A stretch of DNA of 64,000 bases from Pseudanabaena mucicola FACHB-723 (GCF_014696385.1 NZ_JACJQB010000004.1:62001-126000); one strand, 5' to 3'. Shown: positions 1 through 64,000, numbered from the stretch's first letter. Program-made: numbers and translations. Notes: generated from the sequence alone by a model not told the origin.

Positions 1-2364
1 AAAATCGGCAGGATAGCGAAGGTGCTGGCGCAGAGTTGCAGGCATAGCGCTCAGAGGTTTTAATAAATCAGGAAAAATCTTTGACCATGTGCGAATCATT
101 GGGTCACTGGGGTCGGCAATATAGAAGTCCACTTTGCCGTGATAGGCATCGATTACCACCTTGACGGAATTGCGAATGTAATTAATACCTTCTTTGCCAA
201 TATCGGAGTATGGATAGCGATCGCTAGTGGTGTAGGCATCAACGATCCAATAGAGATTACTGGGATCTTCTGTATTGCTTTTGGTACGGGCGGCAACGAT
301 GTAGGGGTCGCTGTCATATCGTAAAAATGGGGCGATTGCTTTAATTCGCTGCATGATGTTGCGGCGAAACAGTAACTTAGTTTCGGGCAGAAATTCAGGG
401 GTGACTACCATGCGCCAATCGTTGAGATATTTAGCAAATAAAATCCTGCGCCAAAAGGAATTGAGGGCAATGCCACCGCGTCCATCGTAAATGTTGTACA
501 CATTGTCATTGTCGCTGGGATAGTCTAGTTCCTTAACTTTTGTGGCAGTCATCACATAGGTATCGGTATTTTCACCGTAATAGATGCGGGGCTGACCAAT
601 GGGGATACTATTCCGCACGGCTGGGCTAGATGTGGTGAGGGGAGTACCTTGAGTAACGCCGATATCTTTGATGAAGTATTCTGGCAAACCTCCTGCCCCA
701 ACCCGATTGACAGGGCTGAGGGTAAAGCCATAGCCATGGGTATAGATCAAATGCTGGTTTACCCAAGTTTGGGCTTCTTGGGGAACGGCGGTATAGTCTA
801 ATTCTCTGGCAGCGATGAGTACCTGCTGTTGGCTAGTTTTGCTATTTGTGGGACTAGAGTTTTGTTCACTGATCGTATAGCGATCGATATCGGCATCGGG
901 GAAGCTGTAGTAGAGGCGAATTTGCTGAAGTTGACGATTGGTGGCGAGGAGTGGTTGTTGATCCCAAAGGCGAATATTGCGAACGGTGAGATCATTATCT
1001 TGAATTGACTTTTCGGTTAATTTACCCTGTGGGTTAAATACCTGTGAATTAATGCTTTCGAGTCCAAAGGCTTCGCGGGTAAGGGCGATCGTACGCTGGA
1101 TATAGGGTTGTTCACGGGCAAGTTCATTGGGCTGCACAATCAGAGATTGCACGGCGATCGGTAAGCCGATACCGAGACCAATTGCCATGGTTAGATATAT
1201 GGATAAAGCGGCAACTACAGGCTTGCGACTAACGGGTTGACGGTGAAATTTGATCCAGCGCAAAATTAAGTAAATTGCGATCGCAAAGGCTAAAAAACTC
1301 AGCCCTGTATATACGGGCAACTGCACCACCGTATCGGTATAGCTTGCGCCATAGGAAACGCCGCGTGGTGAATATAAAAGCTCATAGCGATTGAGCCAAT
1401 AGCTAAATCCAATGACCAGCATCATCACGCCACCCATGCCATAGAGATGACGCTGTTGATCGTGGGAGATGCCGATAAACTTGCCTTCGCTGAGGCTACT
1501 GCCCGATAGGAGATAGGTTAAAAGTACGGCAATAAAACCGTATAGACCAATACTAACTAGACCAAATTCCAGAATTTCTAGGGTGGGTAAATTGAAAATA
1601 TAAAAGCCAATGTCTTGATTAAAAACTGGCTCGGTGCGCTCAAAACTGGTGGGTTGAAAGTAGGGGATAATCCGCGTCCATTGTCGAGAAATCACCCATG
1701 CAGTTGAGCCACTGATCAAAACTGCGATCGCTTTTAAAAGAACCTTGGGATAGATAAGGATGCCAATTGCCACCACCAAAGTACCAATCGCAGCACGACT
1801 ATCTTTGCTAATCTGGGCTAACAATTGGGCAATAGTTTCGGGGCGAAATAGAAACGGGGCAATCAGTGGGGTACTGGACTGGCTGGTTACAGGTCGCCAT
1901 TGGGTAATCGCCACCTGTCCATAATGAATCAGCAGTAAACAGGTGAGTAAAGCTAAGCCCAACGTGAGGGGCAATAACCAACGTAAGCGTAGGGATGTGG
2001 GAATGTATTGGGGAAATTCACCCTGTTGATTCAATGATCGGCGGCGAGCTTTTAGTTGCTGACGGGCTACATCCCTAGGTAAATCGGCGTGCAGATCGGC
2101 ATATTTGAGCCTTTGGGAAATATGTAAATTGCGGAATAAATAGAAGATTGCGATCGCAAAAGCACTAATTCCCAATCCCATCTGCACCGATAGCCGCACC
2201 AAGTACATGGGTAGGTAGCCCATTTCTTGAAACCATAAAATTTCTGCCCCCAGTCGCGCCACTATTTCGCTAATCAAAACTAAACCTAAAAGCCCCAAAA
2301 ACAGCCACAGGTAATAATGCTTAGAGATATTCAATAGGTTTATTTTTGAAGGAATTAACTTCAT
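1..2364 (-). CDS. UPF0182 family large membrane protein (C-terminus cut by window edge)
   Basis: The left edge cuts this gene; 788 codons from the ATG at 2364 are present and I found no stop in the parts I translated. The N-terminal third is a chain of hydrophobic segments (first near residues 18-38), followed by the family-like stretch ILWFQEMGYLPMYLVRL. The rest is a large soluble, probably extracytoplasmic region; the visible end reads VDFYIADPSDPMIRTW. This matches COG1615/UPF0182, multi-pass proteins of unknown function found in cyanobacteria and actinobacteria. It diverges from argF, with 88 bp between the starts. No good Shine-Dalgarno precedes the ATG, so the start is less certain than the family. 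Confidence 0.9.
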   Translation of the reverse strand, partial: MKLIPSKINLLNISKHYYLWLFLGLLGLVLISEIVARLGAEILWFQEMGYLPMYLVRLSVQMGLGISAFAIAIFYLFRNLHISQRLKYADLHADLPRDVARQQLKARRRSLNQQGEFPQYIPTSLRLRWLLPLTLGLALLTCLLLIHYGQVAITQWRPVTSQSSTPLIAPFLFRPETIAQLLAQISKDSRAAIGTLVVAIGILIYPKVLLKAIAVLISGSTAWVISRQWTRIIPYFQPTSFERTEPVFNQDIGFYIFNLPTLEILEFGLVSIGLYGFIAVLLTYLLSGSSLSEGKFIGISHDQQRHLYGMGGVMMLVIGFSYWLNRYELLYSPRGVSYGASYTDTVVQLPVYTGLSFLAFAIAIYLILRWIKFHRQPVSRKPVVAALSIYLTMAIGLGIGLPIAVQSLIVQPNELAREQPYIQRTIALTREAFGLESINSQVFNPQGKLTEKSIQDNDLTVRNIRLWDQQPLLATNRQLQQIRLYYSFPDADIDRYTISEQNSSPTNSKTSQQQVLIAARELDYTAVPQEAQTWVNQHLIYTHGYGFTLSPVNRVGAGGLPEYFIKDIGVTQGTPLTTSSPAVRNSIPIGQPRIYYGENTDTYVMTATKVKELDYPSDNDNVYNIYDGRGGIALNSFWRRILFAKYLNDWRMVVTPEFLPETKLLFRRNIMQRIKAIAPFLRYDSDPYIVAARTKSNTEDPSNLYWIVDAYTTSDRYPYSDIGKEGINYIRNSVKVVIDAYHGKVDFYIADPSDPMIRTWSKIFPDLLKPLSAMPATLRQHLRYPADF

Positions 2365-2452
2365 GAATTTGTCTAAAAGCGAGGTTTATGATGAGCGTTC
2401 AGGGCTGTAAGTTGATGATACAGTCATTACAAGTCTTTTCTAACTAACAAAA

Positions 2453-3364
2453 ATGGGAAACCTTCAGGGCAGAGATCTTCTTAGTTTGGCGGATTTGCAA
2501 CCAAGCGAAATTCAGGAATTGCTGACATTAGCCAAACAACTCAAGGCAGGAGAAGTACAGTTTGACTTTCAGCGCAAAACCCTTGGCTTGCTCTTTCGCA
2601 AAGCATCGACTAGAACTAGAGTTAGCTTTACCGTCGCCATGCACCAACTGGGTGGACATGTAATCGACCTTGATCCTAATGTAACTCAAGTCAGTCGCGG
2701 CGAACCCATAGAAGATACTGCCAGAGTTCTCGATCGCTATTTAGATGTTTTGGCAATTCGCACCTTTGAGCAGGCGGAACTAGAAACCTTTGCCAAGTTC
2801 TCAAAGATGCCGATTATCAATGCCCTCAGCGATTTAGAGCATCCCTGCCAAGTTTTGGCGGACTTGTTGACGGTTATGGAAAACTTTGAATCTCTCAAGG
2901 GGCTAACCCTGACTTATCTTGGTGATGGTAATAATATGGCGCATTCGCTAATGATTGGCTGCGCTCTCGTCGGTATGAATGTGCGGATTGCCTCCCCTCA
3001 AGGTTTCATGCCCGATCCTAATGTTGTTGCTCAAGCTAAGGCACTCGCTCAAAATTCCGAGGTAATCGTCACCGACGACCCCAAATCAGCCGCACAGGAT
3101 GTCCATGTGCTGTATACCGATGTCTGGGCAAGCATGGGACAAGAATCAGAGGCAGAGGATCGGATTCCCATTTTCCAACCCTATCAATTAAATGCAGGAT
3201 TGATGGCTTTGGCACATAAAGATGCGATCGCCCTACATTGTTTGCCCGCCCACCGTGGCGAAGAAATTACCGCCGAAGTTATGGAAGGTGCTCAGTCAAG
3301 AATTTGGGATGAAGCCGAAAATCGTCTTCATGCTCAAAAAGCTTTACTAGCCAGTGTTTTGTAA
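2453..3364 (+). CDS. argF: ornithine carbamoyltransferase
   Basis: Cytoplasmic enzyme of arginine synthesis: transfers the carbamoyl group from carbamoyl phosphate to ornithine, giving citrulline. At 303 residues it has the normal family length. The carbamoyl-phosphate loop is visible as KASTRTRVSF near residue 50, the HPCQ motif in DLEHPCQVLADL near 140, and the ornithine-side HCLPAHRGEE near 265. The HCLP motif separates it from aspartate carbamoyltransferase. Monocistronic by layout: it diverges from the UPF0182 gene and faces murG across a repeat-rich spacer. The start ATG gives the family N-terminus (LLSLADLQPSEIQ) directly. I see nothing unusual in it. Confidence 0.97.
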   Translation: MGNLQGRDLLSLADLQPSEIQELLTLAKQLKAGEVQFDFQRKTLGLLFRKASTRTRVSFTVAMHQLGGHVIDLDPNVTQVSRGEPIEDTARVLDRYLDVLAIRTFEQAELETFAKFSKMPIINALSDLEHPCQVLADLLTVMENFESLKGLTLTYLGDGNNMAHSLMIGCALVGMNVRIASPQGFMPDPNVVAQAKALAQNSEVIVTDDPKSAAQDVHVLYTDVWASMGQESEAEDRIPIFQPYQLNAGLMALAHKDAIALHCLPAHRGEEITAEVMEGAQSRIWDEAENRLHAQKALLASVL

Positions 3365-3380
3365 GGACATTTTCAAAAAC

Positions 3381-3460
3381 TCCCTTTAATTCCCCCTTGC
3401 CAAGGGGGAAGACTAAAAATTTCATTCCCTCCCTTTTGCAAGGGGAGGGCTAGGGAGGGG
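3381..3460. repeat. C-rich/G-rich inverted repeats between argF and murG
   Basis: Two short palindromes lie in tandem: TTCCCCCTTG / CAAGGGGGAA around 3390-3410 and a CCCTCCC / GGGAGGG hairpin at 3427-3449, followed by another GGGAGGGG. This is the common cyanobacterial intergenic CCC/GGG repeat type; a relative is translated inside the split recJ at 47353-47449. It may also act as terminator for the two convergent genes. Confidence 0.7.
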
Positions 3461-3474
3461 TTATTAATGAGGTT

Positions 3475-4686
3475 TTAGGAAAGCTGCTTAAATTCATCAA
3501 TTAATGCCACGATTTTTGCGATCGCATTAGCATCTTCACTCTGCTGCATATTCTGAATATATTCATCACGACGACTATCGAGATCCGCAATTGCCGCTAG
3601 CAAACTCTCACGGGTTAAGTCCTCTTCCAATAGAACCGCACTATAACCACGCGCTTGAAATGACTTGGCATTAAGAATCTGATCACCACGGCTGGATAAT
3701 TTTGATAGGGGAATGAGCAAATTGGGCTTGCGTAAAGTCAAAAATTCAAATACAGCATTTGCCCCTGACCGTGACACCACTAAATCTGCGATCGCTAAAA
3801 TATCAGCGAGTTCGCTTCCCAAATATTCAAACTGTTGATAGTTGGGATGACCTTGCAGATTGACATCGAGATTGCCTTTACCGCAAGCATGAACAACTTG
3901 ATATTTCTGAGTGAGCACATCTAAAACTGAACGAATTGCTTGATTAACTTTTGCTGAACCCGTACTACCACCCACCACAAAAAGCACGGGCAAATCATAA
4001 TTAAAACCGCACAGCGCTCGACCGCGATCGCCATTGCCCAATAGAATATCAGGACGAATTGGTAGCCCCGTATGCTTTACCTTCGCGGCATATTTCGCTA
4101 AATGCTGCACAGTTTCGGGGAAGGTCACACAGACCTTCCGCGCAAAGGGAATGGATAGGCGATTGGCTAAACCTGAAGAAAAATCTGACTCATGGATAAT
4201 CACAGGAATCCGTTGTAACCAGCTCGCGAAAATAACAGGGACAGTCACAAATCCGCCCTTAGAAAATACGACTTGCGGTTTAATTTTTGCGATCGCAAAG
4301 TAAGCATCAAATATGCCCTTAATCACTTTGAACGGATCGATAAAGTTCTGCCAATCAAAATAACGACGCAATTTCCCAGAGGAAATGCCGTAATAACGCA
4401 GTCCCGTTTCCGCAACCAATTGTTTCTCGATACCATTCTTTGAGCCAATATAGACAATTTCCCAGCCACTAGCCACAAGGTCAGGAATCAGCGCAATATT
4501 GGGACTAACATGTCCAGCCGTACCGCCACCTGTCAAGACAATTTTGCTTTTCTTGGCTGGCTGCAAATTGGGCGAAGTTTGAATTTGATTAGTTGCGCTC
4601 ACGGTGTTTATTTGGTTCTGGCTATCTTGAATGATCGTGAGAATATGTAACTTTTCTCTGCGGTTATTGTAGCGACTGCGTGACAA
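3475..4686 (-). CDS. murG: MurG-type UDP-GlcNAc transferase (Firmicute-like variant)
   Basis: Predicted to add GlcNAc from UDP-GlcNAc to undecaprenyl-PP-MurNAc-pentapeptide (lipid I to lipid II) on the inner face of the cytoplasmic membrane. The glycine-rich loop LTGGGTAGHVSPN lies near residue 50; FSKGGFVTVP and IPVIIHESD follow, and the C-terminal UDP site shows VVGGSTGSAKVN and LSSRGDQ. The segments GKLRRYFDWQNF and SRGDQ recall, from memory, the second MurG paralog of Bacillus cereus-type Firmicutes more than standard cyanobacterial MurG. The longest frame starts at TTG 4686 with a purine-rich GAGATGAAAG upstream; GTG 4602 would drop 28 poorly conserved residues and is a real alternative. 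No other mur genes are nearby. Confidence 0.85.
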   Translation of the reverse strand: MSRSRYNNRREKLHILTIIQDSQNQINTVSATNQIQTSPNLQPAKKSKIVLTGGGTAGHVSPNIALIPDLVASGWEIVYIGSKNGIEKQLVAETGLRYYGISSGKLRRYFDWQNFIDPFKVIKGIFDAYFAIAKIKPQVVFSKGGFVTVPVIFASWLQRIPVIIHESDFSSGLANRLSIPFARKVCVTFPETVQHLAKYAAKVKHTGLPIRPDILLGNGDRGRALCGFNYDLPVLFVVGGSTGSAKVNQAIRSVLDVLTQKYQVVHACGKGNLDVNLQGHPNYQQFEYLGSELADILAIADLVVSRSGANAVFEFLTLRKPNLLIPLSKLSSRGDQILNAKSFQARGYSAVLLEEDLTRESLLAAIADLDSRRDEYIQNMQQSEDANAIAKIVALIDEFKQLS

Positions 4687-4772
4687 CTTTCATCTCTGGA
4701 TGGTCTTGAATTTGTGTGAAAATTAATTTAGGGAATTGCTGAAAATCAACAAACAAAAAAATTAACGGGCAA

Positions 4773-5564
4773 ATGCAAAAAATTTGGCAGAATCTCAAAA
4801 CGCCAATCCGTAATACCATCAAATATACAAAAGCCTTAGCCAAGGGATACCCATTTCATTATGCAAGGCATCAACAGCCCCATCAAGCTGATCAATACTT
4901 GCATAAATGGATAGAGTTCGAGACTCCCATTCCCGATCGCGGCACTTCCGAAATTCGCGCTAATCGCATTTGGAATTTACAACTCGCAGCCCAGAAAATT
5001 AACTTTCTCAATTTACCGCCCAACAAAATTTTTGGTTTTAGCGATCGCATTGGCGCACCAACTAAGGCAAATGGATTTCGAGAAGCACCTGTATTTGTGA
5101 GGGGACAAGTGCTAACCGATGCAGGTGGGGGATTATGCCTAGTCGCCACTAATCTTTTTAATACTTTGCTATATGGGGGCTGTGAGATTTTAGAACGACA
5201 TTGCCATAGCATCGATGCCTATGGCGAATCCAGATTTTACACCTTAGGTCAAGATGCTGCTGTTGCCCATGGCTACAAAGATTTAATCGTTCGCAACCAG
5301 AGTCATATCCCCTTGCAGATCAGATTTCGCATTCTTGCAGAGGACGGCAAGGTGGAGTCTAGTCTATGGGGGACTGCACCCAGACCTTGGCAAATTAAAG
5401 TAGCATCGCAAGTCTGCGAGCAGATCCATCCCCCCACTCCAGAATATCTATCGGGTTGGGTGGTGAAGACTGTTCGCTATATCCAGCCTAATGATGCAAA
5501 ACCAGAAGTCTGGCAACAAGACTACGCAGCCATGAGTCGCTATGCACCCTGCGTTAAATCCTAA
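4773..5564 (+). CDS. VanW family protein
   Basis: A 263-residue protein with the VanW signature: IFGFSDRIG, GFREAPVFVRG, GGGLCLVATNLFNTLL with the family Cys, then ERHCHSIDAYG and DAAVAHGYKDL. VanW is found in some vancomycin-resistance clusters of Gram-positive bacteria, but most homologs are unlinked to resistance and have no known biochemical function. No vanHAX genes are present, so no resistance should be inferred. It diverges from murG by 86 bp and ends in a terminator shared with the pirin gene. I see no signal peptide in the N-terminal residues, which are basic and mildly amphipathic. Confidence 0.88.
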   Translation: MQKIWQNLKTPIRNTIKYTKALAKGYPFHYARHQQPHQADQYLHKWIEFETPIPDRGTSEIRANRIWNLQLAAQKINFLNLPPNKIFGFSDRIGAPTKANGFREAPVFVRGQVLTDAGGGLCLVATNLFNTLLYGGCEILERHCHSIDAYGESRFYTLGQDAAVAHGYKDLIVRNQSHIPLQIRFRILAEDGKVESSLWGTAPRPWQIKVASQVCEQIHPPTPEYLSGWVVKTVRYIQPNDAKPEVWQQDYAAMSRYAPCVKS

Positions 5565-5568
5565 AAAA

Positions 5569-5600
5569 ATGCACCTGCGGCTTTGCCGCAGGTGCATTTT
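5569..5600. terminator. bidirectional terminator (vanW-like / pirin)
   Basis: A 12-bp perfect stem (5569-5580 with 5586-5597) and a 5-nt loop, preceded by an A tract and followed by TTTT, so it works on either strand. It lies between two convergent genes. Confidence 0.9.
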
Positions 5601-5624
5601 CATGCAGGTAAAACTAGAGCTAAA

Positions 5625-6323
5625 CTAGGGCAAATCAAATACTAGAATTTCAGCATTGCCTTGGCTGACGATCTGCAAATCGATATTGCGATCGCAAGAA
5701 ATTGCATCTCCTCCCTTCAACAGTTGATCGCCCACTAACACATTACCTCGCGCCACCTGTATCCATGCATAACGATTTGGTTTAACCCTATGGGTTACAG
5801 CTATAGCATCTTCAAGAATGGAAGCATAAATATAGGCATCTTGATAGATTTTCACCGAGCCATCACGACCATCGGGCGAAGCAATTAACCGTAATTGGTT
5901 TAACTTCTCTTCCCGCGAGAAAGAAATTTGCTCATAACTAGGGGTGACATTTTGTTGATTCGGTAAAATCCATATTTGCAATAGATGCGCCGTTTCCGTT
6001 GCCGATGGATTGAACTCACTATGGGTAATCCCTGAGCCAGCACTCATGCGCTGCACATCCCCAACCCGAATTACCGAGCCGTTACCCATGCTATCTCTAT
6101 GCTCTAAAGCTCCATCGAGCATATAGGTAATAATTTCCATATCACGATGGGGATGCGTGCCAAACCCTTTGCCCCCCGCAATCTGATCTTGGTTAATAAC
6201 CCGCAATGCTCGAAATGCCATATGTTGCGGATCATAATAATTAGCAAAAGAGAAGGTGTGATAGCTATCTAGCCAACCGTGATTGGCATGTCCTCTTTCC
6301 TCCGATTTCCGAATAGTCAACAT
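5625..6323 (-). CDS. pirin family protein (YhaK-type bicupin)
   Basis: A 232-residue bicupin of the pirin family; some members are quercetin 2,3-dioxygenases, others redox sensors. The metal-binding N-terminal cupin is visible as GFGTHPHRDMEIITY (two His), then LEHRDSMGNG and ITHSEFNPS. I chose the ATG at 6323 because GGAGA lies about 8 nt upstream and the product then begins MLTIRKSEERG, the usual pirin start; the longer open frame to 6416 would overlap the promoter region. It diverges from an HxlR regulator with 107 bp between, a common pairing, and an inverted repeat there is a candidate operator. The substrate cannot be told from sequence. Confidence 0.9.
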   Translation of the reverse strand: MLTIRKSEERGHANHGWLDSYHTFSFANYYDPQHMAFRALRVINQDQIAGGKGFGTHPHRDMEIITYMLDGALEHRDSMGNGSVIRVGDVQRMSAGSGITHSEFNPSATETAHLLQIWILPNQQNVTPSYEQISFSREEKLNQLRLIASPDGRDGSVKIYQDAYIYASILEDAIAVTHRVKPNRYAWIQVARGNVLVGDQLLKGGDAISCDRNIDLQIVSQGNAEILVFDLP

Positions 6324-6390
6324 AGCGTTTATCTCCAAATGCGTTGATGATTCACAAATAAAATATAATCTAGTCACATTCTTTAAGTAA

Positions 6391-6419
6391 AGTATGCACT
6401 TTTTTGTAAGGTACATACT
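6391..6419. promoter_or_regulatory. candidate HxlR operator in the pirin/hxlR divergent promoter
   Basis: AGTATGCAC (6391-6399) and GTACATACT (6411-6419) form an inverted repeat with 8 of 9 positions matching and an 11-nt spacer. It sits 12 bp before the regulator start and about 70 bp before the pirin start, as expected for an operator shared by divergent genes. HxlR-family dimers bind inverted repeats; the assignment is inference. Confidence 0.5.
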
Positions 6420-6430
6420 AAAAAGATACT

Positions 6431-6808
6431 ATGGAAAAATACTCGAATTTGTTGACTTTTACTCCGATTGCACAGGGAGATTTCATAGATGCAGAACCCC
6501 GTGATCGCACTAGTTGTCCTGTCGAAGCTACCCTTGATGCGATTGGTGGTCGCTGGAAAGTTTTAATTTTGCATGAATTGTTTGGCGGCACAAGACGCTT
6601 TGGTGAGTTGCATCGCAGCCTACGTGGCATCACCCAAAAAATGCTCACGCAGCAATTGCGAGAGATGGAACAGGATGGACTGGTGCACCGTGAAGTCTAT
6701 ACTCAAGTGCCGCCCAAGGTGGAATATTCGCTCACGAATTTGGGGCAAACTTTGCGACCTGTACTTGATGCGATGCACCTGTGGGGCAAAAAGTATTTAG
6801 AGCAATAA
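6431..6808 (+). CDS. HxlR family winged-helix transcriptional regulator
   Basis: A 125-residue DNA-binding protein. The family core is clear: CPVEATLDAIGGRWKVLILH near residues 28-48 with the conserved Cys, then FGELHRSLRGITQKMLTQQL as the recognition winged helix, and VPPKVEYSLTNLGQTL as the wing. Several HxlR proteins (YodB, HypR, CatR) sense thiol-reactive stress through this N-terminal Cys, so redox or electrophile sensing is plausible. It is divergent from the pirin gene, which is the likely target. It ends just before a strong terminator shared with the convergent DUF3352 gene. Confidence 0.93.
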   Translation: MEKYSNLLTFTPIAQGDFIDAEPRDRTSCPVEATLDAIGGRWKVLILHELFGGTRRFGELHRSLRGITQKMLTQQLREMEQDGLVHREVYTQVPPKVEYSLTNLGQTLRPVLDAMHLWGKKYLEQ

Positions 6809-6843
6809 TCAAAAAGGTGACGCAAAGCGTCACCTTTTTGATT
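6807..6843. terminator. bidirectional terminator (hxlR / DUF3352)
   Basis: A 17-bp perfect stem (6807-6823 with 6827-6843) and AAA loop, with A and T tracts on the two arms. The hxlR stop codon abuts the left arm. Confidence 0.92.
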
Positions 6844-6866
6844 ACTTTTAATGAATGGTTTGAGGG

Positions 6867-8588
6867 TTATTTGCCGCCTTTTTTGAGCGCTAGCACAAAT
6901 TCCAATTCAGAAGTTTCTGGGTTGGGATAAGCAGCAGTACCAGCCAAGCCCTTAATTGATTGAATCACTGCCTTAGTCTCAGCATCTACTTCAGAGGGAG
7001 GCAAGAAACCTTGGAAAATGCTCCAAGTCTTGTCAACATCAATGTAGAAGTAGCCCACATTAGTGGTAGGCAAAGTGCTAACAATTGACTTGAAGTTAGC
7101 ATCAGCGTCGAGGGCGCTAGCGGGCTTAGGTACGAACAGCGACACAATTGGTGCTGCCGTGAAAAATAGAGTGTCTTGTTGACTCCAACCGTGGGCAACA
7201 ATTGCACCAGCACCAGGGGCAGACCATTCGGTAACCGATACGCCACTTACGTCTTTTTTGGCGACCTGTGCACCATTTTTAGAGGCAAAGTCATCTAACT
7301 TGGCTAATAGCGACTCACCTGCGGCGCGGTTGGTGGTTTGGAGCAAGATCAATGGTGCGAGCCCTTGAGTTTGTGCCAAGATGCCCTCTGGCTTGCTAGA
7401 GACGGATGCGATCGCAAATTCACCATCCATCCATCCAAAGATATCTTTATCAAGATCGATTGCTAAGGGGGAAGACTTCAGTTGCTTTCTCACTTCTTCG
7501 ATGCCTTCCTTCAGTTCAGGAGAGCTATCTGCGGATTTGACAAACTGTTCCCAAGAGTTCTTGATGTTAAAGCCACTGATCACACTAAAGGCTTGGGAAG
7601 GAACCTGTCCAAGAACTTTATTGGGGGAATTGGTAAAACCTGCGATCGCATTCGGGTCAAATTTACTAATTGCCTTAAAGCGAATACCTACATCGTCAAT
7701 ACCAAAGCCCATGTTTAAGGACTTCACCTTCTTCAATTGTGCCAATGATTCTGGGGGAATTGTTTCTGCTTCAGGGCTGAGGGCGGCTAGCTCAACAATG
7801 GACTCGCCAAAATTAGGAATATAGACCTGAGCAACGGAATTTTGTAATTTGAGATCGTCTTTGCTGGCGGAAGTCGCAAGGGATGGCCCACCACTAAAGG
7901 TGTCAATCGCTTTTTGGGTTACCTGTTCGTAGGGAGAAATCACTAAATAATTGCCAACCATTGCCGAGGCACTAGCCTTGTCCCCTTCACCGTACTGAGT
8001 AATTTTGACACCCTTATAGTCAGATTGTTTTTCCTTACCACCTGACTTAGCCTTTACCTTTTCAGTCAAAAATTTCTCAGCGCCAGCCTTATCCTTAACT
8101 TCAAGGACAAGCAGAATATTAGGAGGTGCTTCGGATGTAGGTTTGTCCTGCACAAATTGGATAGAACCTGTGTCGCTCATGGGGACATAGCGAGGTGCGG
8201 CGGATTTTAACTGACGAGGTGCGGCGCTGGTGGCTCTGTCCTTGGGTAAAATTGCGATCGAGACATTCTTACCAATCCAAGGTTTTACATCTTTTTCATA
8301 GTCAAAATCCGATGACGAAAGTCCCTTTTTGAATTCAGCTAGGGCTTGATCGTAGATTTTCTTGGTTTCTGGTGACAAAAACTGTTCCAGTTTCGCCAAT
8401 GCTTCACCATCAGTCGATAGTGAAATTGACATTACTGATTGCTGTGGCACTACAGTTAATGTACCTGCGGTGCTAGCTGTAGGCGCGGTGACTGTCTTAT
8501 TAAAAAAGAAATAAGCACCTATGCCACCAGCAACCACCACAGCCGCACCGCCAATAATTGGCAGCAAATTTGGCTTTGTTTCTGTCAT
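6867..8588 (-). CDS. DUF3352 domain-containing membrane-anchored protein
   Basis: A 573-residue protein with one N-terminal membrane helix (about residues 8-30, IIGGAAVVVAGGIGAYFFF) and a long domain outside. The order VPQQSVMSISLSTDGEALAK, then KPWIGKNVSIAIL near 105, then repeated beta-rich segments ending in FVLALKKGGK, is that of DUF3352 (PF11832), conserved in cyanobacteria with unknown function. The ATG at 8588 is preceded by GAGG. Probably a periplasmic or thylakoid-lumen-facing anchored protein. It is transcribed alone; the next upstream gene on this strand starts more than 140 bp away. Confidence 0.85.
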   Translation of the reverse strand: MTETKPNLLPIIGGAAVVVAGGIGAYFFFNKTVTAPTASTAGTLTVVPQQSVMSISLSTDGEALAKLEQFLSPETKKIYDQALAEFKKGLSSSDFDYEKDVKPWIGKNVSIAILPKDRATSAAPRQLKSAAPRYVPMSDTGSIQFVQDKPTSEAPPNILLVLEVKDKAGAEKFLTEKVKAKSGGKEKQSDYKGVKITQYGEGDKASASAMVGNYLVISPYEQVTQKAIDTFSGGPSLATSASKDDLKLQNSVAQVYIPNFGESIVELAALSPEAETIPPESLAQLKKVKSLNMGFGIDDVGIRFKAISKFDPNAIAGFTNSPNKVLGQVPSQAFSVISGFNIKNSWEQFVKSADSSPELKEGIEEVRKQLKSSPLAIDLDKDIFGWMDGEFAIASVSSKPEGILAQTQGLAPLILLQTTNRAAGESLLAKLDDFASKNGAQVAKKDVSGVSVTEWSAPGAGAIVAHGWSQQDTLFFTAAPIVSLFVPKPASALDADANFKSIVSTLPTTNVGYFYIDVDKTWSIFQGFLPPSEVDAETKAVIQSIKGLAGTAAYPNPETSELEFVLALKKGGK

Positions 8589-8731
8589 ATTTTAAAACCT
8601 CAGAATTTTAATTTCAAAATGTCAGTATAGTACCTAACCCCAAAATACCCATAGACAGGCATCATCGATCAAGGGTGAGTTTAATCACATCTACACAGGC
8701 TTTTAATCTGAAATGTAAGCGACAGAATCAT

Positions 8732-9484
8732 TTACCAGTCAAGCCATGCGGGGATTATTTGCCATGCTTGCTTGAGAGATTTATCTAACAATTTGTAATT
8801 TGGCTCAAACTTTCTAACTAATTGCCAAAATTTATCCGAATGATTCATGTGTGCCGTGTGACATAGTTCATGAACTAGGACGTATTCAACGACATTAGGT
8901 TCTAGAAATAGCAATTTGTAATTGAGGCTAATATTGCGATCGCAAGAGCAACTACCCCACAGTGTCTTTTGACTGCGTACCGTTGTAGTGCGATAGGGCA
9001 ACTGGATGTTAATGCTGACTTGGCGTAACCAACTGCTCAAATGCTTTTCTGCTTTTTTAATCAGCCATTTTTTTAAGAAAAATTTGCAAGCAATTACATC
9101 GGTAATATCCCCATTAACCACCAACTTGAATTGGGTTTTATCCTCACGAATACTGATTGCCCTAGCTCTGGTCGGGACTTGCTGATATTCAATGTGCCAC
9201 TCCTCATTTAGCGATCGCAAATTAATTTTGGTTGGCAACTCATGGGGCGATTGAGCCTGAAAAAATGCTTCCCTCTGATTCAATTTGAGTTGATTGCGTG
9301 TAATCCAATCACGCTTTTTTTCGACAATCTCAGGAATCTTGTGGTGATCATAATTAGTAGGAATCACAACCTCTAAACCCGCCTCCACCGATAGCGACAG
9401 GCGTACACACTTGGCACGATCACTCACACGGACTGTATAAGTAGGGATCTCAGCCGTAGTCAAAGATTGAGAACTCGATGCCAT
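8732..9484 (-). CDS. YgjP-like M48-type metallopeptidase
   Basis: A 250-residue predicted zinc peptidase. The catalytic motif reads VLVHELCHTAHMNHS (HExxH) near residue 205, followed by the third ligand region KFWQLVRKFEP, and an upstream LWGSCSCDRNISLNYKL, which together define the YgjP/DUF45 family (PF01863, gluzincin-like). No signal peptide or membrane segment is seen, so it is likely cytoplasmic. Family members are often near type I restriction genes, but that is not so here. Substrate unknown. The start ATG at 9484 lies 42 bp from the end of the SPOR-like gene on the same strand. Confidence 0.88.
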   Translation of the reverse strand: MASSSQSLTTAEIPTYTVRVSDRAKCVRLSLSVEAGLEVVIPTNYDHHKIPEIVEKKRDWITRNQLKLNQREAFFQAQSPHELPTKINLRSLNEEWHIEYQQVPTRARAISIREDKTQFKLVVNGDITDVIACKFFLKKWLIKKAEKHLSSWLRQVSINIQLPYRTTTVRSQKTLWGSCSCDRNISLNYKLLFLEPNVVEYVLVHELCHTAHMNHSDKFWQLVRKFEPNYKLLDKSLKQAWQIIPAWLDW

Positions 9485-9526
9485 AGGTTTAACGGTATTT
9501 CTAGTTTTTGACTTGAATTTTTGCCT

Positions 9527-10432
9527 TTAGTTTTGAATCAAAATTGTCCCTGAGAAAACAGCAGCAAGTCGATCTCGCTCACGATGGGCATTAGCGCGAT
9601 CGGTATAGGTACGCACCTGAATATAGGGCTTGCCCTTGAATGTGGTTGGAAAAGCATCAGGAATCATTTCCCGCACTTTTTTTAAGGTGTTGGAATTATT
9701 ATTGGGAATCAAGACCCGATAGCGGGTCGTGGCGCTAGCTTGACTTGATGGGGCTTGGCTGGATTTAGGAGGGTTAGAGGGTTTAGGATTAGCAGTAGTC
9801 GCACTTGCCACAGGTTCAGCAATTAAAGCAGCTCCCACAATTTGCGCTGCCAGCCCTTGACTGCGTAATCTTGTAGCAATTGCGTTGGCGCTTTCTCGGC
9901 TCGATAGGGGTGCGGAAATAATCACCGAGCGATTATTAAATGTGGCTAGAGAGGCACTTTTGCCCGTTTGCGATCGCACTTGAGCAAGAGCAGTATTTGG
10001 CTCAGCGTTTAGCTCCACTAGCACCATGGATGCCTGTAAATTGCTAGGAATATTATTCACCTTGCTCGAAAAGGAATGAATCACCGCATCTAGTCCAAGG
10101 CGGCGTAATTGCCCCGCCCGAAAGGAGGCTGCGTCCACATTATCAAACCCCCCAAAAAAAGTCATTGAGGCATTGAGATAATTACAAGGTATCGCAGCGA
10201 TCGCCAAAAATTCTGGCAACTGGGGCAATTGATTGGCAGGGCGATCGAGTATCACCACATAGCGACGATTGGTTAATTTTGCACAAAGCAATGGGGGCGG
10301 AGAAACTGCCTGAGCATTTGCCATGGTTGGCATCAGCGCCGAGATACTCGTCAAAAAAATCAGTCCAGCCGCCGAGTTAATTAGACGTGACCAGAGGAAA
10401 GCACTGCCTTGCATATTCATAGACCTAATCAT
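9527..10432 (-). CDS. exported SPOR-like repeat protein
   Basis: A conserved-type hypothetical of about 301 residues. A signal peptide is clear: basic start, hydrophobic LINSAAGLIFLTSISAL, and a MANAQA cleavage site. Two copies of a SPOR-like module follow (RRYVVILDRP near 40-60 with GGFDNVDAASFRAGQLRRLG; a second with FNNRSVIISAPLSSRESANA), then a Pro/Ser-rich linker and a third C-terminal one (TRYRVLIPNNNSN... YTDRANAHRERDRL). SPOR domains bind denuded peptidoglycan, so an envelope role is plausible but inferred. Starts at 10432, 10420 and 10414 are all possible; an upstream start at 10462 would lie inside a terminator stem and is unlikely. Confidence 0.7.
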   Translation of the reverse strand: MIRSMNMQGSAFLWSRLINSAAGLIFLTSISALMPTMANAQAVSPPPLLCAKLTNRRYVVILDRPANQLPQLPEFLAIAAIPCNYLNASMTFFGGFDNVDAASFRAGQLRRLGLDAVIHSFSSKVNNIPSNLQASMVLVELNAEPNTALAQVRSQTGKSASLATFNNRSVIISAPLSSRESANAIATRLRSQGLAAQIVGAALIAEPVASATTANPKPSNPPKSSQAPSSQASATTRYRVLIPNNNSNTLKKVREMIPDAFPTTFKGKPYIQVRTYTDRANAHRERDRLAAVFSGTILIQN

Positions 10433-10454
10433 GGTCAAAAACAAAATCAGACTT

Positions 10455-10487
10455 AAAAACAAGGCTTGCTATGCAAGCCTTGTTTTT
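10455..10487. terminator. terminator between GT9 gene and SPOR-like gene
   Basis: A 15-bp perfect stem (10455-10469 with 10473-10487) with A/T tracts. It ends the minus-strand glycosyltransferase gene and overlaps its TAA stop, and separates it from the next gene on the same strand. Confidence 0.88.
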
Positions 10488-11430
10488 AACCTTCCCAAAT
10501 TTTAGCGATAACTGTCTGTGGGTTGATCTCACCGATGGCTTGACCACTAGTTGCTTTTACATATTTGATTTGATTTTCGGCAATCGGTAGTAATACTGCT
10601 GCCTCTGTATTAGAGCCTAAAATTGCCACCAGTGCCGTGCCAACCGCAACACCTAGTTGCATTGCATCACCTTCTGCACAAATAAATAGATTTGCTGCCG
10701 CTACCATTGCGGTCAGCTTGCCAATATCAGAGGGACTAGTGATTAACAAATTAGGAACTTTAAGGGCTAATTGCTGCAATAGTGTCGCATTATTCACGCT
10801 ATCGACTGCCACAATCGGTAAGTTGGGCAATTTAGCTTGCATATCGAGGGCAATTGTTGCCCAGCTAGCCGCAGGATAATTGGCTAAAGCACCACAATTG
10901 AGCAGAATAAAACCACTTTGTTGAATACCTAAACGTTTCTGCTCGCTAGCCGCCCAGTCCAAATCACTTTTGGGCAGATTGACCTTAATTGGTGGACAGG
11001 ATTTCTGAATATTGAGCGCCATCAGCAAGTTATGTCTTTGCACGGCGGCATAGGCTTCTGCATCAAATGCAATGACATCCGTTAGCAAAAAGTCGCCTTC
11101 TCCTGCAAAGGAGATGCGCTTAGGAATGCCACTGAGCCATAACAGCAGATTTCTGGAAAAGCTCGGCTGAGTCAAAATTGCAGCATCATATTCGCGATCG
11201 CGAATTGTACCGAGTAAGTTACCAAAATCAGCCAGAGAATTGCGATCGCTAAAGTCAAACTTGAGGACGCGGTTCACAGATTGGCAAACACGATAAGCTG
11301 CCATTGCCCGTGGCTCGACCACCACATCGATCTCGGCATTGGGATACTGTTGTTTGAGGGTATCCAGTGTCGGGAAAAATAGTAACTGCTCGCTAGTCCC
11401 ACCTGGAACCAATGCCAGTATTCGCATCAT
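10486..11430 (-). CDS. glycosyltransferase family 9 (ADP-heptosyltransferase-like)
   Basis: A 314-residue GT-B enzyme resembling LPS heptosyltransferases (WaaC/WaaF/WaaQ type). It begins RILALVPGGTSEQLLFFPTL, the GT9 N-terminal motif, and carries ILLNCGALANYPAASWATIA near 175-195 and FICAEGDAMQLGVAVGTALVAILG near 255-278, the donor-site region. In cyanobacteria the real sugar donor is uncertain, because many lack heptose. It stands alone between tRNA-His and the SPOR-like gene and has its own terminator. No membrane segments are seen; it probably acts at the inner membrane on a lipid or polysaccharide acceptor. Confidence 0.85.
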   Translation of the reverse strand: MMRILALVPGGTSEQLLFFPTLDTLKQQYPNAEIDVVVEPRAMAAYRVCQSVNRVLKFDFSDRNSLADFGNLLGTIRDREYDAAILTQPSFSRNLLLWLSGIPKRISFAGEGDFLLTDVIAFDAEAYAAVQRHNLLMALNIQKSCPPIKVNLPKSDLDWAASEQKRLGIQQSGFILLNCGALANYPAASWATIALDMQAKLPNLPIVAVDSVNNATLLQQLALKVPNLLITSPSDIGKLTAMVAAANLFICAEGDAMQLGVAVGTALVAILGSNTEAAVLLPIAENQIKYVKATSGQAIGEINPQTVIAKIWEG

Positions 11431-11596
11431 ATTTATACATCTCTAGACGAAGACCGTAAGTAATATTACTTTGTTTTTGGAAGTTGATACAGACACCAAA
11501 ACTACACTGCGGCAAATTGACAAGTCCTTGAAAAAAATATTTTGTTACCACTTGTGTAAATGCACCAAGCAGTAGTAATATTATTAACGGTTAAAT

Positions 11597-11670
11597 GGCG
11601 AGTGTAGCCAAGTGGTTAAGGCAGTGGTTTGTGGTACCACCATTCGTGGGTTCAATTCCCATCATTCGCC
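11597..11670 (+). tRNA. tRNA-His (anticodon GTG)
   Basis: A full cloverleaf can be folded by hand: 7-bp acceptor stem GCGAGTG/CATTCGC, D arm GCC/GGC, anticodon stem GTGGT/ACCAC around loop TTGTGGT (anticodon GTG), and T arm GTGGG/CCCAT around TTCAATT. The extra 5' G at 11597 opposite C73 at 11670 is the histidine identity pair. No CCA is encoded. There is no integrase nearby. Confidence 0.96.
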
Positions 11671-11689
11671 CTTCTCAAAGAAAAGCCAA

Positions 11690-11748
11690 CAACACCACAA
11701 AAGAAAACAGGTCGTGCATTGCACGACCTGTTTTCTTTTGTGGTGTTG
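11690..11748. terminator. 29-bp perfect palindrome after tRNA-His, likely bidirectional terminator
   Basis: Arms 11690-11718 and 11720-11748 are exact complements around a single base. The stem has a G/C core (GTCGTGCA) and flanking A/T-rich arms, so either strand gives a hairpin followed by T-rich sequence. It can end both tRNA-His and apt transcription. Confidence 0.85.
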
Positions 11749-11781
11749 TAACTAACGCTCTGTGTTAATCACAACACCACT

Positions 11782-12303
11782 TTAATAGTTAATTAATGAA
11801 ACTATTGGCACTTCTGGCAAAGCCTGTCTACCATTGAGAAAATCTAGTTCAATCAAAAATCCATAACCAACTAGTTCTGCCCCAGACTGCTCAACTAGCT
11901 TGGCAGTTGCGGCTGCCGTGCCACCCGTGGCGATGACATCATCAATGATGATCACCCGCTCACCCGTTGCGATCGCATCTTGATGGATTTCTAGGGCATC
12001 AGTGCCATATTCCAATTCATATTCGGCGCGAAATACGGCTGAGGGTAACTTTTTGGGCTTGCGGACTGGTACAAAGCTGCAACCTAGAGCCATGGCAAGG
12101 GGTGCGCCAAGAATAAATCCCCGTGATTCTGTCCCAACTACGGTATCAATTGCGCTGATATTTAGTTCTGCAAATTTTGTTTGGAAACCCTGAATAATTT
12201 TGGTTAATCCTTGCGGATGGGCGAGTAGTGGCGTAATATCTCGAAAAATGATGCCCTGTTGAGGAAAATCAGGTATATCGCGGATAATACTTTTAAAGTC
12301 CAT
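11782..12303 (-). CDS. apt: adenine phosphoribosyltransferase
   Basis: Purine salvage enzyme: adenine + PRPP gives AMP + PPi in the cytoplasm. The product, 173 residues, has the APT N-terminus [21 protein letters not shown], the flexible loop region [14 protein letters not shown], and the PRPP-binding motif [19 protein letters not shown] near residue 120. I placed the start at the ATG 12303 ([11 protein letters not shown]), which gives the usual length; a TTG nine codons upstream is possible but less likely. The next gene upstream on the strand, a GTPase, ends 46 bp away, so they may be co-transcribed. Confidence 0.95.
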
Positions 12304-12349
12304 AGGGTTAATGGCGAAATAACTTCCCAATCTTAATCTGTATTTGCGC

Positions 12350-13900
12350 TTACATCTGCTGCTTGACTAGCACCATGACTCGATTGACCGCATCTTGCAC
12401 AAATATTTTAAGAAACTCGTCGCGGCGATTGAGCTGAAATTGGCGTTGGACGACCTCGGCAATACCACCATCACCCCAATCCCGATCGCGACTGAAATAT
12501 TCAATAAAACTTTTACCTGCGATGCGCGTGAGATAAGCAGCCGTCACCGACTGAATTGTGGCTTTGAGGGCTAACCCGACCACAGTTACCGAAATGACTG
12601 TGGTGATGATTTGGACTACGCCTTTAACGATGCCAAGACTGACGAGGGTGCGGGTAAGGGAATTTGCTAACTCTTTGCCACGCTCGATGTTAATTTCACA
12701 ACTATAGACTTTGCCGATTTCCACCACCATCTGGGCATTGATCGCGGCTGTGGCTAGCATATCGACAACGGGCAAGGGGGTGGCAAAGACTACGCCCACA
12801 ACTAGCCATTGAAATTTTTCGACGACCTTGTCTGCTTCTGCCTGTTGCTGCTGCGATAGGGCTTCGCGAGTGGCGGCAGTCAAACTTTGCGATCGCAATA
12901 ACACATTATCCGCCACTAACTCATCGCCTTCATAGCTGAGGATATCGAGCAATCGCGTTAGTAACGGCTGGATTTTGGGTTTGGGTTGGACAACTTCGCC
13001 AGATTCGAGGGTGATGGGTGTGGGACTAGCTGCTATGGCAACCACATCTTCAGGGGGAATCAATCCGAAAACTCGCGATCGCAAATTGGTATGAATGATT
13101 TCGCGATCGGCTTTGGTGAGCCGATCAATTTTATTAAAAGCCAGAACAGTCCGTTTGCCAATTTCCGTTAGGGCTTTAAGCACCTCATATTCCGAACGCC
13201 GCAGATCATCATCCACCACAAACACGATTAAATCTGCCTCTGTGGCGATGGTTCTTGCTTCCTGTTCCCGATCGCTACCCAAGGCACTCGCCTCTAAAAT
13301 ACCGGGGCAGTCAGTAATTTGCACAGGTACATCTAAGTTTGGGAACTTTACAGGCGGATAAACTTTGCCCAGTTGGGTCGTTCCCATGGTTGCACCGACT
13401 GTCCCCCTAGCCTCAATATCTTGACTTGCCAGATCTAGCAAGCCATTGACTAGTGAAGTTTTCCCCGCCGAACCAACCCCAAAGACAACTACCCGCAATT
13501 CCTGACGGATGAAATTCTGTTTTAGTTGTTCTGTTTGGGCTGCTAACGAACGGCGCATCACCTCATCTTGAATTTGCTGCACCTGCCGCTCTAGGGATTC
13601 CAGACTATCTTGTGCCGCTTCAATTTTGTCGGTGGGAGCTTCAGGTATGGGACGGGGGGTAGAGGGTTCAGATTGAAATAGTCGTAAATAGTGCCAAATC
13701 AACCAAAATAGCCCGAATAACAAGCCAATGACTAACAGCACTACAAAGCCGCCTAAAATCGGTGAAGATGTGGCAACCAGTTGATAGATTTGGATAATCC
13801 GATCCAATAGTGGCACGATGAAGGAAATGACGAGTCCAAAGCATCCTAAAACCAGTAGCGATCGCAACCAAGGGAATTTTTTCTTCATGGGCTTTTTCAT
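12350..13900 (-). CDS. membrane GTPase with DUF697 (YcjF-like) domain
   Basis: A 516-residue protein with two N-terminal membrane helices (about 12-35 and 42-70), a GTPase domain and a C-terminal DUF697-type helical region. GTPase motifs: G1 [12 protein letters not shown] near 140, G3 [10 protein letters not shown]4 [10 protein letters not shown]. The C-terminal part has [18 protein letters not shown] and further hydrophobic stretches, giving probable additional membrane contact. Era/dynamin-like proteins of this layout occur widely in cyanobacteria; the role is unknown. The P-type ATPase gene ends 4 bp upstream of its start, so the two are surely co-transcribed, which may mean a link to membrane or ion homeostasis. 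Confidence 0.85.
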
Positions 13901-13904
13901 GGAC

Positions 13905-16811
13905 TTATGGCAAATTCTCGGTGATGCGACGCTTTGCCCACCACCTTGAGACTAGTTTCTCGGTTTCTACCCACAAGACCAGTAGCAAACTAAAGCCAAA
14001 GCATAAACTTAGCTCTGGCAAAGAGAGGGCATCTGTACCAAAAAAATCCCTGAATGGTGGCACATAGAGCAAAGAAAGCTGCAAAATTGTGGTGAATACC
14101 ACAGAAATTAAGAGATAGGGATTTGCGATCGGGTTCAACTCAATAATTAGTTTGGAATCGGAACGACAAGCAAGGGCATGTCCCATTTGAGCAATACAGA
14201 GAGTTGTGAATGTAATCGTTTTCCAGTGAGCTTGCCATGCGGGATTGTCGGAATTGTAGATTAGTTCCATTAAGGCGATGGTTTGTAGCCCAAACACCAC
14301 CCCAATTCGCAAAATATACCAACCTAATCCCCTTGCAAAAATATTCTCTTGGGGATGAAAAGGCGGATGTTGCATTACATCATCTTCTGACGGCTCAACG
14401 GCAAGGGCAAGCGCTGGCACACCATCGGTGACTAGGTTCATCCAGAGGATCTGTAAAGGCGTGAGGGGAATTGAATTTACATTTAAAAATGGTGTGGATG
14501 CGATCGCAATTACTTCCCCGACATTACTACCCAAAATGTACTTAATAAAGCGGCGAATATTTGCGTAGACTGTACGCCCTTCTTCTGTAGCTGCGACAAT
14601 AGTCGCGTAGTTGTCATCCAGCAAAATCATATCGCTGGCCTCCTTGGAGACATCCGTTCCCGTCATTCCCATAGCAATGCCAATATTTGCCTGTTTCAAT
14701 GCAGGAGCGTCATTGACCCCATCCCCTGTCATGGCGACCACTTCACCTCGACGCTGCAATGCTTGCACAATCCGCAATTTATGCTCTGGCGACACTCTGG
14801 CATAGACAGAGGTTTTACTAGAGATCGCTGTTAACTCGTCATCGCTCATCAATTCGATTTCCTGACCCGTTAAAACGCGATCACAATCGGGATAAAAGAT
14901 ATTTAAATCACGGGCAATGGCTTGGGCAGTTAATTGGTGATCACCTGTGATCATCGTTGTGTGGATGCCCGCCTGACGACTAACCTGCACTGCTGCTGCC
15001 GCTTCGGCTCTCAGTGCGTCACGAATACCGACTAAGCCCAACCAAACGAGATTATTTTCAATGTTCGTCAGTTCCTCTTCCGTTGGTAGATGATCGAGGG
15101 GTAAATAGGCAAAGCCTAAAACACGCATTCCCTTTGAGGCAAGTAAGGTATTTTGAATATTGATGGCGGTGCGCTGGGAAATGGAAATGAAGTTGATGGC
15201 TTTATCAACTTGAATGCGATCGCAACGGCTTAAAACTAATTCGGGAGAACCTTTGCAAAATAGAAAATAGGGTTGATTGGGTAATAACGCGGCAATGGTT
15301 CGCATCGATTCGGGCGTATCTTCGGCAGCAATATTCTTGATCGCGGCAATGGCACTCATCAGCTTACGCTCCGAGGTAAAGGGAATTTCCGCGACTCTCG
15401 TGAAATAGTGAGTGCATTGTGCTTGCCAAAGGTTGGCTTTTCCTGCCAAGGTCAGCAACGCCCCTTCCGTTGGGTCGCCAATGATTTTCCATTGCGCGTG
15501 ACCATTAATCTGCTCATTAAGGCGATTTAGCTGGCGATGATTCGATTGACTTGGAGATTGACTTACAGCAGGGCGCTTTTGCAAGTAGGAATCGTTACAT
15601 ATTGCACTCGCTGCCAATAATAGTTGCAGCTCCGCACATTGATAAACACTGATATCACTTGCCAGCATATCGCCCGCTAGTCTTGCGATCGCAAATTCCC
15701 CAATCGGCTCATACCCCGTGCCACTCACCTGCGCTGTGTAGCTATTGGTGAAAATATTTTCCGCCACCATTTTGTTCTGGGTCAGCGTTCCTGTCTTGTC
15801 AGAGCAAATCATGGTCACAGAGCCAAGGGTTTCCACCGCAGGCAGTTTCCGAATCAGGGCATTGCGGCGCACCATCCTCTGTGTACCTAGCGCTAAGGTC
15901 ACTGTAATCACCGCAGGTAATCCTTCTGGCACAGCGGCAACCGCCATGCTCAGCGAGGTATTTAATAAATTAACAAAGTTGCCACTCCGCGATAGTCCGA
16001 TCGCAATCACAAGCGCCACAAAAATTAAGGAGGCAATCACTAAAGCCTTAGACAGCTCACCCATGCGTTTTTGCAATGGAGTCTCTTCCAATTCCACATC
16101 TTGCAAGAGGTTCGCAATCTTCCCTAATTCCGTTTGCATCCCCGTGGCGGTCACCAGCATCATCCCCCGACCTTGCAATACTTCAGTTCCTTGAAAAACC
16201 ATATTGCGACGATCGCCCAGTGATTCATCGGCATCAAACAATTGATCGGCAAACTTATTTACTCCCTGCGATTCTCCAGTCAAAGATCCTTCTCTTACCT
16301 TGAGCTTCACCGCTTCGAGCAAGCGTCCATCGGCTGCAATCTGCATTCCTGCGTCCAGAAATACAATGTCGCCAATCACCAATTCCGCCGATAGAACTTC
16401 CGTAACTTTCCCTTCTCGTAACACCCGCACATTCGGAGCCGCCATTTTTTTCAAGGCAGCAAGGGCATCCTCGGCACGGCTTTCTTGTACATAGCCTAAA
16501 ATACCGTTAAGAATAACAATCGCTGAAATTGCGATCGCATCTTTAGGAAATTGTCCCATTCGCAAATCTAACCCTGCTGACACGAGGGCAACCCCCATCA
16601 ACATTAGCAACATCACATTGGTAAATTGATCAATGAAGATACTTAGCTTTGTTCTGCCCGCCTTACCGTTTAACTCATTTCGTCCATAAACGGTTTGGCG
16701 ATCAGTTATTTGCCAACCCTCCAGCCCTACTTCTGGATTCACATCCAAAATTGCGATCGCATCATCGATCGTGAGCGCGTGCCAAGTTTGCGGATTCGGA
16801 GAATTGGTCAT
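13905..16811 (-). CDS. P2-type cation-transporting ATPase (calcium-type)
   Basis: A 968-residue pump of the SERCA/PMCA-like P2 class. Visible: N-terminal cation ATPase domain, actuator TGES in [14 protein letters not shown], the transmembrane M4 motif [14 protein letters not shown], the phosphorylated Asp in [13 protein letters not shown], and the hinge [13 protein letters not shown], with six C-terminal helices ending the protein. The PEGLP motif fits Ca2+ (or Mn2+) export rather than heavy metals. I start it at ATG 16811 ([13 protein letters not shown]); the open frame extends 45 codons upstream, but those would translate a palindromic repeat at 16844-16964. It is followed after 4 bp by the GTPase gene. 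Confidence 0.93.
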
Positions 16812-16843
16812 TTGATGATTTTGCCAACTATCGGGATGCCTAG

Positions 16844-16964
16844 ATTTATAGCTGTCGCCAATCTTGTTAGGACAGAAAACCAGAAGATGAGTTGCGGCGC
16901 TTCGCGCCGCAACTCGCTTCTTGGGTTTTAATTTGTCCTTAGACAAGTGGTGGTAGCTATAAAT
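16844..16964. repeat. palindromic intergenic element with nested hairpin
   Basis: A roughly 121-bp imperfect palindrome. Outer ends ATTTATAGCT / AGCTATAAAT, partly matching arms inside, and a perfect 12-bp core hairpin (16889-16900 with 16904-16915). The right flank reads CTTCTTGGGTTTTAATTTG. Related copies lie at 29564-29672, 40182-40299, 41545-41605, 50659-50752 and 59786-59875. It lies in the space between the P-ATPase and hisB promoters. Confidence 0.75.
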
Positions 16965-17061
16965 AATGCTGAGATAACTATCAGTTTAAGCCTATCAGAG
17001 TCTGTGATACAGTTGATTTTAAGGCTGAAACCTCCAAAACCTTTATCAATCAAGCTCTGCT

Positions 17062-17664
17062 ATGTCCTACGATTCTCCTCGCATTGCCAAAGTCCACCGC
17101 AAAACTGGCGAAACCGATGTTACGGTGGCGCTTAATCTTGATGGCACAGGCAAAGGAAACATTAATACTGGGATTCCCTTTCTCGACCACATGTTGCATC
17201 AGATCTGCTCCCACGGGTTGATTGATCTAGATGTGCAAGCCACAGGGGATCTCCATATCGATGATCATCACACCAATGAGGATGTGGGAATTGTATTGGG
17301 GCAGGCGCTAGGGCAAGCCTTAGGCGATCGCAAGGGAATTAATCGCTTTGGTCATTTTGTGGCTCCCCTCGATGAAGCTTTGGTACAGGTTGCCCTCGAT
17401 TTTTCGGGTCGTCCCTATTTAGTCTATGGTCTAGTTATTCCCAATCAACGGGTGGGAACCTATGACACAGAGCTGGTGAAAGAGTTTTTTCAAGCTGTAG
17501 TCAATCACGCGCAAATGACTTTACATATCAGACTGTTAGAAAGCGGTAACTCTCACCACATAATCGAAGCAGGATTTAAAGCCTTTGCCCGTGCCATCAA
17601 AATGGCTGTCGAAGTTGATCCGCGCCGTGCCTCGGTAATTCCTAGTTCTAAAGGCGTTTTATAA
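17062..17664 (+). CDS. hisB: imidazoleglycerol-phosphate dehydratase
   Basis: Sixth step of histidine synthesis: converts IGP to imidazole-acetol phosphate. At 200 residues it is the stand-alone dehydratase, without the phosphatase domain found fused in enterobacteria. The manganese-binding His clusters are both present: [16 protein letters not shown] near 38-53 and [15 protein letters not shown] near 65-79, with the second half-repeat [17 protein letters not shown] near 165-182. It is not in a his operon here; hisI lies about 40 kb away in the window. It ends in a strong hairpin before the next gene. Confidence 0.97.
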
Positions 17665-17667
17665 TCT

Positions 17668-17704
17668 TTAGCTCCGTGTCGTGCTTTGCACGACACGGAG
17701 CTAA
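17668..17704. terminator. perfect hairpin after hisB
   Basis: A 17-bp perfect stem (17668-17684 with 17688-17704) with TTT loop, 4 bp after the hisB stop. There is no long T tract, so termination may be weak or partial; the core GTCGTGC resembles the hairpin after tRNA-His. Confidence 0.7.
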
Positions 17705-17729
17705 CCAATTTATTTGCAAGAGGTAGTTT

Positions 17730-18506
17730 ATGGCTCCTATGGCTTTAGGCGATCGCATTGAGTTTGGATTTTGGGAAGCTGGCTGCATGATTTGGGTCGG
17801 TGCAAAGGATTTTGTCAGCAAAGATTATGATGGCTTTTGCAACTTAATTTGGAACCAAGACAATCCCAAATTACAAGAAGCTATCTTTGAGCAGAAAGCT
17901 TTTTTAGCGATGGATCTCTATCAGGATGACGGCTACAATGTCCGCGTTGTCATGGGCGACCTTAACGAACAAGAGCGTGATGAGTGGGTAGCGCGAGTAC
18001 GTTGGCGACTAGACTTGTCCTGTGGACAGATGGTGGTATCAGGTGTACTTGGTGATGATGATTTTGATGAGATTCAAGATGCAACTGCGATCGCAAATAG
18101 CGAAGATTGTTTGCAATGCTATGTCACCGTTCCCCCCAATGAGTATCAAGTCGAAATCTATTCCTATGCCCCCAGTGATATCACAACTGCATGGAATCAG
18201 ATTACAGGTTCGGATCTATTTCCGATCGCAGAAGGGATTGAACCAGAGCCTTTAAGGGCATATTTTGAGAGAACCCGTCCTCATACACCAGTTCCTGCAT
18301 GGATTGGTTGCGAAATCGAGGAAGACCCCGATCGTCGTAGAAAATATTACAAAGAAGCTTATTCCCTGCATTACACCGATTTTGTAATTCGTCTCTCCCC
18401 TATTCTCGAAGATTTACCACCACCAGAGCTATCAGAAAGCGGAGCCGTAAAATGGGAATTCCGCAAACCAGAGCGTTGTCCCCTTGGTTTAGTTCGGCAG
18501 CGCTAA
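17730..18506 (+). CDS. conserved-looking hypothetical protein
   Basis: A 258-residue acidic soluble protein; I do not recognise the family. No signal peptide, membrane helix or known catalytic motif is seen. It is rich in Trp, Asp and Glu, with segments such as GCMIWVGAKDF, DEWVARVRWRLDLSCGQMVV and FERTRPHTPVPAWIGCEIEE. AAGAGG lies just upstream of the ATG at a good distance, and codon use matches its neighbours, so it is surely a real gene. It follows hisB on the same strand after a hairpin and ends in a good terminator shared with DAHP synthase. A function cannot be proposed. Confidence 0.75.
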   Translation: MAPMALGDRIEFGFWEAGCMIWVGAKDFVSKDYDGFCNLIWNQDNPKLQEAIFEQKAFLAMDLYQDDGYNVRVVMGDLNEQERDEWVARVRWRLDLSCGQMVVSGVLGDDDFDEIQDATAIANSEDCLQCYVTVPPNEYQVEIYSYAPSDITTAWNQITGSDLFPIAEGIEPEPLRAYFERTRPHTPVPAWIGCEIEEDPDRRRKYYKEAYSLHYTDFVIRLSPILEDLPPPELSESGAVKWEFRKPERCPLGLVRQR

Positions 18507-18537
18507 CAAAAAAGCACCCAAAGGGTGCTTTTTTGTT
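18505..18537. terminator. bidirectional terminator (hypothetical / DAHP synthase)
   Basis: A 15-bp perfect stem (18505-18519 with 18523-18537), AAA loop and A/T tracts on each side. The last base overlaps the stop codon of the convergent aro gene. Confidence 0.92.
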
Positions 18538-19661
18538 TATAAACGACCTGCTCTAACTGCATTCGCGAGATCCGTCAGCGTCTCGACGGTCTGCTCAAAA
18601 TTGATGCAACCGTCAGTGATGCTCTTGCCGTATTCCAACTTATTTAAATCCTTGGGAAAAGGTTGTTTACCACGATTGAGATGGCTTTCGAGCATGATGC
18701 CCACAATATTTTCGGAGCCATTCCGCACTTGCTCAGCAATATCTTGCAGCACAATCGGCTGATTTTTGTAATCTTGTCCGCTATTGTCATGACTGCAATC
18801 GACCATCATGTAAGGCAATAAATTGCGATCGCGAAGACGATTTGCGATCGCATCCACATGGGTTTTATCGTAGTTGGGGCCTTGTTTGCCACCACGTAGC
18901 ACGATATGTCCGTCAGGATTTCCCGTCGTCGTCACAATGCTAGACCTTCCCTCATTGCTCACACCGAGAAAACGGTGGGGCTGACGTGCTGACAAAAGGG
19001 CATTAATCGCCACATCAATACTGCCATCGGTGCCATTTTTGAAACCAACGGGCATCGATAGACCAGAAGACATTTCTCGGTGAGTTTGGCTTTCGGTAGT
19101 TCTTGCGCCGATCGCTGTCCAAGAGATCAGATCTGCTAAGTATTGAGGCACGATCGGATCAAGTAATTCAGTGGCACTAGGCAAGCCTAGTTTGGCGACA
19201 TCGAGCAGTAGCTCCCGCGCCATGCGTAGACCATAGTTAATATCAAATGTGCCATTGAGGTGGGGGTCATTGATTAGCCCTTTCCAACCGATGGTGGTGC
19301 GTGGCTTCTCGAAGTAGACACGCATCACAATTTCAAGGGAATCACTAACCTGATCACGAAATTTGGCTAATTTTTCGGCATATTCTCGAGCAGCTTTGAC
19401 ATCATGAATTGAGCAAGGACCAACTACCACTAATAGGCGACGATCACTACCATTTAAAATATTGCGAATCCTGTCTCTGGCACTGGACACAACTTTTGCG
19501 ATCGCAGAGGTAATTGGCAATTCAGTTTTTAACTCTACAGGTGCAAGCAGTGGACAGGTTTCGACTACATGTAGATCGCTAGTTTTGATTTGATCTAATT
19601 CTGCTATGTCTTGACTAGAAATTTGGGCGACTTCAGTTGGCGGCACGCTATTTAACTCCAT
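18537..19661 (-). CDS. 3-deoxy-7-phosphoheptulonate synthase, class I
   Basis: First step of the shikimate pathway: PEP + erythrose 4-phosphate gives DAHP. The 374-residue product is of the AroF/AroG/AroH class I type: LLVVVGPCSIHDVKAAREYA near 73-92, MRVYFEKPRTTIGWKGLIND near 110-130, ATELLDPIVPQYLADLISWTAIGARTTESQ in the core, and DCSHDNSGQDYKNQP near 284. In enterobacteria this class is feedback-inhibited by single aromatic amino acids; which one applies here cannot be seen. A structured region of about 450 bp lies upstream on its strand (19798-20116) and could be a leader or a separate RNA. The exact paralog letter cannot be assigned. Confidence 0.95.
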   Translation of the reverse strand: MELNSVPPTEVAQISSQDIAELDQIKTSDLHVVETCPLLAPVELKTELPITSAIAKVVSSARDRIRNILNGSDRRLLVVVGPCSIHDVKAAREYAEKLAKFRDQVSDSLEIVMRVYFEKPRTTIGWKGLINDPHLNGTFDINYGLRMARELLLDVAKLGLPSATELLDPIVPQYLADLISWTAIGARTTESQTHREMSSGLSMPVGFKNGTDGSIDVAINALLSARQPHRFLGVSNEGRSSIVTTTGNPDGHIVLRGGKQGPNYDKTHVDAIANRLRDRNLLPYMMVDCSHDNSGQDYKNQPIVLQDIAEQVRNGSENIVGIMLESHLNRGKQPFPKDLNKLEYGKSITDGCINFEQTVETLTDLANAVRAGRL

Positions 19662-20253
19662 ATAAATATCTACTTATACTTTAGCCTCCTACAGTGGTTA
19701 ACGTATCCCACGGATAAATTTTTGTTACAAGGTCAAGGGCAAAAATTGACAGGGGCGTACCCGACAAATTTGACATAATCGGCGCAGTTGTAAGTAGCTA
19801 GGCATAATTATCATTTATGCGCCTAGAGACCAAAAAACTAAAGCACAAAAAGTTCATCTACCTAAGTACATTGCTAGTGACGAAGCACGCACTTTTAAGC
19901 CAAATCTTTTGATGAAATTACTGTAAAAAGCAAGGTACAGATATCATGTTATGTAGCGATGGATAGCTGCACCTTGCAACCTGCCTCTTTTCATGGGGGA
20001 GCATGATCTGAGACATTTCTGAAAATGTGCAGAGCTAACGGTAAACAACTAGGCTTAGCAAACCGAGAAATTGCCTAAGCCTAGTTAGGATTACCATGAT
20101 TTAAACTCCTGCACATAAGCCCTATATATAAAAATGTCATGCAAAAACAACAGTTGCGAAAAGCACTTCTGTTCAGAACGACTATTTTTTGTAAATTCTT
20201 TCATCTATTCCCATGACATATAGATTAGCACATAGTGGGAAAGATAAATTGTA
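19662..20253. other. 592-bp gene-free region upstream of DAHP synthase
   Basis: No convincing reading frame. It holds a hairpin at 19798-19825 (CTAGGCATAA / TTATGCGCCTAG with one bulged base), a minus-strand structured RNA candidate at 19925-20116 and a promoter-like sequence at 20123-20150. The 100 bp next to the ParB-like gene show nothing I can name. Confidence 0.6.
19925..20116 (-). ncRNA. candidate structured RNA or attenuator leader
   Basis: Read on the minus strand, a promoter-like TTGTTT, 16 nt, TATATA (20150-20123) is followed by four hairpins: a 12-bp perfect stem (20086-20075 with 20058-20047), small stems at 20028-20013 and 20006-19991, and a last 11-bp stem (19977-19967 with 19940-19930) directly followed by TTTTT. 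The last stem has a G-U pair on the minus strand but an A-C mismatch on the plus strand, which favours minus-strand transcription. I do not recognise a known RNA family; 6S, SRP, tmRNA and RNase P signatures are absent. It may be free-standing or a leader of the aro gene 264 nt downstream. Confidence 0.45.
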
Positions 20254-21168
20254 TTACCATCCTGAAATAATCTTGTTCATAGTGGTTTCCTTAATACCAC
20301 TGACGTTGTTGATGATGTCCTCGATACATTGAAACTTATGATCAGGTTGCAGAAGTCTTTGTGCATAAATTGGTTGAGCAAGTTTTCGCTGGCTTGGTTT
20401 GAATTGCGATAATTTACGCTCTAAATCAGCAAAACTGAGAGTATTAAAATCATTGAGCACCTGTAAGGAACTAGGAGCATCATTATTAATAGAAGGTTTG
20501 CTTTTTGCTTTGGGTTTAGAACTAGATTCTTTAGTTTTAGTAGTGTTTCTAGAAGTTTTAGGTTTAGTGATTTTCTCTGGGGTAGATTCTGTTTGGATTG
20601 CTAACTCAACAGCTTGATTGATAGGAACAAGAGCTAAAAGTTGCTTAATATCAAGCAAACCAGCATTTAATTGCTGCGTAATTTGATTGGCAAATACTTG
20701 CAAACTAGAGTTAACCCGTTCTTCGACAACCCGATCGATTGATGCGGAAAGTTTTTGTTCTAAGTGATTTGAGATAGATTGTTCTAATTGAGCTAAATCT
20801 ATTTGTTGGGTAGGAACTTTCTCTCTGGCTGGCTGAGGCTCAGTGGTGGTGGGTAATGAATGCGATCGCAAAAATTGGTACTGTTCCAAAATTGTTGACT
20901 CTAAATCAGGTGGGACAACATAAGCCCTAATTGCCGTAAATTGCTCATCTATTTCTTGAGCTTTCAGCGCCGCCAAATATTCAAAATGTCCCTCTAGCAC
21001 CTCAAAGGAAATGGGAGAAATTTTGCGTAATAGAATCGGACTGACTGTATCGCCAGCCGCTAAGAATAAGTTTGCCAGATGCTCAATCTGACTTGACGGA
21101 AAATGAGGAATTACTGATTCTGGTCTTGAAATCGTATCGAGATCAACCGAAGACGTTAATAAACTCAT
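20254..21168 (-). CDS. ParB-like protein with C-terminal HhH-like segment
   Basis: A 304-residue protein encoded directly after a ParA-type ATPase; its ATG overlaps the ATPase stop (ATGA), a sign of translational coupling. Residues 25-90 look ParB-like: a helix IEHLANLFLAAG, PILLRKISPISFEVLEGHFE and AALKAQEIDEQFTAIRAYVV. A long amphipathic, probably coiled-coil stretch (about 115-200) and a Lys/Ser/Thr-rich linker follow. The end, QCIEDIINNVSGIKETTMNKI, resembles a helix-hairpin-helix DNA-binding segment. The family lacks the usual central HTH of chromosomal ParB, so it is not the canonical Spo0J. Likely role: DNA-binding partner of the adjoining ATPase; inferred from context. Confidence 0.65.
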   Translation of the reverse strand: MSLLTSSVDLDTISRPESVIPHFPSSQIEHLANLFLAAGDTVSPILLRKISPISFEVLEGHFEYLAALKAQEIDEQFTAIRAYVVPPDLESTILEQYQFLRSHSLPTTTEPQPAREKVPTQQIDLAQLEQSISNHLEQKLSASIDRVVEERVNSSLQVFANQITQQLNAGLLDIKQLLALVPINQAVELAIQTESTPEKITKPKTSRNTTKTKESSSKPKAKSKPSINNDAPSSLQVLNDFNTLSFADLERKLSQFKPSQRKLAQPIYAQRLLQPDHKFQCIEDIINNVSGIKETTMNKIISGW

Positions 21169-22568
21169 CTGTGTAGTCCTATTTTTTCAAGAATTTCATT
21201 GGCTAACTCTTCAAACTCGGCGGCAGACATCGAATCAGGCTTAAAGTCAAAAATAGACTTAGGATCAGGGATCTGGCGATCGCCTTCCATCACAAAGTTA
21301 TCGATGGCGCGTGATAGGTCTTCTCGTTGAAAAATGCGAGTCTCTAACACTGGGAATCCATAACGCTCGGCAACAACTTTTTCCTGCTTGGGTAAAGTCG
21401 CTTTGATGTAATTAGCATTTGTCAAAATTTTAGAAGGTAATACCCCAAGCACATTGATTGCAGGTTGATTAATAAAAACACGAAACTCATCAATTTCTTC
21501 GACAAAGTTTTTGACATTGCGTAAACCTTCATTGGCGAATGGTTTAAGGTCTGAAGGAATGATTAAATAATCGCAGGCAATGAGAGCGATTTTGGCGTAT
21601 AAATTGAGGGAAGGTGGAGTGTCAATTAGAACTACATCATAATCATCTTTTACCAGTTCTAATTTTTTAACTAAATGGGTTTTAGAACTATCTTTGTCAA
21701 CCAGTCTTGCTTCTTGCCAAATCAAATTGATATGGGCAGGAATTACATCAACTTCAGGATAAGTAAAACTACCTTTTAAGGCAACTTCAGGAATGTAATT
21801 GGATTTGGGATAGAAGACAACATTGTAAATATTACTGTCTTTGAGGGTGTCTTCTTCTTCAGTGTCAAACTTCATCAAGCCAGCCGCATAGGTTGTATTT
21901 GCCTGACTATCTAAGTCAATAATTAACACCCTTAACCCTTTACGACTCATCGCCGCCGCAAGATTGATTGTGGTGGTGGTTTTGCCAACCCCACCTTTGT
22001 TGTGATAAATTGCGATCGTTTTCATAGTCTTTAAAAAATTAGTTTCTGGATTAAGGATTTCGATATTGTCAGCTTTAAGAGAGATGACATTTGACTGATC
22101 TGGAAAATTGATTGCATGGCTAGATTTATTGTTAATTCCTGCTAATTTATCTCTACCAACAATATCTTTGATTTTCTCGATTTTATCAGTAATATCTGCC
22201 CCTTGGCATTGAAATATTAGATCGATATGGTCATTATTAAGTTGATAAATACGGAAATCTTTGCCATTGGTTAAGATTCCATACATCACTTGTAATTTAG
22301 TTAAATAGCGCTGTAATCGTCGTACATGAAGATTAAGATTTTGTTTGGGATGCTTTGCCTCTATGACTACACAAACCCTAGGAGATGAATCAATAATATT
22401 AGGAAAAATCTGAGAAGTTAAAGCCAGAAAATCTAGACGAATACTCCCAAGTGCGACCTCCTGATGCCATTTACTTGAGTCATAACCAAGAGCTGGTAAA
22501 AGATACTGCACAATTAATTTGCTTTCAACTTCGCTCTCATTACGGCAAAGTTTTGGATCGAAATTCAT
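21165..22568 (-). CDS. PD-(D/E)XK nuclease-like domain fused to ParA-type ATPase
   Basis: A 467-residue two-domain protein. Residues 10-125 resemble the N-terminal nuclease domain of type I restriction HsdR subunits: E14/E16 in NESEVESKLI, D46 in GSIRLDFLA, and E70-A-K72 in CVVIEAKHP, a plausible D...ExK site. After a linker, residues 182-467 are a ParA/MinD-class ATPase with deviant Walker A KGGVGKTTTTINLA at 191-204, the DLDSQAN motif, and Walker B VLIDTPPSLN. ParA alone normally starts at the internal Met182 (MKTIAIYHNKGG), so internal initiation is possible, though no good Shine-Dalgarno precedes it. Coupled to the ParB-like gene. The fusion suggests plasmid-type partition machinery joined to DNA cleavage or binding; function unknown. 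Confidence 0.8.
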   Translation of the reverse strand: MNFDPKLCRNESEVESKLIVQYLLPALGYDSSKWHQEVALGSIRLDFLALTSQIFPNIIDSSPRVCVVIEAKHPKQNLNLHVRRLQRYLTKLQVMYGILTNGKDFRIYQLNNDHIDLIFQCQGADITDKIEKIKDIVGRDKLAGINNKSSHAINFPDQSNVISLKADNIEILNPETNFLKTMKTIAIYHNKGGVGKTTTTINLAAAMSRKGLRVLIIDLDSQANTTYAAGLMKFDTEEEDTLKDSNIYNVVFYPKSNYIPEVALKGSFTYPEVDVIPAHINLIWQEARLVDKDSSKTHLVKKLELVKDDYDVVLIDTPPSLNLYAKIALIACDYLIIPSDLKPFANEGLRNVKNFVEEIDEFRVFINQPAINVLGVLPSKILTNANYIKATLPKQEKVVAERYGFPVLETRIFQREDLSRAIDNFVMEGDRQIPDPKSIFDFKPDSMSAAEFEELANEILEKIGLHR

Positions 22569-22634
22569 TACTAAAGCACAAAATATTCATTACATTTTAA
22601 TTGTAAATGTCGCCAAAATTTAGTGATATCTTCA

Positions 22635-23345
22635 TTAATTAGGGCATTTAAGGCAAAAATGCCAGATTCCTCTAAAAATTAAGTGTGGATCGCTCGCGTT
22701 TACACCTAAGCCCCAATCTCGTAGCTGATCGCCATCTCCACCTGTGATGATCACAGAGCTTTGAGGAAATTGCGATCGCCAATCATTTATATAAGTTTGC
22801 AAACCTGCTAGTAATATTTGAGAAATTCCTGCTTGAATCGAGCTAGTTGTATCTTTGCCCCAGCGTTCTGGCAAAATCTTAGGAATTTCTAGTTCGGGTA
22901 AGGCTGCCGTGTTTTGATGCAAACAAGCAAATTGCGAGCGCAAACCCGCCATAATTGCCCCACCAACTAAATTTTTCTCGGCATCAATCCCCGTTAATGT
23001 AATCGCTGTCCCCGCATCAATTACTAAAACTGGATAGCCATAGGATTGTCCCGCCCCAAAAGCTGCTAAAGCGCGATCGCATCCCATCGTTGCATAAAGT
23101 CCTTGCAGAGGAACATCAACTGTTTTCAGGATTTTAGTTTGCGGTAGATCATGCCAAATAGTAATTAATTCAGGAACAACGGTTGCGATCGCAATCCTCG
23201 CAAAATCTCTAGCTCCAAGTCTGGCTTCGAGCATTGCTAATTGATCATGAGGATAAGCATAGGCTTCCTGAATTTGTTGATTGCGATCAAAAACTACAGC
23301 CTTAATTCTGGTGTTGCCAATTGCGATCGCAAGATGTTTAGTCAC
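22635..23345 (-). CDS. coaX: type III pantothenate kinase
   Basis: First step of CoA synthesis, phosphorylating pantothenate. The 236-residue product has the ASKHA-fold CoaX signatures: AIAIGNTRIKAVVFD at the N-terminus, LVIDAGTAITLTG near 105, and NLVGGAIMAGLRSQ near 125. The usual first-motif Asp (DxGNT) is Ala here; I recall other cyanobacterial CoaX proteins also departing at this site, so activity may well be kept. Start is GTG 23345. It diverges from the mazEF pair. The last step of the pathway, coaE, is also in this window but unlinked. Confidence 0.9.
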   Translation of the reverse strand: MTKHLAIAIGNTRIKAVVFDRNQQIQEAYAYPHDQLAMLEARLGARDFARIAIATVVPELITIWHDLPQTKILKTVDVPLQGLYATMGCDRALAAFGAGQSYGYPVLVIDAGTAITLTGIDAEKNLVGGAIMAGLRSQFACLHQNTAALPELEIPKILPERWGKDTTSSIQAGISQILLAGLQTYINDWRSQFPQSSVIITGGDGDQLRDWGLGVNASDPHLIFRGIWHFCLKCPN

Positions 23346-23443
23346 AGATCACTTACCAGTCAATATAAATATCATTAAAGCAGAAATTTCTAGTTCGTTT
23401 ATACTTATGTTTAGACATACTATCTCATTTAGAAATAATCATC

Positions 23444-23698
23444 ATGGCAGAAGCAACATTAGATATCAAAGCATGGGGAAATAACTTAGGTGTGCGCCTA
23501 CCTGCCGCGATTGCCCGTGCTGCCAATCTTCAAATTAATCAGCGCGTCAACCTAAGCGTAATTGATGGGCAGGTGATCATTACCCCATTAGCAAATCCTC
23601 CACTAACCCTAGAAGAACGACTTGCCAAGTTTGACCCAGTTCGACATGGCGGTGAAGTAATGACTACTTCCCAAAGGCTAGGGGCTGAACAGTGGTAA
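23444..23698 (+). CDS. MazE/AbrB-type antitoxin
   Basis: An 84-residue protein with the swapped-hairpin AbrB fold of MazE: LDIKAWGNNLGVRLPAAIARAANL in the N-terminus is the DNA-binding part, then VNLSVIDGQVIITPL. The acidic, flexible C-terminal tail (EERLAKFDPVRHGGE) is the part that blocks the toxin in MazE. It overlaps the downstream toxin by 7 bp, antitoxin first, the classical layout. It probably represses its own promoter, which lies in the 98 bp between it and the divergent coaX. Confidence 0.9.
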   Translation: MAEATLDIKAWGNNLGVRLPAAIARAANLQINQRVNLSVIDGQVIITPLANPPLTLEERLAKFDPVRHGGEVMTTSQRLGAEQW

Positions 23699-24078
23699 AA
23701 GTATCGTCAAACCCCTCTAAAAACTGGATACCCGATCGTCAAGACATTATCTGGATTGACTGTAATCCACAAGTAGGAGTAGAAATGTGTGACATTCATC
23801 CCTTCTTAGTCCTATCACCGCGTAACTTTAACGACAAAACCGCGATCGTTATTGGCTTACCCATGACAACTGCGGCATACAACGCAGACAATCCCTTTGC
23901 GATCGCCATCGGCAGTTCTACTAAAGGGAAAACACTCAAAACAAGCTATGTCCTTTGTCATCAGCCTAAGTCCTTTGATTGGCGATTACGAAATTCAAAG
24001 CCTCATCCCCTCGGTAAACTCGATAATGAGCTGTTTGCCCAAGTATGCGATTTGTTAAATCAAATTATCCAAATCTAA
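23692..24078 (+). CDS. MazF/PemK-type endoribonuclease toxin
   Basis: A 128-residue toxin of the PemK/MazF family, which cleaves mRNA at short motifs. Family features: PDRQDIIWIDCNPQVGVEMCDIHPFLVLSPR (the normal MazF beta-barrel start, with GxE replaced in part), VIGLPMTT, TSYVLCHQPKSFDWR, and the C-terminal helix LDNELFAQVCDLLNQI. Starts at GTG 23692, inside the last codons of the antitoxin gene, so translation is probably coupled. It looks complete and intact. Which sequence it cuts cannot be seen. Confidence 0.88.
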   Translation: MVKVSSNPSKNWIPDRQDIIWIDCNPQVGVEMCDIHPFLVLSPRNFNDKTAIVIGLPMTTAAYNADNPFAIAIGSSTKGKTLKTSYVLCHQPKSFDWRLRNSKPHPLGKLDNELFAQVCDLLNQIIQI

Positions 24079-24168
24079 ATTGACCTCACCGTCAGATGCG
24101 ATCGCAATGGCATCATCCCTCGCAGTATAGAATATCTCTGTGTCTTCATCACGAATCAAGCAATCACA

Positions 24169-24993
24169 ATGGACTTCGAGCCAGCTTACAGCCGCTATCC
24201 CCTTGCCACGGTCAATCAACGCCTCGGAGCGCTAATTATCGACTTTTTAAGTTGTTGGTTTATCTCAGAGCTAGTTTTATCGCTACTATCAATTAGCAGT
24301 TCTAACCCGCTTCGACTATTTACCTTTGTGGTGACTTGGTTTGTGTTTCGGGTGTTTATTTCTACCAGCAGTCAAGGTCAGAGCTTTGGTAGATGGCTGA
24401 TGAGCATTCGGGTCATTGATGCCGAATATGGCAAAACTGCGGGACTAGCTGCATTTTTTAAGCGCGAAATATTTGTCTTTGCCTGTTCTATATTTCTGAT
24501 CGAGACAATTACCACCACCTTTATTGTGTTTGCTTGGATTCCCTTCGCTGCCGATGCTGCTTTTGCGATTGTCGATGAAGAAAAACGTCAAGCCTTTCAC
24601 GATCGCATTAGTCGCACCATCTCAATTCAAAGCCGTAAAGGATTTGCGATCGATCAAAAACTAGGTAAACTGTTTAACCAAGCAGGACAACAGGCAACTA
24701 AGTTATATCAAGAGCGCCAAGAACGGGGCATCTATGATGATGAATATAGCGCTCCTCGAACCAAACCCAAGCGCCGCCCCCGTACCAAATCCCGTCCTCC
24801 TCAAGACTTTGACTTTCCTAGCGATCGTGAGTACGATCGCGCTGATCCCTATGCTGAACCCTTAGATCCCCCTAGAGATGTATACAAGGGTGATGCGGAT
24901 AATTTTGATGATTGGGACAAAGATGATTTTCGGGATAATGACTATGATGAGCAACCAGTTAAGCGATCAGCTCGTCGTCCCCGCAGGCGATAG
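24169..24993 (+). CDS. RDD family membrane protein
   Basis: A 274-residue protein with an RDD domain in its N-terminal half: VNQRLGALIIDFLSCWF (the conserved Arg-Asp pattern), a second helix FTFVVTWFVFRVF, GQSFGRWLMSIRVID (SxGKxxxxxRV-type motif) and a third helix FVFACSIFLIE. The C-terminal 90 residues are charged and disordered, first basic (KPKRRPRTKSRPP) then Asp-rich and again basic. RDD proteins are poorly understood; some act in ion antiport or insertion of proteins. It ends at a strong terminator shared with frr. Confidence 0.85.
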   Translation: MDFEPAYSRYPLATVNQRLGALIIDFLSCWFISELVLSLLSISSSNPLRLFTFVVTWFVFRVFISTSSQGQSFGRWLMSIRVIDAEYGKTAGLAAFFKREIFVFACSIFLIETITTTFIVFAWIPFAADAAFAIVDEEKRQAFHDRISRTISIQSRKGFAIDQKLGKLFNQAGQQATKLYQERQERGIYDDEYSAPRTKPKRRPRTKSRPPQDFDFPSDREYDRADPYAEPLDPPRDVYKGDADNFDDWDKDDFRDNDYDEQPVKRSARRPRRR

Positions 24994-25006
24994 ATCAAAA
25001 AAAATC

Positions 25007-25037
25007 AAAAAAAACGGCGCATCGCGCCGTTTTTTTT
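25007..25037. terminator. bidirectional terminator (RDD / frr)
   Basis: A 14-bp perfect stem (25007-25020 with 25024-25037), ATC loop and eight T or A residues on each side. Canonical rho-independent form for both strands; frr ends one base inside it. Confidence 0.95.
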
Positions 25038-25584
25038 ATATGGTAGAAATTTCCTTTTCTTTTTCCACAGTTACCTTATCGATATTTTTAACGAACTTTT
25101 CCGTTAACTTATCTACTTGTTCCTGTTGACTCTTGGAATCATCTTCAGAAATTTCCTTAGCCTTTTCTAGCTTACGAATTGAATCGATCGCATCGCGGCG
25201 AACATTGCGAACAGCAACCTTTCCTTCTTCAGCCAGCTTTGCAACCATCTTCACCAACTCCTTACGACGGTCAGTAGTTAAAGGAGGAATATTTAAGCGA
25301 ATGCTTGTGCCATCATTATTTGGGGTGAGACCAATATCTGACTCAGAGATTGCCTTCTCAATCGCCCGCATCGTCGAACGATCAAAAGGTTGAATTTGCA
25401 AGGTGGTGGCATCGGGCGAAGAAATATTTGCCAAAGCCTTGAGGTGCGTTTCTGCACCATAATATTCCACCGTAATCCGATCTAATAGCGATGCATTTGC
25501 ACGCCCCGTCCGCACAGTATTGAAATTGTGCTGGGTCGCTTCTACAGCTTTCTGCATTCGCGCCTCAACATCAGTTAACTTCAC
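25036..25584 (-). CDS. frr: ribosome recycling factor
   Basis: Releases ribosomes from mRNA with EF-G after termination. From GTG 25584 the product has 182 residues, the normal length, starting [37 protein letters not shown] and the conserved [13 protein letters not shown] segment are present. I chose the GTG because a full GGAGG lies 5 nt upstream; an ATG five codons earlier (25599) lacks one, and longer frames lie inside pyrH. The gene overlaps the end of pyrH by 14 bp, the familiar pyrH-frr coupling. Ends in the terminator shared with the RDD gene. Confidence 0.96.
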
Positions 25585-26341
25585 AGGAACCTCCAACATA
25601 AGTACCAATCGATTCTCCCATGACGACGCGACGAATGTTACCTGTAACACCAAGATCAAACACAATAATTGGAATACCATTTTCTTTGCAAAGTGCAAAG
25701 GCAGTCGCATCCATCACCCTTAAATCGTTGATCAGTGCATAGTCAAAACTCACTGATTGAAATCGTTTCGCATCAGGATTTTTCTTAGGATCGCTGTCAT
25801 AAATACCATCGACCTTAGTTGCTTTCAAAATCACTTCAGCATTAATCTCTGCACCCCGCAAAGCTGCTGTGGTGTCAGTGGTGAAATAAGGATTTCCCGA
25901 ACCTGCGCCAAAAATAACCACCCGATTGTTTTCAAGGTGGCGAATGGCACGACGGCGAATATATGGCTCGGCAATCTCTTGCATTGCGATCGCAGATAAC
26001 ACCCTAGTCGGAATTGGCTCATCGAGATTTTCAAAGGCATCCTGCAAAGTCAGGGCATTCATCACTGTGGCAATCATGCCAATATAGTCAGCCGTAGCCC
26101 GATCCATCCCTTTATCTGCGCCATTAATGCCACGAAAGATGTTGCCGCCACCAACCACGATCGCAACTTCAATACCATCTTTAACAATCTCGGCAACCTG
26201 TAAAGCAATATTCTGGACAACTTCAGGATCAATCCCAAAACTGCGATCGCCCATCAGAGCTTCGCCACTGAGCTTCAACAAAATACGTTTATATTTTTTG
26301 GGAATTCCATGTCCTGTAGTCTCTTCCATATTAGCGTTCAT
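25571..26341 (-). CDS. pyrH: uridylate kinase
   Basis: Phosphorylates UMP to UDP. The 256-residue product shows the amino-acid-kinase fold: [13 protein letters not shown] near 18, [28 protein letters not shown] near 60-88, and [13 protein letters not shown] near 180, ending [11 protein letters not shown] short N-terminal extension ([15 protein letters not shown]) precedes the core. AGGAA lies upstream of the ATG at 26341. Located 13 bp downstream of a pentapeptide-repeat gene and overlapping frr, so the four genes 28489-25036 look like one transcription unit. Confidence 0.97.
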
Positions 26342-26354
26342 GTTTCATTCCTAA

Positions 26355-27251
26355 TTAATCGTTTACATGCTCTGGATCGCGACCTGCCTTATAATCGGCG
26401 GATTGCAAATAAGCATTCGAGAAATCCGTGCAGTTTAAATTTGCACCATTAAAATTTGTCTTGAGTAAAAGTGCGCCTTTAAAATCAGCCTTATAGCAAT
26501 TAGATTTGCTGAAGTTGGCACTCTCAAGACATGCCCTGCCTAACTGAGCATCAATTAGAAATGCACCATTAAGATCTGCTTCTTTTAGATCAGCATCATT
26601 GAGATTGGCATTACTTAGATTTGCACCACTGAGATCGGCTTTTGACAATAAAGCATCACTGAGATTAGCGGCATACAAATTAGCACGGGACAGATCTGAT
26701 CCTGTCATATTTGCCTGACTAAGGTTAGCCTCACTAAAACTAGCTCCACTTAGATTAGCGCCTTCTAAATTTGCTCCGTTTAATTTTGCCCCATCTAAAT
26801 TCGCTCCTTTCAAAAATGCCTCGGCAAGATTTGCTCCCTCTAGGTTGGCTCCAACTAAAGACACACAACTTAAATTAGCTCCCGTCAAGTCAGAATTGGC
26901 AAGACTAGCGGCATTAAGATTCGCACCTGTTAGGTCTACATCTCTTAAATTAGCGCGTTCCAGCCTAGCACCATGCAAATCTGCCTTAATCAGACTAGCA
27001 CCATTTAGATCCGCCTCGCAGAGATTTACATTCGCCAAGCTAGCGCGGTTTAAGACCCCAATGCTCATATTTACGCCATATAAGTCGCCTTCATTTAAAG
27101 TTGCTGAGGATAGGTCTACTTCCCGAAGATTAGAATTTGCGAGGTTGATCGCAGTCAATCCAAATCCACTAAGATTTAGACTACTAAGGTCGCTATCGCT
27201 AAAATCCCGTTGACCTTGGTTGTAGCGATCGATGATTTCTTTTGGTTTCAT
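26355..27251 (-). CDS. pentapeptide repeat protein (298 residues)
   Basis: After a short head (PKEIIDRYNQGQRDFSDSDL) nearly the whole protein is tandem A(D/N)LxX pentapeptides, for example ANLEGANLAEAFLKGANLDG, predicted to fold as a right-handed quadrilateral beta-helix of roughly 13 turns. The head resembles the N-terminus of many cyanobacterial pentapeptide proteins. Functions in the family are diverse; gyrase mimicry is known for Qnr/MfpA, but nothing here points to it. No signal peptide is seen. It lies 35 bp after a second such gene and 13 bp before pyrH, so it is probably co-transcribed with translation and nucleotide genes. Confidence 0.92.
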   Translation of the reverse strand: MKPKEIIDRYNQGQRDFSDSDLSSLNLSGFGLTAINLANSNLREVDLSSATLNEGDLYGVNMSIGVLNRASLANVNLCEADLNGASLIKADLHGARLERANLRDVDLTGANLNAASLANSDLTGANLSCVSLVGANLEGANLAEAFLKGANLDGAKLNGANLEGANLSGASFSEANLSQANMTGSDLSRANLYAANLSDALLSKADLSGANLSNANLNDADLKEADLNGAFLIDAQLGRACLESANFSKSNCYKADFKGALLLKTNFNGANLNCTDFSNAYLQSADYKAGRDPEHVND

Positions 27252-27286
27252 GAATATTTCACGCCATACTATTTGATTTAATCTTG

Positions 27287-28489
27287 CTATTTCTCGCCTG
27301 GCAAAATCGCGCCCGTCATATTTGCGCCATCTAAGTTAGTCCACAGCATAAAAGCCCCTCTCAAGTTAGTCCACAGCATGAAAGCTCCTTTCAAACTTGC
27401 ACCCGTTAGGCTTGCTCTAGTCAGATTGGCACGATTGAGATTGGCATGATTTAAACTTGCTCCGTTAAGCACTGCTTCATCTAAATTTGCACCTGTCAAG
27501 TTAGCTTCATTCAAAATTGCATTATGCAAGTTGGTCCGAATTAGATAAGCGCCGCGCAGATCAACATTAGTCAAGTCCGCGCCACTGAGGTTCGCCCCCA
27601 TCAAATTTGCCCCACTCAGGTTTGCGCCACTGAGATTGGCATTCGAGAGGTTTGCCCCACTTAGGTTCGCGCCATTGAGGTTGGACTTCATTAAGAATGA
27701 GCCAGTGAGATTTGTCCAACTCAAATCTGCATCAGTGAGATTTGCTTCATTCAAATTTGCCCAACTGAGATCAGAGCCAATCAAACTAGCTTTTTCTAAG
27801 TTTGCACCTAGCAAATTTGCCCAGCCCAAATTGGCTCGACAGAGAGAAACGCCAGTCAAATTTGCAAAGACTAGTTCAACGGCATTTAGGTTGGCTTCGT
27901 TGAGAATTGCACCCGATAGATCCACATCCTGCAATTCTGCACCCGTCAGATTTGCGCCTGTCAGATCGGCGTTCATCAAACAGGATTGACTCAAGTTTGC
28001 CCCACTGAGGTTTGATTTGATCATCAAGGCTCCTGTGAAATCCGCCTCAGTTAGATCTGCACCTAACAAATTTGATTCAATAAAAAATGTGCCGTTGAGA
28101 TTTGCCTGACTAAGATTTGCGCCATTCAGACAAGCACCCGTTAGCGTCGCTAGACTCAGGTCGGCACTAATCAAGGATGCACTGGTTAAATTGGCAGTGT
28201 TGAGGTTTGCGGCAACTAGGTAAGCTGAGTCGAGACAAGCGTGTTGCAAATCGGCTTCGACTAAAAGTGCTGAGGTTAGATTTGCTTCTGATAAATTTGC
28301 CTCAGAAAGATTCGCACGATTGAGATTAGCTCTATGTAAAAAAGCTCCCACCAAGTTGGCTTTGGTGAGTACGGCATCGTCTAGTTTGGCATTGCTAAGA
28401 TTAACGCGGTTTAGATCTGCGCCCTTGAGGTTAATCCCTTCTAGACTTGATTTGGTAAGATTTGCTTTGGTAAAGTCAGTAATATTCAC
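27287..28489 (-). CDS. pentapeptide repeat protein (400 residues)
   Basis: Almost the entire sequence is A(N/D)LxX repeats, beginning TDFTKANLTKSSLEGINLKG and ending LDGANMTGAILPGEK, giving about 19-20 predicted beta-helix turns. Near the end the segment LRGAFMLWTNL / MLWTNLDGA is a local duplication of Trp-containing repeats. Starts at GTG 28489 with GAGG upstream. No other domain, signal peptide or membrane helix is seen. First gene of the apparent four-gene unit with the shorter pentapeptide protein, pyrH and frr. Function unknown. Confidence 0.92.
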   Translation of the reverse strand: MNITDFTKANLTKSSLEGINLKGADLNRVNLSNAKLDDAVLTKANLVGAFLHRANLNRANLSEANLSEANLTSALLVEADLQHACLDSAYLVAANLNTANLTSASLISADLSLATLTGACLNGANLSQANLNGTFFIESNLLGADLTEADFTGALMIKSNLSGANLSQSCLMNADLTGANLTGAELQDVDLSGAILNEANLNAVELVFANLTGVSLCRANLGWANLLGANLEKASLIGSDLSWANLNEANLTDADLSWTNLTGSFLMKSNLNGANLSGANLSNANLSGANLSGANLMGANLSGADLTNVDLRGAYLIRTNLHNAILNEANLTGANLDEAVLNGASLNHANLNRANLTRASLTGASLKGAFMLWTNLRGAFMLWTNLDGANMTGAILPGEK

Positions 28490-28540
28490 GCCTGCCTCGT
28501 TTTGATTCGTTGTACTCGTTACATCTCAAGAAGATTTTTA

Positions 28541-28558
28541 GACATATTTTCAAATATG
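28541..28558. other. small hairpin upstream of the pentapeptide operon
   Basis: ACATATTT / AAATATGT with a two-base gap, near the promoter region between the minus-strand pentapeptide genes and plus-strand cobA. Could be an operator or part of a promoter; too short to be sure. Confidence 0.3.
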
Positions 28559-28582
28559 TGAATGTTCTCTATTTCTCCTTGA

Positions 28583-28705
28583 TTTGGCTTAACAAAATGG
28601 GCTGCGTCTCAATATTTAAAGAATTACGGCGATTTAGATGCCGCTTCTTTAATTAGGATACATGAGGAAAATGATGATGCGATCGCCTTGCAATATTTGG
28701 CTTAG
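28583..28705 (+). pseudogene. possible decayed gene fragment
   Basis: A 40-codon open stretch between two stops without a start codon, whose translation looks protein-like (WAASQYLKNYGDLDAASL, then IRIHEENDDAIALQYLA). I do not recognise the family. It sits just before cobA and could be the remnant C-terminus of a lost gene. Equally it could be chance, since it is so short. Confidence 0.25.
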
Positions 28706-28726
28706 ATATTACGGTTTTGATGACGA

Positions 28727-29524
28727 ATGACAAATACGCAGAAAAGTACAGAAATAGTTACCAATGAATCAGATGAATCAGCAACAGTTGCTCCTGCGTT
28801 TGGCAAGGTTTATTTAGTTGGTGCGGGACCTGGCGATGCGGGATTAATGACCCTCAAGGGCAAAGCTTTACTAGAGACCTGTGATGTGGTGCTTTACGAT
28901 GCTTTGGTGAGCGATGAGATTCTAGCCATGATTAATCCGATCGCAGAAAAAATCCATGCAGGTAAGCGGCGTGGACATCATTCCCTTTTACAAGAAGAAA
29001 CCACTCAGTTACTTATTGATAAGGCAAAGGAACATGCCATTGTGGTACGTCTAAAAGGTGGTGATCCGTTTATCTTTGGGCGCGGTGGTGAAGAAATGGC
29101 GGATCTTCGTAATGTTGGTATTGCTGTTGAGGTGGTTCCCGGAATTACGTCAGGCATTGCTGCGCCTGCCTATGCAGGGATTCCCCTGACCCACCGCGAT
29201 TTTAGTTCGTCCGTGATTTTTGTGACGGGGCATGAGTCGGCTGGCAAATATCGTCCACATGTACATTGGGATGCGATCGCAAAATCTGCTGAGACAATTG
29301 TGGTCTATATGGGGCTGCACAATTTAGCCGAGATTGTGACCAAAGTTATGATGGCAGGATTGCCCGAAACCACGCCTGTTGCCTTAATTCGGCAGGGTAC
29401 TCGCGCTGATCAGTCAGAATTAATTGGCTGTTTAGGGAATATTGTGGAGCTAGTTACTGAGAGTAACTTTTCGCCGCCTGCGATCGCAGTGATCGGTAAT
29501 ATTGTAAACTTTCGAGATATCTAG
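28727..29524 (+). CDS. cobA: uroporphyrinogen-III C-methyltransferase
   Basis: SAM-dependent methylation of uroporphyrinogen III to precorrin-2, the branch point to sirohaem and cobalamin. The 265-residue protein is the stand-alone CobA/SUMT form, without the CysG oxidase part. Motifs: VYLVGAGPGDAGLMTLKGK near 29, the VVLYDALVS segment, RLKGGDPFIFGRGGEE near 107, VVPGITSGIAAPAYAGIPLTHR near 137. An unconserved head of about 25 residues precedes the core. It probably supplies sirohaem for nitrite and sulfite reductases, but no such genes are near. Confidence 0.95.
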   Translation: MTNTQKSTEIVTNESDESATVAPAFGKVYLVGAGPGDAGLMTLKGKALLETCDVVLYDALVSDEILAMINPIAEKIHAGKRRGHHSLLQEETTQLLIDKAKEHAIVVRLKGGDPFIFGRGGEEMADLRNVGIAVEVVPGITSGIAAPAYAGIPLTHRDFSSSVIFVTGHESAGKYRPHVHWDAIAKSAETIVVYMGLHNLAEIVTKVMMAGLPETTPVALIRQGTRADQSELIGCLGNIVELVTESNFSPPAIAVIGNIVNFRDI

Positions 29525-29563
29525 AGTTTGAGAGACTTCCTCAACTGTTGTTCTTAACTTTAG

Positions 29564-29672
29564 ATATAGCCTATTGAGGCTTGAAGTATTACAGAGAATT
29601 TTTTGAAAGCATTGTGAAGCGGCGCTTTTAAAAAATTCTCTAGGTTTTAATTTCAGCGCAAAGCGCTGTAAT
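29564..29672 (+). repeat. palindromic element, family copy 2
   Basis: About 109 bp between cobA and the HepT-like gene. A near-perfect 18-bp stem (29593-29610 with 29624-29641) is followed by TAGGTTTTAATTT and a CAGCGC/GCGCTG mini-hairpin. The same order of blocks (CTATTGAGGC, AGTATTAC, TTTTTGAAAG, GGCGCTTTTA, GGTTTTAATT, GCGCAAAGCGCTGTA) occurs in reverse at 50659-50752. Confidence 0.75.
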
Positions 29673-29709
29673 CTCAAATAATCGGCATTGGAGCATACGG
29701 AAAAAACTA

Positions 29710-30084
29710 ATGGGAACCGACAAAGTGAGTATTCCTAGTGACAATGAAAGTAGTAATCAGCGTTTGGAAGGACAAATACATGACATTTTAGAAGCAATTG
29801 CTGCCACTGAGTCCTTTGTGTCAGGTATTGATTTCTTAGAGTTTAGTCGCGATCAAAAAACTATCTTTGCTGTAGAAAGAGCCTTAGGAATTATTGCGGC
29901 AACTGCCAAACGTTTACCAATCTTTTTTGTGGATCAATATCCGCAGATTAATTGGCGACAGTTGACTAGTTTGGGAGATAGTTTAACGTTTGGCTATTTG
30001 GACGTAGATCTCAATACCCTCTGGGAACTCACCCAAAAAGATATCCCTTTTCTCAAAGAGTTAATGAAACAGTCGATTAAATAG
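29710..30084 (+). CDS. HepT-like (DUF86) protein with degenerate active site
   Basis: A 124-residue protein whose pattern DILEAIAATESFVSGID, FLEFSRDQKTIFAVERAL, AATAKRLP and YPQINWRQLTSLGD fits HepT (DUF86), the toxin of HepT/MntA pairs. Functional HepT carries an RxxxxHxY motif in the fourth helix; the matching position here reads LGDSLTFGYLDVD, so both the Arg and His appear replaced. The usual Glu in the GEAAKR segment is also changed. No MntA nucleotidyltransferase partner is adjacent. I infer a catalytically dead orphan, possibly retained for binding. An N-terminal acidic head of about 20 residues is unusual for the family. Confidence 0.75.
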   Translation: MGTDKVSIPSDNESSNQRLEGQIHDILEAIAATESFVSGIDFLEFSRDQKTIFAVERALGIIAATAKRLPIFFVDQYPQINWRQLTSLGDSLTFGYLDVDLNTLWELTQKDIPFLKELMKQSIK

Positions 30085-30088
30085 CTAG

Positions 30089-30145
30089 GTGCATCCTAAA
30101 ACCTGTGGCGCACGCGCAGCGTGCGCCACAGGTTTTAGGATGCAC
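30089..30145. terminator. 27-bp perfect hairpin, shared repeat type, between HepT-like and DUF429 genes
   Basis: Arms 30089-30115 and 30119-30145 match perfectly around GCA. The core CCTGTGGCGCACGC recurs at 42529-42571 and, altered, at 52001-52039. The right arm encodes the last residues and stop of the DUF429 protein. Confidence 0.85.
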
Positions 30146-30944
30146 AAATCCATCCTTCGATGCGATCGCAATTTTCGGGAATACCGTAGTTAGGTTGTCG
30201 GATAGCTAATGCAGTTTGGATGGAGGCAAGGATTGCGTCAATTGTGTCCCCTGAAGGATCATTAATTGCTTCATCAATTATTTTGGGTTTTAGGTTGATT
30301 CCAAAATTAAGGTGAGCTTGCCCATTTTGCGATCGCATTTGATTGATTATTTCTTGGCGCAATAATCGCATCTCTACAGTTTGCTTTTGTCGCTGATCGG
30401 ATTTATAACTTGATCTGCCAATTAGGCGCTTAGCTAGCAATGCAGGATAAATCTCGATGACAGTACGAGCATCATCGGTGGTGTGACAGGGCATGACCTG
30501 AAATCCTGCGGCAAGCATTCGCGGCGCTCCTTCAAAGAACATCTTGCCCACTGGCACACCATAGACCTTCATCGGGCTAATTGCCCCCGTAATTCGATCA
30601 GTCTCTCGCAAATGTTCGCGATCGCCAGCTATGCGATTATGTCGATATTGATTTAAGGTTTCCACAAATTCCAGCTTAGTCATCTGCCCCACAAGGTTGA
30701 TATATTCTGCCCAAGTCTTGCCCCATTGCAGATTTTCTACTAACTTGCGCGGTTGCCCCAAGGGAAAATCGACACCTGCCACCCACTTTTGCGATCGCAG
30801 TAAAAAAGCCATAAAATTCTCGAAATCACTAAATCGGTAGCATTTCTCGATATATAAAATATCTGCTGCTAAATAAGCTTCAGCACAAACAATTGACTTC
30901 TTGCGACTAGGGGCGCTAGTAAAGTCAATTCCATATATTTGCAT
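30135..30944 (-). CDS. DUF429 domain-containing protein
   Basis: A 269-residue protein: starts YGIDFTSAPSRKKSIVCAEA, has WVAGVDFPLGQPRKL near 53-68, RETDRITGAISPMKVYGVPVGKMFFEGAPRML near 113-144 (the most conserved block), and ends DTIDAILASIQTALAI. This is DUF429, an RNase H-like fold family of predicted nucleases with acidic residues (D6, D58, D233 region) in the right places; no function is proven. The final codons lie within a repeated hairpin. It lies 5 bp after the kinase gene on the same strand and is likely co-transcribed. Confidence 0.85.
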   Translation of the reverse strand: MQIYGIDFTSAPSRKKSIVCAEAYLAADILYIEKCYRFSDFENFMAFLLRSQKWVAGVDFPLGQPRKLVENLQWGKTWAEYINLVGQMTKLEFVETLNQYRHNRIAGDREHLRETDRITGAISPMKVYGVPVGKMFFEGAPRMLAAGFQVMPCHTTDDARTVIEIYPALLAKRLIGRSSYKSDQRQKQTVEMRLLRQEIINQMRSQNGQAHLNFGINLKPKIIDEAINDPSGDTIDAILASIQTALAIRQPNYGIPENCDRIEGWICAS

Positions 30945-30949
30945 AGCTT

Positions 30950-32689
30950 TTAACGATTTCTAATTTTGATCTCTATCGGCGGCGGCGCGGCTTCTGTAGG
31001 CGTTGGTGTGGGCGTTGGCGTTGCTAATGGACTAGGGCTTGCTGTACCTGTGGTGGGCGAGACTGTTGGCATTGGCGCAGCAGTAATAGTTGGTATAGGG
31101 CTATTGGTTGGACTGGTTTGCAGATTAGTTGGTATTGATTCTGTTCCTTTCAAAGCCAGTTTTAACTGATAGTTTCCCTCATTCGCTTTACCTGAACCCT
31201 TAATCTGCACGATATAAGCACCATCAACAGCAATTGGAATATCCGCACTAACCACATTTACCGCACTAGGCAAGGCAAAAGATTGCTCATTCAGCACCGT
31301 AAACACCAACCCATTACCTGCGATCGATGCACTTAGCACTTGCCCCGACTTCGCTTGAACCGTATAGGTATGGATAGCATTGCCAACTATATTGTTAGGA
31401 ATAGTTAACGCATCCTGATTTACTTGCAAATTTACAAATTGATTCACTGGCAGACTAGCTGTTGCCACAGGGCTAGGTACATAATCAGTTGGTGTCGATA
31501 CTGGCGGGGAATTCTTGACAATAACGGTTGGCTGATTGTTTCGCATCATCGCAGGCAAAACAAACGCAAAAATGATGGCAACGACGGTTAATAATCCCCC
31601 AAATAAAAATAGAACTCCTGAATTAGAGTTCGGTGCAGTCGAAACTGGCACAGATCGTCGAGGCGAGGATGAGGCATAATCCGATCTCGCTTTATCCAAA
31701 CTATAAGTCGATTTATCTGTACTAACTGTTCTCACAATTTTGCTAGTCGTCGCTTGGCGCTCCACTTCATTCATGGTCGCAAAGGTTGCAATGCCTTGCT
31801 TGACCTCACGGACAGATTGATATCGCTGGGTATAGTGATAGCGAATCATCCGCGTCAACACCATCGCCAAACCATTACTCACTTTTGCCTTATCCCGCCA
31901 AATTATCTCGCCCGTATTGGGGTCACTCGGCAAATCCGTCGGTGCATAACCCGTTAAAGCCTTGATGGCAACCATCCCCAACGCATAAATATCACTACTA
32001 TAGGTGGGTCGCCCTGCACATTGCTCACTTGGCATATACCCTGGTGTACCAATGCTCACCGTAAATCGTGATTCTCCATTTTCCGTAGTAACTTGAGAGT
32101 TAGCATCCTGCATTGCTCTCACTGCGCCAAAATCAATTAAGACCATTTTTTGATCTTGCTTACGGCAAATCAAGTTGTCTGGCTTAATATCACGGTGAAT
32201 CACCCCCTCTGAATGCACAAATTCCAAAACATCAAGCACATCCTGCAAAATTTTAAGCACTTCTAGCTCAGTCAGTTGTTTATCCCTAGGTGGCTCATCA
32301 ATATGTTCTAATTCTTGAAAAATTCTTTCTTGCGTCTTGTTATCTAAATCTGAAATTTCAGGCAAAGAAGCCTTGAGTTGCCGATAGAGTGATTTACCTT
32401 CGATAAATTCTTGGACTAAAAAAAATTGTTTATCTTCCTCAAAATAGGCAAGTAACTGGGGGATTTGATCATGCTTACCCAACTTCTCTAGGGTTTCTGC
32501 TTCCGTGTTAAATAATCGTCTTGCCTCACGAATAAATGTTGGATCGTCACTAGCGGGTTTGAGTTGTTTGACAACACAAGGTGGTGAACCGGGACGACGC
32601 ATATCTCTAGCGATGAAGGTATGCCCAAACCCACCTGTACCAATTTGTTTAATTAATTTGTACCTTCCATCTAGTACCTTCGCTGGCAT
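30950..32689 (-). CDS. PknB-type Ser/Thr protein kinase with extracytoplasmic domain
   Basis: A 579-residue Hanks-type kinase. Kinase domain about 10-300: glycine loop IGTGGFGHTF (16-25), catalytic Lys in CVVKQLKP, catalytic loop HRDIKPDN (165-172), DFG (186-188), then GTPGYMPSEQ. One membrane helix at about 359-382. Outside, residues 405-520 form a beta-rich domain resembling a PPC-like fold (FVNLQVNQDALTIPN, GAYIVQIKGSGKANEGNYQL), then a Pro/Thr/Ser tail (TPTPTPTEAAPPP). This type is common in cyanobacteria; signals are unknown. A second, related kinase lies at 58136-59722. It heads the pair with DUF429. Confidence 0.93.
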   Translation of the reverse strand: MPAKVLDGRYKLIKQIGTGGFGHTFIARDMRRPGSPPCVVKQLKPASDDPTFIREARRLFNTEAETLEKLGKHDQIPQLLAYFEEDKQFFLVQEFIEGKSLYRQLKASLPEISDLDNKTQERIFQELEHIDEPPRDKQLTELEVLKILQDVLDVLEFVHSEGVIHRDIKPDNLICRKQDQKMVLIDFGAVRAMQDANSQVTTENGESRFTVSIGTPGYMPSEQCAGRPTYSSDIYALGMVAIKALTGYAPTDLPSDPNTGEIIWRDKAKVSNGLAMVLTRMIRYHYTQRYQSVREVKQGIATFATMNEVERQATTSKIVRTVSTDKSTYSLDKARSDYASSSPRRSVPVSTAPNSNSGVLFLFGGLLTVVAIIFAFVLPAMMRNNQPTVIVKNSPPVSTPTDYVPSPVATASLPVNQFVNLQVNQDALTIPNNIVGNAIHTYTVQAKSGQVLSASIAGNGLVFTVLNEQSFALPSAVNVVSADIPIAVDGAYIVQIKGSGKANEGNYQLKLALKGTESIPTNLQTSPTNSPIPTITAAPMPTVSPTTGTASPSPLATPTPTPTPTEAAPPPIEIKIRNR

Positions 32690-32821
32690 GACTAATCGCC
32701 TCTTTCGTGATGTATGGGCAAACTATAGCGCTTTACAGTCTAATGGAGTAAGAGATTGTTGATCCGCTCTGTAAGTCGTATTATAGGTTAATTAGAAAAA
32801 TATTCTTGCCCCTCAAAGTGA

Positions 32822-33223
32822 ATGAATCTGTCTGCTGAATCGAATAATCTCGCTCAACAACTCCAAAATATTGATGATGAATTATCTAAACGATCGCTAG
32901 ATCTTGATCCTAGCGGTTACTTTATTATTTATGTTGATCGTCAACAAAACCTAATTTGTGCCAAGCACTATAGCAATATCATCAATGAGCAAGGCTTAGC
33001 AGTTGATCCTGACACTGGCAAACCAATTCCTGCTAAGGGCAAAGTCGATCGGCAAGCAGTGCAGCTTTTTACGGGGAGGACGGCAAAGGAACTCTGTGTC
33101 AATATTTTTGAAAATACTCAGAACGTGCCTGTCAGCATGTTTGAACATGCGGCTTACTTAGGTCGTGAATCTCAACGCGCTGAATATGCCCTGTTACAGC
33201 AACAGGAATATATCCAAGACTAG
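32822..33223 (+). CDS. DUF4346 domain-containing protein
   Basis: A 133-residue soluble protein with the DUF4346 pattern: DDELSKRSLDLDPSGYFIIYVDRQ, LICAKHYSNIINEQGLAVDP, GKPIPAKGKVDRQ, LFTGRTAKELCVNIFE and EHAAYLGRESQRAEYAL. In several cyanobacteria this domain is also found next to, or fused with, thymidylate-synthase-like proteins, so an unknown one-carbon or nucleotide role is possible. No such gene is adjacent here; prmA follows after 95 bp. It diverges from the kinase gene. No membrane or signal segment is seen. Confidence 0.8.
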   Translation: MNLSAESNNLAQQLQNIDDELSKRSLDLDPSGYFIIYVDRQQNLICAKHYSNIINEQGLAVDPDTGKPIPAKGKVDRQAVQLFTGRTAKELCVNIFENTQNVPVSMFEHAAYLGRESQRAEYALLQQQEYIQD

Positions 33224-33318
33224 CAAGCTTGATAATTCTCACGCTGAAGCGATGAGGATGCAGCCAACATAACTAAGCATTAATTAAAAATAATTCATAC
33301 AACGGTCATAAGCGCCAA

Positions 33319-34242
33319 ATGTCACCTTCGATGATCACCGCAAATAATAGTTGGTGGGAAGTTCAAGTAATTGCCGACCAATCTCTAGAGGAACAAATTT
33401 TTTGGCGGCTGCAAAGTTTTGGTTGCCAAGGGATGGCAACTCAAAAAAAAGATGGCAAGCTCTATGTCAGTAGCTATATTCCGATGGAGAAAGGTAAGGT
33501 TTTAGATCTTGCGGCGCTGGCGCTATGGCTCGAACAAGATGCGATCGCAGTTAACTACGATCCTCCTGTCACCCAATGGAAAATCATCAATGATGAAGAT
33601 TGGTCATCAAGTTGGAAACAGCATTGGAACCCGCAAGAGGTGGGTGATATGTTGGTCATCTATCCTGCTTGGATTGACCCTCCTGCCGACTGCGATCGCA
33701 AAGTTTTACGCCTCGACCCTGGCAGTGCCTTCGGTACGGGCGCTCATGCCACCACCCAGCTTTGTTTAGAAGCTCTAGAAATGCGCCTTTGGGATGTCAA
33801 GCCCGAAGATAATATCGTTGTCGCTGATGTGGGCTGTGGCTCAGGAATTCTCAGTATTGGCGCACTATTGATTGGCGCAAGTCAAACTTTTGCGATCGAT
33901 AATGACATCTTGGCAATCAAAGCCACTAACCACAACCGCCAACTCAACAATATTCCCGAAGAAAAAATCTGGGTGCAAGAAGGCAGCATTCAGGACTTAA
34001 TTGCCAATATGCCCAAACCAGCTAATGGTTTTACCTGCAATATCCTCGCTGACATCATCGTTGATATGGTTCCCTATTTCGATCAACTCGTCGATGAAAA
34101 TGGCTGGGGGATTTTAAGCGGCATTTTAATCGAACAAGTTCCCAAAGTCGCAAAGGCTCTAGATGATCATAAATGGGTAGTCGCAACATTCTGGAAACGT
34201 CAAGAATGGGCTTGTTTGACCATTAGACGCTCTGAATACTAA
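33319..34242 (+). CDS. prmA: ribosomal protein L11 methyltransferase
   Basis: SAM-dependent methylation of ribosomal protein L11. A 307-residue protein with the PrmA layout: an N-terminal substrate-recognition domain (NSWWEVQVIADQSLEEQIFW), then the Rossmann domain with RLDPGSAFGTGAHATTQLCL near 132, motif I VADVGCGSGILSIGALLIGA near 168, and NILADIIVDMVPYF with the NxxA-type motif near 238. Start at ATG 33319 gives a short extra head (SPSMITA). Ends in a terminator shared with htpG. Confidence 0.95.
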   Translation: MSPSMITANNSWWEVQVIADQSLEEQIFWRLQSFGCQGMATQKKDGKLYVSSYIPMEKGKVLDLAALALWLEQDAIAVNYDPPVTQWKIINDEDWSSSWKQHWNPQEVGDMLVIYPAWIDPPADCDRKVLRLDPGSAFGTGAHATTQLCLEALEMRLWDVKPEDNIVVADVGCGSGILSIGALLIGASQTFAIDNDILAIKATNHNRQLNNIPEEKIWVQEGSIQDLIANMPKPANGFTCNILADIIVDMVPYFDQLVDENGWGILSGILIEQVPKVAKALDDHKWVVATFWKRQEWACLTIRRSEY

Positions 34243-34278
34243 AACAAGAAAGGGTCGCTTTGCGACCCTTTCTTGTTT
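34242..34278. terminator. bidirectional terminator (prmA / htpG)
   Basis: A 17-bp perfect stem (34242-34258 with 34262-34278) around TTT. The htpG stop codon is at its right end and the prmA stop touches its left end. Confidence 0.92.
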
Positions 34279-36172
34279 AGATTTTGCTAGTCAACTTAGT
34301 CAGTAATTGATTAGAACGCTGCAAAAATCCCTTCATGCTGTCAGCATCAAAGCTCTTCTGTGCCATCAAGGCAAGGTCATAGACATGGGTACAAATTAAA
34401 TTGGCAAGATCCGCCGATTCTGATTTGCCACCCACCAAAACTTGACTACTATCAAGATCGATCAGCTTTTCCATCAATGGATGAGCCGTATTTACCAACA
34501 AAATATGATCTTCAGGGAAGCTCACTGTACCTTGCTGCATCAAGGCCATCATCTCTTGCATCCGACGAGCTGACTCTGGCAATAGAATGATCGCAGGTGG
34601 AGCCGAAGCCGCATCCTCAGCCTTAATTGCCTCTGTGCGAATTACCAATTTTGGTTTATTCAGCGCGGCGCGGAAAATATCTTGGAGATGATCGCTTTTA
34701 GTCTTATTAGTTTTCGGATCGACAATTTCGGTCTTCGATTCTTTATCCACAAGGCGATCGTCAATTTCCGCATCGACACGGGCAAACTTAATATCCTTAA
34801 ATTCACGCTCAAGGAAATTAATAAAGTGACTATCGATAAATGCATCAAAGGTCAGAACCTCAATGCCTTGGTTCTTATGCAACTCCACATAAGTTCCCTG
34901 TGCAATCGGGTCAGAAGTATAGAAAACTTGGTTTTCGTGTTCCGCCTTGTTGCGCTCTAAATAGGACTGCAAAGTAGTATAGTTACCACTTTCGCTCTTG
35001 ACCTCTTCGGCTTCGCTAGTGGTGGCATACACCAAAATATCTTTAACTTGCTGATAAAACTTATCACTGTTCATCGAGCCAAACTTCATAAAGATACTGA
35101 TATCTTGCCAGCACTTCAAGAATTCCTCGCGAGACTCACTATAAAGTGAGGTCAAACGATCGCCCACCTTCTTGGCAATAAAATCTTGAATCTTGCGAAC
35201 CTTGGGATCGCCCTGTAAGAAGCTGCGAGAAACGTTTAAAGGAATATCGGTACTATCGATCGCCCCGCGCAACGGCATCAAGAATTTAGGAATCACATCA
35301 TCGCAATTGTCACTGACAAAAACATGATTGCAGAACAACTTGATCTGTCCGCGATTGGGGTCGATATCCGCCTTCATTTTCGGGAAATATAAAATCCCCT
35401 TAATCACAAACGGATAGTCCGTATTTAGATGAATCCAGAATAGTGGATCGTCTTGGTAGGGATAGAGATAGCGGTAAAACTCTAGATATTCTTCATTAGT
35501 AACTGATTTAGGCGACTTGTCCCATAAAGCCGTTTGCTTGTTGACTACTTCATCATTGAGCTTGATCGGCACGGGCATAAAGTCGCAATAATTGCGAATC
35601 ATCCGCTTAATATCAAACTCATTCAGATATTCTTCAGCATCTTCTTGCAAAGTGAGGGTGATAGTCGTCCCCACAGTTTTGCGATCGCTATCGTCTAAGG
35701 TAAACGTAGTCGAGCCATCACAAGACCAATGCACCGCCTCTGACCCTTCTTTATAGGACAGCGTATCAATCTCGACATTACTCGCCACCATAAATGACGA
35801 ATAAAACCCTAAACCAAAGTTACCAATGATTTGTTGATCACCTGTGCCACTGTTGGCGTACTTGGTCGCAAATTCCTGAGCGCTAGAAAAGGCAACTTGG
35901 TTAATATATTTTTTTACTTCATCTGCGGTCATGCCGATGCCCGTATCTGCGATCGCAAGGGTTTTCTTATCCTTATCAATCGTCACCACAATTTCTGGCT
36001 CAGCAGAATGATTAGTTTCGCCAGCATAAGACACCATCTTCAGCTTACTAATTGCGTCCACTGCATTAGAAATCAATTCCCGCAAGAAGATGTCTCGTTC
36101 TGAATATAAAGCCTTCTTGATAATGGGAAAGATATTCTCGGTATGAATGCTGATCGTTCCCTGCTCTTGCAT
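34277..36172 (-). CDS. htpG: chaperone HtpG (Hsp90 family)
   Basis: Bacterial Hsp90: ATP-driven dimeric chaperone of the cytoplasm. The GHKL ATPase domain is plain: ERDIFLRELISNAVDAISK, TLAIADTGIGMTADEVKKY and IGNFGLGFYSSFMVA, followed by the middle domain with LNVSRSFLQGDPKVRKIQDF and the C-terminal dimer domain with LLVNTAHPLMEKLIDL. I place the start at ATG 36172 (MQEQGTISIHTENIF), 631 residues, with AGGAG about 10 nt upstream; a TTG three codons earlier sits on top of that Shine-Dalgarno. In cyanobacteria HtpG is linked to heat and phycobilisome assembly. No heat-shock element was identified. Confidence 0.97.
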   Translation of the reverse strand: MQEQGTISIHTENIFPIIKKALYSERDIFLRELISNAVDAISKLKMVSYAGETNHSAEPEIVVTIDKDKKTLAIADTGIGMTADEVKKYINQVAFSSAQEFATKYANSGTGDQQIIGNFGLGFYSSFMVASNVEIDTLSYKEGSEAVHWSCDGSTTFTLDDSDRKTVGTTITLTLQEDAEEYLNEFDIKRMIRNYCDFMPVPIKLNDEVVNKQTALWDKSPKSVTNEEYLEFYRYLYPYQDDPLFWIHLNTDYPFVIKGILYFPKMKADIDPNRGQIKLFCNHVFVSDNCDDVIPKFLMPLRGAIDSTDIPLNVSRSFLQGDPKVRKIQDFIAKKVGDRLTSLYSESREEFLKCWQDISIFMKFGSMNSDKFYQQVKDILVYATTSEAEEVKSESGNYTTLQSYLERNKAEHENQVFYTSDPIAQGTYVELHKNQGIEVLTFDAFIDSHFINFLEREFKDIKFARVDAEIDDRLVDKESKTEIVDPKTNKTKSDHLQDIFRAALNKPKLVIRTEAIKAEDAASAPPAIILLPESARRMQEMMALMQQGTVSFPEDHILLVNTAHPLMEKLIDLDSSQVLVGGKSESADLANLICTHVYDLALMAQKSFDADSMKGFLQRSNQLLTKLTSKI

Positions 36173-36419
36173 AGCTTGCAAAGCTCCTACTTATTACTAA
36201 ATGTGTTGCTAAATGTTACTGAGTGTCAATCAAGCCTGATTATACCGAACCAACACCAAAGCAAATCCCCAGAGGTTGTCGCGTTCTCCGTACCTACACC
36301 CTTCCCAATGAGTATGAAGGTTTGCAAAGCCAGTCTATACATTTTTGTAACGCTAAGTTGAAAAACCCAATTTGCTCATCTATTGTGATAGCAGCACTTT
36401 TGAATCCACACATACAGAT

Positions 36420-36665
36420 ATGGCGATCGCAGCAATTATCTACATCTCAGTGTCTGTACTTTTAGTAATCAGTGCAGTCATATTTTTTGTCAAGGCAATC
36501 CAGTCCTTAATGCACAAAAAACAAGTATCTAACTATAAACATACTGAACAAGTAATGTTTTTGCGCCCCGCAACTAATGATCCCCTCGCCATTTCTAACC
36601 GAAGAGCAGAAATCGTTGCTATGCTGGAACGACAATTTGCTAGTAGTCCCTCCTCCGACTCCTAG
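36420..36665 (+). CDS. small membrane protein upstream of ftsQ
   Basis: An 81-residue protein: one N-terminal membrane helix (IIYISVSVLLVISAVIFFV, about 6-25), a basic patch, and a cytoplasmic tail (RPATNDPLAISNRRAEIVAMLERQF). I start at ATG 36420 (MAIAAIIYIS); an upstream frame extension is not protein-like. It ends 26 bp before ftsQ, on the same strand, so it may share the division-gene transcript. I do not recognise a family. Single-pass small proteins near divisome genes are worth noting, but no function can be claimed. Confidence 0.6.
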   Translation: MAIAAIIYISVSVLLVISAVIFFVKAIQSLMHKKQVSNYKHTEQVMFLRPATNDPLAISNRRAEIVAMLERQFASSPSSDS

Positions 36666-36691
36666 CAGCACAGCAACAGGTAGGATCAAAG

Positions 36692-37504
36692 ATGACCGTT
36701 GAATTCCCTATCTCCACTGGAGAGGCAGACTATGTGGCGCGCCGCAAACAACTGCGAAAACAACGCCGACTTCGCATCTTTCAACGCATTTGGCAAATAG
36801 CATTCATCACAGGCATCACTGGGGGAATGTTGTGGGTTGCTATGCTTCCAGAATGGCAACTACGCAGTGCCAATCAAATTGAAATTGAGGGAAATAACTT
36901 ACTCTCTGAAGAGACAATCAAAAAGGCACTGCCACTCAAATATCCCCAATCAATCTTTCAAATTCAGCCCCAAGAGATTGCTCAAAAACTAGAATCATCT
37001 GTCCCAATCTCTAGCGCATCAATCTCGCGCACAATTTTCCCCTTTAAGTTAACGATCAAAGTTCAAGAACGCGCACCGATTGCCAGCGCTACACGCAAAG
37101 GTCAACAGGGATTCCTGGACAATGAAGGCATATGGATGCCCACTAAAGCCTATCCTCCCAATATCAAAAAACCAAATCTAGTCGTTTTAGAGCCAGAAAA
37201 TCGCCCCATCAAGCAATGGTCAGAACTATATACTCAAGTTAGCCAAAGCCAAATCAAAATCTCTCAGGTCGATGCCCGCGACGAATCAAATCTAGCCCTA
37301 ACAACAGAATTGGGATTAGTATATTTTGGTACATACGAGCCGAAGCTTTTTAATAGACAGTTAGAAGAACTCGACAGGATGAGAATGTTTTCGACCAAAA
37401 TTGATCCTAAAAGCCTCAAACATATTGACATTACCGAGCCTGACAAGCCAATCTTAGAAATGAATGAGCCACTCCAAGAAAAATCTGCTGAAACAAAATC
37501 TTAA
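36692..37504 (+). CDS. ftsQ: cell division protein FtsQ/DivIB
   Basis: A divisome scaffold protein with a cytoplasmic basic head (ARRKQLRKQRRLRIF), one membrane helix (about 31-52, IAFITGITGGMLWVAML), and a POTRA domain starting QIEIEGNNLLSEETIKKALP, followed by the beta domain with GFLDNEGIWMPTK. At 270 residues it is the size of cyanobacterial FtsQ. The C-terminal tail is acidic/Pro-Glu rich (DKPILEMNEPLQEKS). It precedes ftsZ by 151 bp, the standard cyanobacterial ftsQ-ftsZ order. Divergence from proteobacterial FtsQ is large but the POTRA pattern is clear. Confidence 0.92.
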   Translation: MTVEFPISTGEADYVARRKQLRKQRRLRIFQRIWQIAFITGITGGMLWVAMLPEWQLRSANQIEIEGNNLLSEETIKKALPLKYPQSIFQIQPQEIAQKLESSVPISSASISRTIFPFKLTIKVQERAPIASATRKGQQGFLDNEGIWMPTKAYPPNIKKPNLVVLEPENRPIKQWSELYTQVSQSQIKISQVDARDESNLALTTELGLVYFGTYEPKLFNRQLEELDRMRMFSTKIDPKSLKHIDITEPDKPILEMNEPLQEKSAETKS

Positions 37505-37655
37505 ATCTCTATGTCATTACCAATTTAAGGCTATTATTATTTCTTTCTGGTAGGTTTAAACTGTAATTCAGTCTTCTGAACCAAATGTGTTTTAAACTTT
37601 AAAAGATCTAAAGAGCATCAGCAAACACGATTCTATTTATGACATCCTTCAATAA

Positions 37656-38933
37656 ATGATATCTCAAAATGACTGGTCAAATTTGGACTCAAATGGTTCA
37701 GAAAACGGAGAAGTAGACGTGCAAATGGATGAACTTTCTGAGTTTTCAAATAACTCTAGACTTAACCCAAGTCACTCTCACAATCGGATGAAGCAGCAGT
37801 TAGGCGTTGATGCAAAAGCGGATAATATCATGTTGGGCAGTGTTGCAAAAATTAAAGTAATTGGTGTTGGCGGCGGCGGTGGCAATGCTGTAAATCGCAT
37901 GATCGCAAGTGATGTGGTTGGTGTAGAGTTCTGGTCTTTTAATACCGATGCTCAAGCTTTACTACAATCTTCTGCTTCTAAACGTTTTCAAATGGGTCAA
38001 AAATTGACCAGAGGCTTGGGTGCTGGCGGTAATCCTGCGATCGGGCAGAAAGCTGCCGAAGAATCCCGTGATGATATTGCCGCAGCCGTTGAAGGAGCCG
38101 ATCTGGTTTTTATTACCGCAGGTATGGGCGGTGGCACTGGCACAGGAGCTGCCCCCATTATTGCTGAGGTCGCCAAGGAAGCAGGCGCATTGACTGTGGG
38201 CATAGTAACTCGTCCTTTCACCTTTGAAGGTCGTCGTCGTGGACAACAGGCTGAAGAAGGAATCGCTGGCTTACAAAGCCGTGTTGATACTTTGATTGTG
38301 ATCCCCAATGACAAGTTACTCTCAGTCATTTCTGAACAAACCCCAGTCCAAGAAGCATTTCGGGTCGCTGACGATATCCTGCGGCAAGGCGTGCAGGGCA
38401 TTTCCGACATCATCATGATCCCCGGCTTAGTTAACGTTGACTTTGCTGACATCCGTGCAGTTATGGCAGATGCAGGCTCAGCCATGATGGGTATTGGCAT
38501 CGGTTCAGGCAAGTCTAGAGCAAGAGAAGCCGCCATGACCGCAATTTCTTCACCTTTGCTTGAGACTTCAGTCGAAGGAGCCAGTGGTGTAGTCTTCAAT
38601 ATTACAGGTGGTGAGGATATGACACTTCACGAAGTAAATGCAGCCGCAGAGACAATTTACGAAGTGGTCGATCCCAACGCCAATATTATTTTTGGTGCAG
38701 TTATTGATCCGAAGATGGACGGTGAAATCAGAATCACGGTAATTGCAACTGGCTTTACGCCCAAAAATCATCCTGCAATTCCACCCCAAATCTCCAAGAA
38801 AGTCCCACCCCTACCACCTAGCCAACCAACTAAGTCTTCATCGACTACTAGTGCTGTACAGCCAGAAAACAAACTTAGCAAGCCAGGACTAGACATTCCT
38901 GATTTTCTCCAACGTCGTCGTTCTCCAAAATAA
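37656..38933 (+). CDS. ftsZ: cell division protein FtsZ
   Basis: Tubulin-like GTPase that forms the division ring. The 425-residue protein has a disordered N-terminal head of about 60 residues typical of cyanobacteria, the GTP-binding domain ([15 protein letters not shown] at 68-82, tubulin signature [10 protein letters not shown] at 158-167), the T7 loop [16 protein letters not shown], a Ser/Pro/Thr linker, and the C-terminal peptide [10 protein letters not shown] that binds FtsA/SepF-like or ZipN-type anchors. The start ATG at 37656 keeps the N-terminal head; a later in-frame ATG (codon 24) is possible. Promoter likely lies in the 151 bp after ftsQ. Confidence 0.98.
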
Positions 38934-39063
38934 AGTCAACAGAAATCAACAGAAATACAATTCTGTCTATTTCAATCTAATTTTGTCGTAAATTAATGCT
39001 AATAAGAGCTAATTAAGCACGACAATAGAAGCATATGGCTATGTTAACTCTTGATAAATTGCA

Positions 39064-40062
39064 GTGACACACTTAACAACTACTAGGCACGGACTTCACA
39101 GACTACCTTCTTTAAATAGCGGTGAAGATCGACTTAGGCTGTTTGCTGGATCGGCAAACCTGCCGCTTGCCCAAGAAATTTCCCGCTATTTAGGGATTGA
39201 ACTAGGGCCGATGGTACGCAAAAATTTCGCCGATGGGGAAGTTTATGTACAGGTACAGGAATCAATTCGTGGTTGTGACGTTTATTTGATTCAACCCACC
39301 TGTCGCCCTGTCAATGACCATTTAACTGAATTGCTAATCATGATTGATGCCTGTCGTCGTGCATCAGCAAGACAAATTACGGCGGTCATGCCCTACTACG
39401 GCTATGCTCGCGCCGATCGCAAAACCGCAGGTCGAGAATCAATTACCGCAAAGCTAGTTGCTAACTTGATCGTCCAGTCTGGTGCTGATCGCGTAATTGC
39501 CATGGATCTACACTCAGCACAAATCCAAGGATATTTTGATATTCCTTGTGATCATGTCTATGGCGCTCCTGTGCTGTTTGATTACCTCAAGGAAAAGAAT
39601 TTACCTGATTTAGTAGTAGTTTCTCCAGATGTTGGTGGAGTAGCTCGCGCTCGAGCCTTCGCCAAAAAACTGGATGATGCACCTCTGGCAATCATTGATA
39701 AGCGTCGCCAAAGCCATAATGTGGCGGAGGTGATGAATGTGATTGGTGATGTCAATGGCAAAACTGCTGTTCTTGTTGATGACATGATTGATACGGCTGG
39801 AACCATCTATGAAGCTGCGAAACTACTGCGGAAAGAAGGGGCAAGACAGGTATATGCCTGTGCCACCCATGCTATTTTCTCGCCTCCTGCCATAGATCGC
39901 CTGTCTAGTGGAGTATTTGAGGAAGTCATCGTTACGAACTCAACACCTGTGAGACAAGACAGCTATTTCTCTCAGCTACGGGTACTGTCGGTAGCAGATC
40001 TATTAGGTGAAACAATCTGGCGCGTCCATGAAGATACCTCTGTAAGTAGTATGTTTCGGTAG
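39064..40062 (+). CDS. prs: ribose-phosphate pyrophosphokinase
   Basis: Makes PRPP from ribose 5-phosphate and ATP, feeding purine, pyrimidine, His and Trp synthesis; users apt and hisB are in the same window. The 332-residue product has RLRLFAGSANLPLAQEISRYLG, FADGEVYVQVQESIRGCDVYLIQ, the ATP-flexible segment PYYGYARADRK near 118, and the PRPP motif AVLVDDMIDTAGTIYEAAKLL near 240. Starts at GTG 39064 with a 20-residue head; later starts would cut into the core. It stands alone, 130 bp after ftsZ. Confidence 0.97.
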   Translation: MTHLTTTRHGLHRLPSLNSGEDRLRLFAGSANLPLAQEISRYLGIELGPMVRKNFADGEVYVQVQESIRGCDVYLIQPTCRPVNDHLTELLIMIDACRRASARQITAVMPYYGYARADRKTAGRESITAKLVANLIVQSGADRVIAMDLHSAQIQGYFDIPCDHVYGAPVLFDYLKEKNLPDLVVVSPDVGGVARARAFAKKLDDAPLAIIDKRRQSHNVAEVMNVIGDVNGKTAVLVDDMIDTAGTIYEAAKLLRKEGARQVYACATHAIFSPPAIDRLSSGVFEEVIVTNSTPVRQDSYFSQLRVLSVADLLGETIWRVHEDTSVSSMFR

Positions 40063-40379
40063 TGATCGCTTTAATGTAAAAGCGTATCCCACGATACAAA
40101 CTACAGTTATGTAGTAAGTTTAAGTGATGTTAATTACTTAAACCTATGAGTTATAAGGATTTCCCATTAACTAAGCTATATCTAAATGTTTTTGAAAGTT
40201 ATTGTAGCTGCCATTAGTCTTATCCAAAAGACGAGTTACTGCGCTAAGCGCAGTAACTCGATAGCAATAGCTATAAATTTAATCTTTAAAAACATTTAGT
40301 AAGGTTTAGCTAAAGCGTAAAGTGTCTTATACGATAGTTTATATATTGTTTTATTTTTGGCTAAAGAGGGTGTATAAGC
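40063..40379. other. 317-bp prs-ntcA spacer
   Basis: It contains a nested palindromic element (40182-40299) and the presumptive ntcA promoter. A GTA-10 nt-TAC sequence at 40316-40331 is close to but not the normal NtcA box (GTA-8 nt-TAC). A TATATT-like -10 lies at about 40340-40346. No reading frame. Confidence 0.55.
40182..40299. repeat. nested palindromic element, family copy 3
   Basis: The outer stem CTAAATGTTTTTGAAAG (40182-40198) with CTTTAAAAACATTTAG (40284-40299) is the stem type of copies 2 and 5, but its loop holds an 85-bp insert that itself has TAGCT ends and a perfect 13-bp hairpin (40232-40244 with 40248-40260), like copy 1. It reads as one element inserted into the loop of another. 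Confidence 0.6.
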
Positions 40380-41042
40380 TTGGCAGACCGTGCTCTTGTT
40401 GAAGTCTTTCGCGAAATGAATGGGGGAATGTTTCCTCCCATGACAGAAACGTTTGAACGCGGTAAGACAATTTTTTTCCCTGGTGATCCTGCGGAGCGTT
40501 TTTACTTTTTAGTTAAAGGAGCAGTAAAACTTTCGAGAGTTTACGAAGCAGGTGAAGAAATTACGGTAGCCCTATTGCGAGAAAATAGTGTATTCGGAGT
40601 TTTATCTTTAATTACAGGTAATCGCTCTGATCGCTTTTATCATGCCGTTGCCTTTACGCCTGTGGAGTTGCTTTCTGTCCCCATCGATCAAGTTGAGAAG
40701 GCCCTCAAAGAAGATACTGAGTTACCGATGGTGTTATTAAGGGGGCTATCATCGCGCATTTTACAAACGGAGATGATGATCGAAACCTTAGCTCATCGTG
40801 ATATGGGATCAAGATTAGTTAGCTTTTTGTTGATTCTCTGTCGTGATTTTGGTACACCTTCGGCAGATGGGGTAACGATCGATCTAAAACTTTCGCACCA
40901 AGCGATCGCAGAGGCAATTGGCTCAACACGAGTGACTGTGACAAGGCTACTCGGTGATTTACGCAAACAAAAGATGATTGCCATTTCTAAGAAACGGATT
41001 ACTGTGCATAATCCAATTGAGCTAGGACAACAGTTTGCTTAA
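40380..41042 (+). CDS. ntcA: global nitrogen regulator NtcA
   Basis: CRP-family transcription factor controlling nitrogen assimilation in cyanobacteria, activated by 2-oxoglutarate and PipX. The 220-residue product has the diagnostic [60 protein letters not shown], and the [24 protein letters not shown] with near-identical matches to known NtcA, so the name is firm. The start is TTG 40380 behind AGAGGG; an in-frame TAA lies six codons upstream, and no ATG or GTG occurs near. It stands alone and follows an element-rich spacer. No perfect NtcA box for autoregulation was seen. Confidence 0.97.
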
Positions 41043-41159
41043 GTTGGAGTAAGTTTGTGTAATTAGTTAGATCTGCGGCAAAGTGTGATGTCAATCTTCT
41101 AATCAAAGTATTGATACGCTAAGCTGTGTATAGAAAACCATCAATAGAAAGTATCTAAA

Positions 41160-41492
41160 ATGTACGAAACATTAAAAGTAATTTGGTCAGTTGTTGCTAT
41201 TTGTTTAGTAGTTCTCATATTGTTACATAGTCCTAAAAGTGACGGCTTAGGTGGCTTTAGTGGACAAGCTCAGTTATTTTCCAGCACCAAAAGTGCAGAA
41301 ACTGCTCTTAACCGTGTGACTTGGTTCTTAACTGCTGCTTTTTTGGGCTTAACTGTAGTGCTTAGCGGTGGTTGGTTTACAACCTCAACAGTTACTTCTC
41401 CCCCTGCTCAAATTGCCCCCGCCACAAATACTGTTCCTAATGCCCAGCCAATTCCCTTAGATTTGCCTGCCACAACGCCAGCAACTCCATAA
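41160..41492 (+). CDS. secG: preprotein translocase subunit SecG
   Basis: Small subunit of the SecYEG channel. A 110-residue protein with two membrane helices (about 5-25, IWSVVAICLVVLILLHSP; about 55-75, TAAFLGLTVVLSGGWF) around the conserved loop KSDGLGGFSGQAQLFSSTKSAE. The C-terminal 35 residues are a Pro/Ala/Thr-rich tail. Monocistronic, after ntcA, ending directly in a terminator. Confidence 0.95.
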   Translation: MYETLKVIWSVVAICLVVLILLHSPKSDGLGGFSGQAQLFSSTKSAETALNRVTWFLTAAFLGLTVVLSGGWFTTSTVTSPPAQIAPATNTVPNAQPIPLDLPATTPATP

Positions 41493-41524
41493 AAGAAAAG
41501 GAGCGATTTCGCTCCTTTTCTTTT
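41491..41524. terminator. terminator after secG
   Basis: A 16-bp perfect stem (41491-41506 with 41509-41524) and T tract, starting at the secG stop codon. The short loop of two bases will open to a larger one in RNA. Confidence 0.9.
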
Positions 41525-41544
41525 GGGGCGAGATTGCTTTCCCA

Positions 41545-41605
41545 CAGTCTAAAAATAGACATTAAAACCCAAGAATTAGTGTTGCGGCGCTTCGCGACGC
41601 AACGT
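41545..41605. repeat. palindromic element, family copy 4 (short)
   Basis: It has the family flank ATTAAAACCCAAGAATTAG followed by a 9-of-10-bp hairpin (41581-41590 with 41594-41603) nearly identical in its core to copy 1 (GTTGCGGCGC). It sits immediately before the coaE stop. Confidence 0.6.
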
Positions 41606-42223
41606 CTAATCTTTCACTGGGAAGGGAGTATACAACCCAAGTGGTGAATTAAGCAAAGCTTGATCGACTTGAAAAAATAAATCTTGGGTATTGTCAGAGT
41701 TAACAATTACGACATCTGAGAGTTCAATTTTTTCTGATTGTGATATTTGACTGCAAATCCTTTGTATAGCTTCAGATTTTGAGAGCTGATTGCGTTGCAT
41801 TAGTCTTTGTAATTGCTGTTGGGGATCGCAAGCAATCACCCAAGTCTCAGTTACCAAATTCTGCATATTTGCTTCAAAAAGTAAGGGGATCACCATGACA
41901 ACGGTTGATGGTGCAAGACGATTGGCTTCAGATTGTAGACATTCTCGGACGTATGGATGAATTAGGCTTTCTAGCCATTGACGTTCAATTTCGCTGTCAA
42001 AGACAATCGCAGCGAGCTTGCGCCGATCGAGATGACCTTGATCATCAAATATTAATTTGCCATAGCGATCACAAATTTTGCTGAGCCGCTCATTGGTGAG
42101 AGCCTGCCTTGCATAGATATCCGCATCCAAAATTGGTAAGCCATAGGTATGGTGTAAGTAATCAGAAACAGTGGTTTTACCCGTGGCAATTCCCCCTGTA
42201 AGCCCGATAATGCGTTGCTGCAT
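41606..42223 (-). CDS. coaE: dephospho-CoA kinase
   Basis: Last step of CoA synthesis. A 205-residue P-loop kinase: GLTGGIATGKTTVSDYL near 7, LPILDADIYARQAL near 30, LIHPYVRECLQSE near 87, and LIFDDQGHLDRRKLAAIVF. It faces secG and diverges from the SemiSWEET gene with 48 bp between starts. Normal in length and motifs. Confidence 0.96.
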   Translation of the reverse strand: MQQRIIGLTGGIATGKTTVSDYLHHTYGLPILDADIYARQALTNERLSKICDRYGKLIFDDQGHLDRRKLAAIVFDSEIERQWLESLIHPYVRECLQSEANRLAPSTVVMVIPLLFEANMQNLVTETWVIACDPQQQLQRLMQRNQLSKSEAIQRICSQISQSEKIELSDVVIVNSDNTQDLFFQVDQALLNSPLGLYTPFPVKD

Positions 42224-42271
42224 AGTTTTGGAGATAGTGACTCGAAATCTAGGAATAAAAGTTGAGAACTT

Positions 42272-42526
42272 ATGGAAATCAAAGATATTGTGGGGTTTAT
42301 GGCTGCGTCTCTAACGACATTGGCTTTTTTACCGCAGGTGATCAAAGTTTGGCGATCGCGATCAACTAAAGATATTTCCTTACCGATGTTAATTGCTTTT
42401 ATTGCAGGTGTGGCTTTGTGGTTGGCGTATGGGGTTTTGGTAAATGGTTCGCCCATTGTGATTGCCAATGCAGTTACCTTAGTTTTGAATTTAGCAATCT
42501 TACGGTTCAAACTCAAGCATGGTTAA
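42272..42526 (+). CDS. SemiSWEET family sugar transporter
   Basis: An 84-residue protein with three predicted membrane helices (about 5-22, 36-55, 62-80), the triple-helix unit of SWEET transporters, with the PQ-loop motif LAFLPQVIKVWRSRSTKDIS. SemiSWEETs work as dimers moving mono- or disaccharides across the membrane. The substrate is unknown. Located head-to-head with coaE and followed by a repeat hairpin. Length and motif leave little doubt about the family. Confidence 0.9.
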   Translation: MEIKDIVGFMAASLTTLAFLPQVIKVWRSRSTKDISLPMLIAFIAGVALWLAYGVLVNGSPIVIANAVTLVLNLAILRFKLKHG

Positions 42527-42528
42527 AG

Positions 42529-42571
42529 CTAAAACCTGTGGCGCACGCGCAGCGTGCACCACAGGTTTTAG
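42529..42571. terminator. hairpin after SemiSWEET gene, repeat type
   Basis: Arms 42529-42548 and 42552-42571 match at 19 of 20 positions around GCA. The core is the same as at 30089-30145 (CTAAAACCTGTGGCGCACGC), with one base changed on the right arm. Confidence 0.8.
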
Positions 42572-42649
42572 TTCTACCTATCCTTAAAAGCTAGGCAATA
42601 AAAGTTAAAATTTATTACGATTCTCTTTCATTTTTTGTCCCTAGTTAAC

Positions 42650-43375
42650 ATGACCTCTCTTAGCGAATTCTTCTCAAACTATCTCACGCATTTTGTGATG
42701 CTAGGTCTGATTTTGGGCTTTGCAATCGCCCACAGTGGGCTTGCCGAATTAAGGATGTGGGCAGAGGAACGAATTGGGGCAAGGCTATATCGTGTGATTT
42801 TTGCCTTAGTTAGTATTCCTTTGGCGGTCTTGCTGATGATTTATTTCTTTAACCACCGTTATGATGGCGTGCAGTTATGGGATGTCAAGGCAGTTACGGG
42901 CGTATATGAGTTTGTATGGATTCTTTCAGCAATTTCCTTCTTGTTTCTCTATCCTGCTACGTTTAACTTAACTGAAGTTGCGGCGATTAAAAGACCAGAA
43001 GTACATTTGTTTGAAACGGGGATCATTCGTATTTGTCGCCATCCTCAAATGATTGGTCAATGTTTATGGGGAATTGCCCATGCGCTTTGGGTGGGATCAT
43101 CTTTCACTTTGACAACTGCGATCGCATTGGTTGTTTATCATTTATTTGCTGTATGGCATGGCGATCAGCGTTTGTTTAAGCGTTACGGCGATGCTTTTTT
43201 GGCGGTGAAGGAACGCACTTCAGTTTTGCCATTTTTGGCAATTGCCCAAGGTCGCCAGCAACTGGTCTTACAAGAATTTGTCCGTCCTGCCTATATTGGT
43301 GTTGCTATTACAGTTCTGTTGTTCCGATGGCTACATCCGATCGTAATTACGGCTTCAGCCAATCTAAATTTATAA
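42650..43375 (+). CDS. NnrU family membrane protein, probable 15-cis-zeta-carotene isomerase homolog
   Basis: A 241-residue protein with about six hydrophobic helices. Sequence: LGFAIAHSGLAELRMWAEERIGARLYRVIFALVSIPLA-like N-terminus (conserved HSG and ER), LFETGIIRICRHPQMIGQCLWG near 126 and HLFAVWHGDQRLFKRYG near 165. NnrU-like proteins of cyanobacteria are close to plant Z-ISO, the haem-dependent isomerase of carotenoid synthesis; the two are one family, so function is probable but not proven. I start at ATG 42650; a TTG five codons upstream is a poor start. Confidence 0.75.
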   Translation: MTSLSEFFSNYLTHFVMLGLILGFAIAHSGLAELRMWAEERIGARLYRVIFALVSIPLAVLLMIYFFNHRYDGVQLWDVKAVTGVYEFVWILSAISFLFLYPATFNLTEVAAIKRPEVHLFETGIIRICRHPQMIGQCLWGIAHALWVGSSFTLTTAIALVVYHLFAVWHGDQRLFKRYGDAFLAVKERTSVLPFLAIAQGRQQLVLQEFVRPAYIGVAITVLLFRWLHPIVITASANLNL

Positions 43376-43380
43376 CATCT

Positions 43381-43417
43381 ATAACCGAAGGGGGCACATT
43401 GCGTCCCCTTCGGTTAT
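43381..43417. terminator. bidirectional terminator (NnrU / sasA)
   Basis: A 13-bp perfect stem (43381-43393 with 43405-43417) with an 11-nt loop. The sasA stop begins at its right edge. Confidence 0.8.
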
Positions 43418-44529
43418 TAGTAAACTGGTAGCGTAAATCGGAAGCAACTGCCTTTTTTGCCGATTGCATCATCGACCCAGATATGACCGTAGTGGGCATT
43501 AATAATCCGACGGCAAAGGGACAGACCAATTCCATAGCCATCAGCCTCATCATCTCGTTCTAGACGATAGCGCTCTTCAAAAACGCGATCGCGCATTTCC
43601 GCAGGAATACCGGGACCATTATCAGTAATGCTAATTTCAATTTTTTGGGCGGTGCGATGCATGACCGTTAGCTCGATCTTGCCGCCTTCAGGCGTGTATT
43701 TAGTGGCATTCCCCAATAGATTGATTAAAACTTGACGGATTTTTTCTTGATCGATATAGACAGGCGGTAAATCCGTGGGAATATCCTTGATTAATTTTTG
43801 ATGTTTCCCCTCTAAGCATTTATTGAAATAAAAATCGCTGATGACACTGTGACAAAGCTGATCAAATTGAATTTTTTGGCGTTGCGTCCGAAACTTAGTA
43901 TTTGCTCCTCTACCTGCTTCGAGAATATCGGTGATCATACTATCGGCATCCCTTGCCTTATTCCGAGCATGTTTGAGTAGGCGCGATACCATTTGTGGGT
44001 CGATTTTATCGCCACTTTTTTCGATCGTATCAATGGCTAGCAAAATTGCTGTTAATGGGTTGCGGAGGTCGTGGGCAAGCATTCCCAATACCCGATCTTT
44101 AAAACGAATTTGCTCTTCAATCTCGGCTTTTTCCTGTGACAACCGAAATACATCGTCGGCTAACCTAGCAACCTCGTTCATGTAATCAATATTTTGAGCG
44201 AGTTCAGGGGGATGATTGGTTGTCTGATCTAATACTTGCTGTTTCCATGTATCCCAACAGGTTTCAAGTTGTGAGAGGATATTTTTCCCTGCGATTGTTT
44301 GCCGTGGTAAAGGTGATAATTTGAGAAGCGCTGGCGACATCACCACTTTAAATAGTTCGGCAAGCTGTGGCTGACTTGCCACGTTGATGACCTGTAGTTC
44401 AGAGCGACATTCACTTTCGCGTTGCAAAAATTCCTCCACTTCTTTGACTAAATCCTTTGCCTTGGGGCGATCGTCAATAAATAGTAAGAGTTGTAAGGTT
44501 GATTCAGGTAATGTTGGAATAGTCCTCAT
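43417..44529 (-). CDS. sasA: clock-output sensor kinase SasA
   Basis: Histidine kinase that binds KaiC and passes circadian timing to the regulator RpaA. The N-terminal 95 residues have the KaiB-like thioredoxin fold of SasA (LQLLLFIDDRPKAKDLVKEV); then a coiled coil, the dimerisation/phosphoacceptor motif VLGMLAHDLRNPLTAILLAI, the N box INLLGNATKYTPEGG, and ISITDNGPGIP and GIGLSLCRRI for ATP binding. 370 residues from ATG 44529; a TTG six codons upstream is less likely. No kaiABC genes are in the window. Shares a terminator with the NnrU gene. Confidence 0.95.
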   Translation of the reverse strand: MRTIPTLPESTLQLLLFIDDRPKAKDLVKEVEEFLQRESECRSELQVINVASQPQLAELFKVVMSPALLKLSPLPRQTIAGKNILSQLETCWDTWKQQVLDQTTNHPPELAQNIDYMNEVARLADDVFRLSQEKAEIEEQIRFKDRVLGMLAHDLRNPLTAILLAIDTIEKSGDKIDPQMVSRLLKHARNKARDADSMITDILEAGRGANTKFRTQRQKIQFDQLCHSVISDFYFNKCLEGKHQKLIKDIPTDLPPVYIDQEKIRQVLINLLGNATKYTPEGGKIELTVMHRTAQKIEISITDNGPGIPAEMRDRVFEERYRLERDDEADGYGIGLSLCRRIINAHYGHIWVDDAIGKKGSCFRFTLPVY

Positions 44530-44587
44530 TAGTTTTCGGACTCGCAACGGATTTTAAGACATTCTTAATAATTATATTATTGTTCTC

Positions 44588-45754
44588 ATGGTTTTACCTC
44601 AACAGCGATGGCAGATTTTCTCACCTCAACCAGAGTTGTCAGAGACGATTGCCAGTTCAACGGGACTTTCACCGATAATTGCGCAGGTTTTGTTAAATCG
44701 GGGTATTAATAGTCCCGAAGCTGCCAAAATCTTTCTTGATCCTGAATTAGAGGCACTACCCGATCCTAAGCGAGAATTTCCTGATTTAATTACTAGTATT
44801 GACTGTATTGAGCGGGCGATTAAGAATTGCGATCGCATTGTTATCTGTGGTGACTACGATGTTGATGGGATGACTAGTACGGCTTTGCTCATTCGTACCC
44901 TGCGTTTATTAGGTGGCATTGTCGAATATGAGATCCCCAGTCGCATGACTGAAGGCTATGGAATTAATCAGCGTATTGTTCAAGATTGTTGCGATCGCAA
45001 CGTCAAATTAATTATTACCGTGGATAATGGCATCGCTGCCTATGAGGCAATTGCCCTTGCCAAATCATTAAATATTTCTGTAATTGTCACCGACCACCAC
45101 GAAGTCCCCGAAGACACTAGCAAAATCCCCCCCGCAACGGCAATCTTAAATCCTAAATATCAGGTTGCACCCGATTCTCCCTATGCTGCGATCGCAGGTG
45201 TCGGTGTCGCTTACGTGTTGGCGTTGGAATTAAGCGATCGCTTCGGCAAACGTGCCGAATTAGAGAATCCTTTATTAGAATTATTCACCCTTGGCACAAT
45301 CGCCGATCTTGCTTCACTCACAGGTATTAATCGCCGATTAGTCAAAAAAGGTTTACGCCTACTATCGCAATCTAAAGTAATTGGCATTATTGCCCTGATT
45401 AATGAAACGGGAATTGCTAAGGATAAACAAACAGGTTTAAAACCTGAAGCGATTGGGTTTGGACTAGGACCGCGTATTAATGCGATCGGGCGAATTGGTA
45501 ATCCGCAGGTAATTATTGATTTGTTAACCTGCGAGGACATGGGGCAAGCGATTATCTTGGCTCAAGAATGTGAAGCCACCAATCGCCAGCGCCAAGATCT
45601 TTGCAAAGAGATTGAACAAGAAGCAATCGCCTATATGTCAAAGCTCAAATCAGAGGGCTTTGATATTACTCAAGAGCGAGTTTTAGTAATAGTTGATCGG
45701 GAGGTGCAGGATACTCTCTATCCTGATCCCAAGGGAAACAAAGAAATGGCATAG
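44588..45754 (+). pseudogene. recJ: recJ 5' half (DHH domain), truncated by insertion
   Basis: Encodes the N-terminal half of RecJ, the 5'-3' single-strand exonuclease of recombination and repair. DHH phosphoesterase motifs are present: VICGDYDVDGMTSTAL (85-100), ITVDNGIA (143-150), VTDHHEVP (168-174), and TLGTIADLASL. Homology stops at VLVIVDRE (codon 372, ending 45703); 16 non-homologous codons follow to a stop. The next RecJ residues (GWHHGVIG) are found 1.76 kb downstream at 47462. A 12-bp hairpin (45736-45747 with 45757-45768) overlaps the new stop. The nuclease domain is intact but lacks DHHA1 and the OB part, so activity alone is doubtful. Confidence 0.9.
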
Positions 45755-45793
45755 CTATTTCTTTGTTTGAAAACCCTTACTGAGTTTAGTTTT

Positions 45794-45830
45794 CAATTCA
45801 CAAACATTGTGGTCACACTTTTGTGAATTG
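45794..45830. promoter_or_regulatory. inverted repeat upstream of Uma2 gene
   Basis: CAATTCACAAA (45794-45804) and TTTGTGAATTG (45820-45830), a perfect 11-bp inverted repeat with a 15-nt spacer, about 33 bp before the Uma2 ATG. May be an operator or part of the inserted segment's border structure. Confidence 0.4.
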
Positions 45831-45862
45831 GTATTATGAAGTTTAAGTTAGGTAAAGTCATT

Positions 45863-46507
45863 ATGAACACATTACTCAAACCAGCCTCAAGCCAACTAAA
45901 CACATGGATTAGTGCCTCTTGGACAGAATTTGTGGCGATCGCCGATGCAACCGATAGTGGCAAATGCAAAAGTTACTATTACAACCACCAGATGAGATTT
46001 GAGGATATGTCCACAGGTTCCGATCACGCCAAAGTTCACATGACCATCATTATGATTGTGGGATTGTTTGCAGCAATGCGAAGCATTCCACTCAATGGAC
46101 ATGATGCCTGTTCCTATCGCCAATTAGGAAAAATCGAATTTCAGCCCGATGTCTCCTACTACATTGGTGACAATGCCGATGCGATCGCTTGGGGAACGCG
46201 CATCATTGACCTCGAGCAATATCCCTTACCCGATCTTGTCATCGAAATATCTGACACTACCTTCAACGATGACCTCGGCACAAAACGCCTGCAATACGAA
46301 GAACTAGGCATCAAAGAATATTGGATCGTCAATGTCCAAACTATGAAAATCTATGCCTTTGCGATCGCCCCAGATGGCAGCAGCCATCATATTCGCCAAT
46401 CCCTAGTGCTATCTGGACTAAAACTCGAAATATTAGAACAAGCTCTCGAACGCAGTCGCCAAGAAAATCAATCAACCGTCACTGCATGGCTAATGAAGCA
46501 ATTCTGA
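45863..46507 (+). CDS. Uma2 family endonuclease-like protein
   Basis: A Uma2/DUF820 protein of 214 residues, the PD-(D/E)XK-fold family greatly expanded in cyanobacteria with no firm function. Core: GKIEFQPDVSYYIGD, LPDLVIEISDTTFNDDLGTKRLQYEELGIKEYWIVN, containing the D-ExS-K pattern. I start at ATG 45863 (MNTLLKPASSQL), with AGGTAAAG upstream; ATG 45836 is also open. This gene lies entirely inside the DNA that splits recJ, so it is part of the insertion. The frame is intact. Confidence 0.85.
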   Translation: MNTLLKPASSQLNTWISASWTEFVAIADATDSGKCKSYYYNHQMRFEDMSTGSDHAKVHMTIIMIVGLFAAMRSIPLNGHDACSYRQLGKIEFQPDVSYYIGDNADAIAWGTRIIDLEQYPLPDLVIEISDTTFNDDLGTKRLQYEELGIKEYWIVNVQTMKIYAFAIAPDGSSHHIRQSLVLSGLKLEILEQALERSRQENQSTVTAWLMKQF

Positions 46508-46567
46508 TGAGTGCTAAAGATTGAGAAGTTTGCCAGTTTGGAAGGAAGCAACTTAAGGTAGGAGCAA

Positions 46568-48706
46568 ATGGAAATAAAGTCAACAAATTTTAGTTTTTTG
46601 CGCGAGCATGATCCACAATTGGTAAACCTTGCTGCCCGTGCTGAACTGTATTTCCATAGCGACAGTAATACCTGCATCATCAAACTGCGACAATTTGCCG
46701 AGCGTCTTGCCCAGCACATCGCCGACCAGAGAGGGCATTATCAAGCAGAAGATGAAGCACAAGTAGATTTGCTAAGACGACTTGAAGCAGAAGGTATCAT
46801 TTCTAGTAAAGTCTCTAAACTTTTCCATAACATTCGCAAAGGAGGCAACAATGCCGCTCATACAGGCAAAGATGACAGCCGCCAAGCCCTCACTCTCCTC
46901 GAAAATGCGCATGAGTTAGGCATCTGGTTTCATCGCGAATTTGGCAATGACAGAAATTTTAGGGCAGGAGCATTCGTGCCACCTGCTGCGCCCACCGATG
47001 CCACCGCCGAATTGATAGCCGAAATTGAAAGACTGCAAAGGATCGCCAATGATAGTCAATCGGCTGTCGAACGATCTCGCCTTGAAGCTGAACAGAAAGA
47101 GATCGCCCTGAAATTTGCTGAAGAAAAAGCCCGTCAAGCTGAAACAGAAAAGCAACGATTGGCACAAATGGTGAGCGAAAAAGAACATCAACTAGCACAG
47201 CAAAGTACCAATCAAACTGTCACGCCCCAACAACCTGCGGATATCCTCAATCGCTCACAAATTTTTGACCAAAATATCGATCTCGATAAAGATTCAACCC
47301 GTCAAGTTATCGATCAAAAACAAAAGTTACGCGATCAAAGTTGGAAAATCGATCCCCCTCCCAAGAAGGAAAAAGCACTCACTCCGATCTCCTCTAGCAA
47401 AAGGGAAAAAGCCCTCATCCCCAGCCCCTCTCCCAAGAAGGGAGAGGGGAGCAAGACTAGGGGGTGGCATCATGGCGTGATTGGGATTGTCGCTTCGCGG
47501 TTGGTGGAACGTTATGGCGCACCTGTATTTATTGGCAGTTATGAAGATGCCCATGATGATGATTCTGAACAATTTGCCACTGTGCGATTCTCGGTAAGGG
47601 GAATCCCTGAATTTCATGTTTTTGAGGCGATCGAATATGAGCCGATTAAGAGTATTCGTCTTAAAGGTGGTGGACATAAGGCGGCGGGAGGTTTTACCAT
47701 GCCTGCGGCAAATTTGGAGAAACTGCGGCAAGGTCTGCGAGAATTTGCCGATCGCGAAAATATTTTACCCAGCCACATTAGCCCCCTAATTAATATTGAT
47801 GTTCGCGTCGATCTCAGTGATATCTCAATGACACTTCTGCAACAATGCGATCGCCTGCAACCTTGCGGACTCGGCAATGCTGATCCTGTGTTTTATAGCG
47901 AAAATGTGCGCGTCATTTCCCAACAAACTCGCGGCAAGGATAAGGTCAAGCATCTATCTCTAGAGCTTGATACGGGTAACGGTAAAATCAAAGCGATCGC
48001 ATGGCGTTGGGGCGAATATTGCCCTGTCCCTGATTATGTGGATATTGCTTACAAGTTACGCGCTAATCAGTGGCAAGACACAACCTCTGTGGAGTTAGAA
48101 GTCGTTGGTATTCGTGAGGCAACAGTTGCCAAACCACAAAATAGCCACAATCTGCCCAAACATCTGCAACTGCAATATAAACCTGCGCCCGTAATTACCA
48201 AATTCCCGCAGTGGCAAAAACTCAGTGAAGCGCCACGTCCTTTACCCCGACCATTATTGCTATATGGTTGCGAACGTCCAGCCGATCGGTTTCAAGGTGA
48301 TGTTGATTATGATCGTCCAGATCGTAATCGAGTCGGGGGAGATGGTAATTATCACGCAATTGTCTTGTGGACTTTGCCACCATCATTCACCCATTTACAG
48401 TGGTTAGTTGCCACAGCGAAGCCAGACTATATCTATCTAGGCTCCCATATTCCCCCAATTCCTTCGTCTGAGCAATTTCGCGCCCAAGTGCAATCCCTTG
48501 ATTTAGAGAATATAGGGCAACTAAATCTATTAGATATCTCACAGCAATGGTGGATGTCTCCGAGTGCGATTGTTTCGGCTTTGCGTGAACTGAATTACAT
48601 CTGCGAGTTTCCACCGACATTACCCCTTGAAGGAGAACTGCTCAGAATGCAAAAATGGTACGGAATTGCGATCGCAAAACTTGCTTTACTATTTGAACAA
48701 AAGTAG
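46568..48706 (+). CDS. chimeric protein: HsdR-like N-terminus fused to RecJ C-terminal half
   Basis: A 712-residue fusion. Residues 1-260 match the N-terminus of large HsdR-type restriction helicases: a DUF4145-like helical domain (LVNLAARAELYFHSDSNTC, RKGGNNAAHTG), a coiled coil at 147-212, then QNIDLDKDSTRQVIDQK, where the HsdR nuclease domain would begin and instead stops. Residues 262-297 are Pro/Lys/Ser-rich, the translation of an intergenic CCC/GGG repeat. From G299 (GWHHGVIGIVASRLVERYGA) to the end it is RecJ: KGGGHKAAGGFTM is the DHHA1 motif, followed by the OB region. Whether it complements the N-terminal half in trans is unknown. Confidence 0.85.
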   Translation: MEIKSTNFSFLREHDPQLVNLAARAELYFHSDSNTCIIKLRQFAERLAQHIADQRGHYQAEDEAQVDLLRRLEAEGIISSKVSKLFHNIRKGGNNAAHTGKDDSRQALTLLENAHELGIWFHREFGNDRNFRAGAFVPPAAPTDATAELIAEIERLQRIANDSQSAVERSRLEAEQKEIALKFAEEKARQAETEKQRLAQMVSEKEHQLAQQSTNQTVTPQQPADILNRSQIFDQNIDLDKDSTRQVIDQKQKLRDQSWKIDPPPKKEKALTPISSSKREKALIPSPSPKKGEGSKTRGWHHGVIGIVASRLVERYGAPVFIGSYEDAHDDDSEQFATVRFSVRGIPEFHVFEAIEYEPIKSIRLKGGGHKAAGGFTMPAANLEKLRQGLREFADRENILPSHISPLINIDVRVDLSDISMTLLQQCDRLQPCGLGNADPVFYSENVRVISQQTRGKDKVKHLSLELDTGNGKIKAIAWRWGEYCPVPDYVDIAYKLRANQWQDTTSVELEVVGIREATVAKPQNSHNLPKHLQLQYKPAPVITKFPQWQKLSEAPRPLPRPLLLYGCERPADRFQGDVDYDRPDRNRVGGDGNYHAIVLWTLPPSFTHLQWLVATAKPDYIYLGSHIPPIPSSEQFRAQVQSLDLENIGQLNLLDISQQWWMSPSAIVSALRELNYICEFPPTLPLEGELLRMQKWYGIAIAKLALLFEQK
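47353..47449. repeat. translated CCC/GGG intergenic repeat at the HsdR-RecJ junction
   Basis: Two units starting CCCTCCC/CCCTCATCC, the second ending in a perfect 10-bp hairpin CCCCTCTCCC (47425-47434) with GGGAGAGGGG (47440-47449). This repeat type is normally intergenic in cyanobacteria (compare 3381-3460). Here it is open in frame and encodes the linker of the fusion. Confidence 0.75.
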
Positions 48707-48780
48707 TTTAATCGGCACAATAAGGTAACCAAAGTTATTAATATAGTCTACTGTGCTGTTTATTTGCCGAATTTGTCACC

Positions 48781-49320
48781 ATGAAACATACTCTCTCCGT
48801 TGTCGTTCAAGATGAGGCAGGCGTGCTGACCCGCATTGCTAGCTTGTTTGCCCGCCGAGGCTTTAATATTGAAAGCCTTGCGGTCGGGACAGCCGAGCAA
48901 GATGGATTTACACGCATCACGATGGTTGTCTCAGGCGACGATCATACGATTGAGCAAATCACTAAGCAGTTGCATAAACTGATTAATGTGATCACAATTT
49001 TAGATTTTACAGATATTCCCTGTGTCGAGCGCGAGTTGATGCTGGTCAAGGTGAATGCTTCCCCCACGGTGCGATCGGAAATTATTGAAATATCGCAAAT
49101 CTTCCGCGCTCGTATCGTTGATGTTGCCGATGATTTCTTAACGATCGAAGTGGTGGGCGATCCTGGCAAGATGGTGGCGATTTTGAAAATGTTAAACAAG
49201 TTTGGCATTCGCGAGATTGCTCGTACTGGTAAGGTTTCGCTAACTCGTGAGTCGGGAGTGAATACAGAATATTTGAAAATTGCCAAGAATACTTCAAGTA
49301 ATCCCATTTCTAATTTCTAG
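48781..49320 (+). CDS. ilvH: acetolactate synthase small (regulatory) subunit
   Basis: Regulatory subunit of acetohydroxyacid synthase in Val, Leu, Ile synthesis. A 179-residue protein with an N-terminal ACT domain ([33 protein letters not shown]) that binds valine for feedback control, then the C-terminal domain with [18 protein letters not shown] and [13 protein letters not shown]. The catalytic subunit ilvB/ilvI is not in the window. Related by pathway to leuB at 50914. Length and sequence are typical. Confidence 0.97.
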
Positions 49321-49361
49321 TTTTTGGGATCTATGGCTACGCTTTGTGCCGCATCACTAGG

Positions 49362-49408
49362 AAAAAAGTAGAGTGTCACCCACTACGCGGGTGGCACTCT
49401 ACTTTTTT
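49362..49408. terminator. bidirectional terminator (ilvH / LapA-like)
   Basis: A 20-nt stem with one mismatch (49362-49381 with 49389-49408), with A and T tracts on either side. It overlaps the stop of the LapA-like gene. Confidence 0.85.
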
Positions 49409-49991
49409 ATCGGATAAATTTGGCATCAAGGGGAGGTCGATCGTTTTTTGGTGATGTTGCCACACTCGATCGCATGTTGGGGCGATCACCATAGGGAACG
49501 GTGTCAGGGTCATCATCGACATAATCCTCTTCTTCCACTTCATCGTCATCAAGCGGATCATTTAGATTCTCTAGATCATCATCTAGTGCGGCATCTTCAT
49601 CCTCGTATTCATCCTCCTCATCTACATATTCGTCATCATCTTCAGCATATGTAGAGTAAGTCTGAGAGTTAGTTGTTGAAGAACTAGACTTTGCCGCAAT
49701 GACGGCTCGCCGAATTAGTACATTTTGTCGCCAATTTGCGATCGCATTAACTACCAATGCCAAAATGCCGCCGCTTACAAATGCGATCAGCATTGCCACA
49801 CTTAAGGGGATGGCAAGCATCTTCTGCCCGAACAGGATCACCTGTACCGCAGGCTGTAAATTTTGAATCACGATTGCCGCCAGTAGTGTGATCGTGATGC
49901 CCACCAGCAAAAGCTGGACAATCACAATAGCAGGACTTTTTTTTGCGGCATTAGGAGCATTAGTATTTTGATCAAAGCGCGATCGCGACAT
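49407..49991 (-). CDS. LapA (DUF1049) domain membrane protein with acidic tail
   Basis: A 194-residue protein. Two membrane helices (about 20-44, IVIVQLLLVGITITLLAAIVI; about 60-85, IPLSVAMLIAFVSGGILAL) with the NLQPAVQVILFG loop between are characteristic of LapA/DUF1049, a conserved inner-membrane family. The C-terminal half is extremely acidic (DDDEYVDEEDEYEDEDAALD and more), probably disordered and cytoplasmic. In E. coli LapA works with LapB in LPS control; no lapB is seen here. Lies 2 bp after the ubiX stop, so an operon. Confidence 0.82.
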   Translation of the reverse strand: MSRSRFDQNTNAPNAAKKSPAIVIVQLLLVGITITLLAAIVIQNLQPAVQVILFGQKMLAIPLSVAMLIAFVSGGILALVVNAIANWRQNVLIRRAVIAAKSSSSTTNSQTYSTYAEDDDEYVDEEDEYEDEDAALDDDLENLNDPLDDDEVEEEDYVDDDPDTVPYGDRPNMRSSVATSPKNDRPPLDAKFIR

Positions 49992-49993
49992 AA

Positions 49994-50647
49994 TTACAAT
50001 TCTCCTGCGGCGAGGTTAGTTGGCATTCTACCCTGCCACCGTTGGATGAGGTCAGCATCAACATCTAGCTGATCGAGCGCTCTAGCAATCACAAAATCCA
50101 CTAAATCCTCAATCGTTTGGGGATTGTGATACCAAGCGGGAATGGCTGGCACAATTCGCGCCCCTGTTTCGGCGAGGGTGGTGAGATTCCGCAAATGAAT
50201 CAGGCTGAGGGGAGTTTCACGGGGGACAATTACCAATCTTCGTCCTTCTTTCAGATGCACATCGGCGGCTCGTTCCAACAAATCAGAGCTAAGTCCATGG
50301 GCAATTTTGGCAACCGTTGCCATACTACAAGGAATCACCAGCATCCCCAATGTCCGAAATGAGCCACTGGCAATTGTTGCCCCCACATCCCCCCATTGAT
50401 GGCAAATCAATTTGCCGTCACTCGTCTCACTTTGATCGCGCCAAAACTGTTCCTGCGATCGCAAATTACTGGGCATAGCAATACTATTTTCCGATTGCCA
50501 CACCATCATCGCTGCCTTCGAGGCGACCAGATCGACGTTGTAGTTATTATTTAGCAAAAATTTAAGCGTTCTCACCGCATAAATCATGCCCGATGCCCCA
50601 GATACTCCTAACACAATCGCTTTTTTGTCTTGTTCTTGATTTTGCAT
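49994..50647 (-). CDS. ubiX: flavin prenyltransferase UbiX
   Basis: Makes prenylated FMN, the cofactor of UbiD-type decarboxylases. The 217-residue flavoprotein starts AIVLGVSGASGMIYAVRTL, has ISLSLIHL-type region here as TPLSLIHLRNLTTLAETG near 163, SGSFRTLGMLVIPCSMATVA near 105, and the final IVPAIPAWYHNPQTIEDLVDF block. ATG 50647 gives MQNQEQDKKAIVLGVSG; GTG 50656 is possible. Directly upstream of the LapA-like gene in an operon. In cyanobacteria it may serve plastoquinone synthesis. Confidence 0.95.
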   Translation of the reverse strand: MQNQEQDKKAIVLGVSGASGMIYAVRTLKFLLNNNYNVDLVASKAAMMVWQSENSIAMPSNLRSQEQFWRDQSETSDGKLICHQWGDVGATIASGSFRTLGMLVIPCSMATVAKIAHGLSSDLLERAADVHLKEGRRLVIVPRETPLSLIHLRNLTTLAETGARIVPAIPAWYHNPQTIEDLVDFVIARALDQLDVDADLIQRWQGRMPTNLAAGEL

Positions 50648-50658
50648 TTCTGGCACTA

Positions 50659-50752
50659 TATACAGCGCTTTGCGCCTAATTAAAACCCAAAGAAATTTCT
50701 AAAAGCGCCACTTTCAAAAATTTCTTGGTAATACTTTTAGCCTCAATAGGTT
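50659..50752 (-). repeat. palindromic element, family copy 5
   Basis: A reverse-oriented relative of copy 2, at the ubiX upstream end: TACAGCGC/GCGC mini-hairpin, TAATTAAAACCCAAAGAAATTTC, AAAAGCGCC, CTTTCAAAAATTTCTT, GTAATACTTTTAGCCTCAATAGG. By eye about three quarters of aligned positions match copy 2. Confidence 0.75.
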
Positions 50753-50913
50753 GTAAGGCTACTCAAACCCAAAAGGCTTTAACAATCATAGCTTGAGCCT
50801 AGTGGCAATGAGAGTCACAGTCATTCCCCAGCCAAATTCCGCTATATTTAAGGATGGCTTGCTCTCACCCTATTGGGGTCTGCTCAGCCCCTGTTCCATA
50901 GAATTAAGATTAA

Positions 50914-51996
50914 ATGTCCAAAAATTACAAGATTACGCTTTTGCCTGGCGACGGAATCGGCCCTGAAATCATGAAAGTGGCAGTTGCGGTGCTACAGGCA
51001 ATTGCTCCTAAATTTGATATTACCTTTAGCTTTGAGACAGCTCTAGTCGGCGGTGCAGCGATCGATGCGACAGGGCATCCCTTACCCGATGAAACCTTAG
51101 AATTATGTCGCAATAGTGATGCGGTGTTATTGGCGGCAGTCGGTGGTGATAAGTGGGACACCATGCCGTCGCATCTACGTCCAGAACAAGCTTTACTCGG
51201 TTTACGCGGCGGTATGGGACTATTTGCGAATCTCCGTCCTGCTCAGATTTTGCCCCAGTTAATTGGTGCCTCTACCCTGAAGCGCGAAGTTGTTGAAGGT
51301 GTGGATATTCTAGTTGTGCGTGAGCTAACGGGTGGCATTTATTTTGGCAAGCCCAAGGGCATTGTTGCCGATGAAAATGGAGTGCGTCGCGGCTTTAATA
51401 CAATGGTTTATACCGAGCCTGAAATTGATCGCATTGCTAGAGTTGCCTTTGAGGCGGCGCAAAAACGTGGCGGTACAGTTTGCTCGGTCGATAAATCTAA
51501 CGTGTTAGAAGTCTCGCAACTATGGCGTGAGTGTGTCACCAGCATTGCTAGCGAATATGCGGATGTCAAGCTCTCTCACATGTATGTTGATAATGCCGCC
51601 ATGCAAATCATTCGCAATCCTCGCCAATTTGATGTGATCCTGACCAGCAATCTCTTTGGCGATATTCTTTCCGATGCGGCGGCAATGTTGACGGGCAGTA
51701 TTGGGATGTTGCCCTCGGCAAGTTTAGGTGAAGCTGGCAAACCCGGGGTGTTTGAGCCTGTCCATGGTTCTGCCCCTGACATCGCTGGCAAAGATTTGGC
51801 GAATCCTTTGGCACAGGTGCTTAGTGCTGCGATGATGTTGCGCTATGCCTTTAATGAAGGATCTGCCGCCGATGCGATCGAGGCAGCCGTAAATAAGGTT
51901 CTTGATTCTGGTAAACGCACGGGCGACATCATGGCTGACGGTTGTGAGAGACTGGGCTGTGTGGCAATGGGCGAGGCTTTGCTAGCTGCCATTTAA
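50914..51996 (+). CDS. leuB: 3-isopropylmalate dehydrogenase
   Basis: Oxidises and decarboxylates 3-isopropylmalate with NAD in leucine synthesis. A 360-residue protein with [55 protein letters not shown] near 130, [14 protein letters not shown] near 192, and [24 protein letters not shown] near 246, all family hallmarks; [19 protein letters not shown] follows as the NAD-site region. Preceded by 267 bp including copy 5 of the repeat and a promoter. Normal throughout. Confidence 0.97.
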
Positions 51997-52000
51997 AATC

Positions 52001-52039
52001 AAAACCTATGGCTCATGCGCAGCGTGAGCCATAGGTTTT
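52001..52039. terminator. hairpin between leuB and alpha/beta hydrolase, repeat type
   Basis: Arms 52001-52018 and 52022-52039 pair with one T-G wobble around GCA. The pattern AAAACCTATGGCTCATGC is a base-substituted form of the hairpins at 30089 and 42529, with paired changes that keep the stem. Confidence 0.8.
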
Positions 52040-52877
52040 ATTTAGATATCCATCCCTGTCGATCGCACCATTGGCTGATATCTGTCAATATGCGATCGCA
52101 AATTTCCCAAGGCAAGAGATGCGCGGTATTGGGATAACAAATAAATTCGCAATTCGGTAATAACTGAGCGGTTTCCTCGGTTGACGCAGCAGTGATATGT
52201 CGATCTTCGGCGGCGGCAATCGCCAGACAAGGAATTGCGATTTTGCCTAAATTCGCAGTGCGATCATAGCCCTGTCTTAGTGCCTTAGCTAAAGCTCTCT
52301 GGGCATAGCCTGAAGTCTGCACATAGGCTTTTGCGCCCGTAAAAGCAATTTGATCATAGGCAGCGCGATGATGTTGCTGAATTAAATATTTAATTAGTGA
52401 TCTTTTGCCAAATAGCTCAATATGCCAATTTTGTTGAGGAATGAGTCGATGTAATGCCACTGCGATCGCAAGATTGGCATATTCCCACCAAGCAATTTTT
52501 GGTAAGTTACTGCGTGGCTTTGCCGCAGTCGCAATCAAAACTAAGCCCACAATCCTGATGTTTTGCGCCAGACCATCAGAAATCGCCCCATCGCGTAGGG
52601 CTGTCTCTATTGCCAAGATGCCACCGAGTGACCAACCCAAAATTAAATAGTCAGTTAAATCATGCGCTGATTCATTGCTCAAGACTTGCCAAATATCTTG
52701 TATATGATCAGACATTGCAAAATCAGCATTTGTCCTATGGTTGCCGTAGCCTCGTAAGTCAATCGCAACTGCTTCAATCCCCTGTGATTGAAAATGTTTC
52801 ACAAATATTTGCATCGCCGCACTATTGCCGGGATGCCCATGTAAACAAAGGACTTTGAACTTGCTATCGCAACTCAA
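52038..52877 (-). CDS. alpha/beta hydrolase
   Basis: A 279-residue soluble hydrolase of the fold that includes esterases and BioH-like enzymes. Visible: VLCLHGHPGNSAAMQIF (oxyanion region, HGxxG), VAIDLRGYGNHR, nucleophile elbow ILGWSLGGILAIE with the catalytic Ser in GWSLGG near 101, acid AAAEDRHITAA near 222, and His in PNTAHLLPWE near 253. Start is a TTG (52877) behind AGGTGG; there is no ATG until well into the fold and an in-frame stop lies a few codons upstream. Substrate unknown. No signal peptide. Confidence 0.85.
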   Translation of the reverse strand: MSCDSKFKVLCLHGHPGNSAAMQIFVKHFQSQGIEAVAIDLRGYGNHRTNADFAMSDHIQDIWQVLSNESAHDLTDYLILGWSLGGILAIETALRDGAISDGLAQNIRIVGLVLIATAAKPRSNLPKIAWWEYANLAIAVALHRLIPQQNWHIELFGKRSLIKYLIQQHHRAAYDQIAFTGAKAYVQTSGYAQRALAKALRQGYDRTANLGKIAIPCLAIAAAEDRHITAASTEETAQLLPNCEFICYPNTAHLLPWEICDRILTDISQWCDRQGWISK

Positions 52878-53206
52878 ATGAGGTATCCACCTAGTAATTT
52901 ATTAGTAATTTTCTGGCAATTCTATTGATACTAGTAACCATTTCTTCAAAAAAATAAATCAAATAGTGGCGAATATCAAGAAGAACTAGTATACTCCCAT
53001 TGAAATTATCTTACCTAGCATCCACATCTATATCTAATTCACTGCAAATAAGATCTTTTTAGACTTATAAAAACAGTTAACAACGGTTAAAACAATCTAA
53101 AGGTTATGGGTCAAACCATCATCCATTCGATACAGATGATTAGAGCAAGCATGGTGTAGGATAATTCTCACAAAAATATCCGATCCTTTCCCTATAGCGA
53201 AGGCAT
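52878..53206. other. 329-bp spacer before the Cache/acidic-tail gene
   Basis: A/T-rich divergent promoter region. I see one weak inverted repeat (ATACTAGT 52928-52935 with ACTAGTAT 52985-52992) and no reading frame or known RNA. The GAAGG upstream of ATG 53207 is a plausible ribosome site. Confidence 0.45.
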
Positions 53207-56200
53207 ATGGCAAGCACATCTAACAAAAAACAAGCGAGTTCTTCAGGCACAAAGATTAATAAGCAATCGCCTGAACCGCCAATTGCATCTACTTCACACA
53301 AGTCCACAGGTTCAATGGGCTTGGGATTAATCATAATTGCGATTGGTACATCGCTAGTGGGCTTAGGTGGTTTAGGGTATCTATTCTGTCAAGAATTATT
53401 AAGTGGTTCACAGCGTGAATTAGAGCAAGCAACTAGCGCCAATACTCTGCAAATTGAAACAAAACTTGCCAATATTCAACAGACTGTTCAAGGGGTAGCT
53501 AGCGCGGCACGAGTGTTGTCACAGCAGCAACCCAAACCGACAAGTTTTGTTCCCTATCAACGATTAGTCGCAGAAAGCTTGCCAACTGCCACATCATTGG
53601 TTGGAATGGGCATTGCCTCTAGTGGTAATTTGCTATTTCCTGCGCCTCGCCCCAATGTGACCTATGTCTGGAAAGAAAAAGCAGGTCTGAATTTGGGCGT
53701 TACAGGACAAAAGCTCCCTGGAGGTAATCAACTTTTATTCGCAAATCGCCCTGATATTCAGAAAGAAGCTAGCTATCAACAGGCTCTCAAAGGACAAGTA
53801 GTTTGGTCACAACCTTACCAATCTTTAGGAACAACCATCGTCACTTACAATGTGCCGATTAAAGACGGCCAGAGGACTCTGGGTGTCGTTAATGCCGATG
53901 CGATCGCAAGTGATATATTTTCCCTCAAAGCCATTGATCCTAATCTTGAGCAAAAACTAGGATTCGTGGTCATTAATAGCGGCGGCAAAGTTATTAGCGC
54001 CTCTGAGCAGTTCCAAGCTGCTGATCCTGTGATTACCGAAGCCCTTACCAGTCTAACAACGCAAGCAAAATCTCAACCTACGGGTGTTACCCAAACCGCA
54101 GGAAATATTTGGGCATATCGCAAGGTGGCGGGTAGTGATTGGGTTGTTGCCACCTATTTACCCACATCATCGGTCTTGGGTAAGTTGCTGATTCCCCTTG
54201 GTGGTGTCCTTCTAGGTGTGAGTGCAATTTTAGCGATCGCAATTTCTAACTTTGTTGGCTCTCTCAAAAAGCGCCTCCAACCCCTCAACGAAGAGTGCGC
54301 CCAATTCCTTGATCAACGTGGACACTCCAGCGCCAACATCACAGGCAAAGATGAAATTGATCAGTTGGGGCTACTTCTAAAAGGAACTTTTCAACAAATT
54401 AAGGTTGATGAGATCCATCTGCGTAATGAGTTGCTGCAATCTTCAGGTGAAGTACATCCAGAAGCCTATACTCAGTCAGATAGCTATTCAGAGTATGTCG
54501 AAGCCGATGCAGATCTGAGTGAGCATGATGATGTTGACCTGATGGATGTGGTTGCGTCTTTAGACGATGACATTCCTAGTCCTAGCTTGACTGAGCAAGC
54601 AGTCGCCATTACTCCAAACGAAGTCGCACAAACTGACATCGACGATGAGCAAAATTTAGATTTAGATCTTGATTTACCTGATTTCGGGTCAGACTTTGAG
54701 CCAATCATTGTCGAGACTGCTGAAGGTACTTTTGCTCAAGCGCAATCCCAAGAGCTAGAAATTTCTCCAGCTAATTCCTTGATAGCAGATTCATTGACAA
54801 ATGATGAAGCATTTTTAGAAGAAGAACTGCTGACCGAACTGAAGCATGAAGTTTATGATCAAGATGAAGCTACATTCCATGATCAGGTCGAGAGTTCAGA
54901 CTCTGTGGAAGATGAACATGAATATGATCCATTGCTTGCGGACGCAACCTCTTCATTTGTAGAAGATACTAGCTTTGGAATCATTACCCCTCTACCAGAT
55001 GATGCCTTTGCCAATGTGCCGACTTCTGTAGATTTTAATATTCCTGACATGGATGACGATTTTCATGCTTCCGAGTCAGAGATGACCGACGTGATCGATG
55101 ATGCCAGTCTATTCTTTTCTGTTAGCGAACCCTCTGCGACCACAGAAACTAGCTTAGAATCTAGCGCTGATTTTGATCCTTTTGCTAGTGATACTCCTTT
55201 TGCGACAGAAACCGAAAGCTTTGCGGTGGAAGCCGATGATGTTTTTGCAGTTAGCTCTTCAGACCTAAACGATCTAGGGATGAACGATCTTGATGATGAT
55301 ACTGCCTATGGTGCTGAGACCTATACAGAGCAAAGCTATGACGAAACATCTGAGGATGCCTTTAGTTTTGACTCGTCGATTGATTATATTCCTAGTGAAG
55401 AGGATGAGGCTTATCCAGAGCCAGTTGCCGATATGTCTGGCTTTGATGCATCGATTAACTATAGTCCTGATGAAATCAACGATGAATTTAATGAGTTTAT
55501 CGATACTCCTTTAGAATCCGCAGTCGTCAATCCCTTTGAGCATGATGAAGTTGCTGTGGATGTAATCTCAGATAACTATGATGAAGCATTTGATCAAATC
55601 TTTGATACTGAAGATGTGGCTGGGAGCGATGAACCAGTGGCAGCGCATCAGCCATTATCAAATACAGAAAATGTCTTTGCTTTTGATCAAGATCTAGCAG
55701 AAGATTTGGATCAAGGTTTTTCCCTAGAGCCAGAAGCTTTCGCTGAAACAGATCTCAATAATTTTGCAGATCTATCTCCAGAACTAGATGCTTTCGTCGA
55801 ACCAGTTGTTGAAACAGATCTCAATAATTTTGCAGATCTATCAGCAGAGCCAGAAGCTTTCGCTGAAACAGATCTCAATAATTTTACAGATCTATCACCA
55901 GAACTAGATGCTTTCGCCGAAACAGATCTCAATAGTTTTGCAGATCTATCTCCAGAATCCGATTCTTTCGCAGAGCAAGATGCTTTTGCTGCGCAGGAGC
56001 TTAATGATTTTGCTGAGATTGGCGAACAGGATGAGATGTCTGCTGTATTTACTCAAGAGTCAGCACCTGATCAGATTCCTGATATCTATTTTGAAGAACC
56101 ATCTGATGCTGTATTTGCCACAGATATTAGTGCAACTTTTGTTGGTGATACTTCTACTTCTGAATATTCAGCTATCGAAGAATTAGAAGATGAAGAGAGT

Positions 56201-57697
56201 CAGATTTTTCAGTCTGTGAGTGAACCAATTCCTTCAGACTTAGAAGATCAAGACTATTCAGAGCTACATACAAATGAACCGTCTCTGGTCGCTAATGTAG
56301 ATGCAGATTTTGACTTTACTGTACCTAGTCTGCCATTGGATGACATGAATGATATGGATGGTCTGGTGGGTTTACCTGCAGAGGAAGATCTTGCTGCCTT
56401 TGCTCAAGATAGTGAAGCCTTCAGTGATCTCGGTAGTCTAACTGAGATAACCAGCGAAATTGGTGAACAAGATCAGCTTAATGATGATTTCGATAGTCTT
56501 TGGCAAGCTAATGAAATTGATGAAACCAATGAATTGACACTTCCTGCGATCAGCGATCCCTTCACTGGCAATTCCTTTGCTGACAATGAGTATACGCAGG
56601 ATTTGAATGATCCTTTTTCTTCTGCGATCGCAGAAGAACTTGAAAATATTGATGGACTTGAAAACGCTGACGCGATTCAGGACATATCTACGGTTGCCGA
56701 TGAAAATATGGAAGAGTTTGCCAACCTCTTTGAAAATGAGGATGAGCAATTTGGTGCAGATGTTATCACCGACACGGTAACAGACAATAATCCAGATCTC
56801 ATTTTAGAGGATGACGAGTTTGCCCCAGCGAGTGAAGACTTGAATGATAGTCAGCCATCACTGGAAGGTATATTTGAAAATGATTCCTTCGATCTTGACT
56901 CCCTAGAAGAATTGAATGATTTACCCCAAGAAATTGATGCCTTTAGCGATTCTAGCAATGATGAATTAGATGAAACCTTTGATGAATCAGATCTTTCGTC
57001 CATATTTAGCATGAACCTCGATGAGTCGGCAGAAGCCGTTTCCGAGAAGTCTTTGGATGATGCTTTGCCTGATCTGGCTTTCCCAGCAACATCTATGGAT
57101 GACGATCCATTTAACCTCTCTACTGCTACTCCAACTCTAGACGAGAGTATGTCACTAGATACAGAGGAAGATGCTTCCCTCAACTTCTCAGAAACTTGGC
57201 TGGAAAATGCGACTACCGATGCAGAGGAGAATGCCAACTTTAACATTGAGGCATTTGAAGATTTTGATGACTTAGGTGTTCTATCTACTGATTATCCCTC
57301 GCTCACAGGAATATCGACAAATGCAGTGAATGACAACTTGAATAATGATTTGCTGGATAGCTTGACTGATCAGGATGACCAAGATTGGGAAAGTCTAGGC
57401 ATAGATACAGATACGGCGACTACATCGACGCACTCTGATTTGTCTGCCTTAGATTTGGGAGTCTCCGCTTTTGGTTCTAACTCGCTAATGGCTAATGAAG
57501 CTGATGAGGAGTTTGATCTTTCTGCTTTTGATGATCTAGATGAAGATTTAGTCAATTCAGCGAGGAGTGAAATTGAAGATTTTCTAGCAGGGAGTCTTAA
57601 TATAGATGACTTGAGTGACGAATCCTTTGAAACTATAGATAAACCTAATCCCAAAAAGGATGATCAGGATAAAACCGTTCCTAAGCAATCTACTTAA
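53207..57697 (+). CDS. membrane Cache-HAMP protein with about 1,085-residue acidic tail
   Basis: A 1,496-residue protein. Basic head (1-37), helix at about 38-61 (LGLIIIAIGTSLVGLGGLGY), a predicted extracytoplasmic Cache-like sensor (about 70-310, with VVNADAIASDIF), a second helix at 326-351, then a HAMP-like segment (351-405, LKKRLQPLNEECAQF). This layout is that of methyl-accepting/PilJ-like receptors, but no MCP signalling domain follows. From residue 410 to the end it is acidic low-complexity sequence rich in Asp, Glu, Ser, Phe, with four tandem repeats of ETDLNNFADLSPE type at codons 843-920. It has no recognisable enzymatic part. The tail is presumed intracellular and disordered. Function unknown. 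Confidence 0.75.
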   Translation: MASTSNKKQASSSGTKINKQSPEPPIASTSHKSTGSMGLGLIIIAIGTSLVGLGGLGYLFCQELLSGSQRELEQATSANTLQIETKLANIQQTVQGVASAARVLSQQQPKPTSFVPYQRLVAESLPTATSLVGMGIASSGNLLFPAPRPNVTYVWKEKAGLNLGVTGQKLPGGNQLLFANRPDIQKEASYQQALKGQVVWSQPYQSLGTTIVTYNVPIKDGQRTLGVVNADAIASDIFSLKAIDPNLEQKLGFVVINSGGKVISASEQFQAADPVITEALTSLTTQAKSQPTGVTQTAGNIWAYRKVAGSDWVVATYLPTSSVLGKLLIPLGGVLLGVSAILAIAISNFVGSLKKRLQPLNEECAQFLDQRGHSSANITGKDEIDQLGLLLKGTFQQIKVDEIHLRNELLQSSGEVHPEAYTQSDSYSEYVEADADLSEHDDVDLMDVVASLDDDIPSPSLTEQAVAITPNEVAQTDIDDEQNLDLDLDLPDFGSDFEPIIVETAEGTFAQAQSQELEISPANSLIADSLTNDEAFLEEELLTELKHEVYDQDEATFHDQVESSDSVEDEHEYDPLLADATSSFVEDTSFGIITPLPDDAFANVPTSVDFNIPDMDDDFHASESEMTDVIDDASLFFSVSEPSATTETSLESSADFDPFASDTPFATETESFAVEADDVFAVSSSDLNDLGMNDLDDDTAYGAETYTEQSYDETSEDAFSFDSSIDYIPSEEDEAYPEPVADMSGFDASINYSPDEINDEFNEFIDTPLESAVVNPFEHDEVAVDVISDNYDEAFDQIFDTEDVAGSDEPVAAHQPLSNTENVFAFDQDLAEDLDQGFSLEPEAFAETDLNNFADLSPELDAFVEPVVETDLNNFADLSAEPEAFAETDLNNFTDLSPELDAFAETDLNSFADLSPESDSFAEQDAFAAQELNDFAEIGEQDEMSAVFTQESAPDQIPDIYFEEPSDAVFATDISATFVGDTSTSEYSAIEELEDEESQIFQSVSEPIPSDLEDQDYSELHTNEPSLVANVDADFDFTVPSLPLDDMNDMDGLVGLPAEEDLAAFAQDSEAFSDLGSLTEITSEIGEQDQLNDDFDSLWQANEIDETNELTLPAISDPFTGNSFADNEYTQDLNDPFSSAIAEELENIDGLENADAIQDISTVADENMEEFANLFENEDEQFGADVITDTVTDNNPDLILEDDEFAPASEDLNDSQPSLEGIFENDSFDLDSLEELNDLPQEIDAFSDSSNDELDETFDESDLSSIFSMNLDESAEAVSEKSLDDALPDLAFPATSMDDDPFNLSTATPTLDESMSLDTEEDASLNFSETWLENATTDAEENANFNIEAFEDFDDLGVLSTDYPSLTGISTNAVNDNLNNDLLDSLTDQDDQDWESLGIDTDTATTSTHSDLSALDLGVSAFGSNSLMANEADEEFDLSAFDDLDEDLVNSARSEIEDFLAGSLNIDDLSDESFETIDKPNPKKDDQDKTVPKQST
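55736..55970 (+). repeat. four tandem coding repeats in the acidic tail
   Basis: Four units of 60-72 bp, each containing GAAACAGATCTCAATA and TTTGCAGATCTATC-like blocks, translate to ETDLNNFADLSPE/AF motifs. Units are very similar at DNA level, suggesting recent tandem duplication. They stay in frame. Confidence 0.85.
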
Positions 57698-57735
57698 AAC
57701 CTAGAAGCTTGTGCCGATCGCTACGAGAGCGCTGT

Positions 57736-57774
57736 AACAAGAGAGTTGTCGCATCATGCGACAACTCTCTTGTT
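57736..57774. terminator. bidirectional terminator (acidic-tail gene / hisI)
   Basis: A 19-bp perfect stem (57736-57754 with 57756-57774) around one C; the core GTTGTCGCAT opens to a 5-nt loop in practice. Placed between two convergent genes. Confidence 0.85.
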
Positions 57775-57776
57775 GT

Positions 57777-58109
57777 TTAAATCGGCACTTCTGTAAAGAA
57801 ACAGCTTCTTGCGCCTGTATGACAAGCAATGCCGCCAACTTGCTCGATCTTGACTAAAACCACATCGCGATCGCAGTCGTAATATATCTTTTTCAGTTTC
57901 TGAATATGCCCAGAAGTCGCCCCCTTATGCCATAGCTCCTGACGGGAACGACTCCAATAATGGACTTCACCAGTTGATAGGGTTAGTTCTAGGGCTTGGC
58001 GATTCATCCATGCCATCATTAAAATTGTGCCATCTTCATAGTCCTGTGCGATCGCAGGAATTAGTCCTTTCTCATCATATTTGAGATTATCAATCCAATC
58101 ATTAGCCAT
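57777..58109 (-). CDS. hisI: phosphoribosyl-AMP cyclohydrolase
   Basis: Third step of histidine synthesis, opening the purine ring of PR-AMP. At 110 residues it is the stand-alone HisI domain, without the HisE pyrophosphohydrolase that is fused in many bacteria. Conserved: LIPAIAQDYEDGTILMMAWMN, EVHYWSRSRQELWHKGATSGH, and zinc-binding Cys in YYDCDRDVVLV, GGIACHTGA and RSCFF. It lies 26 bp from the kinase gene on the same strand. Confidence 0.96.
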   Translation of the reverse strand: MANDWIDNLKYDEKGLIPAIAQDYEDGTILMMAWMNRQALELTLSTGEVHYWSRSRQELWHKGATSGHIQKLKKIYYDCDRDVVLVKIEQVGGIACHTGARSCFFTEVPI

Positions 58110-58135
58110 AGAATTTACAGATTATATTTTTAAGA

Positions 58136-59722
58136 TCACTCAGTCGTCGTCACAGGTAAACAAATAGTACGTGTGATTGTACAATTTACACCTTCAAAAT
58201 CTTGGCAGACTTCCTTAGCTTTATTTTCTGCCGCAGTTTTATCGACTGACCATGCTGTACCCGCCGAACCATTCGATCCCTCGGAAATAGACAAACAAGC
58301 ATTTGCTGCCCAAATCATGACTTGACAATCTGATGCTCCAAATTTTTCGCATTCAGTAACCGCTCTTGTTTCAGCCTCTTGACGGGTTGCATAGTTCCAA
58401 GAATAACCTTTGTCCTGTGTTGAGGGAGATCTCGCAATTGCCCCAAAACTTTGACGAGTAGAGGAATTGCTAATTGGTGGCGGAGTCACGGGTGGGGGAG
58501 TGATGCTTTCGCTGGGGCTGGCAGTTACGGTGGGGCTGGCGGTTACGGTTGCCGTTTCCGTGGGTTTTACCTGTGCTTTGGGACTTTGATCTGCTTGCGA
58601 ATTAATCAGTTTGGGGACGATCATTGCCGTTGCGATCGCAGCACCAACGGAGACGATTCCTGTTAACGCCAACCAAAGAAATAATTGAGTAGGCTTAGAA
58701 CCATTGTCGGTGATCGTGACGTGGGGCGCGGTATTAGAAGAATGAATGATGGTGGGATCGGGTGGTGGTGTTCCCTGTGAGTGAGCCGCGATAACTGGAT
58801 TGGTATTCAAGTTGGGAGTAGAGTATGAGATTACTTCTGTTGGGGCAATATTCCCTGATATTGCATTGCCATAATTGCTATTACTAACATTAGTGGGGGA
58901 TAGCGATCGCACTGCTTGCAATGCCTCTACCGCCGATTTATAGCGCTGATTAAAGTGATAAAAAATCATACTTTGCAGAACCTCCGCAAAGGCATCGCTA
59001 ACCTGTGCGTAGTTGCGCCATAAAATCTCACCTGTCTGCGGATCTTCTTGCAAGCTGTCAGGTGCAATTCCTGTAATCGCTTGAATGCCGATCATACCTA
59101 CGGCATAGACATCACTACTGAGTCGAGGCTTGCCTTTTGCCTGTTCACTAGGCATATATCCCGGTGAGCCAATACTAACGGTGACATCGGTCATACCTTG
59201 GGAATTTGTCCCCAAAACACTAATATCTTTAACTGCCCCGAAGTCGATTAGGACAATCTTGCCATCTTGTTGACGGCGCATCAGGTTCGCTAATTTGATA
59301 TCACGGTGAATGACATTATTTTGATGGACAAAGGCAAGAACTTCTAAAATTTCGATGAGCAGGGCAATAGTGGCACTTTCTGTCAAACGATGACCGATCG
59401 GAATTTCTTGCTCTAGGCTATGCCCTTCTACAAACTCTTCGACTAGAAAAAATTCATTGTTTTCTTCAAAGTGAGCAAATAGCGTGGGAATCTGCGGATG
59501 GCTGTTGCCTAATTTGTAGAGATATTCAGCTTCTCGCTCGAATAAGCTTTTTGCGATCGGTAAGACGTTTGTACTCGTATCCTTGGGCTTTAATTGCTTG
59601 ACTACACAGGTAGGATGGCGGGGCAAGTCGGTATCTTCTGCTAGGTATGTATCGCCGAACCCCCCACTTCCTAAAACTTGAATAATTTTGTAGCGCTGCT
59701 TTAAGATTTTCCCTACCAACAT
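58136..59722 (-). CDS. PknB-type Ser/Thr protein kinase with DUF4189 domain
   Basis: A 528-residue kinase. Glycine loop LGSGGFGDTY (18-27), catalytic Lys in CVVKQLKP, HRDIKLANL (139-147), DFG (160-162), GSPGYMPSEQ. Membrane helix at about 347-372 (LALTGIVSVGAAIATAMIV). Then a Pro/Thr-rich stalk (TVTASPTVTASPSESITPPP) and a C-terminal DUF4189 domain (SFGAIARSPSTQDKGYSWNY, EAETRAVTECEKFGASDCQV) with paired Cys, probably disulfide-bonded outside the membrane. Domain ending differs from the kinase at 30950. Probably co-transcribed with hisI. Confidence 0.93.
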   Translation of the reverse strand: MLVGKILKQRYKIIQVLGSGGFGDTYLAEDTDLPRHPTCVVKQLKPKDTSTNVLPIAKSLFEREAEYLYKLGNSHPQIPTLFAHFEENNEFFLVEEFVEGHSLEQEIPIGHRLTESATIALLIEILEVLAFVHQNNVIHRDIKLANLMRRQQDGKIVLIDFGAVKDISVLGTNSQGMTDVTVSIGSPGYMPSEQAKGKPRLSSDVYAVGMIGIQAITGIAPDSLQEDPQTGEILWRNYAQVSDAFAEVLQSMIFYHFNQRYKSAVEALQAVRSLSPTNVSNSNYGNAISGNIAPTEVISYSTPNLNTNPVIAAHSQGTPPPDPTIIHSSNTAPHVTITDNGSKPTQLFLWLALTGIVSVGAAIATAMIVPKLINSQADQSPKAQVKPTETATVTASPTVTASPSESITPPPVTPPPISNSSTRQSFGAIARSPSTQDKGYSWNYATRQEAETRAVTECEKFGASDCQVMIWAANACLSISEGSNGSAGTAWSVDKTAAENKAKEVCQDFEGVNCTITRTICLPVTTTE

Positions 59723-59785
59723 AGTGTTTCACCAAGTTAGAGATTGTTGCGATCTATTGTTTTGTCTATAATCCTACAAAATATG

Positions 59786-59875
59786 TATAGCAATCAAAGT
59801 TTTGCTTAAGACATAAAACTCAAGAAGTGATTTGCAATGCTTTGCGCTGTAAATCACTTCTTGGGTTTTGATTTG
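59786..59875. repeat. palindromic element, family copy 6
   Basis: Left flank TATAGCAATCAAAGTTTTGCTTAAGACATAAAAC, core stem with 17 of 20 matches (59821-59840 with 59844-59863; AAGAAGTGATTT arms), right flank TTGGGTTTTGATTTG. The flanks match copy 1. Located before the second kinase gene. Confidence 0.7.
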
Positions 59876-59889
59876 TTAAATTATTTCCA

Positions 59890-59922
59890 AAAAAAAGGCG
59901 ACGCACAGCGTCGCCTTTTTTT
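59890..59922. terminator. terminator after DUF4912 gene
   Basis: A 15-bp perfect stem (59890-59904 with 59908-59922), loop ACA, and poly-A/T arms. It follows the minus-strand DUF4912 stop by 11 bp. Confidence 0.92.
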
Positions 59923-59933
59923 AAGGTAGAAAT

Positions 59934-61214
59934 TTAGCTAATCCATTCAGGAATTGCTTCTTCCTTGGTATTAGTACGACGCTCTAGGGTTTGGCGCTCG
60001 AACTTCATGTGGATAGCGCGATTTTGCTCGCCATCCGCAGCAACTGCAAAAATTGGATAGTCTTGAATGCCATCTTGGAAAGATGTGTGGAAGCGGAATG
60101 TTCCATCAGCATTGAGTTTGATTGGACGACCGCCAATGGTTACTGAGGCATCAGGCTCAGTTGCTCCATAGACAATCAATTCGGCATCGGCAACTAGCCA
60201 GAACTGACGAGGACGAGCTGGGGCTTCGCTAGAAAAGAAGCTGTAACTAGACATGCCAATGCCAGAGTAGTTAATACCGCTTGCACTGATTGCGCCTGCT
60301 GCGCCTGCAAATAGACCTGCACCTGATGGGAAGATGTAGGAGCTAATTGATTCAGGAGCCATGCCGATGCCTGATTCATGCTGCATAGAGCCGTAGAGTG
60401 AACCAGAAATACGTTGTACTTCAGCTTCACGGGCAATATTAAAGATTTCGTCGTAGGAATCGTCGTTGCTAGCTGTGGTTTGCTCTGGTTCGGGAGCAGA
60501 TTTTTTGCTAGGAGGAACGAGAGTAAATAGGGTCTGACCTTTGAGATCTTGATCCCAAGGTACAGTAATAAAGTTGTCTTCTACCCATTCTGATGGGAAT
60601 ACGGGAGGAACGTGAACGACCTTAGAGCGGGTCAACACTAACCAACGACCATCAGCGCAGCGATAGCCAAGCTCAGCTACATAATCGCGATCGCTAATGG
60701 GGATTGGTAAGTACCATTCACGGGCGAGTTCATCGCTGTTATATTCCTGAAGGTTGTTAGGGGTTTGGTAATCTAAGTTAATATCAGTGGCATCGTATAG
60801 ACGCAATGCCAACTGTTGCCCACCCTGACGACGCAATTCTTCTTTCTCAGAATTAGGAACATCCCAGTAGACATAGGCCCATTGGGGATCACGCGGTAAT
60901 AGAACGATGCGGCTTTCGCCATAGCCACTTGGTAATTCGCCAATACTCTTATCGACGGCAGCAAGTGGTTCTAGGTTTTCTTCTGTTTCTTCACTACCCA
61001 AATTAAACTTTGATGCTTCCACGATTTCTTGTGTCTCCGAGTTACTACGATCTACTGAGGATGAGGCTGCACCTTGAGCCGTAAGAATAGTTTGGATATC
61101 AGCAAGTAACTGAGATTTTCGCATCCGACTATAGCGGGAAATCTCTAATTCTGCTGCTACTTTGCGAAGCTGACGCAAGGTCATTTCTTCTAGGGGAGGA
61201 CGTTCCCTCGCCAT
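59934..61214 (-). CDS. DUF4912 domain-containing protein
   Basis: A 426-residue protein. The head (LEEMTLRQLRKVAAELEIS... RMRKSQLLADI, 8-45) resembles a Rho-N/SAP-type nucleic-acid binding motif. The DUF4912 core follows: SRIVLLPRDPQWAYVYWDVP near 105, REWYLPIPISDRDYVAELGY near 170, and a C-terminal part with FWLVADAELIVYGATEPDAS (beta-domain). A Ser/Gly/Ala-rich linker lies at about 280-330. Cyanobacterial proteins of this type are conserved and of unknown function. Start at ATG 61214 with GGAGG 7 nt upstream; a longer frame adds five codons only. Confidence 0.85.
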   Translation of the reverse strand: MARERPPLEEMTLRQLRKVAAELEISRYSRMRKSQLLADIQTILTAQGAASSSVDRSNSETQEIVEASKFNLGSEETEENLEPLAAVDKSIGELPSGYGESRIVLLPRDPQWAYVYWDVPNSEKEELRRQGGQQLALRLYDATDINLDYQTPNNLQEYNSDELAREWYLPIPISDRDYVAELGYRCADGRWLVLTRSKVVHVPPVFPSEWVEDNFITVPWDQDLKGQTLFTLVPPSKKSAPEPEQTTASNDDSYDEIFNIAREAEVQRISGSLYGSMQHESGIGMAPESISSYIFPSGAGLFAGAAGAISASGINYSGIGMSSYSFFSSEAPARPRQFWLVADAELIVYGATEPDASVTIGGRPIKLNADGTFRFHTSFQDGIQDYPIFAVAADGEQNRAIHMKFERQTLERRTNTKEEAIPEWIS

Positions 61215-61599
61215 ACAATTAACCTCCAACTGCTTTTAATGATGTCTATCCCTAAGTGTGGAGCGAGTATCACAATTTACAAAATAGTTGTGATTACTAG
61301 TGCCGCATTTTTAGGGATCGGTCTGTAGCTAAGTCCATTTTGCCAAATTTTTGAAGATGGTCAATGGCTGGAAGGTATATCTTCTATTGGTTTAAGCTGA
61401 TTTATGGAAGTTTATAAGTGTAACTACTTAGCTAAGATCAAATGCCTGTCATTGTTGTGGCGATTACTTTTAAAATTTGGCTTGGGGATCGTAATGTTAT
61501 GAATTCATAACATTACGATCCCCTCCTTTGGATACTAGGGGAGGTTGACCGAAAAGCCATAAGATTAAAGGGACAACAAATATATACATTTCTATAAAT
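61215..61599. other. 385-bp divergent spacer (DUF4912 / psb27)
   Basis: Promoters for both genes must lie here. The one remarkable thing is a 40-bp perfect palindrome at 61485-61524, given as its own entry. No reading frame. Confidence 0.5.
61485..61524. repeat. 40-bp perfect palindrome without spacer, upstream of psb27
   Basis: 20 bases on each side of a GAATTC centre (61485-61504 with 61505-61524) are exactly complementary. It lies 75 bp before the psb27 start in a divergent region, where a terminator is not expected. Could act as operator, cruciform or relic of an element. Confidence 0.9.
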
Positions 61600-62130
61600 A
61601 TGAAGGCAAAATACGAGTCTTTATTTAAGTTGCTATTTAATTCGCTAGAGATTTTACAAGTTTCTTGGGTAGGCTTGTGTCGTTCTGCGATCGCATTTGT
61701 ATTAGTGGCTCTAGTGGTATTTGGTGGTTTTACCCCAGCCGCAGATGCTGCATTATTTGCCAGAAAAGGCGAAGTTTTATCGACAAAAGAAGTGCAAACA
61801 CTGGTTAATGCAGGCTTAACGGGCAACTATGTCACTGATACAACCGATACCATCAAAACTCTGCGTGACGCAATCAATTTGCCTGACAATGCTGAGAATC
61901 GTAATGAAGTTAAGACCTCGGCAAGATATAAGATCAATGCCTATGTATCCCGTTATCGCGCTGATCGCGACAAGAGCGGTTTGTATTCTTACACCACCAT
62001 GTCAACTGCCTTAAATACTTTGGCTGGTTACTATAATGGTTCGACCAAGCGTGCTATTCCTGCGAAAACTCGTGATCGCCTCCTTCAAGAATTTGACCGT
62101 GCAGAAACTGCACTGGCTCAAGGTCGCTAG
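61600..62130 (+). CDS. psb27: photosystem II assembly protein Psb27 (no lipobox)
   Basis: A lumenal assembly factor that binds CP43 during PSII biogenesis and repair. The mature part has the Psb27 four-helix core: TGNYVTDTTDTIKTLRDAIN, ARYKINAYVSRYRADRDKSG, YSYTTMSTALNTLAGYYNGS, and TRDRLLQEFDRAETALA. The 50-residue head has a hydrophobic signal (AIAFVLVALVVFGG) ending PAADAAL, an ordinary signal-peptidase site. Cyanobacterial Psb27 is usually a lipoprotein with a Cys after the signal; there is none here. Start is the ATG 61600. Identification rests on the core. Confidence 0.9.
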   Translation: MKAKYESLFKLLFNSLEILQVSWVGLCRSAIAFVLVALVVFGGFTPAADAALFARKGEVLSTKEVQTLVNAGLTGNYVTDTTDTIKTLRDAINLPDNAENRNEVKTSARYKINAYVSRYRADRDKSGLYSYTTMSTALNTLAGYYNGSTKRAIPAKTRDRLLQEFDRAETALAQGR

Positions 62131-62150
62131 TCTCTATCAATCGATTTTAT

Positions 62151-62185
62151 TTTCAGGAAGCCGCCTTCAGCTAAGCTTCCTGAAA
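62151..62185. terminator. hairpin after psb27
   Basis: TTTCAGGAAGC (62151-62161) with GCTTCCTGAAA (62175-62185), 11 bp, without a T tract after it. Probably a weak terminator or stability hairpin; the histidine kinase gene begins 30 bp further on. Confidence 0.5.
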
Positions 62186-62214
62186 AGCTGTGAATAGGCG
62201 AAGGACAGTAAACA

Positions 62215-63489
62215 TTGGCGACAGGATTGGCAACAATATACGAGGCTTTGCATCAAGACCCAGAAACCCTTGAGTTTGTGGAAGAGTTGCACCAAACCGA
62301 GGCTAAGGAATTTTGGCATCGGTCGATCGCAGTTTTGCAACAGTTATCGATGCAGATGCCTCTCAAGGGCATGTTGTTGACTCATAATCCTCACATTTTG
62401 GCAAATGCGGCATTTCGCCAAACCAATTTACAAACTTGGGTATTTACAACAAGCAAATCTTCATTATTTCCAACGGGGACTTTGCCAATTGGCGATACGC
62501 AGGTAGTTTCGATTCCCAAGGCTGATCTGCTTAATCAAGAATGGTTTTGTGTTTTAGTGACCGAGACCTTTAGCGCTCTGGTCGTATCATCGGCAAAAAA
62601 TCATACTTGTCTTTGGTCATTGCATCCAATTGCGATCGCAAAGGTGTTAGATAGCCTCTTGCCGCGCCTCCGTCGCTCTGAGCAACAAGCCCTATGGCAG
62701 AATAATTTGCACAAATTTCCCCCAGTCTTGCCACCCTATCAAATCATGGCGAGATTTGGGGCAATTTTGATGGCGCAGTCTTCAATACATCAGGAATTGC
62801 CGATTCCTGAAATTCAGGAAGTTGATATCATCAAGGCAATTACCCATGAAGTGCGGACTCCGCTCACGACGATTCGGATGCTAGTGCGATCGCTAAAGCG
62901 GCGTAAGGATATATCCGCAGAAGTGAAGAATCGGCTAGATCGGGTTGATGCTGAATGTACAGAGCAGATCGAACGGTTTAATCTCATTTTTGAAGCCGCA
63001 CAGTTAGATAGCTATCCGATTCTTTTAGAAGCAACCCAAATCACCGATATTTTGAGTGATGGATTTATGCGCTGGCAAGAATATGCAGGGCGGCGACAAA
63101 TTTCCCTAGAGATGATTTTGCCGACGGAAATTCCGATGATTTCCAGTAATGCGATGCTTCTAGCTCAAGTTCTCAATGGTTTGGTCGATCGCTTAGTTCG
63201 TAGTTTCCCTCCCGATAGTCATATTCAGTTGATCCTGACCAGTGCTGGTGAATATCTGAAACTCCAATTTCAATCGCAGGTGACTCAGCATAGTGGTGGT
63301 GATTTGCCATTACTAAAAGCCGTTGGACAGTGGTTAATGCTCCAGCCTGAAACGGGGACATTAAGTTTGAGCTTACCGACTACCAAGACTCTGTTAAAAG
63401 CGCTTGGTGGCAAACTAACAGTGAGAATGCATTCAACTAGTGCTGCCTATGATGGCGAAATTTTGACTATATTTTTACCGTTCTTGTAA
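62215..63489 (+). CDS. sensor histidine kinase with degenerate ATPase domain
   Basis: A 424-residue cytoplasmic protein without membrane helices. The N-terminal 200 residues form an unassigned sensor part, then HisKA: IIKAITHEVRTPLTTIRMLV with the phosphoacceptor His near 210. The ATP-binding part lacks clear N, G1 and G2 boxes: where NxxxNA is expected it reads LAQVLNGLVDRLVRSFPP, and no DxGxG or GxGL is seen. So autophosphorylation is doubtful. Starts at TTG 62215 behind AAGGA. It follows psb27 by 84 bp. No adjacent response regulator. Confidence 0.8.
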   Translation: MATGLATIYEALHQDPETLEFVEELHQTEAKEFWHRSIAVLQQLSMQMPLKGMLLTHNPHILANAAFRQTNLQTWVFTTSKSSLFPTGTLPIGDTQVVSIPKADLLNQEWFCVLVTETFSALVVSSAKNHTCLWSLHPIAIAKVLDSLLPRLRRSEQQALWQNNLHKFPPVLPPYQIMARFGAILMAQSSIHQELPIPEIQEVDIIKAITHEVRTPLTTIRMLVRSLKRRKDISAEVKNRLDRVDAECTEQIERFNLIFEAAQLDSYPILLEATQITDILSDGFMRWQEYAGRRQISLEMILPTEIPMISSNAMLLAQVLNGLVDRLVRSFPPDSHIQLILTSAGEYLKLQFQSQVTQHSGGDLPLLKAVGQWLMLQPETGTLSLSLPTTKTLLKALGGKLTVRMHSTSAAYDGEILTIFLPFL

Positions 63490-63494
63490 TAAAA

Positions 63495-63541
63495 ACTAAG
63501 AAAGTGGTTGCAGCGCGAAGCGCTGCAACCACTTTCTTAGT
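63495..63541. terminator. bidirectional terminator (histidine kinase / bioY)
   Basis: A 22-bp perfect stem (63495-63516 with 63520-63541), GAA loop. It contains the stop codon of the minus-strand bioY gene. Confidence 0.9.
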
Positions 63542-64000
63542 AAAAAAGAAGCTTGCGGGAAAATGTGGCAATGACAATAGTGGCACAGACAACCAAAAAC
63601 TGACTTGATAGGACTTGGACAGAGTATTGCCAAAAAGAAGTTTGAATTGCGCCGAAATTGGGAATTTGAATAATTACTAAATAGATAATGCCGATGATAT
63701 GCACGGCGAACATGCCACTAAAGCAACTAATTGCCATTCGTTCTAAACTTGGGGGTTTCAAAAAGGCAAGATATCCGCAAATCCATCCCCCAACCACAAA
63801 TCCTAATAAATAGCCAAAGGCTGGAGATTTGAGATATTCCAATCCGCCACCTTGATAAAACACGCCAAATCCACTTAACCCCAAGATGATATAGGCAACT
63901 TGCGATAGCAATGCAGCATTGCGACCACCGAGACAGCCTGTGAGTAAAACTGCACCGATTTGCAGCGTTGCCCTGATTAGTTCAGTCTCAACATTATTGC
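63537..64000 (-). CDS. bioY: BioY family biotin transporter (N-terminus cut by window edge)
   Basis: The substrate-binding S-component of an ECF-type biotin uptake system, a membrane protein of about six helices. The right edge cuts the N-terminus; I translated upstream to the edge and the frame stays open (LIRATLQIGAVLLTGCLGG). Visible family motif: YLKSPAFGYLLGFVVGGWIC, then LAFLKPPSLERMAISCFSG and VHIIGIIYLVI, close to BioY. Some cyanobacteria lack biotin synthesis steps, so uptake is plausible. Stop lies within the shared terminator. Confidence 0.87.
   Translation of the reverse strand, partial: NNVETELIRATLQIGAVLLTGCLGGRNAALLSQVAYIILGLSGFGVFYQGGGLEYLKSPAFGYLLGFVVGGWICGYLAFLKPPSLERMAISCFSGMFAVHIIGIIYLVIIQIPNFGAIQTSFWQYSVQVLSSQFLVVCATIVIATFSRKLLFY

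Follow-up and report, generated by a model that had tools for sequence, protein, structure and literature searches.

The recJ gene of Pseudanabaena mucicola FACHB-723 is divided between two open reading frames, and its halves most probably work jointly, as a two-subunit RecJ. We put at about three in four the probability that RecJ consists here of two assembling polypeptides, that the split arose once, through a uma2-hsdR insertion, and that it spread by recombination. Strong selection on both halves, combined with jumps between species, argues for a two-part enzyme that a mobile insertion has spread, and not for a damaged gene. The locus (Table 1) lies in a window of 64,000 nucleotides, the whole stretch of DNA that was analysed, from a genome (G000) of 3.96 Mb in 94 contigs. 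For comparison, 58 related genomes were searched and the loci then read, the genus set comprising 26 Pseudanabaena genomes. In the open-access literature, we found no paper on split RecJ in Pseudanabaena.

Table 1. Features of the split recJ locus (44588-48706), numbered from the first nucleotide of the window
Feature	Position	Strand	Remarks
recJ N-half	44588-45754	+	388-aa ORF; DHH domain, linker helix, first DHHA1 strand
Inverted repeat spanning the N-half stop codon	45736-45768	+	15-nt arms, 3-nt loop
uma2 (DUF820/COG4636, PD-(D/E)XK-like nuclease)	45863-46507	+	alternative start at 45836
AGGAG, Shine-Dalgarno-like, 5' of the C-half ORF	46560-46564	+	from reading the sequence
Fusion ORF, 712 aa	46568-48706	+	HsdR N-terminal region, linker and RecJ C-half
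HsdR N-terminal part (DUF4145 and coiled coil), aa 1-264	46568-47359	+	compared with HsdR of G001
Linker carrying an in-frame palindromic repeat	47360-47461	+	repeat core 47423-47449
recJ C-half	47462-48706	+	remaining DHHA1 (motifs VI, VII), OB fold, C-terminal region
Split-type allele tract, ~420 nt	47465-47884	+	tree of the tract separates split from intact alleles

An earlier note on this DNA had RecJ homology ending with VLVIVDRE at 45703 and resuming with GWHHGVIG at 47462, after some 1.76 kb carrying a Uma2 gene. These coordinates are correct, the interval 45704-47461 measures 1758 bp, and the Uma2 gene is confirmed. Beyond VLVIVDRE, the N-half runs into a tail, VQDTLYPDPKGNKEMA. The N-half matches positions 2-338 of the TIGR00644 recJ profile and the C-half positions 336-543, and the halves therefore make up one complete RecJ. 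The metal-site motifs GDYDVDG, TVDNG, TDHH and TIADL (DHH motifs I-V) are present in the N-half, and SVRG and GGGHKAAGG (DHHA1 motifs VI/VII) in the C-half, which also matches PF02272 and PF17768 (OB fold); the roles of the RecJ motifs (metal binding; motifs VI/VII) are taken from PMC4846377. The HsdR-like N-terminus noticed between the halves is indeed there, but it is not a standalone fragment: it is joined in frame to the RecJ C-half, in a single ORF preceded by a good ribosome-binding site, and terminates directly before the region where the full 1104-aa HsdR of G001 goes on. Likewise, the hairpin over the new stop codon exists but is not conserved as such, with relatives having other hairpins at that place, and a terminator scan of the window did not call it. 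The observation that the insertion had left neither a transposase nor a direct repeat at the junctions holds as well; as regards insertion sequences, the locus has no transposase ORF, terminal repeats or target duplication.

The split is widespread in the genus, being found in 14 of the 26 Pseudanabaena genomes, with recJ intact in the remaining 12. The insertion occupies an identical site, in a DHHA1 loop, in all 14 genomes; each of their N-halves has the tail VQDTLY, with near-identical coding DNA, directly after VDRE, and the stop codon invariably follows 7-19 residues past VDRE. Cultured or collection strains are among them (UWO311, P. cinerea FACHB-1277 and P. tenue FACHB-1050). Split alleles in so many independent genomes rule out an assembly error. 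The suggestion that the arrangement is a recent lesion has to be abandoned: relatives share it as two long-standing genes, and split alleles occur in several independently sequenced genomes, including one in a single contig (G023). Three genomes have the halves on different contigs: two metagenome assemblies (G007 and G013) and the isolate P. cinerea FACHB-1277 (G001), where contig geometry places them at least ~90 kb apart. The assembly G013 also holds an extra RecJ N-terminal fragment (L083, G013:C245:21-656), 55% identical, which is probably contamination from another cyanobacterium.

The intact alleles of the genus are themselves unusual at this point. The residues on either side of the insertion, described earlier as directly adjacent in an intact RecJ, are joined in this way (VDRE-GWHH) in other genera, but intact Pseudanabaena RecJs carry an in-frame linker of ~10-66 aa at the same loop as the split, often a translated palindromic repeat (PSPSPxGEGSK). 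The palindromic repeat in the linker of the window, AGCCCCTCTCCC-N-GGGAGAGGGG, has 10 exact copies genome-wide, compared with 0 for a reversed-pattern control. In several relatives, recJ contains this repeat translated in frame, in the manner of the Rickettsia palindromic elements. In the AF2 model of the intact SR411 RecJ, the linker (residues 372-437) has pLDDT <50 and lies between a strand (365-368) and a helix (439-453), and the break is predicted to fall in a disordered loop that connects the first strand of DHHA1 to its first helix. The AF2 model of the C-half fusion (pLDDT 41) was too poor for use. In Deinococcus RecJ numbering, the split is at ~340, inside DHHA1, which spans residues 328-424 of that structure (PMC4846377).

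A precise and conserved insertion site is also what might be expected if splicing of RNA or protein restored a single RecJ, the insertion being an intron or intein. We consider this extremely improbable, given that the interrupted locus has no Rfam match to a group I or group II intron and its ORFs no match to an intein domain, that the in-frame HsdR fusions differ and have their own starts, and that the halves are on separate contigs in the three genomes named above.

Both the N-half and the C-half are under purifying selection close to the level of intact RecJ. Median pairwise dN/dS is 0.060 in split versus 0.074 in intact alleles for the N-half, and 0.107 versus 0.081 for the C-half; for the DHHA1 tract alone, the values are 0.098 and 0.052, a difference that could reflect mild relaxation or adaptation. 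The C-half frame is free of stop codons in the 14 split species and has been maintained across linkers of several lengths. Selection on the HsdR part is relaxed (dN/dS 0.55), and nearly all of this part has been lost in G012, G001 and G007, while the C-half keeps an in-frame ATG and a length of 445-450 aa. It is therefore the C-half polypeptide that is being selected, with the HsdR part best regarded as its leader. The same observations make it very unlikely that the N-half, with its DHH domain, works alone as RecJ and that the C-half belongs to a chimeric HsdR-like protein, as the resemblance of the DUF4145/coiled-coil region to the N-terminus of type I R-subunits might suggest: it is the HsdR part that is relaxed and nearly lost in three genomes, and the RecJ C-half that stays.

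A search of the window genome for a second RecJ returned a paralogue (G000:C16; 37% identity, 788-aa frame), and it might be argued that this protein does the work while the split recJ decays as a pseudogene. The presence of the paralogue in nearly all genomes and the roughly twofold higher DHHA1 dN/dS of split alleles would fit such decay; nevertheless, given that each half has an overall dN/dS close to the value for intact alleles, that the C-half frame is uninterrupted and tolerates several linker lengths, and that the catalytic and DNA-binding motifs are retained, we regard it as unlikely. Moreover, nearly every intact relative has the paralogue too, which therefore did not arise as compensation and is no replacement, and the takeover by another exonuclease contemplated in the earlier note is not needed. 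Cooperation of the halves in trans, which that note also proposed, is supported by the sequence data: the arrangement recurs in 14 species with purifying selection and the catalytic motifs maintained, the C-half frame and start outlast the loss of the HsdR part, and the halves can reside apart.

A second gene of interest was noticed outside the window. The gyrB gene of G000 (L223, G000:C78:22142-25354) has a frame of 1086 aa and homology that extends across 3.2 kb, suggesting an intein of ~430 aa. Similarly long gyrB frames occur in G002, G006, G007, G020 and G022, and most other genomes of the genus have gyrB of normal length.

The distribution of the split does not follow the species phylogeny. 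The split state requires 9 changes on the rpoB+gyrB species tree, against 8.9 expected at random, and 1 change on the tree built from the proximal 420 nt of the C-half; we therefore conclude that a single split allele of single origin has moved repeatedly between species together with ~400 nt of its right flank. In the tree of the proximal C-half, the division between split and intact alleles has UFBoot support of 99 (84 on third codon positions alone), the trees of the distal C-half and of the N-half need 8-9 changes, and in AU tests the distal data reject the proximal topology, as the proximal data do the distal one. Sister pairs illustrate the pattern: G012 (split) and G005 (intact) are 19% diverged over 372 nt and 3.6% beyond, and G008 and G018 are 22.6% diverged over 420 nt and 5.7% beyond. 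Breakpoints on the right flank are mostly 372-441 nt from the junction, and the tracts on the left flank are short or variable. Certain pairs of intact alleles show recombination breakpoints in recJ too. Rooting the proximal tree with other genera yielded no ancestral state for the genus, and the HK gene tree was left out of the analysis, as stop codons upstream had corrupted its codon alignment. By analogy, this spread by recombination resembles the behaviour of homing elements.

If the spread is homing, the Uma2 protein would be the candidate driver. COG4636, which we take to be equivalent to Uma2/DUF820, is the family to which the gene at the break belongs. A study of 2005 predicted that its proteins are selfish and proliferate like homing nucleases by cutting DNA (PMC551604). 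Residues P104-D105, E137 and K150 of the Uma2 of the window (numbered from the 45836 start) fit the published PD-EXX-K site (PMC551604); the real start is probably 45863, because most relatives have an Ile codon in place of the ATG at 45836. Of the hallmarks of homing, we found a fixed site (14 genomes), co-conversion of the flank with lateral spread, which is a pattern also compatible with ordinary recombination, and an encoded nuclease with its active site intact in 12/12 complete copies at recJ and under selection (dN/dS 0.20, between the values of the HsdR part and the RecJ halves). That the spread is driven by Uma2 cutting intact recJ is a possibility that we regard as somewhat less likely than not. 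Slightly more tentative is the fuller proposal that Uma2 is a chromosomal homing endonuclease that cuts the DHHA1 loop, with an insertion that stays unspliced, a host protein that becomes two-subunit and a co-adapted part of the C subunit that travels with the insertion. We hold homing to be doubtful because ordinary recombination could yield the same trees, because Uma2 genes elsewhere are exchanged too, and because the breakpoint near the DHHA1/OB boundary may mean co-adaptation: the first part of the C subunit may have to travel with the insertion, and the tract would then not reflect repair of a cut. Low synonymous divergence of Uma2 at recJ was dropped as proof of homing, since a control at other Uma2 loci gave the same low dS.

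An evenly balanced prospect is that the split RecJ is functional but has spread passively, by general homologous recombination (natural transformation), with Uma2 and HsdR as leftover cargo. Such passive spread shares the two-subunit part of our explanation and differs in the driver of spread alone. The Uma2 and HsdR segments are indeed mosaics whose closest partners differ, Uma2 copies at other loci likewise show exchange, and mere remnants of Uma2 persist next to the N-half in G007 and G013. Less easily accommodated are the exact match between allele class and the 400 nt adjoining the insertion, the similar extent of the transfers, and the conservation of Uma2 with its PD-EXX-K residues. Within Uma2, residues ~65-92 (window ~46028-46111) exist as two alternative blocks, KVHMTIIMIVGLFAAM... 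or NDHALILFALSFYAAT..., which have been swapped among otherwise near-identical copies, including those at other loci; the block is perhaps a specificity or recognition segment.

The genome of P. cinerea FACHB-1277 (G001) bears on the source of the insertion. Behind its N-half come a PAS/GGDEF gene, uma2, a full-length hsdR and hsdM (PAS/GGDEF and hsdM named from translations), and its C-half, on the other contig, is preceded by uma2 and hsdR remnants, the layout to be expected had the recJ insertion recombined with a type I restriction locus. We infer that the insertion originated from such a locus. In the two-subunit explanation, a uma2-hsdR piece of a type I restriction locus would have entered the loop once, the break being placed where the intact alleles of the genus are also lengthened. 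The N subunit (DHH domain, linker helix and first DHHA1 strand) would carry the metal site, the C subunit (remaining DHHA1, OB fold and C-terminal region) would carry the DNA-binding motifs VI and VII, and the dispensable HsdR-derived leader would supply the start codon and ribosome-binding site of the C subunit. The two presumably assemble and have nuclease activity as a pair. Thereafter, the split allele moved between species, recombination replacing the site and ~400 nt of the right flank.

The closest precedent is nrdA of phage Aeh1: the homing endonuclease gene mobE divides it, and its two polypeptides form an active enzyme (PMC2988022). T4 topoisomerase gene 60 is split by mobA, and gene 43 of Aeromonas phages is also split; reassembly of two polypeptides has been shown for NrdA and gp43, and homing brings co-conversion of the flanks (PMC2988022). 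As in these cases, the recJ break has a nuclease gene at it and lies in a functionally critical region of the host gene. However, the phage systems involve phage genes and HNH or GIY-YIG nucleases, whereas recJ is a chromosomal repair gene of a bacterium, the nuclease at its break is of the COG4636/Uma2 family, and one half has an in-frame leader from HsdR. The Uma2 at recJ belongs to the same Pfam family, with the same PD-EXX-K pattern, as the putative selfish COG4636/DUF820 nucleases of cyanobacteria, but for those genes no preferred genomic site or association was reported (PMC551604), whereas the recJ copy sits at a fixed site in many species. The N-terminal 264 aa of the fusion are like those of a type I HsdR (PRK11448-like) with an adjacent uma2, the uma2-hsdR order being intact in G001, but the rest of HsdR is gone and the remnant is fused to RecJ. 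Finally, mitochondrial cox2 of Campsomeris has undergone insertional fission into complementary genes, with a putative nuclease in the insertion (PMC5374615). The arrangement is similar to that of recJ; however, cox2 is organellar and confined to one lineage, without evidence of the repeated lateral spread seen here.

Uma2 genes abound in cyanobacteria, first-look candidates numbering as many as 54 in a single genome of our set, and are not known to have a role. The recJ copy, fixed in position and moving laterally, offers a concrete test of the homing-like proposal of 2005. At the same time, a split recombination nuclease for which intact sister species are available as controls provides a model for how broken proteins function.
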